NCBI GenBank assembly: GCA_033964015.1
Contig: CM066916.1
Coordinates: 15,540,501 to 15,604,500 of the forward strand
Length of the DNA stretch: 64,000 nt
Direction of reading: 5' to 3'
DNA from: Scolanthus callimorphus
Taxonomy: Eukaryota > Cnidaria > Anthozoa > Actiniaria > Edwardsiidae
Within the stretch, counting starts at the first letter, position 1; each line of letters opens with the position of its first letter. The position numbers and the translations under genes are program-made. Under the pieces are notes generated by a model that saw only the letters and a program-made list of their open reading frames with translations, searched no databases and was not told where the DNA came from. This document shows, piece after piece, positions 1 to 64,000 of the stretch.

Positions 1-231
1 GAAATCATCATAGGCCCCCCTAGATAAATTATGAATGCTCCCTAAATATATGAAACGTTTCACTTTTTTACCCGGGAGATCAAGGGTAAAAACCTGGAGA
101 CTCCCACCGGAAACCTGGAGAGTTGGCAGGGTTGGCAGGTATGCGGAGGCCCGTGCATTGTAATCACCCTGTCTATATCGATCGTCCGATCGATTTTTGT
201 TTTTGACACGAGAAAATAGAACTCATATCTT

Positions 232-450
232 CAAGCCACCGTGTAATTTTCTTTTTATTATATAGACAAACCAGAAAAAAATATTCAAAATTGATTTCCA
301 AGCACTTTTGTTTTGACCGATATCGATCCTCACTAGTGAGGATATGGAAAATATGTCACTCAGGTCCCGGATGTAGCTTCGTATGAGATCTACGAGTGGC
401 ATATTTCCCAGTAAAACACTCGTGTCTATATAATAAATATAATATATGGC
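232..450. repeat. One arm of a foldback element (CAAGCCACCGTG family)
   Basis: This stretch starts with CAAGCCACCGTGTAATTTTC and matches the left arm of the complete foldback elements at 55,820 and 57,299, including the internal CTCACTAGTGAGGATATGG and GTAGCTTCGTATGAGATC blocks. The partner arm is absent, and the sequence diverges after about 450. An open frame of 119 codons on the minus strand here is explained by the repeat and recurs in the other copies. Confidence 0.8.
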
Positions 451-599
451 GAGAATAAAAAGTCCAGATGCTAGGCCAAATATACCTCCAAATATGACCC
501 CCAAATCGTGTAGCAAACGGCAAATCACTACTAGAAGGCATATTCTGAGCTTGAAGATTATTTTGTCATTCACAGGGATCATGTGTAGAAGTAGGCCCT

Positions 600-1554
600 C
601 TTACAGCAGCCACTGACTACGTTGCTGATTCCACCACGATCGATCCATGAGTAAATAAATCTATACTTTGCCTTGGTCTTCTGTGTTCGTAGACGTAATT
701 TGAACTTTCATCGCTAGACAAAAGAGCACTTTATTTACAAAAGGATTCCTGGGATTTGACTAAATCACGACTTCTTTGTATATTAAGAAGGATTTACTTA
801 ACACCGCCCTCGTTACAGAACTAACCCATATATGGCCATATATTATTGCTTATATAGAAAATGGAAACAGTTTTACAATTTCTGTGTTTAAATCAAATGT
901 CATTTACAAACTTCGTAAGCGTGTTTTGTCACAAAGAATGCTCGTGAAGCGCGCCAATTTGTTTTGGCGGGTAAACGCGCTAAAATATGCAACTGTCATA
1001 GTACATAGTTCAGACAACAAAGCGTTTCATATGTCAGTGTTTGATTTATCAATAACATGGAGCGGCTTTGGAAACGAATTGTAATTGTATTAAAATGCCG
1101 GCACCAGATATCGAGGAAAAACAGGCCGTGATATTTGGATTTCTTTAAATTCAGGGGTATCTTTTTCCTAATTTTGCTATATAAAAGGATAAGGTAGTAG
1201 GGGGTCCAGAGTGTCTGGGCAGAGCATCCCCGTACAAAATATTTTGAAGTACCCCCTCCCCAGGATATTATAGACTATAATTCTTATTTTGAGTCCCAAC
1301 AATTGTAGAGTTGAGAAAAAAGGTGACTCACTCGAAATTCGAAATGAACCTAACTGCTGTGACTCGTGCGCAAAGTTGCAAAGGCAAACTCATGGTCAAT
1401 TTCTGTGCCTTTTCAGGCTCGTAACATGGGCTCAAGGATCAAATCCCAAAATATCGCCGGGATCAGGGCTGGAGTGGGGATCAATAGTTTCGAAATAGTT
1501 GTTTCAGGTCCGGATCAGGGATCAGAATTTTTATGAGAACAGGTATTATACATA
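600..1554. other. No gene recognised
   Basis: AT-rich sequence. A 102-codon plus-strand frame at 776-1,084 has no family resemblance that I can see, no flanking splice signals worth noting and low-complexity codon use, so I treat it as chance. Nothing else stands out. Confidence 0.5.
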
Positions 1555-1814
1555 TAGAGCGGTTTTCACATGACTGTCGTGAAAACAATACTTGCAATTG
1601 AGCAATCACTAGCCAATCAGAATCGAGACAAATCATGACTTGCACCTAAATGGCTTTTCTTCTCAGCCAATTGCAAGCCGAACCAATTACTAAGTAATTA
1701 CACAATTGTATTTACTACGGAATTTGATTGACTGAGAAAAACGAGTAGCCAATGAGAACGCAAAGCAATCGCAATTACATAACAAGTCTTGACAGTCATG
1801 TGAAATCCGCTCTA
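1555..1814. mobile_element. MITE, TAGAGCGG family, copy 1
   Basis: The terminal inverted repeats read TAGAGCGGTTTTCACATGAC on the left and the complement of GTCATGTGAAATCCGCTCTA on the right, over 260 bp. A second copy with the same ends lies at 54,670-54,913. It has no coding capacity and is presumably a non-autonomous DNA transposon. TA may be part of the target site. Confidence 0.85.
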
Positions 1815-2039
1815 AGGCAACAAATTGGGCTAAAGGATCAAAATACAGCCAAAAATAAGGGATCTGTGTGGCCCAAATAAAATACCATTGTTGAAAGTCT
1901 GTCTTTTATTTCTATTTTTAGAATTTTTTTCTTATTTCTCGATACAGTTTTACAATTATACATGGCCGATCACAGAACATAAAATACCTCCACTATTAGG
2001 CTGGGGCCAAACCAACTCAACATTTAGGATTTTTTGTTC

Positions 2040-2333
2040 AGGATCCGTATAACTTTGAAAACGTATCCGTATAAGTTTGAAAACGCTCTCGAAAGTGAAT
2101 AAAAACGAATCCGCATACATATCGTTTTAGTGTGGACGGTCGAATCCGGATAAAAATGAAAACGATGACGTCAACACTACCACTTAACTTGAGACTGTCC
2201 TTGCACACGTCAACATCAAATAAAATTGATCACTTGTTTGGAGCTAAATCTCCCGTCCACACTAACACGCTGCGAATCCGTATAAGTTTGAAAACGAACA
2301 CTTTTGAAAACGCGTTAGTGTTGACAGGGCCTA
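2040..2333. repeat. Degenerate inverted-repeat element
   Basis: Blocks of the type ATCCGTATAAGTTTGAAAAC occur near both ends, with GTGTGGACGG and its complement inside. The symmetry suggests a decayed MITE. The exact ends are not clear. Confidence 0.5.
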
Positions 2334-2467
2334 ATAGTCAGTGTTTAATAGTATCTACTAGTCATAATTAAAAAGAAGAATACAATAAAAATGACTTTCA
2401 TAGTGTATAGCAGTGCGTATTTTTGTTAGTATCTATTTCACAGTCGGATGGAAAACACTCTAATTAT

Positions 2468-2656
2468 TTTAGTCAAATCACACTAGTAGATCAATAAGTA
2501 TAGCCAAAAACATGTTCTGCTCTGGTCATTTGCCATTTTCTGGCTTTCAAATCCGACACTTTTCGCTACTAGTAGGCTATAACTTATAGCCGACTAGTAG
2601 CTCATCCAATCAGAACGCAGCATTGACAAATAGTCCACTAGTGTGATTTGACTAAA
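2468..2656. mobile_element. MITE, TTTAGTCAAATCACACTAGT family, copy 1
   Basis: The perfect terminal inverted repeat is TTTAGTCAAATCACACTAGT, and the interior contains a second palindrome around GCTACTAGTAGGCTATAA. Copies lie at 40,835-41,023 (opposite orientation) and 60,677 to about 60,790 (truncated). Confidence 0.9.
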
Positions 2657-3280
2657 TATATTTATCCACGGTAAGTTACCAGCATACGCTGATTTTCAAG
2701 TAAGCTTAAATCTATCATGAATATAGTAATTACGTTGAAATAAACACTTGACAAAATAGACAAGACAGTATATTGTTCAAAACATCATATCAGGGAATCA
2801 AAGAATAGCTGGGATGCAAGGAATCAAATTTTGCTTAAAAAATATTCTAATACTCATTGCACTCAAATATATAGTATATACATAAACAAAAAATGAAAGT
2901 ACTAATTAAAGTAATGCTAATTGCAACTAATAACGCGAATAACTTAAGCAATGTAACTCTATGTAATATAATTTAATTCTTTATAATAAGAGTATAAGCA
3001 ATAACAGATCTTTTGAAATGCACAATTTATTATTTGCACCACTTCGATTAATGGGTGAGTTTTGATATATCGTTGAGCATAGAATTATGGTTCGAAAACT
3101 GCTGAAAGATCTTCCGTTGCAACTATGTCTAACTTGACCCTATTTTTTGCTAACTTCACTGGACTATGTTTCCTACATTTCTGTTCACATACCGAGTTAT
3201 TTTAAGAATGATCGAGGAGCCAAGCAAAACCGAGGAAAAACAAACAGGAGGAAAATAAACAAAACCGTGCCACCTCTTTT
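2657..3280. other. AT-rich intergenic sequence
   Basis: No gene seen. A minus-strand AATAAA (plus-strand TTTATT at 3,026-3,031) is a possible but distant polyadenylation signal for the large gene that ends at 3,778. No closer canonical signal was found. Confidence 0.35.
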
Positions 3281-3282
3281 GA

Positions 3283-3752
3283 TGCAGCATTGTCTATACT
3301 AGGGGGGCATGTAGCGCTAACTGCTAACATCATTGTAGCAAGACACTTGATACTTTCCTTCCTTCGTGCTACCAAATTTAGCCACGCGAGAAACATTGCT
3401 GCGCGTGACAAATTTTATAGCAGGGACACAAACAATTTTTCTTCGCTAGACAAGAAACATTTTGTGTCTCCAAGACACACGCGTGCGATGTTTCCTAGTT
3501 TAGCCACTCGGGGAAACATGCAGGACACAAAATCTTGCGCGCTACTGTGTCCTAGTTTAGCCTATGCCATCGTTCTATAATGCTTTCCGCGCCGTGTTGT
3601 TTTGGTTTTGAAAAAGAAAAAGAAAATAACTGTTCAAAAACAAAAATCTCTCAACTTATGGCCACTCAATCTCTATTTTTTTAGATGTCAAGGATGTTAT
3701 GGACATAAACAACACGGAGCGCTAGCAATGCATTATAGAACGGTGTCATGGC
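3283..3752. repeat. Palindromic repeat in the likely 3' UTR
   Basis: The segment at 3,283-3,580 resembles 43,450-43,660 in the opposite orientation, sharing the TTTAGCCAC...GGAAACAT and ACACGCGTG blocks. At its right side CGTTCTATAATGC (3,571) is complemented by GCATTATAGAACG (3,729), which forms a hairpin. It lies directly downstream of the minus-strand stop codon at 3,778, so it may be transcribed. Confidence 0.55.
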
Positions 3753-3777
3753 ATGGGCCTTTAGCCTTTAAGGCTCT

Positions 3778-6700
3778 TTACGGCTTAGTCAGTTTAGAGC
3801 AGTTCATCCCGCTTGTTACGCACTTCTGGCAAAGCCTCCTGTGGTCGCGTCTGCTTACCACCACCTCCCTTGTACCTCCTGCTCTCGGTCGCTCCTCTAC
3901 CTCCCTCAACTTGCAGGGAAGACACTCAGACCTTTGTTGGTTCTGATCGCACTTGTAGCACAGCTGCCAGTTGCCTTTCCAACTTGTGGAGCTCTGCCAT
4001 GCGCGCTTGCATTTCTTACAGTAAAAACTCGCAAGGCAAGGCTCTGACCCAGTGTACTCCTGAAAGGTAACCAGCATTGCCCCTTCGTTGGACTCCACGA
4101 AATTATTCCATCCTCGCATCTTCAAGAATTTGATTACATTTGGCTTGATTTTCTGCACTCCGTCCTGAGAGTGATGCCCTGCGCCATAGATAATCTCTAG
4201 CCAAGGTTTTGTGAATGCGTTTAGACGGTGTTTGAGCTTAGTGATGGCTTCGTCTTCCTTCTCCACGTTTTCGCGCATGCGCTCCACCCGGCGTTGTACT
4301 TCATATTCTTTCAACCTTCTGTCCTTCATAAGTTGCTTCCTATAGTCACTCAAAAGAGCGTCTATATTCTTTGTGTGCTGACCGTGAAGATCGATCTCGC
4401 TCTCCGTTCGACTGTCATTGAAGAACTTAAAAATAGCATCCGAGGCCTTCCGGTGGCTAGCATCCATAAGAGGTGAGTATTCATTTTTGATCCGGTTGCA
4501 CCTCCTTTCCTCGGTATAGTCCTCATCTTCGATGGCTGCCATGGCTTTTTCTTTCCACTTAGCGCGTCCTCCGTTGAGAATCCCTCCTTGTTTTCTATAG
4601 AAGTTCCCTTCAATGATCAGTGACAGCAGCCTCAGAAATTCTTTCGCGGCGTCGATATCAAAATTCTTGAGATCAATATGAACTTCTCCATTTCCCATTC
4701 TATTGACTTTCTTGCCAAACAACTTGCACTCTGACTCTGGAAAGTGTAACTGAAGGACACGGTTGATATTTTGGATATTGGCATTGTCGGGACCAATAAC
4801 AGACCACCTAGGCACACCCGTGCACATTATACCCAGTGGCTCCGATACCATGTTTAGATACTCGTCTTGATGGAATTCCTCTATACGGATGATCGTCACG
4901 GACAACTTCTTGCCAAACGGTCTTCCATCGTAAAAAGCTTGAAATTCTTTCTGCCCAGCCTCATTTATACCGTCAATGCTAAAAGAGTATCCATTAGAAA
5001 AATTATGGCGCACCTGCAAGTCTGAATCCTCTTCCTCATTATAAACTTTCAAGGTCAGCAGTTTTTTCTTTATTTTTTTTGCAGATACTTCTTCACCGGT
5101 GCAGTCTAAAAGGTCATTTAAAGTCAGTTTGAGCTTAATCGTCGTCGCTTCTCCTTCAGACATAAGCATTGCACTGTCTTCATCCAGCGTTACATCCGAT
5201 CTCTCTGGATCAAGTGGAGGAGCTTTCACTTCGATGTCAAACATTGGGACCTTTATGTAGCTATCCCTGCCTCTGATCGATTCCAAACTCACGTTGTAGC
5301 TCCCTTTCTCGCTGAAACGGTAGTGAAATGTCAGCACAGATCCACAAGATGTGACATTTGTCTGCGAAATCGGGCCATCTGATGCTAAACGCCATTCGCT
5401 GGTATCTAGGTTAGTCCCCTCATCGAATTCACCTCGCTCTTCAACGCGGAACACACGTTCTTGTGTAGGGTACGACGAAACCAGCGGATCACTGTCGTCG
5501 TCTTCCCACGTCCACTCGTCACGGAAAACCCTCTCTCCCGTCAGATATGATACATAAATTGACTGGTGCTTGACAGGTAGTATTTCCACCAAAGGCCCGT
5601 TAGCTACTGTTAAGGGCGTAGATCCAACCTGTTTCCCATCGATAACGACATTTAATGTTCTACTGCCAGTAAAAAAAGGCGTACAAATTATCTCGCATAA
5701 CGAGGAGTCTTGGCCATCTAAGGCTCGGACGGAGTCCTCCTCTTTCTGCAGATTTCTGTCCCGGTTATAGAAATGGAGATCGCATATTAACCCTTCTTCA
5801 CAATCAAAGCAATCAAGCCGAAGATTCACTGAAATTCTTCTTTCTGAGAATAAACTAGTTTCACTGCAAAGCAAGGGCTTTCCGAATCTATCGTAAAGTT
5901 CCACCCGAAACTTGATTTCCTTTCCAATTTCATGCGTGTGCTCACGCAAACGACTGAGGTCTTGAGGGTGAATCCGCGAATTCGTGATGGACAGAGGAGG
6001 CAATATGATCTTCAGAGAAATCGACAAATCCTGTTTAGCTCCGGGAAATGTAAGATTCAAAAATGGCGTCCCGACTTTAAGGCAGCATATACCTAAATCA
6101 TAACACTTTAAACGAGAATCGTAACCGCAAGATTCCAGGGAAACAAAATCTGGCGAGTCCACTGAGATTTGTAGTTTATCATTCTTTGAAATGTTACCAA
6201 AACTGTCTAAGGCGTCCACCATCAACCGTGCAATTCCACCCCTATAAATTTGAGATCCAGTTCCATGGGCTTTGTAAACTGGCGAAATTCTCGAAAGCAC
6301 ATGAAGGCGTGCAGGAGAAGAGGGCTTTACCGTAAACTTGGCTTGAAGCGGATCGGAAGTAACTTTATATTTCGCTGATTCGGTAAAGTAAGGCACGAGG
6401 GAGTAGTTACCAGTAGTAGTCGCATAAACTTCAACCTCAAGAGAGATGGACGTATCACTAGAAGTATGGGGAATCTCATTCGAAGTCACACGCACGGTGG
6501 AAGATGATAGGGTGTTATCAATGTGGATCGTAGGCTTGGGGATCTCAACATTAACCTTCCCGTGACACTGCGTGTACTCCTTGTCAAGCGTTACAGATAC
6601 CCTGCAAACTGAAACCAAATTGCCTGCGATCACATTGCCTGTTAGTTTCATAAACATGACTTCAAAATCAGGTTCAGGGACCACATTTATGATAGGATTC

Positions 6701-8889
6701 ACTTTGCCAACCGTTTTGTTATTGAATGCTACCGACAATTTCCTGTTTCCAGCCACGGAAGGCGTGAAAGATATCTCACAAATTGAAGTGCCGCTGAGAA
6801 GTCTGACTCTGCAGCTTTGCTTCTCTTCTGGGACAGTGCATGTCTTGCAAAATGGATGGAATAAAAAAAGTTCCACATAGCCAGACTTAACGGCTTTACT
6901 CTCAAGAACAGGAAGTGGATTTTCAAAAATGTCGATCAATTCGACCCGGACCTTGATTTCCTTCCCAACCACGTGATTTTCTCCACACAGGCGAGTGACG
7001 TCATCCGAGCAAATGCGCGAACGAAATGCGGACACTGGAGGGATGATGATACTTAAGCTTCTGATAGTAAGAACTTGATGACATGCTGGGAATGAAAGGG
7101 TTATGACAGGTTGTCCAATTTGATTACCATGGATAACCACATCATAACATCTGGCAACAGAGTCAAAAGTACTGGATACCAACGAAACAATGTCAGGGCA
7201 TTCAATTGTGATTCGAATACTATCGTCATCTGAGACGTTACCGAAATTGTCTTGAACTTGAGCGCAAATGTGCGCCTTTCCTCCTCTATAAATTTTAGAC
7301 CCGACTCCATGGCCTTTGTAAGCAGGGGAGACACTAAGTAGCACAAGACGCGCTGGCGAAGATGGCGTTACAGCAAACTCAGCTTGAGAAGGATTGGAAG
7401 ATACTTTGTACTTTGTAGAGTTCGGGAAGCACAGGACAAGGGAGTAGTAACCGGCAGTAGTCGCATATACTACAACCTCAAGTGAGATGGATGTATCACC
7501 AGAAGTATGGGGAGTCTCCTTCGAGCTCACTCGGACGTCGGACGATGCCTGGGTGCTATTAATGTCTATCGTAGGCTTGGGGATGTCAACACTAACCTTC
7601 CCGTAACGCTGTGTGTACTCCTTGTCAAAAGTCACGAGGACTCTACAAATTACAGCTGAATTGCCTGCGACCATTTTGTCACTTAATTTTGCAAATATGA
7701 CTTCGAGTACAGGCTCGGGGACCACATTTAACATAGGAGTCATTTTCCCAAAATCGTTTCCATTTAATAAAATGGACAGCAATCGCCCCCCAGACGAGTG
7801 AGGCGTGAATGTTATCTGAAAGCTGGAGGTCCCCTTAATAGCTGACACTTTGCAATTCGTTTTATCTTTGTGAAGATTTGACACCATGCCATGGATAGAA
7901 ACTAGCTGAAGCTCAAATATCACAGGTACAACTGCTTGGCATTCAAGTGGATTCCCCAGAAGGTCGTACAGATCGACCTGGAACTGTATCTCCTTTCCAA
8001 ACACATGATTTCCTTTACATAAACGAATGACGTCATCGCTACGAATTCGCGAAAGTGAAGTCGACATCGGAGGGGTGAAGATTTTCAAGCTGGTTGAGAA
8101 AACGTCTTGACAATCAGGGAAAGTCAGGCTCATAATAGTTTGACCAGCTTGTGTACCCTCTATAACTACTTTATACGTTCTTGTATCAGTGTCATAGCTG
8201 ATGGAGTGTAAAGAGAAATACGGACTGGTATTTGCGCTGATTTGTACAAGTGTGTTGGAGATGTTGCCAAACACGTCCTGTGCTTGCATGTAAAACGTAC
8301 GTTTTTCTCCCCGGTAAATTTGATGTCCATCCACGTAAGATTTACATAGAGTTTGGGAAACGCTTGATAGGACTAACCTAGATGGAGCCAAAGCTTTCAC
8401 ATTGAATTCCCCATTAGCCTGTGAAATCATACGAACGTTTGTGCCATTTGGAAAATGGGGAGTGATGGAGTACTTTCCTTCAACATAAGCACATATATAC
8501 ACATTTAAAGTGAGGGACTCCTCCACAGTTCCCCTTTCTCTTAAATCCCCTTTTACAGTGAGTCTTGCAGTGCGATGTCCAGGTTCCAGGGAATCATTAA
8601 GTGCTTCTAGTTTGTGATCATATGCAGCACAAGTTGGGTTTGACACCGTTACAATGTCTTCATCGTGCAGATGTGTACAGGAGATCTGTGGTTTAGGTAT
8701 TTTAGCCATAATGTGGAGATTTTGACGCTTGTACTCTTCATTCAGAGTTACAGTAACATCACACACATGCGTCGTTTCGCCAGCTAACAGCTCATTGCAA
8801 ATGTCAGTAATCTGGACGTCAAACAGAGGTGGATGCCTCTTCTTTAAGATTGACTGGATGGGAGCGGATTTCACCAGAGCACGGAACAT
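3778..8889 (-). CDS. Filamin/Ig-like repeat protein with Smr domain and C-terminal 3CxxC zinc finger
   Basis: Single-exon frame of 1,703 codons from an ATG at 8,889 to a TAA at 3,778, with an in-frame TAG five codons upstream of the ATG. Residues about 21-1,098 form three super-repeats starting near 21, 392 and 739. Each has three beta-rich units: one with an IPKP motif, one with IYRG and D-FGN-S, and one filamin-like unit that begins SRI and ends in a G-x-V/F-G-x-x-x pattern. Residues 1,100-1,340 hold further Ig/filamin-like segments. An Smr domain follows: IDLHG at 1,499-1,503 and GAGHHS at 1,569-1,574, preceded by a helix that resembles the region found before other Smr domains. The tail has CxxC pairs at 1,624/1,627, 1,644/1,647, 1,656/1,659 and 1,687/1,690 plus a nearby His, which fits the 3CxxC zinc-finger class of ZAR1 and RTP proteins. 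There is no signal peptide or membrane segment, so a cytosolic or nuclear location is likely. Domain calls are by motif reading; the function is unknown. Confidence 0.9.
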   Translation of the reverse strand: MFRALVKSAPIQSILKKRHPPLFDVQITDICNELLAGETTHVCDVTVTLNEEYKRQNLHIMAKIPKPQISCTHLHDEDIVTVSNPTCAAYDHKLEALNDSLEPGHRTARLTVKGDLRERGTVEESLTLNVYICAYVEGKYSITPHFPNGTNVRMISQANGEFNVKALAPSRLVLSSVSQTLCKSYVDGHQIYRGEKRTFYMQAQDVFGNISNTLVQISANTSPYFSLHSISYDTDTRTYKVVIEGTQAGQTIMSLTFPDCQDVFSTSLKIFTPPMSTSLSRIRSDDVIRLCKGNHVFGKEIQFQVDLYDLLGNPLECQAVVPVIFELQLVSIHGMVSNLHKDKTNCKVSAIKGTSSFQITFTPHSSGGRLLSILLNGNDFGKMTPMLNVVPEPVLEVIFAKLSDKMVAGNSAVICRVLVTFDKEYTQRYGKVSVDIPKPTIDINSTQASSDVRVSSKETPHTSGDTSISLEVVVYATTAGYYSLVLCFPNSTKYKVSSNPSQAEFAVTPSSPARLVLLSVSPAYKGHGVGSKIYRGGKAHICAQVQDNFGNVSDDDSIRITIECPDIVSLVSSTFDSVARCYDVVIHGNQIGQPVITLSFPACHQVLTIRSLSIIIPPVSAFRSRICSDDVTRLCGENHVVGKEIKVRVELIDIFENPLPVLESKAVKSGYVELFLFHPFCKTCTVPEEKQSCRVRLLSGTSICEISFTPSVAGNRKLSVAFNNKTVGKVNPIINVVPEPDFEVMFMKLTGNVIAGNLVSVCRVSVTLDKEYTQCHGKVNVEIPKPTIHIDNTLSSSTVRVTSNEIPHTSSDTSISLEVEVYATTTGNYSLVPYFTESAKYKVTSDPLQAKFTVKPSSPARLHVLSRISPVYKAHGTGSQIYRGGIARLMVDALDSFGNISKNDKLQISVDSPDFVSLESCGYDSRLKCYDLGICCLKVGTPFLNLTFPGAKQDLSISLKIILPPLSITNSRIHPQDLSRLREHTHEIGKEIKFRVELYDRFGKPLLCSETSLFSERRISVNLRLDCFDCEEGLICDLHFYNRDRNLQKEEDSVRALDGQDSSLCEIICTPFFTGSRTLNVVIDGKQVGSTPLTVANGPLVEILPVKHQSIYVSYLTGERVFRDEWTWEDDDSDPLVSSYPTQERVFRVEERGEFDEGTNLDTSEWRLASDGPISQTNVTSCGSVLTFHYRFSEKGSYNVSLESIRGRDSYIKVPMFDIEVKAPPLDPERSDVTLDEDSAMLMSEGEATTIKLKLTLNDLLDCTGEEVSAKKIKKKLLTLKVYNEEEDSDLQVRHNFSNGYSFSIDGINEAGQKEFQAFYDGRPFGKKLSVTIIRIEEFHQDEYLNMVSEPLGIMCTGVPRWSVIGPDNANIQNINRVLQLHFPESECKLFGKKVNRMGNGEVHIDLKNFDIDAAKEFLRLLSLIIEGNFYRKQGGILNGGRAKWKEKAMAAIEDEDYTEERRCNRIKNEYSPLMDASHRKASDAIFKFFNDSRTESEIDLHGQHTKNIDALLSDYRKQLMKDRRLKEYEVQRRVERMRENVEKEDEAITKLKHRLNAFTKPWLEIIYGAGHHSQDGVQKIKPNVIKFLKMRGWNNFVESNEGAMLVTFQEYTGSEPCLASFYCKKCKRAWQSSTSWKGNWQLCYKCDQNQQRSECLPCKLREVEERPRAGGTREVVVSRRDHRRLCQKCVTSGMNCSKLTKP

Positions 8890-8943
8890 ATTGGATACAC
8901 TCTATACAGTATCGCAGAACCAGGCACAATCTTGCTGGGCACT
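8890..8943 (-). promoter_or_regulatory. 5' UTR end and splice acceptor of the large gene
   Basis: On the minus strand a pyrimidine-rich run, TTTTGTTCTATTTTTTACAG, ends at 8,942 and is a textbook splice acceptor. The 53 bases between it and the ATG would be 5' UTR and contain an in-frame stop. This implies one or more upstream noncoding exons at higher coordinates, which I could not identify. Confidence 0.65.
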
Positions 8944-9364
8944 GTAAAAAATAGAACAAAACAAAGTGATTAATGTGTGGTTATGGGATAGAAAATCAAT
9001 AATGAGACAAACAAACAACTCATTGATTTCTTTAAGAAATATGCAGCAGGCTTTGTAAGAGCAGGGTCCACATGCCGGTTGTCAGGAAAAATGTCTTCAA
9101 TCTGTCAATTGCCTAATTTTCTAGGATGACGAATTATTGCTTAAATAAAATTACATGATGGAGGCCAACTCCCCGGAGTTGCAGCTCGTCAGCTGAATAA
9201 TTACGCTGGATCCCAACGGCGCAACCGGCAGCCAAAGCCGCGGCCTAAGGTAATTCCTATGTTTTGTACAGCGCACTCTGTTCTGCGTATCGACACGCGC
9301 GCTATTCGTTCGAAAATGGCGTCATCCAGCGCGCGCATGCTAAATAGAAAAGCGATATTTTTGA
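8944..9364. other. Probable 5' intron or upstream sequence, no gene seen
   Basis: AT-rich sequence upstream of the large minus-strand gene. No clear donor site or promoter motif was identified. Confidence 0.4.
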
Positions 9365-9585
9365 CATTCTCGTACCCAGAGCTCCCCGGCTCGTCACTTC
9401 GCAGGGGAGGCTCTGGGGATATCCATTTGAGGACCTTCGCTGATTGGCTAATTTTGAACGTTGGAGCATGCTCTGAAAGGTCTTTCTCTCAGCGGCTCTG
9501 TATTAGATCTCGCGCATGCGCCAGTGGCTGTCACCAGAGCCTCCCCCGCGAGGCGACGAGCCGGGGAGCTCTGGGTTCGAGAATG
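9365..9585. mobile_element. MITE, CATTCTCGTACCCAGAGC family, copy 1
   Basis: The long terminal inverted repeats carry CATTCTCGTACCCAGAGCTC and GGGGAGGCTCTGGGGA, and the right end mirrors them. Other copies lie at 43,719-43,906 and 50,774-51,138. The plus-strand frames here are repeat sequence. Confidence 0.85.
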
Positions 9586-9956
9586 TATTTTTGAGTGCTA
9601 TATACTGGAATCGTATCAATATCTCGTCCACGATTTCTACAAAAAAGAGATATCATACGATTCTATATATAAGATTATTCAAAGCTTCATAGGAGGCTAG
9701 ATTCCGCTAAGAAAATAGCACGAAAAAAGCGATATTTTCGGCCGTATCTACCGACTAAACGCCTCGAATAGACTTGAATCCTATGATATCTCGTCCTCAA
9801 TTTACACAAAAAAGAGATATCATACGATTCTAAGAAATATATTGGGTACCCCATTCCACTCCCCCCCCCCCCCCCGTTTCCCTGTTAGGAAAAAAATAAA
9901 GAAATTCTAACGACAAGATTTTGAGCTTTCGCTGTCAGACAAAGCCCCTTCTGCAT

Positions 9957-10046
9957 AGTTCTGAATTTTAGGATAATTCTGAGTTATGGAATAGTTCTGA
10001 ATTATGGGGTAGTTTTGAGTTATAACTTCAACTTCAACTTCAACTT
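9957..10046. repeat. Short minisatellite (about 22 bp, TTCTGAGTTATGGGATAG type)
   Basis: About three imperfect units of GTTCTGA-TTATGG-ATA are followed by a run of ACTTCA repeats. The same 22-bp motif recurs at 12,297-12,440. Confidence 0.75.
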
Positions 10047-10060
10047 TATTATATCTTTTT

Positions 10061-10744
10061 TTAAGGTTACTGAGAACCTTCGCGCACCTCCTCGGAAAAA
10101 AAATCATACACGTCCTTAGTTTAACCAAAACATGTCAACCTATATATCGTTGGAAAGCTTATAAAATGGACTAGCAGACTATGACAAAAAGAAATAACTT
10201 TTTGATAAACAGAATTTTTTTGAAGGTTTTATTTAAAATGTGGTTGTGACACTTTCAAGAGCTATCGCTGCCGAACTGCTTGACCTTGACTCCCAAGTAA
10301 AACATTGTTTTAATCCTTGTGTTTCTCAAAAACCGTGTCTGCGTTTTTTTAAATTTTGTGTTGTTCAAAAGTTATGGAACTTTTAAATTTCCAAGGTCAA
10401 ATTTTATAGAAAATTTTAAAAAATCATAACTTTTGAAGTAAACAAAAATTTTAAAAAACGCAGACACGGTTTTGAGAAACACCTTTAAGGATTAAAACGC
10501 TATGTTTCTTGGGAGTCAAGGTCAAGCAGTTCGACGGCGATAGCTCTTGAAAATGTCACACTCAATTTTTTTATAAAAGCTTTAAAAAAATTCTGTTTAA
10601 TAAAAAGTTACTTCTTTTTGCCATAGCCTGCTAGTCCATTCTATAAGCTTTCCAACGATATATAGGTTGACATGTTTTGGTTAAACTAAGGACGAGTATG
10701 ATTTTTTTTCTGAGGACGTGCGCGAAGGTTCTCAGTAACCTTAA
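10061..10744. mobile_element. 684-bp palindrome bounded by TTAA
   Basis: Two arms of about 310 bp face each other: TTAAGGTTACTGAGAACC at the left and GGTTCTCAGTAACCTTAA at the right, with matching interiors such as AAACGCAGACACGGTTTT. TTAA at both edges resembles the piggyBac-type target site. It has no coding capacity. Confidence 0.85.
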
Positions 10745-10952
10745 ATAATACAAAGACAGCACACCGCCTGCAAATAGCATAGCTAGTCCCGAGGCAGGCG
10801 GTGAGAGGACAAAGAAGCAGAGAGAGACGAAGGGTAAAAACGTGAAAAAAAAAACCGCTAATAACAAGCGAAAAAGAGAAGGATGTAAATTGTTCAAAGT
10901 TTCAGAAATAGAAAATAACAATTATTTGATTTTATTCATTTCATTAATTAAT

Positions 10953-11096
10953 AATGGTAATTGAACTGAGTGGAGTGCAATTTGGTCTGAAATCATACGC
11001 GTGATTTCAAAATCTAACGAGCGCGTAGCGCGAGTTTGATTTGAAATCACAAGTATGATTTCAGACCAAAATTGCACGACACGAAGTTCAATTACC
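10953..11096. repeat. Short foldback element
   Basis: GGTAATTGAACT at the left and AGTTCAATTACC at the right enclose mirrored GGTCTGAAATCAT and ATGATTTCAGACC blocks. Confidence 0.75.
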
Positions 11097-11098
11097 AC

Positions 11099-12253
11099 TT
11101 TATTATATCCATTTTGAAATCACATTCTAGGCCAGAGGATTCTATCATTTTATTTTCTTGTAACCGGAAATGCCTCACAATAACATTGTATGCAAAACGA
11201 ACTCATTATATGCAGAAATTGTCATGTGACAAACAAAACGATTTCAATCACTCATAATCTGCAAAGTTCATTCAGAGTTGAGATCACTCATGTTTAAAAT
11301 TTACACCATACACAATTCAACAAAGTAATTGTCATTGTCTGACACAAGGAAGGAATGCTCGTCGCTTTTATTGTGGCCTTGGAGATGGAGTGGAAGAGTG
11401 GAGTTGGAGACGTGGAAATATTGAACTAGTTTTGCGATGGAACTGTGACTTTGCTGAGCGAAAGCTGACTTGCGAAGGCATAAAACCAAAACTTGGCTGC
11501 AAATTATGCTTGGAAGCCATGAGCTCTATTGCTAAATTTCATCACTTGCTGCATCTGGCTGTGGATGGTAGTGCTCTTCATGTTTGAAGAGAGTGGAGTT
11601 TGATAGATATGAGCAAGGTGATTTTCAAGATGGCGGCATCATTTCACTATCACTATCAGCTGTGAATTTGCGAAACACTTTCATCCAGCTTTGTGTTAAC
11701 TGGGAAGTGTTCTTATTGATCACTTTAGACTTCAGCTCTTCTACCACATTGTCTACCGGAAAGCATGTAAAATCATCATCTTTTGATTTTGTGGAATTTG
11801 CTGTTGTTTGTTTTTCGGTGGACTCGGATTCCTGGACTCGGGACCGGAATTTTGCACCAGACGTGCTGGATTATTCCCTTGAAAATCCTCCGTATTGTCG
11901 TGAAACTGATATCATACTCTGGAAAATCGACAGATAAAGAGGTACTGTAAATAGTTAACGTTTTATACATAGTTTTATACATAGTTTTTCTTTTCAAGCA
12001 GAAGAAGAAAGGGGAGAATTTCCCCAAAATATTGCAGGAAGATGGTTTTCCTGACATTATTTTCCTGTAATCTGATTGGTCACTGCCTTTTAACCCTGAA
12101 ATCTGATTGGCTGATTGATTTTGTGCTTCATTTTGATTGGCTGAGAAAAAGATGCGATTTAGACTCAAAAGGATGCGATTTGGGAATAAATCGCACTGTT
12201 GTAAGCCAATCAGATTGCAGCGATTGACAGTGATTTCAAAATGGATATAATAA
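11099..12253. mobile_element. Candidate 1.15-kb element with 24-bp inverted ends
   Basis: TTTATTATATCCATTTTGAA at the left is matched by its complement at 12,234-12,253. The interior contains plus- and minus-strand frames of about 120 codons without recognisable domains. It could instead be two related repeat ends flanking unrelated sequence. Confidence 0.45.
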
Positions 12254-12296
12254 ATATAGAAATATCAGCATAACTATCCTGTTCTTCCAGGATACT

Positions 12297-12440
12297 AAAT
12301 AGTTATTGGATAGCTCTGAGTTATTGGATAGTTCTTATTTGTCAGATGGTTCTAGGTTAACGAATAGTTCTGAGTTTTGGGATACCTAGTTCTGAGTTTT
12401 GGGATAGTTCTGAGTTTTGGGATATTTCAGAGTTATCAGG
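12297..12440. repeat. Minisatellite (about 22 bp, ATAGTTCTGAGTTTTGGG)
   Basis: Five to six imperfect units, the best of which are nearly identical. It is the same motif as at 9,957-10,022, so the two short arrays bracket the palindromic block. Confidence 0.8.
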
Positions 12441-12669
12441 TTAGATAGTGAGAGTCTCCATGCAAGTGTCAGATAAGCGGAGCCAGGTCTCCTCTCCCGT
12501 ATCTTATATAGCACAATGGGACCAGTGAGAATGTAACACTATTTTGGAAAACTTTGAAATTCAGTTTCTCGGGTCTCCATTACAATTTTTACCACTGCTT
12601 ATTTCTTTCATGGTAACCTTCAAAATCATACCAAAATATAGGTATCAAAGTTTTTAGTGACAACATTTT

Positions 12670-12815
12670 AAAAATAACCTGTATAACCATGGGAAAAATA
12701 ACTGAATTTCCCATGGTAGAAGAATGGGCTATCCATGTGAATTCCAACACTTCCCATGCGTGTACCATGGGATATTCAGCTTTTCCCATGGAATTTCTGC
12801 AGAGGATTTTGGGTG
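12670..12815. repeat. Cluster of CCCATGG-containing inverted motifs
   Basis: CCATGGGAAAAATAACTGAA, TTTCCCATGGTAGAA, ACCATGGGATATTCAGC and TTTTCCCATGGAA occur within 150 bp in alternating orientation. It is probably a decayed foldback. Confidence 0.5.
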
Positions 12816-12919
12816 GTCAAAATGCAGTGATCCTCCCTCTATAAGTAAAATGATTAACGTGATCCCCCCGACCCCTATTGGACCTAGTAGAAGACAATTT
12901 ACAGATAGAGGGGATTCGA

Positions 12920-13345
12920 ACTTTTTCTTCGTTGCGCGGGAAGCGCGCCCTAATTTTGATAAACGCATTTAATGAAGCCTCAGAGAAAGTGTAGATGAAC
13001 ATTCCGTTTTTTGTGTGTAAAGTAAACAAATCCTGTTTTATTATTCATGCGCGCAACTGCGCGCCGAAATGACGAAATTCTTATTATTCATTTGCGTGAA
13101 GAGCGCGGCCCAAATGACGAATTTCTATGCGTGTAACGTCGAACTCACGCTTACTCTTCTTTCGAAAATAGTGACTGCCCGCCAGGCCTATCACTGTAGG
13201 GCATTTTTGGGTAGAGTTTGTTTTTCCTCGCCAAGATACACTTGTTCTTGTGAACGGTGCTAAGGTAGTGTCTTCGTTGCGCGAGTTGCCAAAGACTATA
13301 TTAGATGATATTCTTTATGCGCGTGAAGCGCGCCGAAATGTTTAT
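12920..13345. repeat. Dispersed GCGCG-rich short repeats
   Basis: Variants of TTGCGCGGGAAGCGCGCC and ATGCGCGTGAAGCGCGCC recur about five times, some followed by GAAATGACGAA. The right end abuts the LTR retrotransposon. Confidence 0.5.
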
Positions 13346-13349
13346 TATG

Positions 13350-13635
13350 TGTCGTGAATGTAGTTTTAGCTTGATTTTAATAAGATGGATCTCTGAACGC
13401 TTGCTTACAGTTCGCAACTCGGAACTCACAACTGACTCTCTTTTCCAAACAGCGTGTTCTGAAATCTTATACTAGCGTCTATTTGCTTTACGAATCGGTT
13501 GGCTTGGCGTCTATTTGCTTCCTGGATAATGGCGATATTTCCGGTAAATCACTTTGTTAATTAAAACTACCTAAATTAATCAAAAATTAGAGATTTGCAT
13601 AAAATGACTAAGATCAATTCGGTCAATCTCCGACA
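13350..13635 (-). repeat. 3' LTR of the BEL/Pao element
   Basis: 286 bp. Read on the minus strand it begins TGTCGGAGATTG and ends TTCACGACA. It matches the other LTR except for one 18-20-base block, two single-T length changes and one substitution. Confidence 0.95.
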
Positions 13636-13648
13636 CACTCCCCCATAT
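13636..13648 (-). promoter_or_regulatory. Candidate polypurine tract
   Basis: On the minus strand TATATGGGGGAGTG lies directly before the 3' LTR, the expected place for the plus-strand primer of reverse transcription. Confidence 0.6.
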
Positions 13649-13783
13649 ATTCTTGTCAAAGATATATGTACACTGAGGAGATCGAAAACTATAATAATGT
13701 CAAAATTGTCTCTGAGCGTCTCGATATGTAAAAGGCAAAAGTTCAATGTTCAAATTTACACGAATGTACAGCATGCCTCTCGT

Positions 13784-14170
13784 TCACATGCTCTCCTCGT
13801 CTTCTGTAATATCTTGCATCCGTAGTCTTGCGGCTGCCGCAGCATCAGGCTGTGGCCTCGCGGGATAATCGCACTTTAGCTCTGGTGGATAAAGGTGTTG
13901 TACTGGGAGTTCTATGTATGATTTTCCAGCGCGTAATTTCACCCCTCGCACTTCTCCGTCCTTGCCAGTAATTAACGAGTTCACGATTCCCATTTGCCAT
14001 TTGCCGCGGTTTTTCTCTTCGGATTTCACGATAACCACTTCGCCGACCGAAGGCTTGTCGTTCGGCGTTTCGACCTTGGCACGATGACGTTCCCGAAGGC
14101 CGCGCAGGTACTCGTCTGTCCAACGTTTCCATATCGCATCTTTACATTTAAGAAGATGCTTGGCCCGCTT
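13784..14170 (-). pseudogene. BEL/Pao C-terminal DUF5641-like region
   Basis: Frames at 14,132 and below encode W-K-R-W-x-D-E-Y-L followed by G-E-V-V-I-V, then R-G-K-W-Q-M-G and a DGEVRG stretch, the pattern of the domain that ends BEL/Pao integrases. It is out of frame with the integrase core because of a break near 14,165. The frame stops at 13,784, before the polypurine tract. Confidence 0.8.
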
Positions 14171-14651
14171 TGCGCAGTTCTGTGTCTTGTTGGTGATGTG
14201 CTTGTAACTCCGGCAGCGTGTTACTCTTGGTGAAGAGAAGCGAGTTCGGCGTCAGCAGTGGAAGCTGCACGTCATCCTCGACGTAGCTCAGCGGCCTGTT
14301 GTTCAGCGTGATTTCAACATCTAGTAGAATCTCCTGTAGCTCTTTCCAGTGCAACATTCCGTTAGCGATAGACTTGTGCAAGGCTGCTTTAACGAGACCT
14401 ATCATCCTCTCGAACTGTCCGCCCCACCATGGCGCGCGGCTGAGGTTGAACTGCCAGCGGATCTGATTAGCAGAGAGGTAGCCTTGTAGGCGTTCATCAC
14501 TCATGACTTGTTTCATCCACTTCGCCGCTCCCACAAATGTCCGTCCGTTATCCGAGTAAATGCGGTCTGGCCTTCCGCGGCGCGAGATGAATTGCTCGAG
14601 ACTATGGAGGCAGTCGGGAGTCTCTAAGCTTGGTAGAAGATTAAGGTACAC
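14148..14651 (-). pseudogene. BEL/Pao integrase core (part)
   Basis: This frame carries RPDRIYSDNGRTF with the second catalytic Asp, then a W-x-F-x-x-x-x-A-P-W-x-G-G-x-x-E-R motif with the catalytic Glu, as expected for a DDE integrase. It is separated from the first part of the core by a frame change near 14,655. Confidence 0.9.
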
Positions 14652-15034
14652 TCCCTAGTCAGGCTGCAAGAGTACAGCAACACGTACGCCTTGCCCTCTC
14701 GTTGTCCTGTCACTCGGTACTTGATCGGTCCTGCGAAGTCTACTCCGATGACTTGATAGGCGCTGGTTCCTTGCGTTCTTGTAGCTGGTAGGTCTGCAGG
14801 CGGCGGGGCCGAGTATGCCACAGCTTGAAAGCGCTTACAGCCATGACATTTATTCCGCACCTTTCTCACGAGCTGTCGTAGCCTTGGGATCCAGTAGGTT
14901 TCTCGCACTTTCGCCATAGTGAGCCCCACTCCCCATGGAGAGTGCGCAAGTGCGCCTCCTCTACTATGCGCAGTGTATACAGATGTGTGTCTGGTAGGTA
15001 AACTGGATAATGTCCCTGGACTCTTCCTCTGCAC
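14624..15034 (-). pseudogene. BEL/Pao integrase, zinc-binding and first catalytic segment
   Basis: The frame holds YWIPRLRQLVRKV then CHGCKRF, the CxxC half of the HHCC integrase zinc finger, and VIGVDFAGPI with the first catalytic Asp. The histidine half lies in the preceding frame, so a break near 14,940 splits the finger. Confidence 0.9.
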
Positions 15035-15675
15035 TCGAGTAGACCGTCTTCATTGGGTTGTAAATTCAGCGCTACTCGTTCGTCTGAAAGATCACAGCTA
15101 TTCTGGGCTTGTTTGATCCAAAAGTATCTCTGAATCTCGGTTTCCTCAGTTATTAAAGGCCCAGTCCGATTCTTCACCCCTCTCTTGCGGCTTAGACTGT
15201 TGTGTGCAAATCTGCGCATCCAGCAGCATATTCTGATGGCCTTTTGTAGCGGGTATTTCACGATGAGCTCGTCGATTTCGTTGCGCTCCAACACAGCTAT
15301 AGACAGTACTTGTTTAACCAACTTAGCTTCCGCTTTGCTTTCCACTGATGGTTCGAGAACGACGTTTGTAGGCCAGCATCCTGGGTTTGACAGCCACTCT
15401 GGCCCTTTCCACCACAGGTCAGCATTCACAACACTCCCCCCTCGGCTTCCTAGGTCAGCGGGATTATCTTTCGTCGGTACGTGATGCCATGTGACGCCTT
15501 GATGACTGTTGATTTTACGAACTCGGTTGGATACAAACTGCTTGTATTCGCCTTGGTTGTTTATCCAGTAGAGCGCAACTGTACTATCGAGCCAGCAGTG
15601 CAGACCGCTGACCGGAAGTCCATCAAGTGTTCTCTTGACATTGTCAATTAAGTTAATTGCCATATGACCAGCCAC
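14866..15675 (-). pseudogene. BEL/Pao RNase H-like region and start of integrase
   Basis: Contains LHCWLDSTVALYWI and WHHVPTKDNPADLGSRG, typical of the segment after the reverse transcriptase in BEL/Pao polyproteins, then the H-containing start of the integrase zinc finger. The listed start codon is arbitrary. A frame change near 15,713 separates it from the reverse transcriptase frame. Confidence 0.9.
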
Positions 15676-17744
15676 TAACTCAAAGCGTGGTATTGTAAGG
15701 CCTTGTTTAGCAGTCTTGCTTTAGCCGCCACCAGCCCTTGATTAACCCCGGACTCTTGCTTGACGACGGCGTAAACACAAGCAGCGACTCCGTGCGCTGA
15801 GGCGTCTCCGAACGAGTGCAGCTCTATGCTCTTGATAGCTTCACGATAAGTCACCAACGATCTTGGAACCTCGACTTTCTGTGGGAGAGAGTTTTCCCAC
15901 TTCGACCACACTTTCTTCACATCATCCGAGATCGGTGCATCCCAAGCTATCTTGGCGTCGCATACTTGACGATAAACTAATTTACCGCAAAGAGTTGTGG
16001 GTGATAAAAGTCCCAAGGGATCATAAACTTTAGCGAGCTTCGCTAAAATCCCTCGCTTCGTTGGCGCAAAGTCCCCTTGCGGTACTGTCACACTCAGCTT
16101 GTCTTCTCTTGTTTGCCAGCCAAGCCCGAGTAAGCTGCATTCCTCGTCGGCTGGTACTCCTAATTCTTGTTTGGCGTAAGTTGGATCCTCGCTCGCAGTT
16201 CCCTCAGACTCGAGCTCCTTGGCGTTGGAGTGCCACTTGTGCGGCTTGAAGCCGGCGTCTTGAAATATTGTTGTAGCTTTCTCCTTGAATTCTCTTGCTT
16301 CCTTCACGGTACATGCGCCGGAAATTAAATCGTCTACGTAAAGTTCCTTTCTGATCCGTGAGACCACTTCAGGTTCTTTGCCTTCCCAGTTATCCAGATG
16401 AGCTTCGATTACTCCCCCAAGCAGGAATGGAGATGGCGCAAGACCAAACAATGCTCTCGTCAACCTTAGTGTTTGTACAGGAGAATGTTCATTTGTACGC
16501 CAATGAAACCGCATTGCATCACGGTCGCATTCTCTCACGCGTACTTGTAAAAATGCTTTCTGCAGATCACCGGTTATGGCTACCAGGTTGAATCTTCCTC
16601 GAACTAGTACGTCCCAAATCTTGTTCTGTAATGGCGGTCCTTTGTGCAGACAGTCATTGAGTGATGGTGCTTCACTGTGTTCCCTCGCTGACCCGTCGTA
16701 CACAATACGACATTTAGTACTTTGCGCCTGGGCACGTAAGACGGGTTTGTGGGGGATGTAGAATTCCCTGCCTACGCTCGGTTCCTTAGCGACCTCTACT
16801 ATTCCTTCCGCCCTTTGTTCTTCTATTATCTCCGCGTACTTTGCTGTGAGATCTTGTCGCTCAAGTTTCTTAGTTAAACTAGCCAATCGCCGCAAACTCC
16901 CTTGTTTGTTGTTCGGTAATGGAGGATCGTCTCCTTTCCAAGGTAATCCTGTCTCATACCAGCCGCTCGCGTCACGTGTCAACTGTTCCTTAAATTCCTG
17001 ATAAACAGTATCTTGACAGTTAGATGGTGTATCCTCAAGCCCCAGAACATCAAGTTTACAAAGTTCCTCGTAATCTGTTTGAGAGGCTTGACACAATAAC
17101 ATGCTTGACACATCGATGGGCTCCTTGCCTGGTGAAATGATTGTCCATCCATAGCGAGTTAATTCAGCGACTGGTTGTCCTGGCAACCCAATCCTTGGCG
17201 CAGTGTCAGTTTTTATCCTGGCGTAATCACTTGCTCCCAAAATGATGTGAATCGGCAGTTTGTCCTTTGTACTTGTATCGAGTAGTTCGATCCCTTGTAA
17301 GTGCGAATTATCTTCGACTAGTTGTTGGTATTTTGGGTTGTCTATAAACAACAGTTCTCCCTTATTCACTTTCGTAACTTGAATTTCCATTTCGTAATCG
17401 CTTCCGATAGACCTGACGCTGATGTCCGCTAACTCTACTTCCCGCGTCGTAGATCCCAGCATCATTTCGATTTTACGCACTTCGCGATTGACGTGGCGCT
17501 TGCTTAGCCGATCTAGTAAAGCGGCTGAAGCGTAACTACTGCCTGCACCCGTGTCCAACAAAGCGCGGCATTTGACTCCTTCGACTTCTACAACAACAAC
17601 AGGATAAACAACTTGCCCGTCCGGGATTCCTGTGGCCACAAGTAGCGGGCTTCCACTTACGTCGACTTGCGTATTATCGCAGATCGAAGTGTGATGCCTC
17701 TGATTACATAGCACAGTTCCATTTACTTCGACAGTCACCAACAC
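15675..17744 (-). pseudogene. BEL/Pao aspartic protease and reverse transcriptase
   Basis: This 689-codon frame begins inside the gag zinc-knuckle region. A DUF1758-type aspartic protease motif, DTGAGSS, lies at residues 64-70. The reverse transcriptase has GDLQKAF (391-397), LFGLAPSPF and the catalytic YVDD at 469-472. This is the longest intact part of the element. It ends early at a frame change near 15,713. Confidence 0.95.
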
Positions 17745-18558
17745 GATGTTGTGGTCTTGTGCAATTAAAGCAAAGTTTTTCTTTGATTAATATCTGCTTT
17801 CTTTTCTTGATATCTGTGACTTGATCACATTCAGCTCCTTTGTGTCCTCCACTACAATAAACACAAATTAGTGCTGGCGTTCCGGCTCGTTGATTCTGTT
17901 GTAACTCGCCGCCAGCGGCTCGCGTTTGAAAAACGCGTGTTGAACGTGGATGAGAATAGTTATTGTTTGGTTTCTTTTCTCCGGTAGTTTCTTCGACGGG
18001 ATTAATTTCCACCCAGCGCTTGAGTTGATCCAGAAGGTCATTAAAATTCCAGTTACGCCATCCATCGTTGCCTCGTACGATATCTGACTTTATGTTTTTC
18101 AGCTTATCCAGCGTAGCCCTGACATTTCCCTTGACTTCCTGAAGCCGCCTCAGTGTCTCTAAACTCTGCACGTTGTATCGCAGCGTCTTGTAAAACTCTT
18201 TAACCTTGCGCGGGCTTGTACCATTGATAATCGGCAGAGCCATAATGTTAGTGATATACGCGTTCACAATCTCGCTATCATTACCGTACTCCTCTTCTAG
18301 GATTTCTTCTGCTCTTTCGTATCCACCCGCGGAGAATGGCAATCCATCTACATCTTTCCTTACATCTGGCTCTAGAAGTTCCTTAGGTAGCCGAACTTTG
18401 TTACTGATGAAAGAGTGGATTTGTCGATTTCGATAATGAATTTCCCCCAGAACTAGAGCCAGTTTTCTGTCTTCCCATCGAACTTGGTGATAGACAGTTT
18501 TGGTAGCTTGGCGTGCGAGGTGCTTGTGCTTGTTGGGCTCGGCGATTTCTACGATTCA
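17704..18558 (-). pseudogene. BEL/Pao gag, C-terminal part with zinc knuckles
   Basis: Open after the in-frame TGA at 18,556-18,558. It continues the gag frame and ends with two cysteine-rich zinc-knuckle motifs (CVYCSGGHKGAEC and CFNCTRPQHRVGDC). The frame changes near 17,715 into the protease frame. A programmed shift is possible, but other breaks in the element make a mutation more likely. Confidence 0.85.
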
Positions 18559-18930
18559 AAGGCGGCCTTTTGCTCGAGTATCTCCCACTCGAACTCTAAC
18601 TGCTTGAGCTGTTTTCTTTTCATCTTCTTCGAGTTTTATCATCTGTCCGATCGCTGCTCGCAGCTTGGAACTCGCTCCATCGGCAGATTCTAGCTCCTTT
18701 TCGACGCTGTCGCCCCACTTCTCGATCTCCTCGCCGCTTTCGCCTTTCGCGAATTTCTTCCCTTCATTGTTATCCTTGAGCGTGCTCACTGCCGTTATGC
18801 AGTGGCCTATGGCTGTCAGATGCCGCTCCAGGGCTTGTCGTTCATTTTTGCCGATGACCTCGTTGGTTTTGTGAACTTTGAATTGTAGGGTCTTGAGTTT
18901 TGTTTCCAAATCCTTCACAAGTTTGTCCAT
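18556..18930 (-). pseudogene. BEL/Pao gag, N-terminal part
   Basis: Begins with an ATG at 18,930, just inside the 5' LTR. The 124 codons are lysine- and glutamate-rich and likely helical, then a TGA interrupts the frame. The downstream gag part is in the same phase, so a single stop mutation splits gag. Confidence 0.8.
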
Positions 18931-18991
18931 CTTGAATTAAAAAAGCCTGTTTCGCCGCGTACTTCTCCGATTCTTGCTTTCTTTGAAGCAC

Positions 18992-19009
18992 GTCCCTTCG
19001 TGGTCGCCA
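18992..19009 (-). promoter_or_regulatory. Candidate tRNA primer-binding site
   Basis: Five bases inside the 5' LTR the minus strand reads TGGCGACCACGAAGGG. The TGG start fits pairing with a tRNA 3' CCA end. I cannot identify the tRNA with certainty. Confidence 0.6.
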
Positions 19010-19014
19010 CTTTG

Positions 19015-19280
19015 TGTCGTGAATGTAGTTTTAGCTTGATTTTAATAAGATGGATCTCTGAACGCTTGCTTACAGTTCGCAACTCGGAACTCACAACTAA
19101 CTCTCTTTCCAAACAGCGTGTTCTGAAATCTTATACTAGCGTCTATTTGCTTTACGAATCGGTTGGCTTGGCGTCTATTTGCTTCCTGGATAATGGCGAT
19201 ATTTCCGGTAAATCACTTGTTAATTAAAACTACCTAAATTTGCATAAAATGACTAAGATCAATTCGGTCAATCTCCGACA
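19015..19280 (-). repeat. 5' LTR of the BEL/Pao element
   Basis: 266 bp with TGT...ACA ends, near-identical to the 3' LTR but lacking an 18-20-base block near its start in minus-strand reading. The high similarity suggests a fairly recent insertion. Confidence 0.95.
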
Positions 19281-19284
19281 TATG

Positions 19285-21320
19285 TATTGAGTGAAGTGAA
19301 GTACAAAAATGCAAATGTTAGAGAAGTTGCTGGAATAACTACTTAGAAAAATTCTTGTGGTCCCCCCTTTCAGGGCTTCAGACTTTGAGAGATCCCTCCT
19401 TTCGCTTGCCCCAAAATGAAGTGATCCCCCTAAAATCCTAATGACCGGTCCCTAAAGCGAGAAAAAAATCAGCAAAACCCAAATCAAAGAAATTCAAAGT
19501 CAAGCATTGTTTTTCGGATGAGTTGAAATCGAGAAAAGAGCATTCGTCTGATTGTTCTTGCACAGATTCTAATAAAACAGTAAAAACTTGCATAGAACCT
19601 GTAATGAAGAACCTGTCAGGCTAAACTTACCCATTTTAGACTCCAATTTTATAAGAACCTTTCAGTGAACATGTAAGATGCCTAACCCTAAAAAAATAGG
19701 TTCTTATACGCGGAATTTCGACCGCCTTTTAGCTGCCAAAGATTAAATCTACAAACAATCGACGCAATCCAGTCCTAATTCCTGTTTCCACATTGCATAT
19801 TTATAATCATATTCGTTAATACGAAGCTCTGTGCGGCGTGACCTATCTTTAAGGTTCAACGAAACAAGACAAGGCAAATACAGGCAGTCTAGACCATTGT
19901 ATTCAAAAATTTAAGATTGATGAATATCCTACCGATTAAGTGCCCGGTTTCGGTTTTGCTGTGTATTTAATTCACAAGAATGCACTTGTAGATTGTTTGA
20001 GATTTTTTTTAGTATTTGTAAATGGCACAAAGCGGAGAAAACACAAATTACAATCGCTATTTCACAATTTTTCAGGACCTTTTAGGATGAGCCAAAGCCT
20101 CTGGTCATAGATTTTTTGTTCAATTAAAATAAACTGAGCCATCCCGCCTTGTGTTCTTTGACATTTTAGAGCATTTTTCCGTATCGAGGGTATTTCACAA
20201 GCTATGAGAGCAGGAAGTGGTCTTGTCACAGCAAATTCATGGAAAAACCGACACATGAGTACCTTGGAACCTTTGCGCGTGCATTTGACAGCACTAATAC
20301 AGGTTGGCACAAAGGAAACGAAGGCCTACGAAGTTATTTATATATAACCAAACTATTAAATATAGTTAGCAAACTAAAAAGTGAAATCACCGAAAGAGCG
20401 AACAAAGCCTGAAACCTCAACGGGACACATTAATTGTCTAAATTTCTGTGGCTACTTTTTCAGTAATCTACATGTATACTGTATTTACTTTTTGCCATAT
20501 TGCCCTCTAATCATGCTGCAAGGCATGATATATATTCGGGTACTTCGAATGAAATAAAGCTTTCTGGCTGCTAAAATGTCTTGCGATAGACATTGCACTT
20601 GTTTTGTGTTTTGTGACAGACTTGCCAAACGTCGACCTCTCTAAAAGCGAGAAGCAAGGCAAGAAGAGTCACAAAAGGTCGTCCTTGGAGGTACGAAACC
20701 TGTCCAATGGTGGTACGATTGTCTAATAGTGGTAAGATTGGTCATTACAGATTCACGAGTAAGAGGGAACGTACCTTTTCGATAATGGATCTTTCCTACC
20801 TACAACTGGCTTGGACGAAAGAGCTATTTAATAGTCAGACCAAACAAAGTAACCCGTCTTTCTTGGCATTATACGAACTTCCATCTCTTGGTGCTCACTT
20901 CCCTCAACAGACTACTTCTTAGAAATCGAACAGGTTCTTAATCCTGTTTTACCGGTTTAAGGTTTTGTCTCACCGACAGACAGTACGTGCGTCACAAATA
21001 ACGTTGCGTGACATGTGGTATCCTATTTTTGAATTTCTTTTTTTATTATTACTATGATTTCTTTACTTTTAATAGACAGAGCGGAAATGAGTTTCTGACT
21101 GATGAATATATAAGCTCAAGATTTTGTACACAACACAAGTAGTCTTTAGACAAAGACACATTTCGAATTTTGATGAAATCAAGAGGGAATGATCTTTAAA
21201 TATTTTAATCAGGCCTTCATGAGAACGACAAAACAACACACGAAAATCCAACGGAAAAAACCCCGCAAAAATGAGGCAAAAAACATGCAAACTCAAAAGT
21301 GTAAGCTCATAAACACTAAT
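19285..21320. other. No gene recognised
   Basis: Mostly AT-rich sequence. An 82-codon minus-strand frame at 20,062-20,310 is not recognisable. A plus-strand AATAAA occurs near 20,553 without a coding exon that I can place before it. Confidence 0.4.
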
Positions 21321-21332
21321 GGTAATATAAGC

Positions 21333-21334
21333 TT

Positions 21335-21367
<33 letters not shown>

Positions 21368-21383
21368 GAGAGAGAGAGAGAGC
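21333..21383. repeat. GA microsatellite
   Basis: An almost pure AG/GA dinucleotide run of about 50 bases with two C interruptions. A similar shorter GA run occurs at 35,779-35,807, also beside the motif described next. Confidence 0.95.
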
Positions 21384-21392
21384 GATAGGACT

Positions 21393-21572
21393 GTGGCGGT
21401 TTTGTAACTTAGGTCTGGCGGTTTTGTAACATTGTGGCGGTTTGGTAACCTGCCCGACTGGCGGTTTGGTAACGTGGCGGTTTTGTAACCTGGCCGTGGC
21501 GGTTTGGTAACCTAGTGGCGGTTTGGTAACCTGTGGCGGTTTTGTAACCGTGGGCGATTGGTACCGATGGGA
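21393..21572 (+). repeat. Minisatellite of GTGGCGGTTTTGTAAC
   Basis: About eight copies of GTGGCGGTTTKGTAAC plus one degenerate copy, all in the same orientation, with spacers of 0-10 bases. Two forms alternate irregularly (TTTTG and TTTGG). The same 16-mer occurs at 35,189, 35,579 and, inverted, 35,752. Confidence 0.9.
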
Positions 21573-21739
21573 TCCGCCATTAAAGAAAGGCTGCGGGAAT
21601 CGGGCCGCCTTTTTGACCTTCAAATTTCTTTTCATAACAAGATACGAAAACGGAAAGGATATATACGAGTTATTTATGGGTTGCTGAATGGAAAGAGCAT
21701 ATAATTTGAGAGCAATAGAACATAGAATCAAATAGATTG

Positions 21740-21949
21740 CACTTCATTCCAAGATGGCGGCATCGCTGGGACGGCATGGCATGTGGTTTTGTGGACTTTG
21801 TAAGCATTTTACTTTTGGTTGACATGGATCTCAGACTTGAAAAGCCTGTTTATGAACCGCTACGTCAAGGGAAGGAGCTACTTGTGATCTGATGCCGAAA
21901 TAACAGCATTAAACACTGGCGTACTCGCTGCAAACGATCGCAGTCGAAG
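21740..21949 (+). other. Possible transcript start region and first exon
   Basis: CCAAGATGGCGGCATC at 21,750 matches the YY1-type initiator motif often seen at animal promoters. Downstream, GTAAGTATT at 21,949 is a consensus splice donor. The ATG in the motif opens only 22 codons. These are the only hints of a transcription unit ahead of the 5-kb minisatellite. Confidence 0.3.
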
Positions 21950-22375
21950 TAAGTATTCTTATACGCTTGGAGTTTGTGGTTTCTTGTTCACGTCATCAGT
22001 TATTTTAACTCAATTTAAGCTATTGCGATTTCATTTTGTTCATTTTAACTATTGACTTAGCACCAAGATACAGTAAAACTGCTTTGACAATATTTATAAT
22101 GTACACAATAAAGGTGTTTATTTAGTTCGCTTTGATTTTAGATGTGTGTGTTCACAGCAGGAAACAAGTGCAAGATAATGCCAACCAAGATAATTCCTCT
22201 TGGCATCCTTTGAAATGGACCACATGAACATGAACACAAGTACAGGTACTGTAAGCTGTTGGCATTGCTTTTGTCTTTTCAATCTTGTAGAATACTTTGT
22301 GTGTATATTCAAGTGCAAGCAAACTTAAACAGTCATGAAGAAACATTATAGAAAGGTTATATCCATTAACACCAT

Positions 22376-25300
22376 GTCTGTCTACTGCGGGTATGTCTGT
22401 TGTGTCAGCTATGCCAGTCATGCCTGTTACATCTGTCTACACCAGTCATGTGTTATCTGTCTACACCGGTCATGTCTTTATATCTGTCTACACCGGTCAT
22501 GTCTTTATATCTGTCTACACCGGTCATGTCGTTATATTATCTGTCTACACCGGTCATGTCTTTATATCTGTCTACACTGGTCATGTCTTTATATCTGTCT
22601 ACACTGGTCATGTCTTTATATCTGTCTACACTGGTCATGTCTTTATATCTGTCTACACTGGTCATGTCTTTATATCTGTCTACACTGGTCATGTCTTTAT
22701 TCCCTGTCTACACCACTCATGTCTTTATATCTGTCTACACTGGTCATGTCTTTATATCTGTCTACACTGGTCATGTCTTTATATCTGTCTACACTGGTCA
22801 TGTCTTTATATCTGTCTACACTGGTCATGTCTTTATATCTGTCTACACTGCTCATGTCTTTATATCTGTCTACTCTGGTCATGTCTTTATATCTTTCTCC
22901 CCAGGTCATGTCTTTATATCTGTCTACACCGGTCATGTATTTATGTCTGTCTACTCCGGTCATGTCTTTATGTCGGTCTACACGGTCATGTCTTTATATC
23001 TGTCTACACCGGTCATGTCTTTATATCGGTCATGTCTTTATATCTGTCTACACTGGTCATGTCTTTATATCGGTCATGTCTTTATATCTGTCTACACTGG
23101 TCATGTCTTTATATCTGTCTACTCTGGTCATGTCTTTATATCTTTCTACACCGGTCATGTCTTTATATCTGTCTACACCGGTCATGTATTTATGTCTGTC
23201 TTATACTCCGGTCATGTCTTTATGTCGGTCTACACCGGTCATGTCTTTATGTCGGTCTACACTGGTCATGTCTTTATATCTGTCTACACGGTCATGTCTT
23301 TATATCGGTCATGTCTTTATATCGGTCATGTCTTTATATCTGTTTACACTGGTCATGTCTTTATATCGGTCATGTCTTTATATCTGTCTACACTGGTCAT
23401 GTCTTTATATCTGTCTACACCGGTCATGTCTTTATATCTGTCTACACTGGTCATGTCTTTATATCTGTCTACACTGGTCATGTCTTTATATCTTTCTACA
23501 CCGGTCATGTCTTTATCATCTGTCTACACTGGTCATGTCTTTATTCCCTGTCTACACCACTCATGTCTTTAATATTATATCTGTCTGCACCGCTCATGTC
23601 TTTATATCTGTCTACTCTGGTCATGTCTTTATATCTTTCTACACCGGTCATGTCTTTATATCTGTCTACACTGGTCATGTCTTTATATCGGTCATGTCTT
23701 TATATCTGTCTACACTGGTCATGCTTGTTGTGTGTCTACACTGGTTATGTCTGTTATATTTGTCTACGCCGGCCATGTCTTTACTATATCTGTCTACGTA
23801 CGCTGGTCGTGTCTTTAATCTGTCTACACTGGTTATGTCTTTGTATCTGTCTACACCGGTCATGTCTGTTATATCTGTCTACACTGGTCATGTCGTTATG
23901 TAGGTCATGTCTTTATATCTGTCTACACTGGTCATGTGTTCAGTACATGTACGTACTTGTCTACACGGTCATGTCTTTATATTCTGTCTACACCGGTCAT
24001 GTCTTTATATCTGTCTACACTAGTCATGTCTTTATATCTGTCTACACCACTCATGTCTATAATCTGTCTACACCGGTCATGTCTTTATATCTGTCTACAC
24101 TGGTCATGTCTTTAATAATATCTGTCTACACTGCTCATGTCTTTATATCTGTCTACTCTGGTCATGTCTTTATATCTTTCTACACCGGTCATGTCTTTAT
24201 CATCTGTCTACACCGGTCATGTCTTTATATCTGTCTACATCGGTCTTGTGTGTTATATCTGTCTTCACCGGTCATGTCTGATCTGTCTACACCAGTCATG
24301 TCTTTATATCTGTCTACACTGGTCATGTCTTTATATCTTTCTAAACCGGTCATGTCTTTATCATCTGTCTACACCGGTCATGTCTTTATATCTGTCTACA
24401 CCGGTCATGTCTTTATATCTGTCTACACCGGCCATGTCTTCATATCTGTCTACACTGGTCATGTCTTTATATCTCTCTACACTGCTCATGTCTTTTTATC
24501 TGTCTACACTGATCATGTCTACATCGGCCATGTGTGTTATATCTGTCTTCACCGGTCATGTCTGATCTGTCTACACCGGTCATGTCTTTATATCTATCTA
24601 CTCTGGTCATGTCTTTATATCTTTCTACACCGGTCATGTCTTTATCATCTGTCTACACCGTTCATGTCTTTATATCTGTCTACATCGGTCATGTGTGTTA
24701 AATCTGTCTTCACTGGTCATGTGTGATCTGTCTACACCGGCCATGGCTTCATATCTGTCTACACTGGTCATGTCTTTATATCTCTCTACACTGCTCATGT
24801 CTACATCGGCCATGTGTGTTATATCTGTCTTCACCGGTCATGTCTGATCTGTCTACACCGGTCATGTCTTTATATCTATCTACTCTGGTCATGTCATGTC
24901 TTTATATCTCTCTACACTGCTCATGTCTTTTTATCTGTCTACACTGATCATGTCTTTATATTTGTCTACATGTTCATGTCTTTATATCTGACTACACCAC
25001 TCATGTCTTTATATCTGTCTACACTGGTCATGTCTTTATATCTTTCTAAACCGGTCATGTCTTTATCATCTGTCTACACCGGTCATGTCTTTATGTCTGT
25101 CTACATCGGTCATGTGTGTTATATCTGTCTTCACCGGTCATGTCTGATCTGTCTACACGGTCATGTCTTTATATCTGTCTACTCTGGTCATGTCTTTATA
25201 TCTGTCTACAACGGTCATGTCTTTATCATCTGTCTACACCGGTCATGTCTTTATATCTGTCTACATCGGTCATGTGTGTTAAATCTGTCTTCACCGGTCA

Positions 25301-27430
25301 TGTCTGATCTGTCTACACCGGTCATGTCTTCATATCTGTCTACACCGGTCATGTCTTCATATCTGTCTACACCGGTCATGTCTTCATATCTGTCTACACT
25401 GGTCATGTCTTTATATCTCTCTACACTGCTGATGTCTTTTTATCTGTCTACACTGATCATGTCTTTATATTTGTCTACATGTTCATGTCTTTATATCTGA
25501 CTACACCGCTCATGTCTTTATATCTGTCTACACTGGTATGCCTGTTATGTGTCAACACTGGTTATGTCTGTTATATTTGTCTACACCGGCCACGTCTTTA
25601 TATATCTGTCTACATACGCTGGTCATGTCTTTAATCTGTCTACACCGGTTATGTCTTTGTATTTGTCTACACCGGTCATGTCTTTATATCGGTCATGTCT
25701 TTATATGTATATCTGTCTACACTGGTCATGTCTTTATATCTCTCTACACCGGTCATGTCTTTATATCTGTCTACACCGGTCATGTCTTTATATCTGTCTA
25801 CACCAGTCATGCCTTTATCTGTCTACACCACTCATGTCTTTATATCTGTCTACACCAGTCATGTCTTTATATCTGTCTACACCGGACATGTCTTTATATC
25901 TGTCTACACCAGTCATGCCTTTATCTGTCTACACCACTCATGTCTTTATATCTGTCTACACCAGTCATGTCTTTATATCTGTCTACACCAGTCATGTCTT
26001 TATATTCTGTCTACACTGGTCATGTCTTCATATCTGTCCATGCTGCACATGTCTTTATATCCGTCTACACTAGTCATGTCTTTATATCTGTCTACACCAC
26101 ACATGTCTATAATCTGTCTACACTGGTCATGTCTATATCTTTCTACACCGGTCATGTCTTTATATCTGTCTAAACAGTCACGTCTTTATATTATCTGTCT
26201 ACACGGTCATGTCTTCATATCTGTCTACACTCTTCATGTCTTTATATCTGTCTACACCAGTCATGTCTTTATATCTGTCTACACCGGTCATGTCTTTATA
26301 TCTGTCTACACCGGTCATGTCTTTACATGTATATCTGTCTACACTGGTCATGTCTTTATATCTGTCTACACCAGTCATTTTATATCTGTCTACACCAGTC
26401 ATGTCTTTATATCTGTCTACACCGGTCATGTCTGTTATATCTGTCTACACCGGTCATGTCTTTATGTCGGTCTACACTGGTCATGTCTTTATATCTGTCT
26501 ACACCACTCATGTCTTTATATCTGTCTACACTGGTCATGTCATTATATTATCTGTCTACACAGGTCATGTCTTTACATGTATATCTGTCTACACAGGTCA
26601 TGTCTTTACATGTATATCTGTCTACACCAGTCATTTTATATCTGTCTACACCAGTCATGTCTTATATCTGTCTACACCGGTCATGTCTTTATATCTGTCT
26701 ACACCAGTCATTTTATATCTGTCTACACCAGTCATGTCTTTATATCTGTCTACACCGGTCATGTCTTTATATCTGTCTACACTGGTCATGTCTTCATATC
26801 TGTCTACACCGGTCATGTCTTTATATCTGTCTACACCGGTCATGTCTTTATATCTGTCTACACTGGTCATGTCTTTATATCTGTCTACACTGGTCATGTC
26901 TTTATATCTGTCTACACCGGTCATGTCTTTATATCTGTCTACACCGGTCATGTCTGTTATATCTGTCTACACCGGTCATGTCTTTATGTCGGTCTACACT
27001 GGTCATGTCTTCATATCTGTCTACACCGGTCATGTCTTTATATCTGTCTACACTGGTCATGTCTTTATATCTGTCTACACGGTCATGTCTTTATATCTGT
27101 CTACACCGGTCATGTCTGTTATATCTGTCTACACCGGTCATGTCTTTATGTCGGTCTACACTGGTCATGTCTTTATATCTGTCTACACCGGTCATGTCGT
27201 TATATTATCTGTCTACACTGGTCATGTCTTTTCATGTATATCTGTCTACTCTGGTCATGTCTTTATATCTTTCTACACCGGTCATGTCTTTATATCTGTC
27301 TACACCGGTCATGTCTTTATATCTGTCTACATCGGTCATGTCTTAATATCTGTCTACACTGGTCATGTCTTGATATCTGTCTGCACCAGTAATGTCTCCT
27401 ACATCTGTCTATACTGGTGTCATGTCTGCC
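22376..27430. repeat. 5-kb minisatellite array, 27-bp unit
   Basis: About 185 units with consensus TCTTTATATCTGTC plus TACACCGGTCATG. The unit is nine codons long and stop-free in several frames, which produces long artificial frames on both strands. Units vary mainly at the GGT position (CGG, TGG, CAG, CAC, CGC). Shortened units that lack the TCTGTCTACA part occur in patches, and composite blocks recur around 24,130-25,540. Confidence 0.98.
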
Positions 27431-27528
27431 ATTGTAATTGATACATTTCAACAATACATAAAATCTGTCTGGTACTATGTTAATGGGTTTCTTGTAATAG
27501 AATTTAGTCTACTCGTTCTGGTTTTCAG

Positions 27529-27960
27529 AGACTATTACTCAACTCAGCTCAGTACTACAACAAGCCTATAGTCGAAACGTCCTTAAAGTACAATATTCAT
27601 AACCGCTGATGCTGTTCGCGATAAACCTTCTCTATGATGTATTTGGTAAATTTCTTTTACAGGAAGATCATGAGGTTGACGGTCCTTAAAAAATGGCTGT
27701 GAAGAGAACACCACCAAGTATTGTGGCTACACAAATGTCAGTTGCAGAACATGGCTGTCGTACTTGAGTGGAAGCAAAAGAAGTATCATTTGTTAGAATG
27801 CACATTAACCATTAATTACTAGGCTGTGACTGAACAGTGGGACGTTTTTTTTTTTCTTTCCAGTTCTGGAAGTTAATGTGTGAGGCCGTTCGTGTTTGTT
27901 CAAAGCTGTCAACAATGGTCAAATTCTGATGAATGGACGAATAAAAATGCCTTCAGTTTG
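27529..27960 (+). other. Possible terminal exon(s) with polyadenylation signal
   Basis: Three pyrimidine-tract acceptors (ending at 27,528, 27,662 and 27,863) precede an AATAAA at 27,940-27,945. No protein homology is visible. Together with the donor at 21,949 this could be a noncoding transcript spanning the minisatellite, but the first acceptor resembles repeat sequence at 34,040. Confidence 0.25.
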
Positions 27961-28156
27961 GTAAAATTTGATTGAGAGTGGTTCTTGAAAAACCTCTGTC
28001 AGGAAAACGGCTCGGGCTATTTCGGGAAAAAATGAAAACACCCGTGAAAATATTATCCCAAATTTACTCGGCTGAATGTTATTACGAATACCAATTTCTA
28101 GCAAGTTGTATTGCGAAACTACTTTGCATTAAAAATGGATACACACTTTCTTAGAA

Positions 28157-29443
28157 TGGGCAATTCCAGAAAATAAAGGTACCCCCCCACGGGCGGCACT
28201 AGTTTTTGACCCCCCCATGCATCCAGAATTTCCAAAATGGTTTACCCCCCCGTGCATATAGAATTCCGGGTAGGTTAAACCCCCCTCCCCTTCAGAAATT
28301 TCAACTTTTACCCCCCTCCCCTCCGGAATCCAAATAATCACCACCTTGTTTATTATTGCGAGAAAAAGTAAAAATTTGCGAGGGAAACGTGCGGAGAAAA
28401 AGGCAAAAGTTGCGGGGGTTGTTGCGGGAATTTATTAAATTTGCAAAGTAAAGAAAACACAAAAAGCGCATAATCTTGTTTCAGAATATTAATACAGAGC
28501 ATGATAGTTTGATTTTGAAGAAAAAAATACCACCGGCATTCACAACATCCACTGAATATGAGCTCTAAATTTTTAGCGTGTTTAACTAGTAGCTAACTGG
28601 CTATTTTGTAAGATTTGAATTGTAGGGGCAATATTATCACGGAAAAAGTTGAGACTTTCGCCATTCGATCGTGAAATGGGGGAATAGACATTTCAAATGA
28701 AGTGTGGAAGCTATTTACTTGCAACACACATTTTCAAATCGCTTTCTAAAACAATATAACCAATAGGAAAACACATTAGAATGAGCTAGACCAAGCTTGA
28801 AAAGCCTAGTTGTTACTTTTTGCGGATCTTCGAATATTTGAGGCTTAGGAAAAACCCATATAGAAACTCTAAAAAGGAGTAAAAGAAAAACATGTTATTC
28901 AACATGCATAGTACATGTACCATTTTTGAGAAACGTTTATTAAACTATACCGTGTTGTTCCGGGATTTCATTAGATATGTTAGGGAAAGTTGCGGCGGGT
29001 TTTGGTGAAAGTTGCGCGTCCATGCAAGCTCAACTTATCCCGTATCGCCAACATCCTTTATATTAATTTCAATGTGTGATTGTACAAAGTTGAACCTGCT
29101 GCGTGATTGAACTAACAGTCGAAATCAGTACAAAATTATGGAGATTTTGTCTTAGAGGGGACAAGTATGAATTGGCAAGCATTCTCTATCTATCGAATGG
29201 CGGCGAAGACTGTTTTTCCGCGCGTGAAATGACGTTATTTTCTTTCTGAAAAACGCTATTTTAGCTAAAAAACACGCGAATTCCTTCAGAAGTTGGGCAT
29301 CTTCAGACCCCCCTTGTGACAAGAAATCCAGCTCCGAAAACCCCCCTTGCAATCAGAATTCCGAGCTCTTAAACCCCCCATGCCTTCGGAATTTCCAAAT
29401 GCCGCCCGTGGGGGGGGGGTACCTTATTTTCTGGAATTGCCCA
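28157..29443. mobile_element. 1.29-kb element with inverted ends TGGGCAATTCCAGAAAATAA
   Basis: The left end TGGGCAATTCCAGAAAATAA, followed by GGTACCCCCCCACGGGCGGC, is mirrored at 29,390-29,443. C-rich ACCCCCC blocks occur near both ends. No transposase frame is seen. Confidence 0.85.
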
Positions 29444-29512
29444 ATTGAATACAATCATATTTTGCTATGCTTTACCCTTTTTGTCAAGAACTGTATATGT
29501 AATCAATGTACT

Positions 29513-29959
29513 TTAAGCCGGAGAAATACGAGGCACAAAATCCCTCAACTTGTCGCGCAACATTGCGCGTTGCAAGTTGATAATCGATGTTGCGCGTTTT
29601 TCATCTCGCGCCACAACTTGTCGCGCAACAAAAACATTTGTTGCAGGTTGTGAAAACTTGTTGCGCGAAGTAGAGCGCGGGTCTACTTTGAGGCACATTC
29701 TGGCTTTGTTGCTCGTTTTTCATCAAACACACAACTTGTCGCGCAACATTTTGCCTACAATTAAAGTTGATTAGTCAATAGAAATGAGGTGCTAAGGGGC
29801 CAAATCCGCCTTGGGCTCGCATGTGTGATCATCAAAACAAAATGTTGCGCGACAAGTTGTGAATTTGATGAAAAACGAGCAACAAACATTATACTTGCAA
29901 CGCAGCAATGTTGCGCGACAAGTTGAGGGATTTTGTGCCTCGTATTTCCCCGGCTTTAA
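29513..29959. mobile_element. Foldback MITE with TTAA ends (GCCGGGGAAATACGAGG), copy 1
   Basis: The terminal inverted repeat TTAAGCCGGAGAAATACGAG continues into CACAAAATCCCTCAACTTGT. CAACTTGTCGCGCAACA and its complement recur inside. TTAA flanks both ends. A second copy lies at 44,048-44,500. Confidence 0.9.
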
Positions 29960-30279
29960 CATTAACCAAAAACTGTAAGTTTTTTAAGACTGACGAATTG
30001 CAAATGTAGGTTTTCAAGATAAAGTTATGAGGCATACACCTATTTCAATTGTTGCTCCTGAAACCGTGCATCATAGTTGGAAATGATACCCTGTACTTCG
30101 TACCTAAATCGCAGTAGTTCATGTCAAATTATGTCTCAAAGAAGTAAACAAAATGCTATTTAGAATTATAATACATTTCCAGCAGTAACGGTATCCACTT
30201 TGGAATACAGAGTTTTTATGATGGCCCAATTCTTTATTGGAGCAATTGACGCGCGTGATACATGTTCAAATAGCGCTTC

Positions 30280-30637
30280 TTAGGCCTGGGGCATACGTCG
30301 AATTAGGGTCGCGTCGATTACATTTGTTTCAAAAGATACCGGCTCATTACTACTCTGATTCCAGAGTCTCGAGCGTGCGTATCGAAATTTACGCACGCTC
30401 GAGACTCTGGCACCAGGGTAGCTCATTACACTTTCAAATAACAAATTATCTATTGTTTTGAATATATTCGACGCGACTCTAAGGCCTACGGCAAACGCCG
30501 AACTTCAGCCGCTCTTCTTCTCTCAAACTTTGCCTCTTTCAAAGGATGCCGATTCATTATACTTTATAATCAAGAAATTGTTTTGTATTGGAACGGCGCG
30601 AGTCTGGCACGGCGTTTGCCATAAGCCTAGAGTACTA
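30280..30637. repeat. Two adjoining MITE-like repeats (TTAGGCCT / CTAAGGCCTACGG)
   Basis: The first part begins TTAGGCCTGGGGCATACG and has an internal perfect hairpin around ACGCACGCTCGAGACTC. The second, 30,480-30,632, has CTAAGGCCTACGGCAAACGC and its complement at its ends. The family is related to 48,394-48,637. Confidence 0.65.
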
Positions 30638-31008
30638 GGCTAAATGGCTGAGCCAGGAAATCATCCAGAAACTACTGGACTCTATCAGCCCTAGAGGCGT
30701 ATCTTCATTTGCGCCATTTTTATTTTTAGTTCCAAAAAAAATCTCAAGTTTAAATTAATGTTTTTTCTTCTTCAAAAATTTTCATGATTTATTAATTGAA
30801 TTCGATACGAGTAAAACGCGGCGTTTGCCCCTTGCTCGCACAACAGTCGTATTATCCGAGTCCAACTAATTTGCAACAAACGTCGCATTATACATGTACC
30901 TATTTCAGGGTAAATAGGTTCGACTGGCCCAAGGTACTAACGTACCAACACCTAGGGCAAGGTACAGCCCTTTTGCCTTGAACGTATTGGCACGCTAGTA
31001 ACTTAGTA

Positions 31009-31204
31009 CACATGAAAAACAACAACAACCAAACGCTATGATTTATGTTAAACGCCGTGGAGAAATAGTGTTTTGCTGACATTTCGAGCGTTATAGCCTT
31101 TCGTCGGAGAAAAGAGGAAGGGCTAACGCTCGAAACGTCAGCAAAACACTATTTCTCCACGGCGTTTAACATAAATCTCAACCTTTGGTTGTTGTTGTTC
31201 ATGT
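31009..31204. repeat. 196-bp near-perfect palindrome
   Basis: The arms share AACGCCGTGGAGAAATAGTG and GTTTTGCTGAC, extended by ACAACAACAACC at the outer edge. The core contains GCTAACGCTCGAAACGTCAG, a motif that I recall from Penelope-like element termini. It sits just before the 61-bp satellite. Confidence 0.85.
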
Positions 31205-31232
31205 TTACGTCCCCGCCGACGCAGAGCACGGT

Positions 31233-33235
31233 TTACCTAAGGCAAGGTAGCGGGGTAAGGTTCGATAACCAGTACTAAGTTACTAGCGTACCAATACCTA
31301 AGGCAAGGTAGCGGGGTAAGGTGCGATAACCAGTACTAAGTTACTAGCGTACAATCCGGAATACAAGATCTGCTTGGATTACTTTACATGGGGCGACACT
31401 AGCGTACCAATACCTAAGGCAAGGTAGCGGGGTAAGGTGCGATAACCAGTACTATACCTAAGGCAAAGTAGCGGGGTAAGGTGCGATAACCAGTACTAAG
31501 TTCCAATACCTAAGGCAGGGTAGCGGGGTAAGGTACGATGACGTGTACTAAGTTACTAGTGTACCAATACCTAGGCCAAGGTAGCGGGGTAAGGTGCGAT
31601 AACCAGTACTAAGTTACTAGCGTACGAATACCTAGGGCAAGTTAGCGGGGTAAGGTGCGATAACCAGTACTAAGTCACTAGCGTACCAATACCTAGGGCA
31701 AGGTAGCGGGGTAAGGTGCGATAACCAGTACTAAGTTACTAGCGTACCAATACCTAGGGCAAGGTAGCGGGGTAAGGTGCGATAACCAGTACTAAGTTAC
31801 TAGCGTACCAATACCTAGGGCAAGTTAGCGGGGTAAGGTGCGATAACGAGTACTAAGTTACTAGCGTACCAATACCTAAGGCAAGGTAGCGGGGTAAGGT
31901 GCGATAACCAGTACTAAGTTACTAGCGTACCAATACCTAGGGCAAGGTAGCGGGGTAAGGTGCGATAACCAGTACTAAGTTACTAGCGTACCAATACCTA
32001 GGGCAAGGTAGCGGGGTAAGGTGCGATAACCAGTACTAAGTTACTAGTGTACCAATACCTAGGGCAAGGTAGCGGGGTAAGGTGCGATAACCAGTACTAA
32101 GTTACTAGTGTACCAATACCTAGGGCAATATAGCGGGGTAAGGTGCGATATCCAGTACTAAGTTACTAGCGTACCAATACCTAGGGCAATATAGCGGGGT
32201 AAGGTGCGATAACCAGTACTAAGTTACTAGCGTACCAATACCTAGGGCAATATAGCGGGGTAAGGTGCGATAACCAGTACTAAGTTACTAGCGTACAAAT
32301 ACCAGGGCAAGGTAGCGGGGTAAGGTGCGATAACCAGTACTAAGTTACTAGCGTACGAATACCTAGGGCAAGGTAGCGGGGTAAGGTGCGATAACCAGTA
32401 CTAAGTTACTAGCGTACCAATACCTAGGGCAAGGTAGCGGGGTAAGGTGCGATAACCAGTACTAAGTTACTAGCGTACCAATACCTAGGGCAAGGTAGCG
32501 GGGTAGGGTACGATGACTAGTACTAAGTTATTAGCGTATCAACACCTGGGGCAAGGTAGCGGGGTAAGGTGCGATAACCAGTACTAAGTTACTAGCGTAC
32601 AAATACCTAGGGCAAGGTAGCGGGGTAAGGTGCGATAACCAGTACTAAGTTACTAGCGTACGAATACCTAGGGCAAGGTAGCGGGGTAAGGTGCGATAAC
32701 CAGTACTAAGTTACTAGCGTACCAATACCTAGGGCAAGGTAGCGGGGTAAGGTGCGATAACCAGTACTAAGTTACTAGCGTACCAATACCTAGGGCAAGT
32801 TAGCGGGGTAAGGTGCGATAACCAGTAACTTAGCTAGTAACTTAGTAGTTACTAGCGTACCAATACCTAGGGCAAGGTAGCGGGGTAAGGTGCGATAACC
32901 AGTACTAAGTTGGCAAGGTAGCGGGGTAAGGTGCGATAACCAGTACTAAGTTACTAGCGTACCAATACCTAGGGCAAGGTAGCGGGGTAAGGTGCGTTAA
33001 CCAGTACTAAGTTACTAGCGTACCAATACCTAAGGCAAGGTAGCGGGGTAAGGTGCGATAACCAGTACTAAGTTACTAGCGTAGCAATACCTAGGGCAAG
33101 GTAGCGGGGTAAGGTGCGATAACCAGTACTAAGTTACTAGCGTACCAATACCTAGGGCAAGGTAGCGGGGTAGGGTACGATGACTAGTACTAAGTTATTA
33201 GCGTATCAACACCTAGGCAAGGTAGCGGGTATTGG
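31233..33235. repeat. Satellite array, 61-bp unit
   Basis: About 33 units of the type GGCAAGGTAGCGGGGTAAGG, then TGCGATAACCAGTACTAAGT, then TACTAGCGTACCAATACCTA plus G. Some units are truncated. Partial units in inverted orientation flank the array at 30,987 and 33,226-33,320. Confidence 0.97.
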
Positions 33236-33716
33236 CAAGGAATTCGTACGCTAGTAATTTAGTACTGGACATCGCTCCCCATCCCGATACCTTCCACCAG
33301 GTATTGGTACGCTAGTTCTAGTCATCATTCCCTACTCTTGTCGGGCTCCAATAGTAATATGACCATCGTGATGTCTAGTTCAAAGGTCAAATTTAAGGTC
33401 AGTTTCACTAAAATATTATAATGTCGTCACCGAATTGTAAAGCGTTCGCTATGGGTACCAAACTTCTGTTCGGATATTAGGTATCTCTAGTGGGCATATA
33501 TCGAAAATTCGAGTTAGTTTTTTGCTGTTATTTAGATGGTTGTGTCAGATGGTTGCTCGCCTCAAATTAACGCTGCACTGAATCGCAAATCGATCGTAAA
33601 TAGAATGCTAGATATCTGTCTTGATAAAATTAAGTGTTGAGATTGCCTGTGAATTTGGTTGGGAAGTCACGCCGAGCAAGTGTCTATAGTTGGGCGATTT
33701 TACCTTTGTCAGCAGT

Positions 33717-34411
33717 GGGCCGTTTCTGGCGAAACGCCCGAGAATTCTCGGGCCCGAAAAGTTTGTTTTGAAATTTAAATAGATTGATCCCCAAGTTTTT
33801 TGCCTTCTTTTCTACCTTGATGATTTATATGGTCTACAACTTCCTTATCCGTGATTAGTAGAAACCTTCTCGCATACTATCACGAATCCTTCAATCTGAT
33901 TGGCTACGCTAACTCACTATCTATCACGTAATAGATAGTGAGTAGCGAAATCGCTAGCGTAAAACTCTTTAAAACCATTGAAATAAATACGTTTAAGCAA
34001 CAAATCGAAGGTAGTATGCTAGTGGGTTTCTACTAAACAATCAGACTACTCGTTCTCGTTTTCTTTGAGTCAAATAGCCAACTCGGCGCTACGCGCTTCG
34101 TTAACTATCTTTTGACTCACAGAAAACTCGAACTCGTACTCTAATTGTTAAATATGTATACTGTTTACGTCTCAAAAAAGAAATTTTCGATTTCATTCAA
34201 ACCCTCAAATCGAAGAAAAATCACCCGAGAAGTCTCGGGAGGTCAGTTGCTCCCGAAAACGTTCCATTGTTTTTCACCAGAGTTTTTCGGGTGCTCGAAA
34301 AGTTCGGTTTAAACTAACGTAATTCTATAAATATTATAGAATAGCAATAACTACGAAAATGGGGTTATAGATTCAAAACAAAGTTCTCGGGCGTTTCGAG
34401 AAACGGGCGCC
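33717..34411. mobile_element. 695-bp inverted-repeat element (GAAACGCCCGAGAA ends)
   Basis: The left end has CGTTTCTGGCGAAACGCCCG and the right end the complementary CGGGCGTTTCGAGAAACGGG. A second inverted pair (TAGTAGAAACC and GGTTTCTACTA type) is nested at about 33,858-34,037. Confidence 0.75.
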
Positions 34412-35188
34412 AAGCACCAGACGGCAAAATCGAAATTCTGAAATAATTACTACATGTGAACGTATTTCGAAAAACAAACCTCAACAGGTTTGTAAACTCA
34501 TCAAAACCTTCCTATAAACTGAAATTATGGTACATCAGGTTTTGAACTGCGGCCGCACTTTGCTGATTTTGCTCGATTTTTTGTGTGCATTCGCTCTTAA
34601 CAATCAAACCGTTCCTTCGGTAACACAAACATCGCTTAGGGGTTTTGCAAAAGCTGCCGGGTTGTTTAGATATTTGATTCAGGGAACACTTTCAAAACAC
34701 AATTAAATAAATCGGTGCAGTAGATCTCGCATAATTATCAAAACCGCCGTTGCCGACCGTTCAAGGAAACGAACATTGAGATCGCCGGTAGTACGGCACG
34801 CACGGCAGAGGACATTTTGTGCCTAGGAACTGCTGTACTGTAAAAAAAGTATTAAAAATGCCTAAATGCTTGTAGTTTTATATAAAATCACTGGTATCTA
34901 TTTCTTGTTTGATAAAAGTGCATTTAACAGTAACTAAAAAATGAAAAAATCGGGGGTGTTCGATGGGATCATGCACACCCTACATACTCGAGGCGGCGAA
35001 AAAAACGCGCGCGAAATCTCACTGATCAGGCAAACATAAAAATTCACGCCATTTCCTTAATTTTTAAGCAACACACATGAACTTTTGTGTGCAAAGCAAA
35101 AGCACGATAGAGAGTCTTTTTAGTCCAAAAAAGGTTAATTCTCTCACAATTTTATCTGAAATATTGGTCATCAGAAGTTATGGCAAAA

Positions 35189-35767
35189 GTGGCGGTTTTG
35201 TAACATTAGACATGCGAACGAGAAAATCATTTAATTTTGTGGAAAACAACATCTTATCACGGTGATTTTTAGTGAACTTATTCTCTGATAACTGTTCTAA
35301 ATGTTCGTAGCAAAACGACGTTTCTCCGTTTTAGCTTTTTTCAAAATTCATTATCGATCTTAAAAAAGTCATTTTTTAGCTAATAGTGATTTTTCGTACA
35401 ACACGTAGGGGTGGTGGACATTATACTTGTACAGGACATGAACGGATCCCTCCGCGGACTCTTTTTAAAAGCTTGGTGGGAAAAAAGAGAATGGTATGGG
35501 ATCCTTCTAAGGCCCCGATAGCTACACATTGATCCAACTTTTGATTTTTACCACTTTTTATTAGTTTTACCACCGTATGTGGCGGTTTTGTAACCCGAAT
35601 GAAAGGAAAAGCTTCCGTACGTTTTTACTTCGTTTGAGCTCTACTAGCCATTTTTGTACCACAACTAGATTAATGGTAGCTATGTCTGATGAAGGAAAGC
35701 AGACAACAAATTACTCAATTCGGAATAGAAATAACGAAGAGAGAAAATGAAGTTACAAAACCGCCAC
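35189..35767. repeat. Segment bounded by inverted GTGGCGGTTTTGTAAC motifs
   Basis: The 16-mer occurs at 35,189-35,204, 35,579-35,594 and, inverted, at 35,752-35,767, followed by a GA tract. This could be a 579-bp element with short inverted ends, or scattered copies of the motif that forms the array at 21,393. Confidence 0.5.
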
Positions 35768-35775
35768 ACTTTTCC

Positions 35776-35778
<3 letters not shown>

Positions 35779-35807
<29 letters not shown>
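35779..35807. repeat. GA microsatellite
   Basis: About 14 GA dinucleotides, 12 bases from an inverted copy of the GTGGCGGTTTTGTAAC motif. Confidence 0.95.
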
Positions 35808-35808
<1 letters not shown>

Positions 35809-36230
35809 GGAAGCGAGAAATTAAGAAGAATATCCACGGTTATCCATGTTCATTCTTATTTCTTTTTGATTAGGATAGATTTTTTAGTGATTCGTACAAC
35901 GTATGTCAAACGTATGGCCGCAAACGTACCCGCAAAGCGAATGTTTTACACATTTTCGGGGAAAGAAGAGAAAGCACAGGAATCCCGCCGCCCAAAAAAT
36001 CAAATATCCGAAAAAAAACCACTTGAGAGCCAGCTAGCAGGCTACATATTTGTTTAATCCTCGATAATTCTAAAACGATATCAGAAAAGTGAAAACGTGA
36101 ATCTCCCTTTTCCATCGAGCCTGTTTCGACATAACCGGGGTGAAAAGGTCGTTTCATTAGCACTTTGGCAAACTAAGAAAGTACATTTCAAAGTTCATTA
36201 CAACATATAGGGCCGGATTCGTATAGATCT

Positions 36231-36370
36231 GGGGCTGGTTCCTAGAATGTCAGATAAGATAAACGCTTATCCAACTGATAAATCCAGAACAAATCCTATG
36301 CAACAGATAACTTTTATCCGTGGATAACTTTATACGATAACTTTATCCAACCTTTCAGGAACTGGGCCCA
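36231..36370. mobile_element. 140-bp MITE (GGGCTGGTTCC ends)
   Basis: GGGGCTGGTTCCTAGAA at the left and TTCAGGAACTGGGCCC at the right form imperfect inverted ends, with several GATAA/TTATCC blocks inside. Confidence 0.7.
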
Positions 36371-36463
36371 GGTATATAGTATTCCATTTCTACTCCATGA
36401 GAATTTCAAGGCGGGACAAACCAAAACCAATAAATGTAGTTCTTCCAAAGCAAACCACAGTCA

Positions 36464-36613
36464 AGCCTAACCTGCTAGCAGGTATTGGTTGGCTGTTTTT
36501 AGGTCGTTTTACGGGGAGAACCCCGATGCAGAATAGTCCAAGATGGCGCCCGCATCGGGGGTTCTCGCCGTAAAACGACCTAAAACAGCCAACCAACGCC
36601 TGCTAGCCAGGCT
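36464..36613. repeat. 150-bp hairpin element
   Basis: Arms of about 62 bp: GCTAGCAGGTATTGGTTGGC and GTCGTTTTACGGGGAGAACC are complemented on the right. The short loop contains CCAAGATGGCGCCC. Confidence 0.85.
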
Positions 36614-37510
36614 AAGTCAAGCCAAGAGGTTCTCAACTTTCGAATAAATAGATTTTTGGCCGCTTTTTGTCAAAAGTGCTCGAAATCCTGGTACAATCTC
36701 TCCTATTTTTGACGGACGATTAATCGGACTCTGATGTCGGCCATCTAGTGAATCAAAGGCATGCCATAGGCTAACTCGTGGCTGTTTTCCTTTAAAAAAA
36801 ACTTTTGGAAATTAGTTATTTAAAAGAGACCCCACCCCCACAGACAAGGTGGAAGGCTCCCATATTTAGTGCTCAACGAGAAAATTAATTTTCCCCCTAA
36901 CTGACACCAAAACTATGTAGCCTCTAAAAATACCATTAAGAAAAAAATTTGGAACGTATGTTACGCTAATCGTATAAGTAAAGATTTTTGAGATACACTG
37001 TTTATGTAATTCTTTGTCACCTTGATTTGTGACATATCTCCTCTCTTCTTTTAGACAACAAATGCATTGCTGCAGTATTTGACAATAAATTATGTATTAG
37101 CTAGAGTTACAACTACCTGAATGTTTTCCCTGTTGCTATCTATTAGAATGATCAACTACAAAGTAGCATATATTATTTATTGTCAAGTGTTTCAAAATGG
37201 GTCAGATGGACACCTTAAAGCAATATTATTGTCATTAGATAACACTGTACATCATAAATTTTGCAGCAACTCCCATGCATGTTATGCAGGCATTTGCAAT
37301 TATACAGTTTAGTTCTCATTAACAGTGTTATTTAAAGCAAACCAACAATGTACAGTGTTAGTCAATCAGGCTTGAATTGTGTTTGGCTTTTGGTAGAATT
37401 TGCTGTAAAACAAAACCTGGATATACATCAATATTGCCTTTATTTAAAGTAACAGTCTTGTATTTTGTCAAATTTGGTAACTGATTCAGATAGTTAAGTA
37501 AAATTTGTTT

Positions 37511-38383
37511 ACACTGGTACCTCTATTAAGCAGCCACCTATTAAGCGACCACCCTCTATTAAGGGACTGGTCGTAAATTAGAGGGGGAGCTGGTGCATTT
37601 TTATTTTGGTCAACATGTTTTTGAGAAACCCTCCCCTGACAAGATGCATGAAAAATGTTGGCCCTCCCAAATGCTACAAAGGCATTTTTAATATTGTTTT
37701 AAAACCTACTTTCATGTGATAATAGCAGTGCAAGATTTGATATGTCTTTTGTACCCGAAAGTTACTTCATCTGTGTGTGTTTTACATAGACATGTACATT
37801 AAGTTGCTAAAATCCCAGATAAAAATTATCTTGCCAGGTGAGTATTATTTGCATTGTTATTGGGAAATCTATAGGTCCTATTACAGGGTCGTCAAGCAAG
37901 CCTCAAAAAATCAAAAACTGGGTGGGGGGACACAGCATATCAACAACCTAAGTCAGCTATTAGGGAAAGTTGAAATTCTCTAGCACACCAAAAATTTAGA
38001 GCCCAGCATGTGAAATTACCGCATGTTTGGGTGAACTTTGATATGCGGGCTGCAAACTCGGGAGTTTTTAAGGATTGACTGGGGAAAAAGTCTGGGTAAC
38101 ACAGGGTCAGGACCCTATAAGTGCTACAGCCCTGTATTACCCTAACAATGTTTGCATAAACAAACAATGGCCCTCTCTTTATCATTTGCACCAAATTTTT
38201 TAACACTCCCTTTTTCAACTGCATTAAAATAAGAGGCCCTCTCCATGATTTTTGCACCAGCCCTCCCTCCTCTTATTTATGACCAGTCCCTATGCAGCAA
38301 AGTACAGTCCTAAGTACTGTATTTATAGATACCTGCATAAGCAGCAGATCCCAAAGATGGCTGCTTAATAGAGTTACCACTGT
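37511..38383. mobile_element. MITE (ACACTGGTACCTCTATTAAG) carrying a nested insertion
   Basis: The outer ends ACACTGGTACCTCTATTAAG and CTTAATAGAGTTACCACTGT are inverted repeats. The interior is dominated by a second element at 37,563-38,290, so the outer element must be the older one. Confidence 0.8.
37563..38290. mobile_element. Nested MITE (GGGACTGGTC ends)
   Basis: GGGACTGGTCGTAAATTAGA at the left and TCTTATTTATGACCAGTCCC at the right, with CTGGTGCA and TGCACCAG just inside. No coding capacity. Confidence 0.8.
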
Positions 38384-38605
38384 CATTATAAATATAGGAT
38401 ATTACATGTAAATAGAGTCGTGAAGACATGAGTACAGCAAGTGTAATTTTCCTATTAGTACATGGCGCCCAAAGCTCATGATCCTGTATCTGTTTGCATT
38501 TGTATTGAGATACACAACTTTTATGATACCCGATGGTAATACTCCATAAAATGTCCGAAATTGCTGATCCAATACGATGTTTGACAACGAATCGTGCCTA
38601 CCTTT

Positions 38606-38795
38606 CTTCTGCTGTCTCTGCAGTGTGATTTCAAGGATTCTAATAGTGCTATCCGTAGCTTTTATAGGCGATAAAATAGTTTCGACATCGCTTCTGCTTT
38701 CTTCTGCTGTCTCTGCAGTGTGATTTCAAGGATTCTAATAGTGCTATCCGTAGCTTTTATAGGCGATAAAATAGTTTCGACATCGCTTCTGCTTT
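38606..38795. repeat. Perfect 95-bp tandem duplication
   Basis: Two adjacent copies starting CTTCTGCTGTCTCTGCAGTG with no visible difference, so a recent event or an assembly duplication. Confidence 0.9.
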
Positions 38796-39623
38796 CAAAC
38801 TCTCCTCAGAAGTAAATTAACTGTGAAGTTATCTTAGCTTGCTGAGGTACGTCTTTCTGTCTTTGTCCAAACTGCAAACACGATCAGATCCCTTTGATAA
38901 TATCGCTTTTGAGTTCACGAGCGTGGATATTTCGGGAAAATAACCATCATAATCAGTCGAATTTACGCGAAAAGAACGAACAATCACATCGAAATACGCA
39001 TTCTGGAACCCAGACCTCCCCTGCTATATACTGCTAGATTTGGGTTCCCTGTGGTATAGCAGAAGGGTTTAGGGGGGAGTTAGTCGGTCGTTAGTCCTTG
39101 TTTTTATCACGAACTGGTGCCCCAAACAGGAGACCAGCGCGTTGTATTGTCTTTTTGTTGTTGAGTTGCCTCGAAGGAATGGGGTTTCTATTTTCGTGTG
39201 CAGATTATGCACTGAAATTGGACTTGGATTTCTGGGAAATGGGAATTAGACACCCCCCTGCATTCATAACCCTGCACTAGGTACGTTGGCTTTGCTTCAT
39301 GAAGGTCCTCGTTAAATGTAGGTTTTAAAATAACTAGACCGTAACGTTTTAAATCAATTAGATCTTTGCGCATGCGCTAATGGCGTCATTGATATTGTAT
39401 TTTTCATTTTCCCACGTTTTGTAACCCCCTGCACCTGGATTTGCACCGATCAAACTCCTTACACAGTGTAGGTTTTGAGATGACTAAAAAAGTACCGATT
39501 TGAAACAAACTATTTTTTTCTACAAAGATAGGTATCAACCCACATGGAGAAATTAAGTGGCAATGAGACCCATATATACGTTGGCGAAGGTACAGAGGTA
39601 ACAGGAAGTTCAGTTGAGTTTTA

Positions 39624-39669
39624 GTCACGCCATGTCCCGCAGATAGTCACGCCATGTCCCGCAGATAGC
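39624..39669. repeat. Two 23-bp direct repeats
   Basis: AGTCACGCCATGTCCCGCAG plus ATAG occurs twice in a row. Confidence 0.85.
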
Positions 39670-39884
39670 TCGTATGGTCCCGCATCTCTCGAGGGTCCCG
39701 TTGGATGGATGACTTCAGCATAAATTATGCTAATATCGTGCTAACGCAGGAGTGAGTGAGCGAGTGAGTGACATCGAGTCACCACGATAACTCTTTGGCT
39801 GTTGCTACGCAACAAGCCACGAGTTAAAAACGTGTAACGTGCATCACCTGCAACACGTGGGTTACCTGTGGCAGTGGCGGGTGT

Positions 39885-40175
39885 TCAGTCATCGCCGATT
39901 GCTGTGCATGATGGGAGATCTTCCCAAGGAGTCCATTCCTCGTCATCGTCAAACAAATTCGAGTCTAGCGGTAGTTCGCTGTCGTGACATGCGCCTTCAG
40001 ATGCTCTCGAATCGTCCATTTTGCCCTCGGCCATTCCCTTAGTCTCCGATTGCGTATGATCGTCACTTTGATGCACACTGTCACCGTGAAGTGCTGCCTT
40101 TTCTGCAGCCTCAGCTATGATGCATAAGTCGTCATTATCCTCTGCTAGTTCCTCCTCTATCGATCGATCCAAATC
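39885..40175 (-). CDS. PRIMPOL: PrimPol terminal exon, acidic C-terminus
   Basis: Acceptor TTCATTTCTAAG precedes the exon, and a TGA at 39,885 ends it after 96 sense codons. The stretch around LAEDNDDLCIIAEAAEKAAL resembles the first RPA-binding motif at the end of vertebrate PrimPol (acidic residues followed by AEAAE). The tail continues through a Ser/Asp-rich segment to NLFDDDEEWTPWEDLP, a second acidic-aromatic patch that could be a further RPA-contact motif; that last point is inference. The apparent start codon of the open frame is a TTG and is not a real start. Confidence 0.8.
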   Translation of the reverse strand, partial: DLDRSIEEELAEDNDDLCIIAEAAEKAALHGDSVHQSDDHTQSETKGMAEGKMDDSRASEGACHDSELPLDSNLFDDDEEWTPWEDLPSCTAIGDD

Positions 40176-40834
40176 CTTAGAAATGAATAAGTACTGAATT
40201 TAGCGTAATGCGAAAGTCACCGAAGAGCTAACATAGTGATACATTCCCACTGGTCCCATTGTGCTATATAAGATATGGGGAGAGGAGACCTGGCGGAGCC
40301 GTCGATGGCAATGGGGAGGGAGGGAGGGGAGGGAGGGTGGGAGAAAAAAGGTCCAAAGGCACCACACCACCCGCCACTAATACATGGCGTCTTTTATAGA
40401 CGCCATCCGGCTCTTGTTCTCAAAACCAACTGAAATGTTAACGAGTTGATATCTTATATATTCACTACCGGGGCCCAGTGAGAATACTGGGGACGTCTAT
40501 TTACGTACGAAAATGCGATGGTTAAACGAGTCAATAATGTTGCCGGGAATGTTTCCTGAATTAGCTAGACGAGGCAACTCCGCGTATTCTTTGGCGGGTT
40601 GATAGACAGCTCAAAGTTTCCGTTAATTTTCCAAGGTATTGAAGCATAGACTCTCAAAGTTTAATTATTATGTGAAAATCATTTCCAACTGGCCAAAACG
40701 GGGAAGCATTGTGCAAACATTCGCGCGCGCGAAATGTTACCACAGCGTTTGTTGTGCCGGTTAGCCAGCGATATGTGCTTAGAAGTTGTAAATCGTCGGA
40801 TAAAATAGAGGATATTACACGGTGGATATGAGTT

Positions 40835-41023
40835 TTTAGTCAAATCACACTAGTGGTCTATTATTAATGCTGCGTTCTGATTGGTTGAGCTACTAGTAGG
40901 CTATAAGTTATAGCCTACTAGTAGCGAAAAGTGTCGGATTTGAAAGCCAGAACATGGCAAATGACCAGAACAAAAACATTTTTTTGGCAATACAAATTGA
41001 CCTACTAGTGTGATTTGACTAAA
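40835..41023. mobile_element. MITE, TTTAGTCAAATCACACTAGT family, copy 2
   Basis: Same perfect inverted ends as at 2,468-2,656, in opposite orientation. The adjoining ACAATTATTCCTCTCGCCCT recurs, inverted, next to the copy at 60,677, so both were mobilised or duplicated with the same flank. Confidence 0.9.
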
Positions 41024-41217
41024 ACAATTATTCCTCTCGCCCTCATGGCCTCTGAGTCAATAGCCCATTCGGGCTCGAGGAATACTTGTTTAATATTCAT
41101 AAAGGTTTTTTTATAAAGGTTTTCGCATAAAAATGAATTAGAACATGCTTACAATAAGTATATAAATGGAAATTGGATACAATTCTGCTTGAGGCATGGG
41201 AAAATAAAATTCGTACC

Positions 41218-41400
41218 TTCAAGCCACAGCGTAATTTTCTTTTCAATTTTATAGACAAACTAAAATGATTATACAAAATCGATTCCAAGCGCCCTTCTTT
41301 TTATTATGAAAAATACGCCACTCAGGTCGCCGATGCAGTTTCGTATGAAATGGACCAATGACATATTTTCAAGTAAAACAGTCTTTATAATATCTCTTTA
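41218..41400. repeat. Diverged arm of the CAAGCCACCGTG foldback family
   Basis: TTCAAGCCACAGCGTAATTT, TATAGACAAACTA and CAGTTTCGTATGAAATG match the arms at 232, 55,820 and 57,299 with many changes; this is an old copy inside a PrimPol intron. Confidence 0.65.
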
Positions 41401-41717
41401 TAATAATAATTCCCAATCTCGTCTTACCGTATCTTGATTGAATGGATCAATCTCCATGGGTATTGACTGTTCTGCAACAGATCACGAGTCAAGCATATTC
41501 AATAGACCTCTTCCGCTTTGGCGTAATGTTGTCCCATTTCAGATCAAGTGGCATTTATTATAATAATCTTTTTTTGTTTAGGTTGCTTCAAGTTGATTCC
41601 ATATTCATTTCATATAGTTATTCATATCATATCCTTCGATGCGTAGCAGAAAAACAAAGACAGAATACAGTCATGGGAATGCCAAGTGATCTGAAATGGG
41701 AAAACATTACGCACAAG

Positions 41718-41870
41718 TAGACTGCTTGCAGCCTCTTCTTCGGCGAACGTCCGTAAATCGAGATAATTTTTTTTACCTGCGGTGCGCTTCAATTTGTTTA
41801 CAGTGTCGAGCGCGGGGTAAGTTCCCTCGATTTACGGACGTTCACCGAAGAAGAGGCTCCAAGCAGTCTA
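41718..41870. repeat. 153-bp hairpin element
   Basis: TAGACTGCTTGCAGCCTCTT and GGCGAACGTCCGTAAATCGA at the left are complemented at the right end by CGATTTACGGACGTTC and CCAAGCAGTCTA. Confidence 0.85.
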
Positions 41871-42352
41871 ACGGCCAAGGTAAAGAGGTCACTTATAGAC
41901 GAATTCGCGCTTTGCGGTGCGCTATGGGTAATCAGGATAAGATGGAAGAAATAATACTGAATCATCGTAAGGAAGATGAAATCATCACTCAAAGTAGCCT
42001 GAATTTTAGCCATCCCTTCACTCTCGATCACACCTCACTTTGCGAGGGAGACGTCTGAATTCACCACGAGATGTTCTCATCAATTACATGCAACACCACC
42101 ACTGCATTGTTTTCATAGCTCAACTCTCATTTTGTGCTGTATATTTATTGTATTTTGGGGGCTTGAGGTACGTAAATGTGCATTGGAGTTCAGGTAGCTA
42201 CGCGCTTGAACAGATGTTTATGGTCATTCCTGATGGACGCCAAAAGATATGCGTGAATGGCCGGTTTTGCTGTGGCGTATGACATTTAGATTTTGATATC
42301 CCGAAGATGATACAAAGTTCAAAACTTCACACTTATTGTTTGAATTTGGCAT

Positions 42353-42600
42353 GTCAGCGGCAAGATTAATTCTGGGGGAATCCGATTTGTGAGCATGCGT
42401 TGTAGATCAAGAACAAAACGAACTTTTATACATCCTTTCAAAGCGGTAACCCCAAATCTGGGTTTTAAAACAAACGTTTTCCCCAGAGCCCTGAATCTTG
42501 ACTCTGGCCAAAAGATGACGGGCTGTTGGATGGTAAAATCTCTACAGGGCACCAATATTTTAAGTTTTAGGAAGCAAAATCTAGATTTCCCCAGTTTACA
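42353..42600. repeat. Dispersed repeat shared with 48,776-48,895
   Basis: GCATGCGTTGTAGATCAAGA and GCGGCAAGATT blocks recur at 48,790-48,895, and CCAAAAGATGACGGGCT occurs in inverse near 48,775. Intronic. Confidence 0.65.
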
Positions 42601-42956
42601 TCTGTCATCAGGCAAGACTTTCTGAGGAGATGGAGAAATTGCTCAATTGCAATATTTTATAATCAGTGCTTTGAACGCTTGGCGATGCAACAAAAATCGT
42701 TCTGATTGGCTAATTTAAGAGCAAGAAATCAGCTGGAAAGTACATGGTCCATTCTGTAGCTCACTGAGCCAGGTTTACCCGATCTGCTTCATCAATAGGC
42801 CACGTTCCAATGCATACAAACAATAACCTCAAGTCGAGGCTTTCTTCTGAAATTACTGTAAATGTATTAGAACCTGGAGAAAGCCTCGATTTGATGCTTT
42901 TGTCTTGTGAGCATTGGAGCGTAATTCGAACCTGGGCTATTGTACAACAGATTTAC

Positions 42957-43039
42957 CTGGGGAACGATAATCAATCTTCTTGCACTCCGGATCATGACAT
43001 TTCTGGTAATAAACTCCATTCCTCAAGTCAACTACCATC
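42957..43039 (-). CDS. PRIMPOL: PrimPol exon, second half of zinc knuckle
   Basis: An 83-bp exon with acceptor CCACTTGTAG and donor CCCCAG|GTAAAT. It encodes MVVDLRNGVYYQKCHDPEC, which supplies the last two cysteines of the PrimPol zinc-binding motif needed for primase activity. It joins in phase to the 44,562-44,640 exon, and the next exon downstream was not found. Confidence 0.9.
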
Positions 43040-43090
43040 CTACAAGTGGAAACTAGTGATGAATAGTGTAGGTAGCCCTAGTAATGCCCT

Positions 43091-43413
43091 AAAGGCCCGT
43101 TCACACGGCGAGATTTCAGCTGCGATTTGAGGTGCGATTTTTGCTGCGATCGCCGACGTCACATCCCGCCACATGAACGGCCGGCGAGTTGGCCTAGCGG
43201 TATTTGTCAGTTTGTTGGCGATCTAAAATCGCACCCGCATCGCAGTGAAATTTGAATATGTTCAAAACGCCTGCGACGTCGCGGCGACATCGCAAGTGAA
43301 ATCGCCATAAGATCGCCGACCGTTCACGCCGCGCGATATGAAATCGCCATGGGATCGCCACAGAAATCGCACTTCAAATCGCAGCTGAAATCGCGCCGTG
43401 TGAACGGGCCTTA
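43091..43413. mobile_element. MITE (AAGGCCCGTTCACACGGCG ends)
   Basis: Near-perfect terminal inverted repeats, AAAGGCCCGTTCACACGGCG and CGCCGTGTGAACGGGCCTT, over 323 bp with many ATCGC/GCGAT blocks inside. It lies about 50 bp upstream of a PrimPol acceptor. Confidence 0.9.
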
Positions 43414-43449
43414 ATAGCGGAGAAAGAGAAAACAACGCACATGGGATAT

Positions 43450-43660
43450 TTCATTAGCACTTAAGCTTACACGTACGCTACGACTAAACTACGAAACCTG
43501 CATCGCGCATCATTTGTGACCTGCTGTATGTTTTTCCGAGTGGCTAAACTAGGAAAGGAAACATCACACGCGTGTGTCTTGCGAAGAAACATTTTTGTGT
43601 TCCGGCTGCAAAATTTGTTGCGCGCAACAATGTTTCTCGCGTGGCTAAATTGGCAGTTTT
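43450..43660. repeat. Repeat related to 3,283-3,580
   Basis: Shares CACACGCGTGTGTCTTG, AAACATTTTTGTG and TTTCTCGCGTGGCTAAATT in inverse orientation with the repeat in the 3' region of the large gene. Confidence 0.6.
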
Positions 43661-43718
43661 CACGATTTTGCGCACGCAACATAAATGGGATAAGAACAAT
43701 GCTTGATAATATAAGAAT

Positions 43719-43906
43719 CGTTCTCGAACCCAGAGCTGCCCGGCTCGTCACATCGCGGGGGAGGCTCTGGTGACAGCCATTGACAAAACACCTTTCTGCG
43801 CATGCCCCAACGTTCAAAACCAGCCAATCAGCGAAGGAACTCAAATGGATGTCCCCAGAGCCTCCCCTGCGAGCAGACTAGCTGGGGAGCTCTGGGTACG
43901 AGAATG
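43719..43906. mobile_element. MITE, CATTCTCGTACCCAGAGC family, copy 2
   Basis: Ends CGTTCTCGAACCCAGAGCTG and GAGCTCTGGGTACGAGAATG match the copy at 9,365-9,585. Confidence 0.85.
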
Positions 43907-44047
43907 TATAAGAACAAAAGCCATATTCGCCAGAACGAGTCGGAACGGCTACAGGGTAGTGTTCTCACAACATCGTGAAAACGGTCAATTGGGAAACATA
44001 AAAAAAACGTGTCCGGCTACAATGTTGCGCGCTACATGTGTCCTAGT

Positions 44048-44500
44048 TTAAGCCGGGGAAATACGAGGCACAAAATCCCTCAACTTGTCGCGCAACATTG
44101 CTGCGTTGCAAGTCTAATGATTGTTGCTCGTTTTTCATCAAATTCACAACTTGTCGCGCAACATTTTGTTTTGATGATCACACATGCGAGACCAAGGCGA
44201 ATTTGGCCCCTTATCACTTCCATTTCTATTGACCAACCAAAACTTGAATCGTAGGCAAAATGTTGCGCGACAAGTTGTGTGTTTGATGAAAAACGAGCAA
44301 CAAAGCCAGAATTTGTGTCTCAAGGTAGACCCGCGCTCTACTTCGCGAAACAAGTTTTCACAACCTGCAACAAATGTTTTTGTTGCGCGACAAGTTGTGG
44401 CGCGAGATGAAAAACGCGCAACATCGATCATCAACTTGCAACGCAACAATGTTGCGCGACAAGTTGAGGGATTTTGTGCCTCGTATTTCCCCGGCTTTAG
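44048..44500. mobile_element. Foldback MITE (GCCGGGGAAATACGAGG), copy 2
   Basis: The same long inverted ends as at 29,513-29,959, with the interior in opposite orientation. Left TTAA is intact; the right side reads TTAG. Confidence 0.9.
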
Positions 44501-44561
44501 CCAGAGCAGGCTAATTCCTTAATTTCATTTCTGTTCTTGTGCTACGCTTAGCTCTACCTAC

Positions 44562-44640
44562 ATTATGTGGTTGCTCTTGTGTTGGCGTCCGATATTATCA
44601 CACCACCGATTGTTGTCTATATCATACATCAGCAATTTAC
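44562..44640 (-). CDS. PRIMPOL: PrimPol exon, first half of zinc knuckle
   Basis: 79 bp with acceptor ATTTCAG and donor AAT|GTAGGT. It encodes LLMYDIDNNRWCDNIGRQH, which carries the first Cys and the His of the zinc-binding motif. It joins in phase 1 to the preceding exon (FFPQ then G) and in phase 2 to the next. An alternative donor three bases downstream would introduce a stop, so the GTAGGT donor is preferred. Confidence 0.9.
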
Positions 44641-44792
44641 CTGAAATAAAGACACAATGCATGCAATGAACCCAAAAACTCGACCTTTAGAGGAAAACAA
44701 AATCAGAGTTCAACAACGGCCGTTGACGTATTTTCTAACAGCGGCACTAGTTTCGGCTCACGGGAGGACGAAAAGGACTACGGGGTAAATAT

Positions 44793-45108
44793 CGCAGGGT
44801 TCGTACACTTTTGTAAAGGAAAAAATCCAGGATTTTTCAGGACTTTTTCGACTTTTTCTTTTCACGTGAACCATTTAAAAACGCGCAAACATGCACATGG
44901 CGTGAGCAGTGGCCATGTTGATGTAAGAAAACAAAACTTGCATGATTTGCTGCCAACATCACATATCCGCCGATTTTATATCCACGGTTTTGTTTTTATT
45001 TTGAGCCATTTCCAGGACTTTCCAGGGGTTCAATAAAGATTCCAGGACTTTCCAGAAATCACAATTTTCAAATTCAATGATTTCTAGGACCCGTGCGAAC
45101 TCTGATAA
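44793..45108. repeat. Degenerate inverted repeat (GCAGGGTTCGTACAC)
   Basis: GCAGGGTTCGTACACTTTTG and GACCCGTGCGAACTCTG form imperfect ends. CCAGGACTTTCCAG recurs inside. Confidence 0.5.
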
Positions 45109-45216
45109 TAAGATGGCGGGTCAATCAAGGACGGCCCTCGCAAACCGTGAGTGGATGTACAGCGTGAGTGGATGTACCTAATGACTCTGTGAACACAGGC
45201 AGCTGTTGGTTATTAC

Positions 45217-45351
45217 CTTGTGGAAAGAAAACCCATCTCCTAACATATCCCTGCACATCGCCCTTACAAATAACCGTACCGATAAATTCATCTATTAGTG
45301 GGTAAGGGGAGGGGTTGGCAGCATAACCAGACAACGCATCATCCGAATGAC
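45217..45351 (-). CDS. PRIMPOL: PrimPol exon (SPYP...YVRRW segment)
   Basis: 135 bp between acceptor TTCCTTGATCAG and donor CACAAG|GTAATA. It encodes NPSPYPLIDEFI and GYVRRWVFF, which align with the conserved SPYPEVD and GIRRW segments just before the zinc knuckle of vertebrate PrimPol. Phase 1 on both sides. Confidence 0.93.
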
Positions 45352-45699
45352 CTGATCAAGGAAACAAATGACAAACTCAGCTACCAAGAAGTGATAGAAT
45401 GAATCAATTGCTGAAATTGACTTGCAACCTAACCTGCAAGTTCTAAAGTAGGTCGTGCGTTCAACACATCGTCGGAGTTTTTTTTTCTCAGCTGACCAAG
45501 ATTTGACGCCGTTTTAGGAGTTGCTTTGCGCTGGATCATGGATAAAAGGGACTTCATAAGTCATAGGCTTCACCGTAGAACGAAGCTACATATGCTTTAT
45601 CCTATGAATTATTCATCACGTCCTTCTGAGTCATCCCTTTAGCCATGACCTTTGCGCTACACGTTTTCAAATCATCGAATTGACTTTGGGTTTTCTGTT

Positions 45700-45840
45700 C
45701 CGCCAGAACCAATCATGTCTTTGTCGTACTTCGTCTAGTGCAGTCGAATGGATTCTGTCGCGTCGCTTGTCTTGTTTTCTTCGCGACGGAAGCCATTCGA
45801 CTGCACTGGGCGAAACAGGGTAAGCACATGATTGGCTCAG
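45700..45840. repeat. Hairpin element (GTGCAGTCGAATGG)
   Basis: GTCTAGTGCAGTCGAATGGA is mirrored by CCATTCGACTGCACTGGGCG, flanked by CCAATCATG and CATGATTGG. Confidence 0.75.
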
Positions 45841-45961
45841 AGAGCTAGCAGCGCGAAACAACGAATTTGACAATAACCATAGCCTAGACGCACAGAATTG
45901 TCAGTGCAATCCCTGGCAGGCACCCCTCATGAAACCTATAAAACTGCAACATGATATCGAA

Positions 45962-46173
45962 CTTAAAGAGCCAGTGTCAGCCGCCATTTTGTCAGCCTAG
46001 CAACACACCAAGTCGGAGAATGCATCCATTTCCATCGACTGATTTAGAGAATATAGAGCAATGTTCTCGATTGACTTTGGTAAATCAAATCTGAAACTTT
46101 GTTTTAGAGATTTCTACACGTAATTCGCCTTCTTATATAGAAGGAAAACAATAACTGACACTGGCTCTTTAAG
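45962..46173. mobile_element. MITE (CTTAAAGAGCCAGTGTCAG ends)
   Basis: Perfect inverted ends CTTAAAGAGCCAGTGTCAG and CTGACACTGGCTCTTTAAG over 212 bp. Confidence 0.9.
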
Positions 46174-46731
46174 GTATGGGGGAAGTTTAAGGATTGTCTT
46201 TTGGCAAAATTGTTGTCATTTCGTCCGTTTTTAAGATAGGTACATGTATAATATAGAACACGAATAAGATATTTCATTAATTAGCAATAACTTGTTAATG
46301 AAATCCTGGGTTCCTGTTTGACCAGGTTCTAGCCCCTCAGAATTCAACAAAACCACCCGGTTTTGTATCATCTTGGAATGATAACGATTATCATCAATTG
46401 TCAAATTTGTCCACAAAATTTCAGTGCGAACCCCCAAAAAACAGCCCATGACTCCCACCGATTGCACACACATTAAGTGTAATACTGAACGTACAGCCAT
46501 GTGGGACACTTGATCGTAATTTTGAAAACTATTTGACAATTTCAATAAAAATGGTCGCCGTTGACCTTACATGAGCTGCGTCACGATTTTAGCACACTTT
46601 TGGTGATGTAAAAAACATACAAATAACTGATAGGTAGCCAAAATACTAGTCTAGGTTTGTAAAATAGCCCTTTAACTACAAGGCTATCATGATTGCAGGC
46701 TTCATGGACCTATTACAGAGCGGATGGAAAC

Positions 46732-46947
46732 AGATTGTGTGTTTCCAAAAAATATCCATACCCCCCCCCCCCCCCCCCTACGGAAGGGATTGGAAATTCC
46801 AGAGGGGTGGGGGGGGGGGTCAATTTACCTGATATTTTCCATACAAATACTGTATTTTTCTTCGGAAATGCCAGAGGGGTGGGGGGGGGGGTCATTTCTC
46901 AATACCCTTCCGTGGGGGAGGGGATGGATATTTTTTGGAAACACACA
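46732..46947. repeat. Inverted-repeat element with poly-C/G tracts
   Basis: TGTGTTTCCAAAAAATATCC at the left and GGATATTTTTTGGAAACACA at the right. Long C and G runs follow inside each end, which create the apparent proline/glycine-rich frames. Confidence 0.85.
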
Positions 46948-47200
46948 TTGCAAAACAATGCGTTTTTGAAATCTTGTTGGGATGAACAGTTTTGAAAGTT
47001 TGAAGTTACATCAAAATTTGCATGAACATAGGCAGTCTTGCTGAGAAAACCTATCTACATTGCTCATAGTGCTTGTGATTTGGGGATTACTACATACAAA
47101 TTAAGAGTTCTATTTGCTAATTTATCCAAATAACCGTGACAAAGCCCCTTTAACGTATTATGTCGCATTATGACAAAAGTGAGTAAACGAAGGGCCGCAC

Positions 47201-47307
47201 CTGAAGAGCCTTCCTGAGAAGAACCTTGACTGGCGCCTTTCCTCTTTTGTTTTGAATCTGTTGACTCAAATGTTAACACACGGACGTCTTTTCCACTTTC
47301 CCTCAAA
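47201..47307 (-). CDS. PRIMPOL: PrimPol exon (DVRVLTF segment)
   Basis: 107 bp with acceptor TATCTTTCTTGCAG and donor CTTCAG|GTGCGG. It encodes RESGKDVRVLTFESTDSKQK, which matches the vertebrate segment with LRILTCE, and then a Ser/Gly/Gln-rich linker. Phase 2 in, phase 1 out. Confidence 0.9.
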
Positions 47308-47971
47308 CTGCAAGAAAGATATTACATACATACATAACTTTATTTAAACTCGAATTTCAGAGTAGCTTGTAAAGAAGCTAATATCTCCGAGTATAACATG
47401 AAAACGATCACATAAAAACGATCACATAACAGACGATAATATTATATGACAAATTGACAAATTGCTTCACAGGAATGGACCGAAAGCACGGGCTGTATAG
47501 ACAACAACAAGAATAGGTTCCCAAGCTTAGGTTCCTAAGCCTTTAGAATGTCAAATCCAGGGATTTCGAAGGATGTATTCCAGGATATTTGCTGGAATTC
47601 CCATACCTGAATTAAAACAATGCCTATTTTTAAGGCAGTTGTTTAATGAAAATGCCATACATTCCCGAATGACTAAATAATAAGTCTAAGCTAAAAAATA
47701 TATTGATTAGAGTCGGCTACATTACAGAGTTACCCTTCTTTCAGAAATTTTTCATGACTTTCAATGACGTCAAGCAAAATACCATAGCTTTCGAGGCCTA
47801 GAAATGAATATCCCCAAATCCGTGACTTTCCAGGATCCCGTGGAAGCCCTGTTGTACTTGAGTGAGACTTCAATATCGAAGCACTTGCGTTTCGTAATTA
47901 TAAGATGAGCAAGTATTCCTACGTGGTTCTAGGTACCACAGAATGGTTATCATGTCGAGCTGTCAACTAAC

Positions 47972-48054
47972 CTGACGTTGGAAACCAGAGACTCTAGAAA
48001 TATCAAATAATCATGATCCTTACAGAAACTCCCTCTCTTTCCTGCAGACCTAAC
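47972..48054 (-). CDS. PRIMPOL: PrimPol exon (FLESLVSNV segment)
   Basis: 83 bp with acceptor GGCTTTTTATTTCAG and donor GTCAG|GTTAGT. It encodes HDYLIFLESLVSNV, aligned with the YFLSSLVSNV segment of vertebrate PrimPol. Too short and too spliced to be evident as an open frame alone. Phase 0 in, phase 2 out. Confidence 0.9.
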
Positions 48055-48162
48055 CTGAAATAAAAAGCCAGAAAGTTAATGCCGTTCCATAAGATTGCCA
48101 ACATACAAACAATATCTCTCAAGCAATGGTCTTCCACACCGATCGCATCTTGGGCCTTGTAC

Positions 48163-48257
48163 CTTATAAGTGTTTTCCTTTGCGACCTCAAGTGTAGCAC
48201 TTTTTCCAAACTTGCTAGACTTGTACAAGCGGAAGTTACGATTCTTAGTGTAAACAC
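48163..48257 (-). CDS. PRIMPOL: PrimPol exon with VYTKNRNFR motif
   Basis: 95 bp with acceptor TTATTCTCAG and donor TATAAG|GTACAA. It encodes VYTKNRNFRLYKSSKFGK, the most conserved stretch of the PrimPol catalytic core (motif III region with the nucleotide-contacting basic residues). This exon is the strongest single piece of evidence for the gene. Confidence 0.97.
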
Positions 48258-48393
48258 CTGAGAATAAGTATATTGATGGTAAGAAACAATCGTGATTTAA
48301 GTTTTGTTTTGAAATCTTAAAAGTCAGGTTATAAAAGCAGGGCTTTAACAATTCTACAAGGGCTTCCCATTTAGGCGTGAACGAAAATGACAC

Positions 48394-48637
48394 TTAGGCC
48401 TGTTTCAAACGTCGAACTTTTGCCGCGTCGAATCCAATTCAGCCGACTGGTTTTCTCCGTTTCACGACGAAAGGAAGAACAAACAAGAAAAACAAACTTT
48501 AATACATTTCTTTTTGTTCTGCTATGACTCATTTAGATTTACCTTTTGCACTAGACAAAGTGTCCTAGAAGCTGCAAACGAAATTTCTAACAATTAGATT
48601 CGACGCGGCAAAAGTTCGACGTCTGAAACTGGCCTAA
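48394..48637. mobile_element. MITE (TTAGGCCTGTTTCAAACGTC ends)
   Basis: TTAGGCCTGTTTCAAACGTC plus GAACTTTTGCCGCGTCGAAT at the left are mirrored by ATTCGACGCGGCAAAAGTTC and GGCCTAA at the right. Confidence 0.85.
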
Positions 48638-48775
48638 AAGAGGCCTGAAATAATTTTGATCGCGGGCGCGCGTGCTATCGAGATCGCTTTCCGTTATTCA
48701 TTGTACGGTTAGCGCCTGCGCAGTAGACGCTTGGTGCAGGTCGTTTGATTTTGAGACCAATCTCCTACCCAGAGC

Positions 48776-48895
48776 CCGTCATCTTTTGGCCAGCGGCAAG
48801 ATTTAGGGTTCTGAGGGAATCCAATTTGTTAGCATGCGTGGTAGATCAAGAACATAACGAACTTTCATACAACCTTTCAAACCGGTATTTCGGAA
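48776..48895. repeat. Dispersed repeat shared with 42,353-42,460
   Basis: CGGCAAGATT, GCATGCGTGGTAGATCAAGA and ACAACCTTTCAAACCGGTA match the copy in the downstream PrimPol intron. Confidence 0.65.
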
Positions 48896-48898
48896 CTG

Positions 48899-49132
48899 TA
48901 AAGCCTGGCGCACACTAGCGACATAACGACATATGGACGTTATGTTGCAACGAAAAAAGCACGGGAAAATAATTGAAACAATCAATATTTTCTATGGATC
49001 TTCATTGTATTACTGTACCAAAGCAATCTTATGTTATTTTTTGTCGACTTCAACGTTTTGAAACCACTAAATTTCGTTTGCGTGCCGATATTTTTCTTAT
49101 GTCGTTATGTCGCAAGTGTGCACCAGGCTTAA
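48899..49132. mobile_element. MITE (AAGCCTGGCGCACACTAGCGAC), copy 1
   Basis: Ends AAGCCTGGCGCACACTAGCG and CGCAAGTGTGCACCAGGCTT, with ACATAACGACATA and its complement inside. The second copy is at 61,172-61,374. Confidence 0.9.
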
Positions 49133-49398
49133 TCCGTTCGAGCTGTCGACAATTGTATGGCTAAATTGATCTAAAATGACTGTTTCTTCGGGAGTATTAT
49201 ACCATCCCCACCCGCGAGGAGAACACGAAAAGGGAAAAACGAATTTATCCTTCATTGCGCTCATTATTTGTGATTTTAAGAAAAAATTACGAGGAGATTT
49301 TTCGAGAAATCAAAAGGTGAAAATGAAATATAGAACCACAAGGAAATAAACTGCATGTAACCCAATAGTGCACATCATGGAAAAAATATTTCGAGCCT

Positions 49399-49915
49399 CC
49401 TTTAAAGGGGCTCTCTCAAGCTCGCTGGCCACTTCTCTGACAAGAAAATAGCTCAAATCGCAATCCAATTCCATCCTTTTGATAACAGGTCAAAACCACC
49501 TAGAATAAAATTTGTCTAACACTTGAAAGGTTTTCTATTAATCTGGAGGATTATCTTGATTACTACGGGCAAATACACTTGTTTCAATTAACGTTGCTCT
49601 GCAAAACGTAAAACCATGAACCATGCTTCATAAGTCGTAATGGTAATTCCTGCTTAAAACGAAGCAGTTCATGTCAAATTGTGTCTCAAAGTAGTAAACA
49701 AAGTGCCATTGGGTGGATTTAGTTTAGTTTGGTTTGCCAAATTCGAGGAAAATACGAGAAATAGCGTCTTCATTATGATGCATGGTTCATGGTTTTACGT
49801 TTTGCAGAGCAACGTTAATTGAAATAGGTGTATACATGTGTTTTCACGGTTATAATTTACTTATCTTATGTCCACGGTGGACCAAATATTAAGCGTGCGA
49901 GAGCCCCTTTAAGGC
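49399..49915. mobile_element. Inverted-repeat element (AAAGGGGCTCTC ends)
   Basis: CTTTAAAGGGGCTCTCTCAA at the left and GCGAGAGCCCCTTTAAGG at the right. Inside, TTTCAATTAACGTTGCTCTG and its complement form a second hairpin. Related fragments lie near 30,040-30,170 and 56,200-56,430. Confidence 0.8.
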
Positions 49916-50394
49916 CGAACTCGCAACAACAGCGTTATTACAGCAGAACCAAACCCAACAACTTTACTACTCTGACGAGCACAAATGTATTGGGGAAGAG
50001 TACTCGATAGGTTATTATTGTTTAGGTATCCAGGGATGGTGAATTAGGTTGTGGGTACCGGGTACTACAACCTCCCTAGGTATCCATCGGTTATTTCCTC
50101 GAAGCACAAATAAGGGATACCCGATTTTATTGCAGAAATGTGTTGTTCTCCTCATATAGAGAACAATGGTATATTTTGCACCGTGATTCGTCAATTATTT
50201 CACGAGATATCGGCAGTCGAAAATCCGATTTTTAGGGAAATAAAAAGAGGTGCTGGGTCTGGGGTTACCGTTGTTTTGACCTCCTCCCTTGATGTCTCAA
50301 TAGACTGTACCTGATATACTGCATCTCCTGATTCCAAGTACTATAGGAGTAAATTAGATGAGCTTATACCCTCTCCCACATTAAACTCCCTTAC

Positions 50395-50466
50395 CTTGGT
50401 CACAGAATATGACTAGCTCGTCCTTGTCATTTTTCACCATTAGTTTTACCAATTCTTGAGTGTTGA
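50395..50466 (-). CDS. PRIMPOL: PrimPol exon (MVKNDKDELVIFCDQG)
   Basis: 72 bp with acceptor ACGTTTTAG and donor GACCAAG|GTAAGG. The product aligns with the VVKNNMGEKHLFVDLG segment before VYTKNRNFR in vertebrates. It joins in phase 1 on both sides, completing the Gly before VYT. Confidence 0.9.
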
Positions 50467-50773
50467 CTAAAACGTAATAGAAGGAACACCTTTTTGTTTA
50501 GCATCTTTGCATACTAGATAAAAGTATACTTTTGAAATTGAATTTATTACTTGACATGACCACATTTGGAGACGTTTTTCATGTAATACAGGCGAGGGGA
50601 AGGAAAAAATGGGAGCAACGAGAATAATATCTGTCACTATCATATGAAAAAAAAACATCTAATGAGTTATTTATCATAAGACGAGCAAAAATATATGATT
50701 TTATTCATAATCAAATAGAAAACGTGCATGCTTTGATACGATCGGGAAGCCATTCAAATACGCGCGGAAAAAC

Positions 50774-51138
50774 CATTCTCGTACCCAGAGCTCCCCGGCT
50801 CGTTTACTCGCAGGGGAGGCTCTGGGGACATCCATTCGCCTTTGTCACACGGCAGCCATCTTGGATTTTTTCTTACAGAAATGACTATGCGTGGGTGAGC
50901 TTACACGCTTGGCCTCGCTTTCATGCCAGCTTCGCTGTATTAGAAAATCCAAGATGGCTGCCGTGTGACAAAGGCGAATTTGAGGGCCGTCGCTGATTGG
51001 CTGATTTCGAACGTTGTGGCCATGCGCAGAAAGTTGATTCTCTCAACGGCTCTGTATCAAATCTCGCACATGCTTCAATGGCTGTCACGAGAGCTTTCCC
51101 CACGAGAGCTTTCCCCGCGAGGTCTGGGTTCGAGAATG
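50774..51138. mobile_element. MITE, CATTCTCGTACCCAGAGC family, copy 3, with inner hairpin
   Basis: The same ends as at 9,365 and 43,719. The left part is interrupted at about 50,838-50,985 by a hairpin with arms CCTTTGTCACACGGCAGCCA and TGGCTGCCGTGTGACAAAGG that is absent from the other copies. Confidence 0.85.
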
Positions 51139-51762
51139 CCGCAAAACCGGTTCGAACCCGATTCGCTAGTGTAATACGGCTTTTGGCGTGTATCTGAACG
51201 CAATGTTGACTTTATATGATAAAATGACGTCACAGTCTTATAATGAAAAGTCATATCCTGGGATATCGCGGGACATAGCACACTTCTAGTGACTATCATC
51301 AGAAAAAAATAATACTTTTGCGATTATTGCGTTTAGTATTTATTAGTATGATCATAAATGCAACACCGCAAGCCTGTTTTAAGGAGGCTGCCTACAATTT
51401 TTTCTGCTCTCCACCACCAAACTTTGTTTGCCTGCTGTTCAGGCTCAAAAACCTGTAGCGGTCTGAACTTTCACATGGTTACCCTCGAGGGTTTGAACTT
51501 TGTTGTAGTGTGCATTGTGTTGTGATCGGAGTTGCTATAGCAACGTTATAACCACACCCTTGTTTATAATACGCAGCCATCAGACGCGTTGCGCGACCTA
51601 AACTTTTCAAATGACACCCCTCGCACTAATCCCTGAGTAGCTAACATTAATCACAGCAAGTTTGGAGAGCATTCATTGGGCCGATTTTATGTTATTTGAA
51701 CGGACTTTTTCAGGCTCCAAAATGTCAAAGTTATTTATGCCGCAAAGATTTCCTTGAAAAGA

Positions 51763-52083
51763 AATATATGTTATTTACCGGCTGGGAGGTCCGTATAGGG
51801 AAAACTGTGACCGAGGGCTGGAAAATGTTGACCGAGGCCGGAGGCCGAGGTCAACATTTTCCAGGCCGAGGTCACAGTTTTTCCCTATATGGACCGACCT
51901 AAAGCCGGTAAATAACTTATTTATTTTTTTCCAACTCAAAAATTTTACTTTTTTCGATGAAAACAAGGGCGCGAAAATGGTTACCGTGACCTAGGTCAGA
52001 GATAGGAAAATATTGCCCTCGCGCGCGCGCTCTGAGAACCAATCAGAATGTAGGATTCGTTACTGTGCCCTCGAGGAAAAAAA
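51763..52083. mobile_element. Insertion in the left arm of the 3-kb palindrome
   Basis: About 320 bp with an internal hairpin (TTATTTACCGGCTGGGAGGT against the complement ending GCCGGTAAATAA). The right arm has uninterrupted sequence at the matching place (near 53,620-53,635), so this is a later insertion. Confidence 0.85.
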
Positions 52084-53737
52084 TAATGGCTAATATCTGC
52101 GGAATTAAAAGATCCTTGCCGCCCGAATAATCTACAAACCCAAGGCAACGTACCAGCCAAATTTCACTTCTTGGAATGCTTCCGATTTTGTTTGGCATGT
52201 GTTCAAGCAAACTGCAAAATTTGAGAAATTATATTATAAATCTTACGTTTGTTATAAAATTTACACTTTTCGCCTCTGACAAAAATCTCATATGATTTTT
52301 TTTTGATACTTCCGTAAATTAATCTTGAATATATACCAAAAATAAACCTCCAAGTCTCGAGTTCATTGAAGTATTTTAAGGCACCGAGAAAAAATGCTAA
52401 ACTTCACTACTCTTTCGGTTTGCTCGAGCCGGTTTTTGCCATTGTACTTTGTTTTCACTTGTTGTAGCTTTCACGTGGTTTTCCCTGTAATCAGTGAAGC
52501 GGACTATATTCCATCATGGGAATCAAACTAACTAACTACAACAACAAAAGATAATGCATATTCTATTACCTTTTAGGTACAGACCATTACATGGATTGTT
52601 GCAGTCGAAATGCCTCCAAAAATAACCCGTAAGCTTCTGAGCTGGAAAAATAGATTCCTGCAAGCCGGTTAAGCAGACGAAAATAGCAGCTAGGGCTCTC
52701 AAAAATACCAGGCATTCCTTCCATTTTCTTTTTTTTGTTTTGGCCGAATGAAGACAAAATAATTTGAGTTGCCTTGATTGCTAGTGTTGCTAAATGCCTT
52801 CTCTTTTCACGTGTTGGCTTGTGACTTACCTGAAAAGCCATTTAGTGACAATGAATATCGCGAGATAAGATCCAACAAATAGATAATAGAAAACATTTAC
52901 AGCTTGGATTTGCAAGCGTTCAGGCTGGCCATATAAATGTTTAACTTGACAGATAACTGACTTTTCTCAGACATCTCAAATGATAAAAACCACTAGGTAA
53001 ACAAGAAAAGACGCGAACAACAATTCAGTATTTTTCTAATCAACAGAATGCAAAGAGTTAGAAAGCTCAACATTATCAAGTTAACGTTCATAATAAATGT
53101 TGTTGGCTTGTTATTGCGTGACATTGTTTGCTACGCTTTGCGAGTCAGATGAATGTTGAGTCAATGGCCCATGAAAACTTCAACACGCTGGAATGTAGTT
53201 CGCTTCACTGATTACAGGGAAAACCGTGAAAGCTACAACAGGTGAAAACAAAGTACAATGACAAAAACCGGCTCGAGCAAACCGAAAGAGTGGTGAAGTT
53301 TATCATTTTTTCTCGGTGCCTTAAATACTTCAATGAACTCGAGACTTAGAGGGTTATTTTTGGTATATATTCAAGATTAATTTACGGAAGTATCAAAAAA
53401 AAAAAATCATATGAGATTTTTGTCAGAGGCGAAAAGTGTAAATTTTATAACAAACGTAAGATTTATAATATAATTTCTCAAATTTTGCAGTTTGCTTGAA
53501 CACATGCCAAACAAAATCGGAAGCATTCCAAGAAGTGAAATTTGGCTGGTACATTGCCTTGGGTTTGTAGATTATTCGGGCGGCAAGGATCTTTTAATTC
53601 CGCAGATATTAGCCATTCTTTTTCAAGGAAATCTTTGCGGCATAAATAACTTTGACATTTTGGAGCCTGAAAAAGTCCGTTCGAATATTACATAAAATCG
53701 GCCCAATGAATGCTCTCCAAACTTGCTGTGATTAATG

Positions 53738-54148
53738 CCCGGGGGGGGGTTCTCCCATGTAAGAGTGATAGGGGTGCTCGTCGGGACATCGGAAAATATA
53801 CCCTAAAAAATACCAGGACATAAAAAATCCACCCCCTAAAAATACCTTATAAAACAAAAAGACCCCTAAAAAATACCGACAATAAACCTTTTTTGTTATT
53901 GTTTATTGTTTTTCATCTCAAAACAAGCTTAGTTTAGAGCTATAAATGAACAAAGAAAGAAAGAAAACGTTTTGCTTTGTTTGTGACCCTGTCATTCATT
54001 TGCGTACCCCTAAAAAATACCATTTATTAGTGAAAGCCACAATGTTTCTCCGATAACCCCTAAAAAATACCTGAGAGTCGATTTTGACCCCTAAAAAATA
54101 CGACGAGCACCCCTATCAGGTCGACATGTGAAGAAACCCCCCCCCGGG
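53738..54148. mobile_element. 411-bp hAT-like MITE with 8-bp target duplication
   Basis: Ends CCCGGGGGGGGGTTC and GAAACCCCCCCCCGGG. GATTAATG flanks both sides (53,730-53,737 and 54,149-54,156). The left arm of the surrounding palindrome has a single copy of this octamer, the empty site. Internal CCCTAAAAAATACC repeats are conspicuous. Confidence 0.93.
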
Positions 54149-54439
54149 GATTAATGTTAGCTACTCAGGGATTAGTGCGAGGGGTGTCATTTGAAAAGTT
54201 TAGGTCGCGCAACGCGTCCGATGGCAGCTAATTATAAACAAGGGTGTGGTTAAAACGTTGCTATAGCAACTCCGATCACAACAAAATGCACACTACAATA
54301 AAGTTCAAACCCTCAAGGGTAACCATGTGAAAGTTCAGACTGGTACAGGTTTTTGAGCGTGAACAGCAGGCATACAAAGATTGGGCGTTGAGGGCAGAAA
54401 AAATTGTAGGCAGCCTTCTTAATTTCAGTGAAACATTAC

Positions 54440-54625
54440 CCGTATCAGACTCGGCAATGATGCTAGTCCCGTCTGCAGTGGAATGGTCTTCACCCCTGCG
54501 TGGAATCTTAGATGAGGGTTCCCCCGCATCGTTTTCTGATGACGTCACATCCGCCGGAGAGGAATCACCATGATCACCCTTCAAGCTATTGAGAATCAGC
54601 GAGCAAATATGGTGGACGAAGTTAC
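54440..54625 (-). CDS. PRIMPOL: PrimPol exon (NFVHHICSLIL segment and Ser-rich linker)
   Basis: 186 bp with acceptor TTTTGTTCCTAG and donor ATACG|GTAATG. It encodes NFVHHICSLILNSLKG, which aligns with the NFLRKILQPALDLLG helix, then a poorly conserved acidic/Ser-rich linker, as in vertebrates. Its 3' phase matches the exon at 50,395-50,466. The upstream exon should end in phase 1, and it was not found. Confidence 0.88.
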
Positions 54626-54669
54626 CTAGGAACAAAATATCAAGAGATAAGCAGTAAGGATGAGAATGA

Positions 54670-54913
54670 TAGAGCGGATTTCAGATGACTGTCGTGATTT
54701 AATTGCGTTTGCGATTGGTTTGCTTTCTCATTGGCTACTTATTTCTATCAACCAATCGAATTGCAAGCAAGGAATTACTAGTCAATTGGTTCGGCTCCTG
54801 ATTGGCTGTGCTGGAAACCATTCAACAGTAAGTTGTAATTATTCTAGCCCCTGATTGGCTAGTGATTACACAATTGCGCTTACTTCCACGACGGTCATCT
54901 GAAATCTGCTCTA
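54670..54913. mobile_element. MITE, TAGAGCGG family, copy 2
   Basis: Ends TAGAGCGGATTTCAGATGAC and the complementary GTCATCTGAAATCTGCTCTA. It has several GATTGG/CCAATC blocks, like copy 1 at 1,555-1,814. Confidence 0.9.
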
Positions 54914-54965
54914 ATGGAGTTATTGATGACAACGATGATGGCGCGAAATGATGTTGATACTAATA

Positions 54966-56150
54966 AATAAAGACGATGAGGAAAACTATAGTAAATGTAT
55001 GATCCCCGTCATGATATGAATGCTACTGATGACGATATTGGGGATGCTAGCGCAGGGGGGGGGGATTTTCACAGAAAGGAAGCATTCGACTTTCGCATTA
55101 GTGACACTTTACTGCGATTTTCATAATTCTGCGAACTCCCACTTGAAATTTCCGAACGCCAAACTGCGTTTTGGCTTCCGTCAATCAAACCTTTGAAGTC
55201 AAGTCCACGCATGTTTTCTCAGTTTGGTTTGCACTTTAAAGTGAAAAATTGGTCTAGCCCAGCTAAACCCTATCAGTTCACAAGATATATCATCTGCCTC
55301 CATGAAATCACGCAGAGCTGTTCACCTGTTTGATTGACGGAAGCCAAACCACGGTTTGGTTGGTCGGTACAGATTCGGAGAATTATGAAAATCGCAGTAA
55401 ACCTGCGAGAAACATGTAAAATGCGTTCCTCCAATGACACCACGTACGACTGTGAAATGTGCCGCCACAGTGCCGCGACTACGCGATTTCATCACGTATC
55501 TACGGCAGGCCAGGTTCCGTGTCGCGGCACTTTTCAGAGTCATACGAAATCTGCTCTATTTTGGAAGATGCTTCTTTCTGACGAGAAGTGTCATCCGAGG
55601 ATAAGAATTTATCTTTCGCCACTCATATTTATATTTGAATATTATATCTGCATCGCCATAGTTTGGCAGACAGCTGCTATAGTAACAGAAATAGAGGATA
55701 TTACACGGTGGCGCGAAGATATGAGTTTTATTTTCGAGTGGCAAGAACAATATTTTACGAATGAGCGCAGCGAATGAGTAAATATTGTTCTTGCCACTCG
55801 AAAATAAAACTCACATCTTCAAGCCACCGTGTAATTTTCTTTTATTGTATAGACAAACCAGAAAAAATATTCCAAATTGATTTCCAAGCACTTTTGTTTT
55901 GACCGATATCCTCACTAGTGAGGATATGGAAAATGTCACTGAGGACCGGATGTAGCTTCGTATGAGATCTACGAGTGGCTTATTTCCCAGTAAAACACTC
56001 GCGTCTATATAATAAACACATATATTATATAATGTTTTACTGGGAAATACGCCACTCGTAGATCTCATACGAAGCTACATCCGGGACCTGAGTGACATAT
56101 TTTCCATATCTCACTAGTGAGGATATAAATTTTTTGGAATAATTTTTTTC
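54966..56150. repeat. Duplicated block, copy 1
   Basis: This sequence recurs with few changes 1,470 bp downstream (56,436-57,650). It contains a first inverted pair (GCGATTTTCATAATTCTGCG / CGCAG reversed, and GGCTTCCGTCAATCAAAC), a hairpin at 55,701-55,834 and most of a foldback element. A G run at 55,058 is longer in copy 2. Confidence 0.95.
55701..55834. repeat. 134-bp hairpin
   Basis: TTACACGGTGGCGCGAAGAT and TTTTCGAGTGGCAAGAACAA at the left are complemented at the right. The loop is about ACGAATGAGCGCAGCGAATG. The outer arm continues into the next foldback element. Confidence 0.9.
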
Positions 56151-56192
56151 GGGTTTGTCTATATAATAAAAAGAAAATTACACGGTGGCTTG
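55820..56192. mobile_element. 373-bp foldback element, complete copy
   Basis: CAAGCCACCGTGTAATTTTC and the mirrored GAAAATTACACGGTGGCTTG bound two arms of about 175 bp around a TATATTATATAA centre. It is the family type copy. Confidence 0.93.
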
Positions 56193-56435
56193 TAACACAT
56201 TTCCAATTGAAAACTGTTCAGCCTGATACGAAATTAAAAATGTCATTTCACAATCCAATTCCATCCGCTCGATAGCACACGAAAATACTTCACATCCTCA
56301 TCTTGTAGCTGAAAGGTTATTAAACAAACCTAGACGATTATTTTGTTCAATTGTTGTGAATCTGACTGCATTTACGGTACCTAAGTTAACCCTAAAATCG
56401 AGTAAAATGGTGACAGTGCCCCTTTAAGGCTGCTA

Positions 56436-57650
56436 AATAAAGACGATGAGGAAAACTATAGTAAATGTATGATCCCCGTCATGATATGAATGCTACTGAT
56501 GACGATATTGGGGATGCTAGCGCAGGGGGGGGGGGGGGGGGGGATTTCACAGAAAGGAAGCATTCGACTTTCGCATTAGTGACACTTTACTGCGATTTTC
56601 ATAATTCTGCGAACTCCCACTTGAAATTTCCGAACGCCAAACTGCGTTTTGGCTTCCGTCAATCAAACCTTTGAAGTCAAGTCCACGCATGTTTTCTCAG
56701 TTTGGTTTGCACTTTAAAGTGAAAAATTGGTCTAGCCCAGCTAAACCCTATCAGTTCACAAGATATATCATCTGCCTCCATGAAATCACGCAGAGCTGTT
56801 CACCTGTTTGATTGACGGAAGCCAAACCACGGTTTGGTTGGTCGTACAGATTTCGGAGAATTATGAAAATCGCAGTAAACCTGCGAGAAACATGTAAAAT
56901 GCGTTCCTCCAATGACACCACGTACGACTGTGAAATGTGCCGCCACAGTGCCGCGACTACGCGATTTCATCACGTATCTACGGCAGGCCAGGTTCCGTGT
57001 CGCGGCACTTTTCAGAGTCATACGAAATCTGCTCTATTTTGGGAGATGCTTCCTTTCTGACGAGAAGTGTCATCCGAGGATAATAATTTATCTTCGCCAC
57101 TCATATTTATATTTGAATATTATATCTGCATCGCCATAGTTTGGCAGACAGCTGCTATAGTAACAGAAATAGAGGATATTACACGGTGGCGCGAAGATAT
57201 GAGTTTTATTTTCGAGTGGCAAGAACAATATTTTACGAATGAGCGCAGCGAATGAGTAAAATATTGTTCTTGCCACTCGAAAATAAAACTCATATCTTCA
57301 AGCCACCGTGTAATTTTCTTTTATTGTATAGACAAACCAGAAAAAATATTCCAAATTGATTTCCAAGCACTTTTGTTTTGACCGATATCCTCACTAGTGA
57401 GGATATGGAAAATATGTCACTGAGGACCCGGATGTAGCTTCGTATGAGATCTACGAGTGGCTTATTTCCCAGTAAAACACTCGCGTCTATATAATAAAAC
57501 ACATATATTATATAATGTTTTACTGGGAAATACGCCACTCGTAGATCTCATACGAAGCTACATCCGGGACCTGAGTGACATATTTTCCATATCTCACTAG
57601 TGAGGATATAATTTTTTTGGAATAATTTTTTTCGGGTTGTCTATATAATA
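56436..57650. repeat. Duplicated block, copy 2
   Basis: Second copy of 54,966-56,150. Its foldback element (from 57,299) lacks the right-most 30-40 bases, and its hairpin lies at 57,181-57,313. Confidence 0.95.
57299..57650. mobile_element. Foldback element, copy truncated at right end
   Basis: Matches 55,820-56,192 but ends after GGTTGTCTATATAATA, so the outer part of the right arm is missing. Confidence 0.9.
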
Positions 57651-57944
57651 ATATAGATTTAGGCGCTGCCTAAAAGCGGAGCTCCCAATTATATTTAGGG
57701 CCTGTTAACATGAAGATGTGGGACGATGGGTAGCTGGGTACCCCAGCTTGGTGAGGTTGAAACACATCAATTAACAGTCGTCGGTAAAATCAACTTGCTA
57801 TGAACTCAAAATTTATTGCCTTGATAATATTATCCTTTAAATTGATTCAAGTAGTCCCTGATGATTAAAAACGTACAATTTAAAAATTGTTGTATTGCGC
57901 TTTTCCAAAACACCCTATTGAGGAACTCAATGTTACAAATTGCT

Positions 57945-58258
57945 CTACCCGTGTAAATTCCAGGCCCCCCTGTGAAAATTCCACATTCTCTTGTGGGCCC
58001 CTGTGAAAATTCCAAAGTTTGCAAAAAATGGAAATTCCATGGTAAAAGAATGGCCTTGTGGAAATTCCAGTGTTCAAAACAGTATTACCCCTGCAGAAAT
58101 TCCAGGGTCAAACACAACAACTCCTATGGTAATTCCAGGTCCTCGATAAGGGGTAATGCCAGTTGTAAATGAATGCCCTGTGGAAATTCCGAGGTGACAT
58201 GAATGGCCCTGTAGAATTTTTAGGATAAAAAACACTACCCCTGTGGAAATTCCAGGGG
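57945..58258. repeat. Irregular array of CCTGTGGAAATTCCA motifs
   Basis: About ten variants of CCCCTGTGAAAATTCCA and CCTGTGGAAATTCCAGG occur at 25-45-bp intervals in one orientation. Confidence 0.8.
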
Positions 58259-58325
58259 CAAACACAATGATATGCATCGGATATAAAATGGAACAGCCCA
58301 TTCAAATCAAATTAAGAAACAGTGT

Positions 58326-58550
58326 TAAGGACCACCTCATCCCAGCATCCCTGGGTTGATAGTTTACATGGAGAAAACCAACCCCACCTAGGCGGGCAAC
58401 CTGCCCTGGCAAGACAGGTTGCCCACCTGCATTGGTTTACCCCACCTCTCATGTGAACACAAGCAAAGCAAATATAAGAGAGATTATATGAAAAGGTGAG
58501 TTACCCCGCCGAACCGTGGTCCCCCACCTCTAAGTGGAAACCGGAAGGGC
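58326..58550. repeat. GC-richer inverted repeat with GCGGGCAACCTGCC core
   Basis: CCAACCCCACCTAGGCGGGC, AACCTGCCCTGGCAAGACAGGTT and later ACCCCGCCGAAC show local symmetry. It is likely a dispersed repeat. A GTGAGT at 58,495 resembles a donor but lies in this repeat. Confidence 0.4.
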
Positions 58551-58617
58551 CTTAATAAAAGATGGTACATATATAGTTTTTTTGTTACTGGTAACCTAAT
58601 GCTGTTCTGTTTCTCAG

Positions 58618-58668
58618 TTTCACAAACCTGCCAAAAATGCATTACCAGATGCCAAATATGATTTGGCT
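58618..58668 (+). CDS. Candidate small internal exon, unknown gene
   Basis: TTCTGTTTCTCAG precedes and GTAAGTTAT follows a 51-bp stop-free segment encoding FHKPAKNALPDAKYDLA. Both splice sites are close to consensus, which is unusual for chance, but there is no homology and no confirmed neighbour exon. Confidence 0.35.
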
Positions 58669-59551
58669 GTAAGTTATACATAAACTGCCCTTTCGTGTCC
58701 GTTCATATGAAAAAAAAGCACTGCAGTGAACATTTCTCCCATTTTCTTCCATTCATTCTTTATCAGGGGGAGGGGGCTTGATCAGAAACACTCGAAATGT
58801 TAAAACAATTTTCCACACAGAGTTTAAAAACATTTTTGCCCCCCTCCCCCCCCCCCATGCCGAATAACAAAAATAAAGATACCCCCTCCTTACCACACAC
58901 TAAAAAGGCTTAAATGATTTGAAATAAAAATGGATAAGAGAATAACAGTAACAGGAAAGGAGGGTTGCTATTAGAGAGGTGCTAAGTCATATTATTTGCT
59001 CGTGTATGATATTAGCAAATTGCTATGCATCACAGAGTGTAAATCTACAATAATCAACTTCTGACCTATATCTCATTTGCTATCATTAAATTCAAATCCC
59101 CCCCCCCACCCCCTTTTTAATTGCACAAAAATTTCAGGGGCCCCTTTGTGGTGCAGTAACAAAATTTTACTGGTATGTATTTAAGAGTATTATTATTATT
59201 CAGCCATGCCACTATCTCGGTTCTGATTGGCTAAGAGTACGCAGCGAAGCCTTGTTGGCGCACAGTGCCTGACGTCATACTACAGACATTAGGATTGATG
59301 CACTCTAATGACCTCATAACGCAAGCCAATAGGTTGGCCACCATCTTGTTTTTCATTTACAAATTGAAAGCCGGTTTTGCGAATATATCGTTGAATCTAT
59401 TATGATTTTTGCCAAGAGATCATTGCTCAGGATATCTAAACATCAACTATGGCTATTTGAATTGAATACAAAAGGAAAATACCAATGGACGTAAGCTGAA
59501 GTTGAAAAACAGTGTCGCCGTGCACGGCCTCATCACTGACTTCGTTTAGCT

Positions 59552-59714
59552 AATAATAAAACAATTATTGAATTCGGTTTCCGCATGATAGTGAGATTTG
59601 TCAATGCCTCGAGTTAGTGTTATCCGCCTCAGCTTCGCTTCGGCAGATAACACAAACCTCGGCGTTGCCAAATCTCACTATCATGCTCCTCATCCAATAA
59701 GTGTTAATTATTAT
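59552..59714. repeat. Foldback element (GATAGTGAGATTTG)
   Basis: CATGATAGTGAGATTTGTCA and the complementary AAATCTCACTATCATG surround CTTCGCTTCGGCAGATAACA. TAATAA and TTATTA lie at the outer edges. Confidence 0.7.
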
Positions 59715-60091
59715 TTTGGATAGTTTACAACATGAGCGCCCTTGTTGTATCAGATTTACAACATGAGTCGCAGGCAGGTGATGTAGATCTGATACCTACA
59801 TCACAGATGCTGATGTTGTAAACTACTTAAAAATGCTGAGATGCCATTCATTGCTTGTAAATTTGGCAGAGCTTTAAGATATCTTTCATGGTAGTTGCTA
59901 TGCAAATAAGTTACAACCACTAGTGGCTGTTCAACAGGCTACGATCCTATGATTATTATTTTTTTTGTGTGTTGCTCTTATTGATAATTCATGATTTTTA
60001 AAAAATTTATTTGAGAAAGTTTGCTTGTGACAGCCTGATTGTGACAGCCTGATTTAGAAATTTAAAAAAAATAAGGTTAATGTGCACTAGA

Positions 60092-60593
60092 TTACTGCCA
60101 AATACTTTTTCCAGTTTCACCCTCCTGAAACACTAGGTGGGAATCTTATTAAGTACAGTTCAAAACACACAATAAAGATTTTAAAAATTAATCAAGACCT
60201 GTTATTATTACTATATCTGTTAAAAAATGTTAAAGGTAAATGTAAACCTATTCCAACAGTCTATATCACTCTTCTTTCCACCCAAAGGCAGTTGCTATAC
60301 TCTCTGGCCTGCAGTGTTTGCAGTCGGCGGATTCCATGTGCACCAGATTACTGCCAATACTTTTTCCAGTTTCACCCTCCTGAAACACTAGGTGGGAATC
60401 TTATTAAGTACAGTTCAAAACACACAATAAAGATTTTAAAAATTAATCAAGACCTGTTATTATTACATATCTGTTAAAAAATGTTAAAGGTAAATGTAAA
60501 CCTATTCAACAGTCTATATCACTCTTCTTTCCACCCAAAGGCAGTTGCTATGCTCTCTGGCCTGCAGTGTTTGCAGTCGGCGGATTTCCATCA
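60092..60593. repeat. Tandem duplication of about 250 bp containing exon-like sequence
   Basis: Two copies start at GTGCAC-AGATTACTGCC (60,082 and 60,337) and run to GCAGTCGGCGGATT (60,332 and 60,583). Each has an acceptor-like TACTTTTTCCAG followed by TTTCACCCTCCTGAAACACT and a second acceptor-like CACCCAAAG. If these are exons of the plus-strand candidate, the gene has duplicated exons here. The copies differ by small indels, one of which changes the frame. Confidence 0.75.
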
Positions 60594-60676
60594 GGGGCTC
60601 TAATCATGTATAATTAACAATTATTCCTCCAGCCCGAATGCGTCTCAGAGGCCATGAGGGCGAGAGGAATAATTGT

Positions 60677-60790
60677 TTTAGTCAAATCACACTAGTAGGT
60701 CAATGTGTAGCCAAAAAATGTTTTTGTTCTGGTCATTTGCCATTTTCTGGCATTCAAATCCGACACTTTTCGCTACTAGTAGGCTATAAT
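60677..60790. mobile_element. MITE, TTTAGTCAAATCACACTAGT family, truncated copy
   Basis: The left end and interior match the copies at 2,468 and 40,835, but the right half is lost after GCTACTAGTAGGCTATAA. The left flank TCCTCCAGCCCGAATGCGTC is the inverse of that beside the 40,835 copy. Confidence 0.85.
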
Positions 60791-61171
60791 GTTAGTTAGA
60801 TGCTAGTTTGAACAGCATATCCAATCCAAGCAATAGTGAAGCTGCAGTTACATTAATCTCTATCCAAAGCATTGAAAATTATGTCAAAGACAATGGAAAC
60901 CAATAATATATCACTGAGAGAGAAAAAAAAATGTTTCATTCCCGCCTCAGATAACCCCATAATGGGTACATTTTAGACACACGTATGCCACATAGCATAA
61001 TTAGATATTGTAATGGCAATGCAAATTTGTACCATATATGTTTGGTGTTTTCATCTCTATTACCAAAAGCTGTGTCCAAACCGTGCAACAGCACAGGGAA
61101 ATGTAAACTTAGGTGTCATCCTATCAGAGGGCACATACATACTATCACACTCATACACACCAGTTATGTTG

Positions 61172-61374
61172 TAAGCCTGGTGCACACTAGCGACATAAGG
61201 ACCTTATGTTGCAACGAAAAAAGCACAGGGAAATAATCGAAACAATCAATATTTTCCATGATCTGCATTAGATTACTTCGCCAAAGCAATCTTATGTTAT
61301 TTTTTGTTGACTTCAACTTCTTGAAACCACTAAATTTTGTTCGCTTGTTATGTTGCAAGTGTGCACCAGGCTTA
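61172..61374. mobile_element. MITE (AAGCCTGGTGCACACTAGCGAC), copy 2
   Basis: Same ends and interior as 48,899-49,132, about 30 bp shorter. Confidence 0.9.
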
Positions 61375-61580
61375 AGTGAAGGCTGACGGCTATGAAAATG
61401 CCAGCAAACAAAATGCACTAATTTACATGTATTCATTTGTTTCCTACATTTTTTTTACTTGTATTTACTAGTAAATAATCAGAGTAGAATACAATACAAT
61501 ATTTTTTTAAAGTTGAAAGCCTTTAACGTTTTTCTGCCCTTTTGTTGTGTACAAGAAACACTGATTAAACTACTTTTCAG

Positions 61581-61719
61581 TACCATAAGTCAATTTCCTG
61601 CCGCTTGGAAATCCAAGAGTAAAAAGAGCAAGACTCCACCACCATCGATTGCCACAACAGGGATTTGCAGCGAGCAGAGATTTCCTCATCGTGTCGATCG
61701 AAAAATTCGTTTTGGTTGA
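61581..61719 (+). CDS. Candidate terminal exon, unknown gene
   Basis: A strong acceptor (AAACTACTTTTCAG) opens a 139-bp segment ending in TGA. It would encode 45 residues with a lysine/serine-rich part (WKSKSKKSKTPPP) and end in RFPHRVDRKIRFG. No family is recognised and no AATAAA is seen close downstream. The minus strand has an alternative acceptor and open frame here, so strand is uncertain. Confidence 0.35.
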
Positions 61720-62047
61720 TGTTTGTAATATATCTGTGAATCAGAAAAGGATGTCTTGCTTGATGCAAAATGACAGGCGTTTTGTATAGCTTTTCTCTCT
61801 AGTTTTAATTTTGAATGCCACTTGCAGAAAATAAGCTGATGTTTTCCCTTTCCACGCAGGACGGAAGCGTTTTATTAGCCTTCGTTGTTGAAAACTATAA
61901 TAATGCAACTAGAATTCTCTAGATTTTTAGGGTCGCATATAACTGGAAAAAGCTAAAAACTGTCAAAAACAATTGAGTCCCGACTAATTCGCGAACTTTT
62001 GGATTCACGTTCTACTCGATAAACAAACATGATAAACTTTAGCTTAC

Positions 62048-62132
62048 CTTTCTTCTGAGTAGCTTTTTTCTCCGTGTAGAAACAACTTCAGTGTTTATCC
62101 TGCTCGGAACTTGGGAATGTCCTGCCATCTCC
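62048..62132 (-). CDS. Candidate first coding exon, unknown gene
   Basis: Acceptor ACTTTGTTTCTAG and donor AAAG|GTAAGC bound an 85-bp segment. An ATG at 62,128 opens 27 codons (MAGHSQVPSRIN, then a basic RRKKLLRRK end) to a phase-0 junction. It lies upstream of the PrimPol exons on the same strand, but the residues do not resemble the PrimPol N-terminus that I know, so assignment is open. Confidence 0.35.
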
Positions 62133-62534
62133 CTAGAAACAAAGTGTTATCCAGGTCAGTCTTGGTTTTCCCGGGAGACGGAGCGAAAAATCTTCGGGAG
62201 ACTTGATCACGTCCCCTGAGTTTGAACCAACGAATGTTGCATGGCCGCCAAATACTTTCTCCAAATTCAAACACACAAGAAGCCAAAACAACAAGTCGAA
62301 CGAAAACTCACCTTTTTCCGTGCCGTAGTTTCCCAGGTAGTTTTTCTACCAGTGTGAAGTTGGTTACCTAGTTACCTAGTTACCAGTTACCTAGTTCACT
62401 CTTTCCAGTTACCTGAAACCTTCAGTTACCTAGAATCTAAATACGCATAACTCGCCCAAATTGTATCCAATTTGCACTAAATTTTCAACTTAAGCCTTTT
62501 GTTGGGAAACATCATATACATGTCATAAAAACGT

Positions 62535-62880
62535 CAAACTAGCAGAAGTCACGTGACCGTGGGAAAATAGCGAATAACTTGAAAACCAATAAGCCGAATT
62601 TTATGAAACACAAAACACATATCCTCTATGACTTTGACAACCGAGCACAATAACAATAATTATGATGACGTCATCAGTCACCTGACCGTGGGAAAATAGC
62701 GAATATCTTGAAAACCAATGAGCCGAATTTTATGAAACGCAAAACACATATCCTCTATGACTATAAGAACCGAATACACAATATAAAAATTATGATGACG
62801 TCATCAGTCACGTGACCGTGGAAAACTAGGGAATATCTTGAAAAAGCCGAATTTTATGAAACACAAATCACATCATATCA
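62535..62880. repeat. Three 128-130-bp repeats with CRE-like and E-box-like sites
   Basis: Units begin at about 62,549, 62,677 and 62,807 with GTCACGTGACCGTGGGAAAA variants. Units 2 and 3 are preceded by the palindrome TGATGACGTCATCA. A partial unit occurs near 63,155-63,200. Confidence 0.85.
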
Positions 62881-63029
62881 AGACGTTTGCAGCCTAACCT
62901 TGTCGACTTGCCGCTTCCCTTATTAGGAATTCCCCCTTACCTTATTGGAAGGTCTGTAAGTATTTTCCCTCATATTTTAGCGAAGAAAACCGGGAAATCC
63001 ACCAAAACTTGCAGGTATTCGAGAAACAT

Positions 63030-63060
63030 TGTACTCATGGCCGCCATGTTGTTTTTGCCT
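63030..63060 (-). promoter_or_regulatory. YY1-type motif over an ATG
   Basis: The minus strand reads ACAACATGGCGGCCATGAG, a match to the AANATGGCGGC motif common at animal promoters. The ATG opens a 25-codon frame that ends in TGA without a clear donor. A possible transcription start. Confidence 0.3.
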
Positions 63061-63299
63061 CCGCCAAAGGGCCTGGGGCAAAACACAGGTAGCCCGCGCG
63101 TATTCACAGAAAACGACAACGCTATCTCGATATGTAATTATTCTCTGTGACTATAGCAACCGAACACAATAACAAGAACTGCGAATATCTTGAAAGCACA
63201 TTTTTGGCCATCTGTACTAAAATAATACCTTTCGCGGCGCTATTATTTGCGAATAAAAGAAATAGATGCAAAATTAAACATTCAATTAAAAAAAAGATA

Positions 63300-64000
63300 T
63301 CAGGCTTTGTAGATGGGGGAGAGTGGGTCGTTATAGCGGATATCGGGCTTTGTAGATGGAGTGGTGCGGGTCGTTATAGGGGATATCGGGCTTTGTAGAT
63401 GGAGTTGCGCGCGTCGTTATAGGGGATATCGGGCTTTCTAGATGGAGTTAGGCAGGTCGTCATAGGGGAAATCGGGCTTTGTAGATGGGGTAGCGCGGGT
63501 CGTTATAGGGGATATCGGGCTTTGTAGATGGAGTTGAGCGGGTCGTTATAGGGGATATCGGGCTTTGTAGATGGAGTTGGGCGGGTCGTTATAGGAGAAG
63601 TCGGGCTTTGTAGATGGAGTAGAGCGGGTCGTTATAGGGGAGATCGGGCTATGTAGATGGAGTAGAGCGGGTCGTTATAGGGGATATCGGGCTTTGTAGA
63701 TGGAGTAGAGGGTCGTTATAGGGGAGATCGGGCTTTGTAGATGGAGTAGAGCGGGTCGTTATAGGGGATATCGGGCTTTGTAGATCGAGTTGGGCGGGTT
63801 GTTATAGGGATATCGGGCTTTGTAGATGGTGTAGAGCTGGTCGTTATAGGGTATATCGGGCTTTGTAGATGGAGTTGCGCGCGTCGTTATAGGGGATCTC
63901 GGGCTTTGTAGATGGGGTAGCGCGGGTCGTATAGGGGATATCGGGCTTTGTAGAGGAGTAGAGCGGGTCGTTATAGGGTATATCGGGCTTGTAGATGGAG
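63300..64000. repeat. Minisatellite, 43-bp unit, running off the window
   Basis: About 16 units of the type GTCGTTATAGGGGATATCGG, then GCTTTGTAGATGGAGTAGAG plus CGG. Variation is concentrated at the GAG-T-G-GCG segment. The array continues beyond 64,000. Confidence 0.97.

Follow-up and report, generated by a model that had tools for sequence, protein, structure and literature searches.

In a 64,000-nucleotide stretch of the genome of the sea anemone Scolanthus callimorphus (hereafter the window), we found a long coding frame whose product joins an N-terminal array of filamin-like Ig units to a C-terminal tail. The tail, which would be the fixed part of the protein, comprises a KH-like predicted fold, a DUF1771 hairpin, an N4BP2-type Smr domain with a helical insert and a ZCCHC24-type 3CxxC zinc module. 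Proteins with this domain combination look like a conserved, undescribed family, whose range is probably anthozoan. The reading that we favor, with slightly better than even confidence, is that of a soluble cytoplasmic RNA-directed effector, in which a changeable partner-binding Ig array is coupled to a fixed RNA-acting tail.

The frame spans 1,703 codons from ATG to TAA (window 3778..8889, minus strand, as for all features of the gene given below). It had been claimed to be intact and indeed contains no internal stops. Among 100 shuffles of the 64-kb window, the longest open frame had 226 codons, and the mean of the maxima was 152. Apparently, the frame represents one coding exon. The ATG at 8889 is the earliest one downstream of a pyrimidine tract followed by AG (8942..8943). 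Judging from the sequence, this AG is a plausible 3' splice site; the exon would then start at 8941, with a predicted 5' UTR of 52 bases up to the ATG. By eye, the start of the window's protein (P0001) resembles those of two database relatives, P0002 and P0004, in having a short basic Met-led stretch followed by the first Ig unit.

The preliminary description had proposed three domain families in this protein, and all three (filamin/Ig-like super-repeats, an N4BP2-type Smr domain and a 3CxxC finger) were recovered. The Ig-like part consists of super-repeat 1 with three filamin/Ig-like units (7705..8820), super-repeat 2 (6664..7704), super-repeat 3 (5599..6663) and two further Ig-like units (4888..5598), which we added to the first reading. 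In the Pfam search Filamin exceeds the cut-off for the whole protein (38.8 versus 26.9 bits), single super-repeats being below it: super-repeat 1 alone scores 25.3 bits, and neither super-repeat 2 nor super-repeat 3 alone matches any family over the cut-off. Super-repeat 3, which displays filamin/Ig folds in the model, is the one that aligns best with the single super-repeat of P0002. The first structure model covers residues 745-1704 (mean pLDDT 57.5); the fold matches listed for it fall in the Ig-like part, at about 114-592, and filamin rods are among them.

Despite the shared Ig-like repeats, the protein is not a filamin as such. Filamins carry N-terminal actin-binding CH domains, whereas no such domain is listed for the window's protein (Pfam, E up to 10), and its repeats are set in 350-residue super-repeats. 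The Filamin score and the filamin rods could also be explained by a structural cytoskeletal scaffold whose tail is a relic. We consider this quite improbable in view of the missing actin-binding domain and the stronger conservation of the tail. Whichever two of the five family proteins are compared (ten pairs), identity is higher in the tail than in the Ig part, for example 43% versus 29% for P0001 and P0002, and 61% versus 46% for P0002 and P0004.

Within the tail, the Smr region (4060..4398) is predicted to adopt the Smr alpha/beta fold, and its best match by sequence, profile and predicted fold alike is the Smr domain of N4BP2. The likeness to N4BP2 and to its no-go decay homologues Cue2 and NONU-1 covers Smr sequence and fold, the D-L-H motif and the glycines of GxG. 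Asp-Leu-His of the LDxH motif (4384..4392) is invariant in the six aligned sequences, where the motif invariably reads I-D-L-H. The counterpart of N4BP2 G-R-G-N-H-S is G-A-G-H-H-S (4168..4185). At the TGxG position the six sequences have Y/D/V-G-A/S-G, retaining both glycines and the following H-S in every case and Thr in none, so that Thr and Arg of the N4BP2 TGRG are replaced throughout. Another difference from N4BP2 is a helical insert of about 30-37 residues, in which an extra helix is predicted (4255..4308); the spacing from H to GxG is 65-73 in the six members compared to 36 in N4BP2. The Pfam Smr model itself scores below the cut-off in P0003, P0004 and P0005 and is not listed in P0002.

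The DUF1771 helical hairpin (4417..4593) adjoins the Smr domain, a frequent trait of eukaryotic members of Smr family 2, and precedes it both here and in N4BP2. It scores over the Pfam cut-off of 28.7 bits in P0002 (29.3) and P0004 (33.2), is below it in P0003, P0005 and the paralogue L007 and is unlisted in P0001; in these proteins it was placed by homology. When the genome was searched with PF08590 (E 0.001), neither the window's gene nor its copies and paralogues (L006, L007 and L008) were among the matches, and two other DUF1771 loci scored over the cut-off. One of these separate loci (L019), as judged by eye, encodes in the same frame a conventional-looking Smr domain without the insert. 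An N4BP2 orthologue would be expected to have CUE and P-loop kinase domains; neither is listed for the window's protein (Pfam, E up to 10), which in turn has the filamin-like array and the zinc module as extra parts. The protein is not an N4BP2 orthologue.

The best-studied eukaryotic Smr nuclease is Cue2, a ribosome-collision factor with ubiquitin-binding domains. It is the yeast homologue of N4BP2 (PMC6598757, PMC13084044) and cuts mRNA at stalled ribosomes in vivo (PMC6598757). D348, H350 and R402 of Cue2 matter for this activity: the joint D/H change abolished cleavage, and R402A lowers activity (PMC6598757). We infer that R402 is the Arg of the TGRG motif. TGxG is needed for RNA cutting by SOT1, yet both SOT1 (TGTG) and LdCSBP (TGQG) cut RNA without the TGRG Arg, and variants such as SGSG and SVRG are on record for plant Smr proteins (PMC6662315). 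Since the tail lacks both Thr and Arg of TGRG, RNA cutting is uncertain. In our view the tail probably acts on RNA; that it cleaves RNA is a tentative suggestion, to which we give somewhat less than even weight. An RNA-binding adaptor without catalysis, with Smr, the zinc module and DUF1771 binding RNA or ribosomes and the Ig array attracting other decay or translation factors, would account for the reduction of TGRG to xG(A/S)G in all six sequences. We regard this alternative as rather unlikely, as the retention of D-L-H, the two glycines and H-S in the same six sequences seems to go beyond the needs of a pure scaffold.

Action on DNA has to be weighed as well. DNA endonuclease activity in vitro is reported for all three Smr subfamilies (PMC3200294, PMC6662315), and SOT1 uses LDxH in DNA cutting (PMC6662315); a nuclease or repair factor that nicks or binds DNA, like MutS2 and the N4BP2 domain in vitro, could be built on the same core. 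However, the yeast homologue of N4BP2 targets mRNA in vivo (PMC6598757), the finger type attached here binds mRNA (PMC11624195) and no DNA-repair domain is listed by Pfam for the window's protein, which together make a DNA-directed role improbable.

Upstream of DUF1771, the predicted structure suggests a KH-like domain (4588..4839). Its loop carries an Asp, GxxG being changed to GxDx in all six sequences. Because sequence searches for KH in the window's protein were negative, we keep it as a predicted-fold lead only. At that level the protein is reminiscent of KHNYN, the ZAP cofactor, a single chain that likewise combines a KH-like fold with an RNase-type domain; this domain is NYN in KHNYN, and the window's protein has Smr instead. 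The KH pair of KHNYN is reported to show no RNA binding and to have a potential protein-contact cleft (PMC11997328), a feature that would suit the non-catalytic adaptor. The comparison with KHNYN also brings up a more specific, although unlikely, version of the effector reading: an anthozoan innate RNA-defence family with sensor and nuclease in one chain. Fast-changing Ig arrays would recognize foreign or stress-modified proteins, and the tail (KH-like/DUF1771/Smr/3CxxC) would cleave RNA translated or bound nearby; the protein would then be a single-chain equivalent of the ZAP and KHNYN pair of vertebrates.

The C-terminal zinc module (3781..4053) retains nine cysteine columns in all five complete sequences. 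The six cysteines of its three CxxC pairs are identical in six of six sequences when the anemone's own ZCCHC24-like protein is included and the truncated P0005 is left out. The finger had previously been described as 3CxxC of the ZAR1/RTP type; the 3CxxC class stands, and the correct label is ZCCHC24-type (PF17180). The module resembles the anemone's ZCCHC24-type protein in the 3CxxC spacing, the W and P-K-R positions and the C-terminal LCxKC. PF17180 is over the cut-off in P0004 (27.4 versus 27) and below it in P0001, P0002, P0003 and L007. ZCCHC24_C is also below the cut-off in P0001, and the zinc region has pLDDT below 50 in the predicted structure. The exon of the anemone's ZCCHC24-type protein is at L013 1474-1764 (minus strand). 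Both this exon (E 0.0027) and the zinc module of P0001 (E 0.013) have weak, below-cut-off matches to UPF0515, which we take to be the C19orf66/Shiftless family; judging from these sequence matches, the zinc ribbons of the ZCCHC24 type and of Shiftless may be linked. Human ZCCHC24 binds UGUWHWWA in mRNAs and stabilizes them (PMC11624195); in the window's protein, by contrast, the module is the tail of a large protein. An analogous arrangement, by description and not by sequence comparison, is that of Leishmania LdCSBP, in which zinc-finger RNA binding and Smr are combined in one chain and cut RNA in a sequence-specific manner (PMC6662315). Its finger is of the CCCH class, and no Ig array is mentioned for it (PMC6662315).

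Searching for the same architecture elsewhere, as had been suggested, proved productive. Homologue searches yielded four database proteins: P0002 (977 residues), P0003 (939 residues; LOC114520892 of the octocoral Dendronephthya gigantea), P0004 (960 residues) and P0005 (1,086 residues), the last of which stops at the end of Smr, without the zinc end. According to the alignment, the Ig part, DUF1771 and Smr are present in all four and the zinc module in all three complete ones. The Ig-like model Ig_GEX2_N is over the Pfam cut-off in P0005. Because these searches depend on exact word matches, distant relatives are missed: P0003 appeared in one search and was absent from two others, and the search from the tail of P0001 returned P0002 and P0004 only. 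As the combination recurs in relatives, we consider it to be one protein and not a chance run-on; a read-through artefact as the source of the frame was rejected on the same grounds. A viral or prokaryotic origin was also considered, but pattern scans based on the tail alignment produced 24 and 129 candidate stretches, none of which turned out to be a relative by tblastn. Among the papers listed in literature searches, none describes this filamin-like and Smr architecture.

The genome contains further copies. A recent duplicate of the gene and its flanks (L006, C6:13719861-13729860) lies 1.8 Mb from the window (C6:15540501-15604500; the searched assembly has 597 Mb in 302 contigs) and is 98.6% identical over 7.6 kb, with the frame broken after about codon 173. 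A more distant paralogue is represented by two loci, L007 3441-7049 on C6 and L008 3532-7143 on C17, which are 99.9% alike over 7.7 kb and may be two haplotypes of a single gene. Their 1,203-residue open frame has five 111-residue Ig-like units in place of the super-repeats and the same tail as the window's gene. The units are 56-86% alike, with dN/dS of 0.42-0.97 in ten pairs. At these loci, an ATG that by eye resembles the start of other members lies close to five consecutive C and in a different frame. A genome search with the paralogue's tail detected the window's gene, L006, L007, L008 and two weak matches, one a ZCCHC24-type exon and the other full of stops.

Selection on the frame, suspected at the outset, is supported by comparisons within the gene. 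The dN/dS ratio is 0.38 between super-repeats 1 and 2 (dS about 1.5, Fisher p 4e-12) and 0.43 between super-repeats 2 and 3 (dS about 1.0, Fisher p 6e-10); super-repeats 1 and 3 give 0.18 at a dS of 4.0, which is near saturation. The recent copy lends weaker support: the ratio is 0.59 (p 0.043) over 1,531 in-frame codons, with 11 codons at the break left out, and stays at 0.59 with them. Possible decay of this copy would inflate dN/dS. Broken L006, retrotransposon remains 5 kb off and long tandem arrays nearby are what a chance fusion or a gene decaying beside repeats might show, yet dN/dS is below 1 and the architecture is common to the four database proteins (P0005 lacking the zinc end) and the L007/L008 paralogues; we hold this explanation to be extremely improbable.

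As to cellular location, no clear membrane helix or signal peptide was detected in six proteins by 19-residue hydropathy. The highest mean is 1.21-1.59 in five of them, the usual threshold for a membrane helix being 1.6; P0004 reaches 1.77 inside its Ig part, and P0001 has no N-terminal hydrophobic core (0.45). Based on the hydropathy and on the comparisons with Cue2, ZCCHC24 and LdCSBP, we interpret the protein as a cytoplasmic effector directed at RNA; the earlier proposal of a nucleic-acid-directed effector with a protein-binding scaffold is reasonable as a hypothesis. In such an effector the N-terminal filamin-like Ig array would hold protein partners and set where or when the tail acts; the zinc module, perhaps also the ribosome, would bring RNA, which DUF1771-Smr would grip and perhaps cut in the manner of Cue2. 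A recognition-effector system would be expected to show just this pairing of a variable array with a constant tail. A DUF1771-Smr core joined to a filamin-like array and a zinc module of an mRNA-binding type would represent another way of aiming Smr, unlike that of Cue2.

The rest of the window is rich in repeats, and there is no Rfam match over the cut-off within its 64 kb. BEL/Pao retrotransposon remains (13784-18555, minus strand) include pieces of DUF1759, RT/Peptidase A17, integrase and DUF5641, each in its own interrupted frame. Tandem arrays are found at 22417-27427 (5 kb; about 183 copies of a 27-base unit), 31503-33229 (28 copies of a 61-base unit) and 63296-64000 (16.5 copies of a 43-base unit, cut by the window end); the 27-base array also gives rise to open frames, the longest of 795 codons, that are probably spurious. 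Elsewhere in the genome we noted 14 GFP-family matches, 11 of them on contig C4, where a cluster of GFP-like gene pieces at 3.82-3.96 Mb makes up 10 of the 14. The 60 best of 311 PDB sequences matching one GFP-like exon include red fluorescent proteins such as mKate, TagRFP and drFP583, which come from sea anemone and corallimorph.
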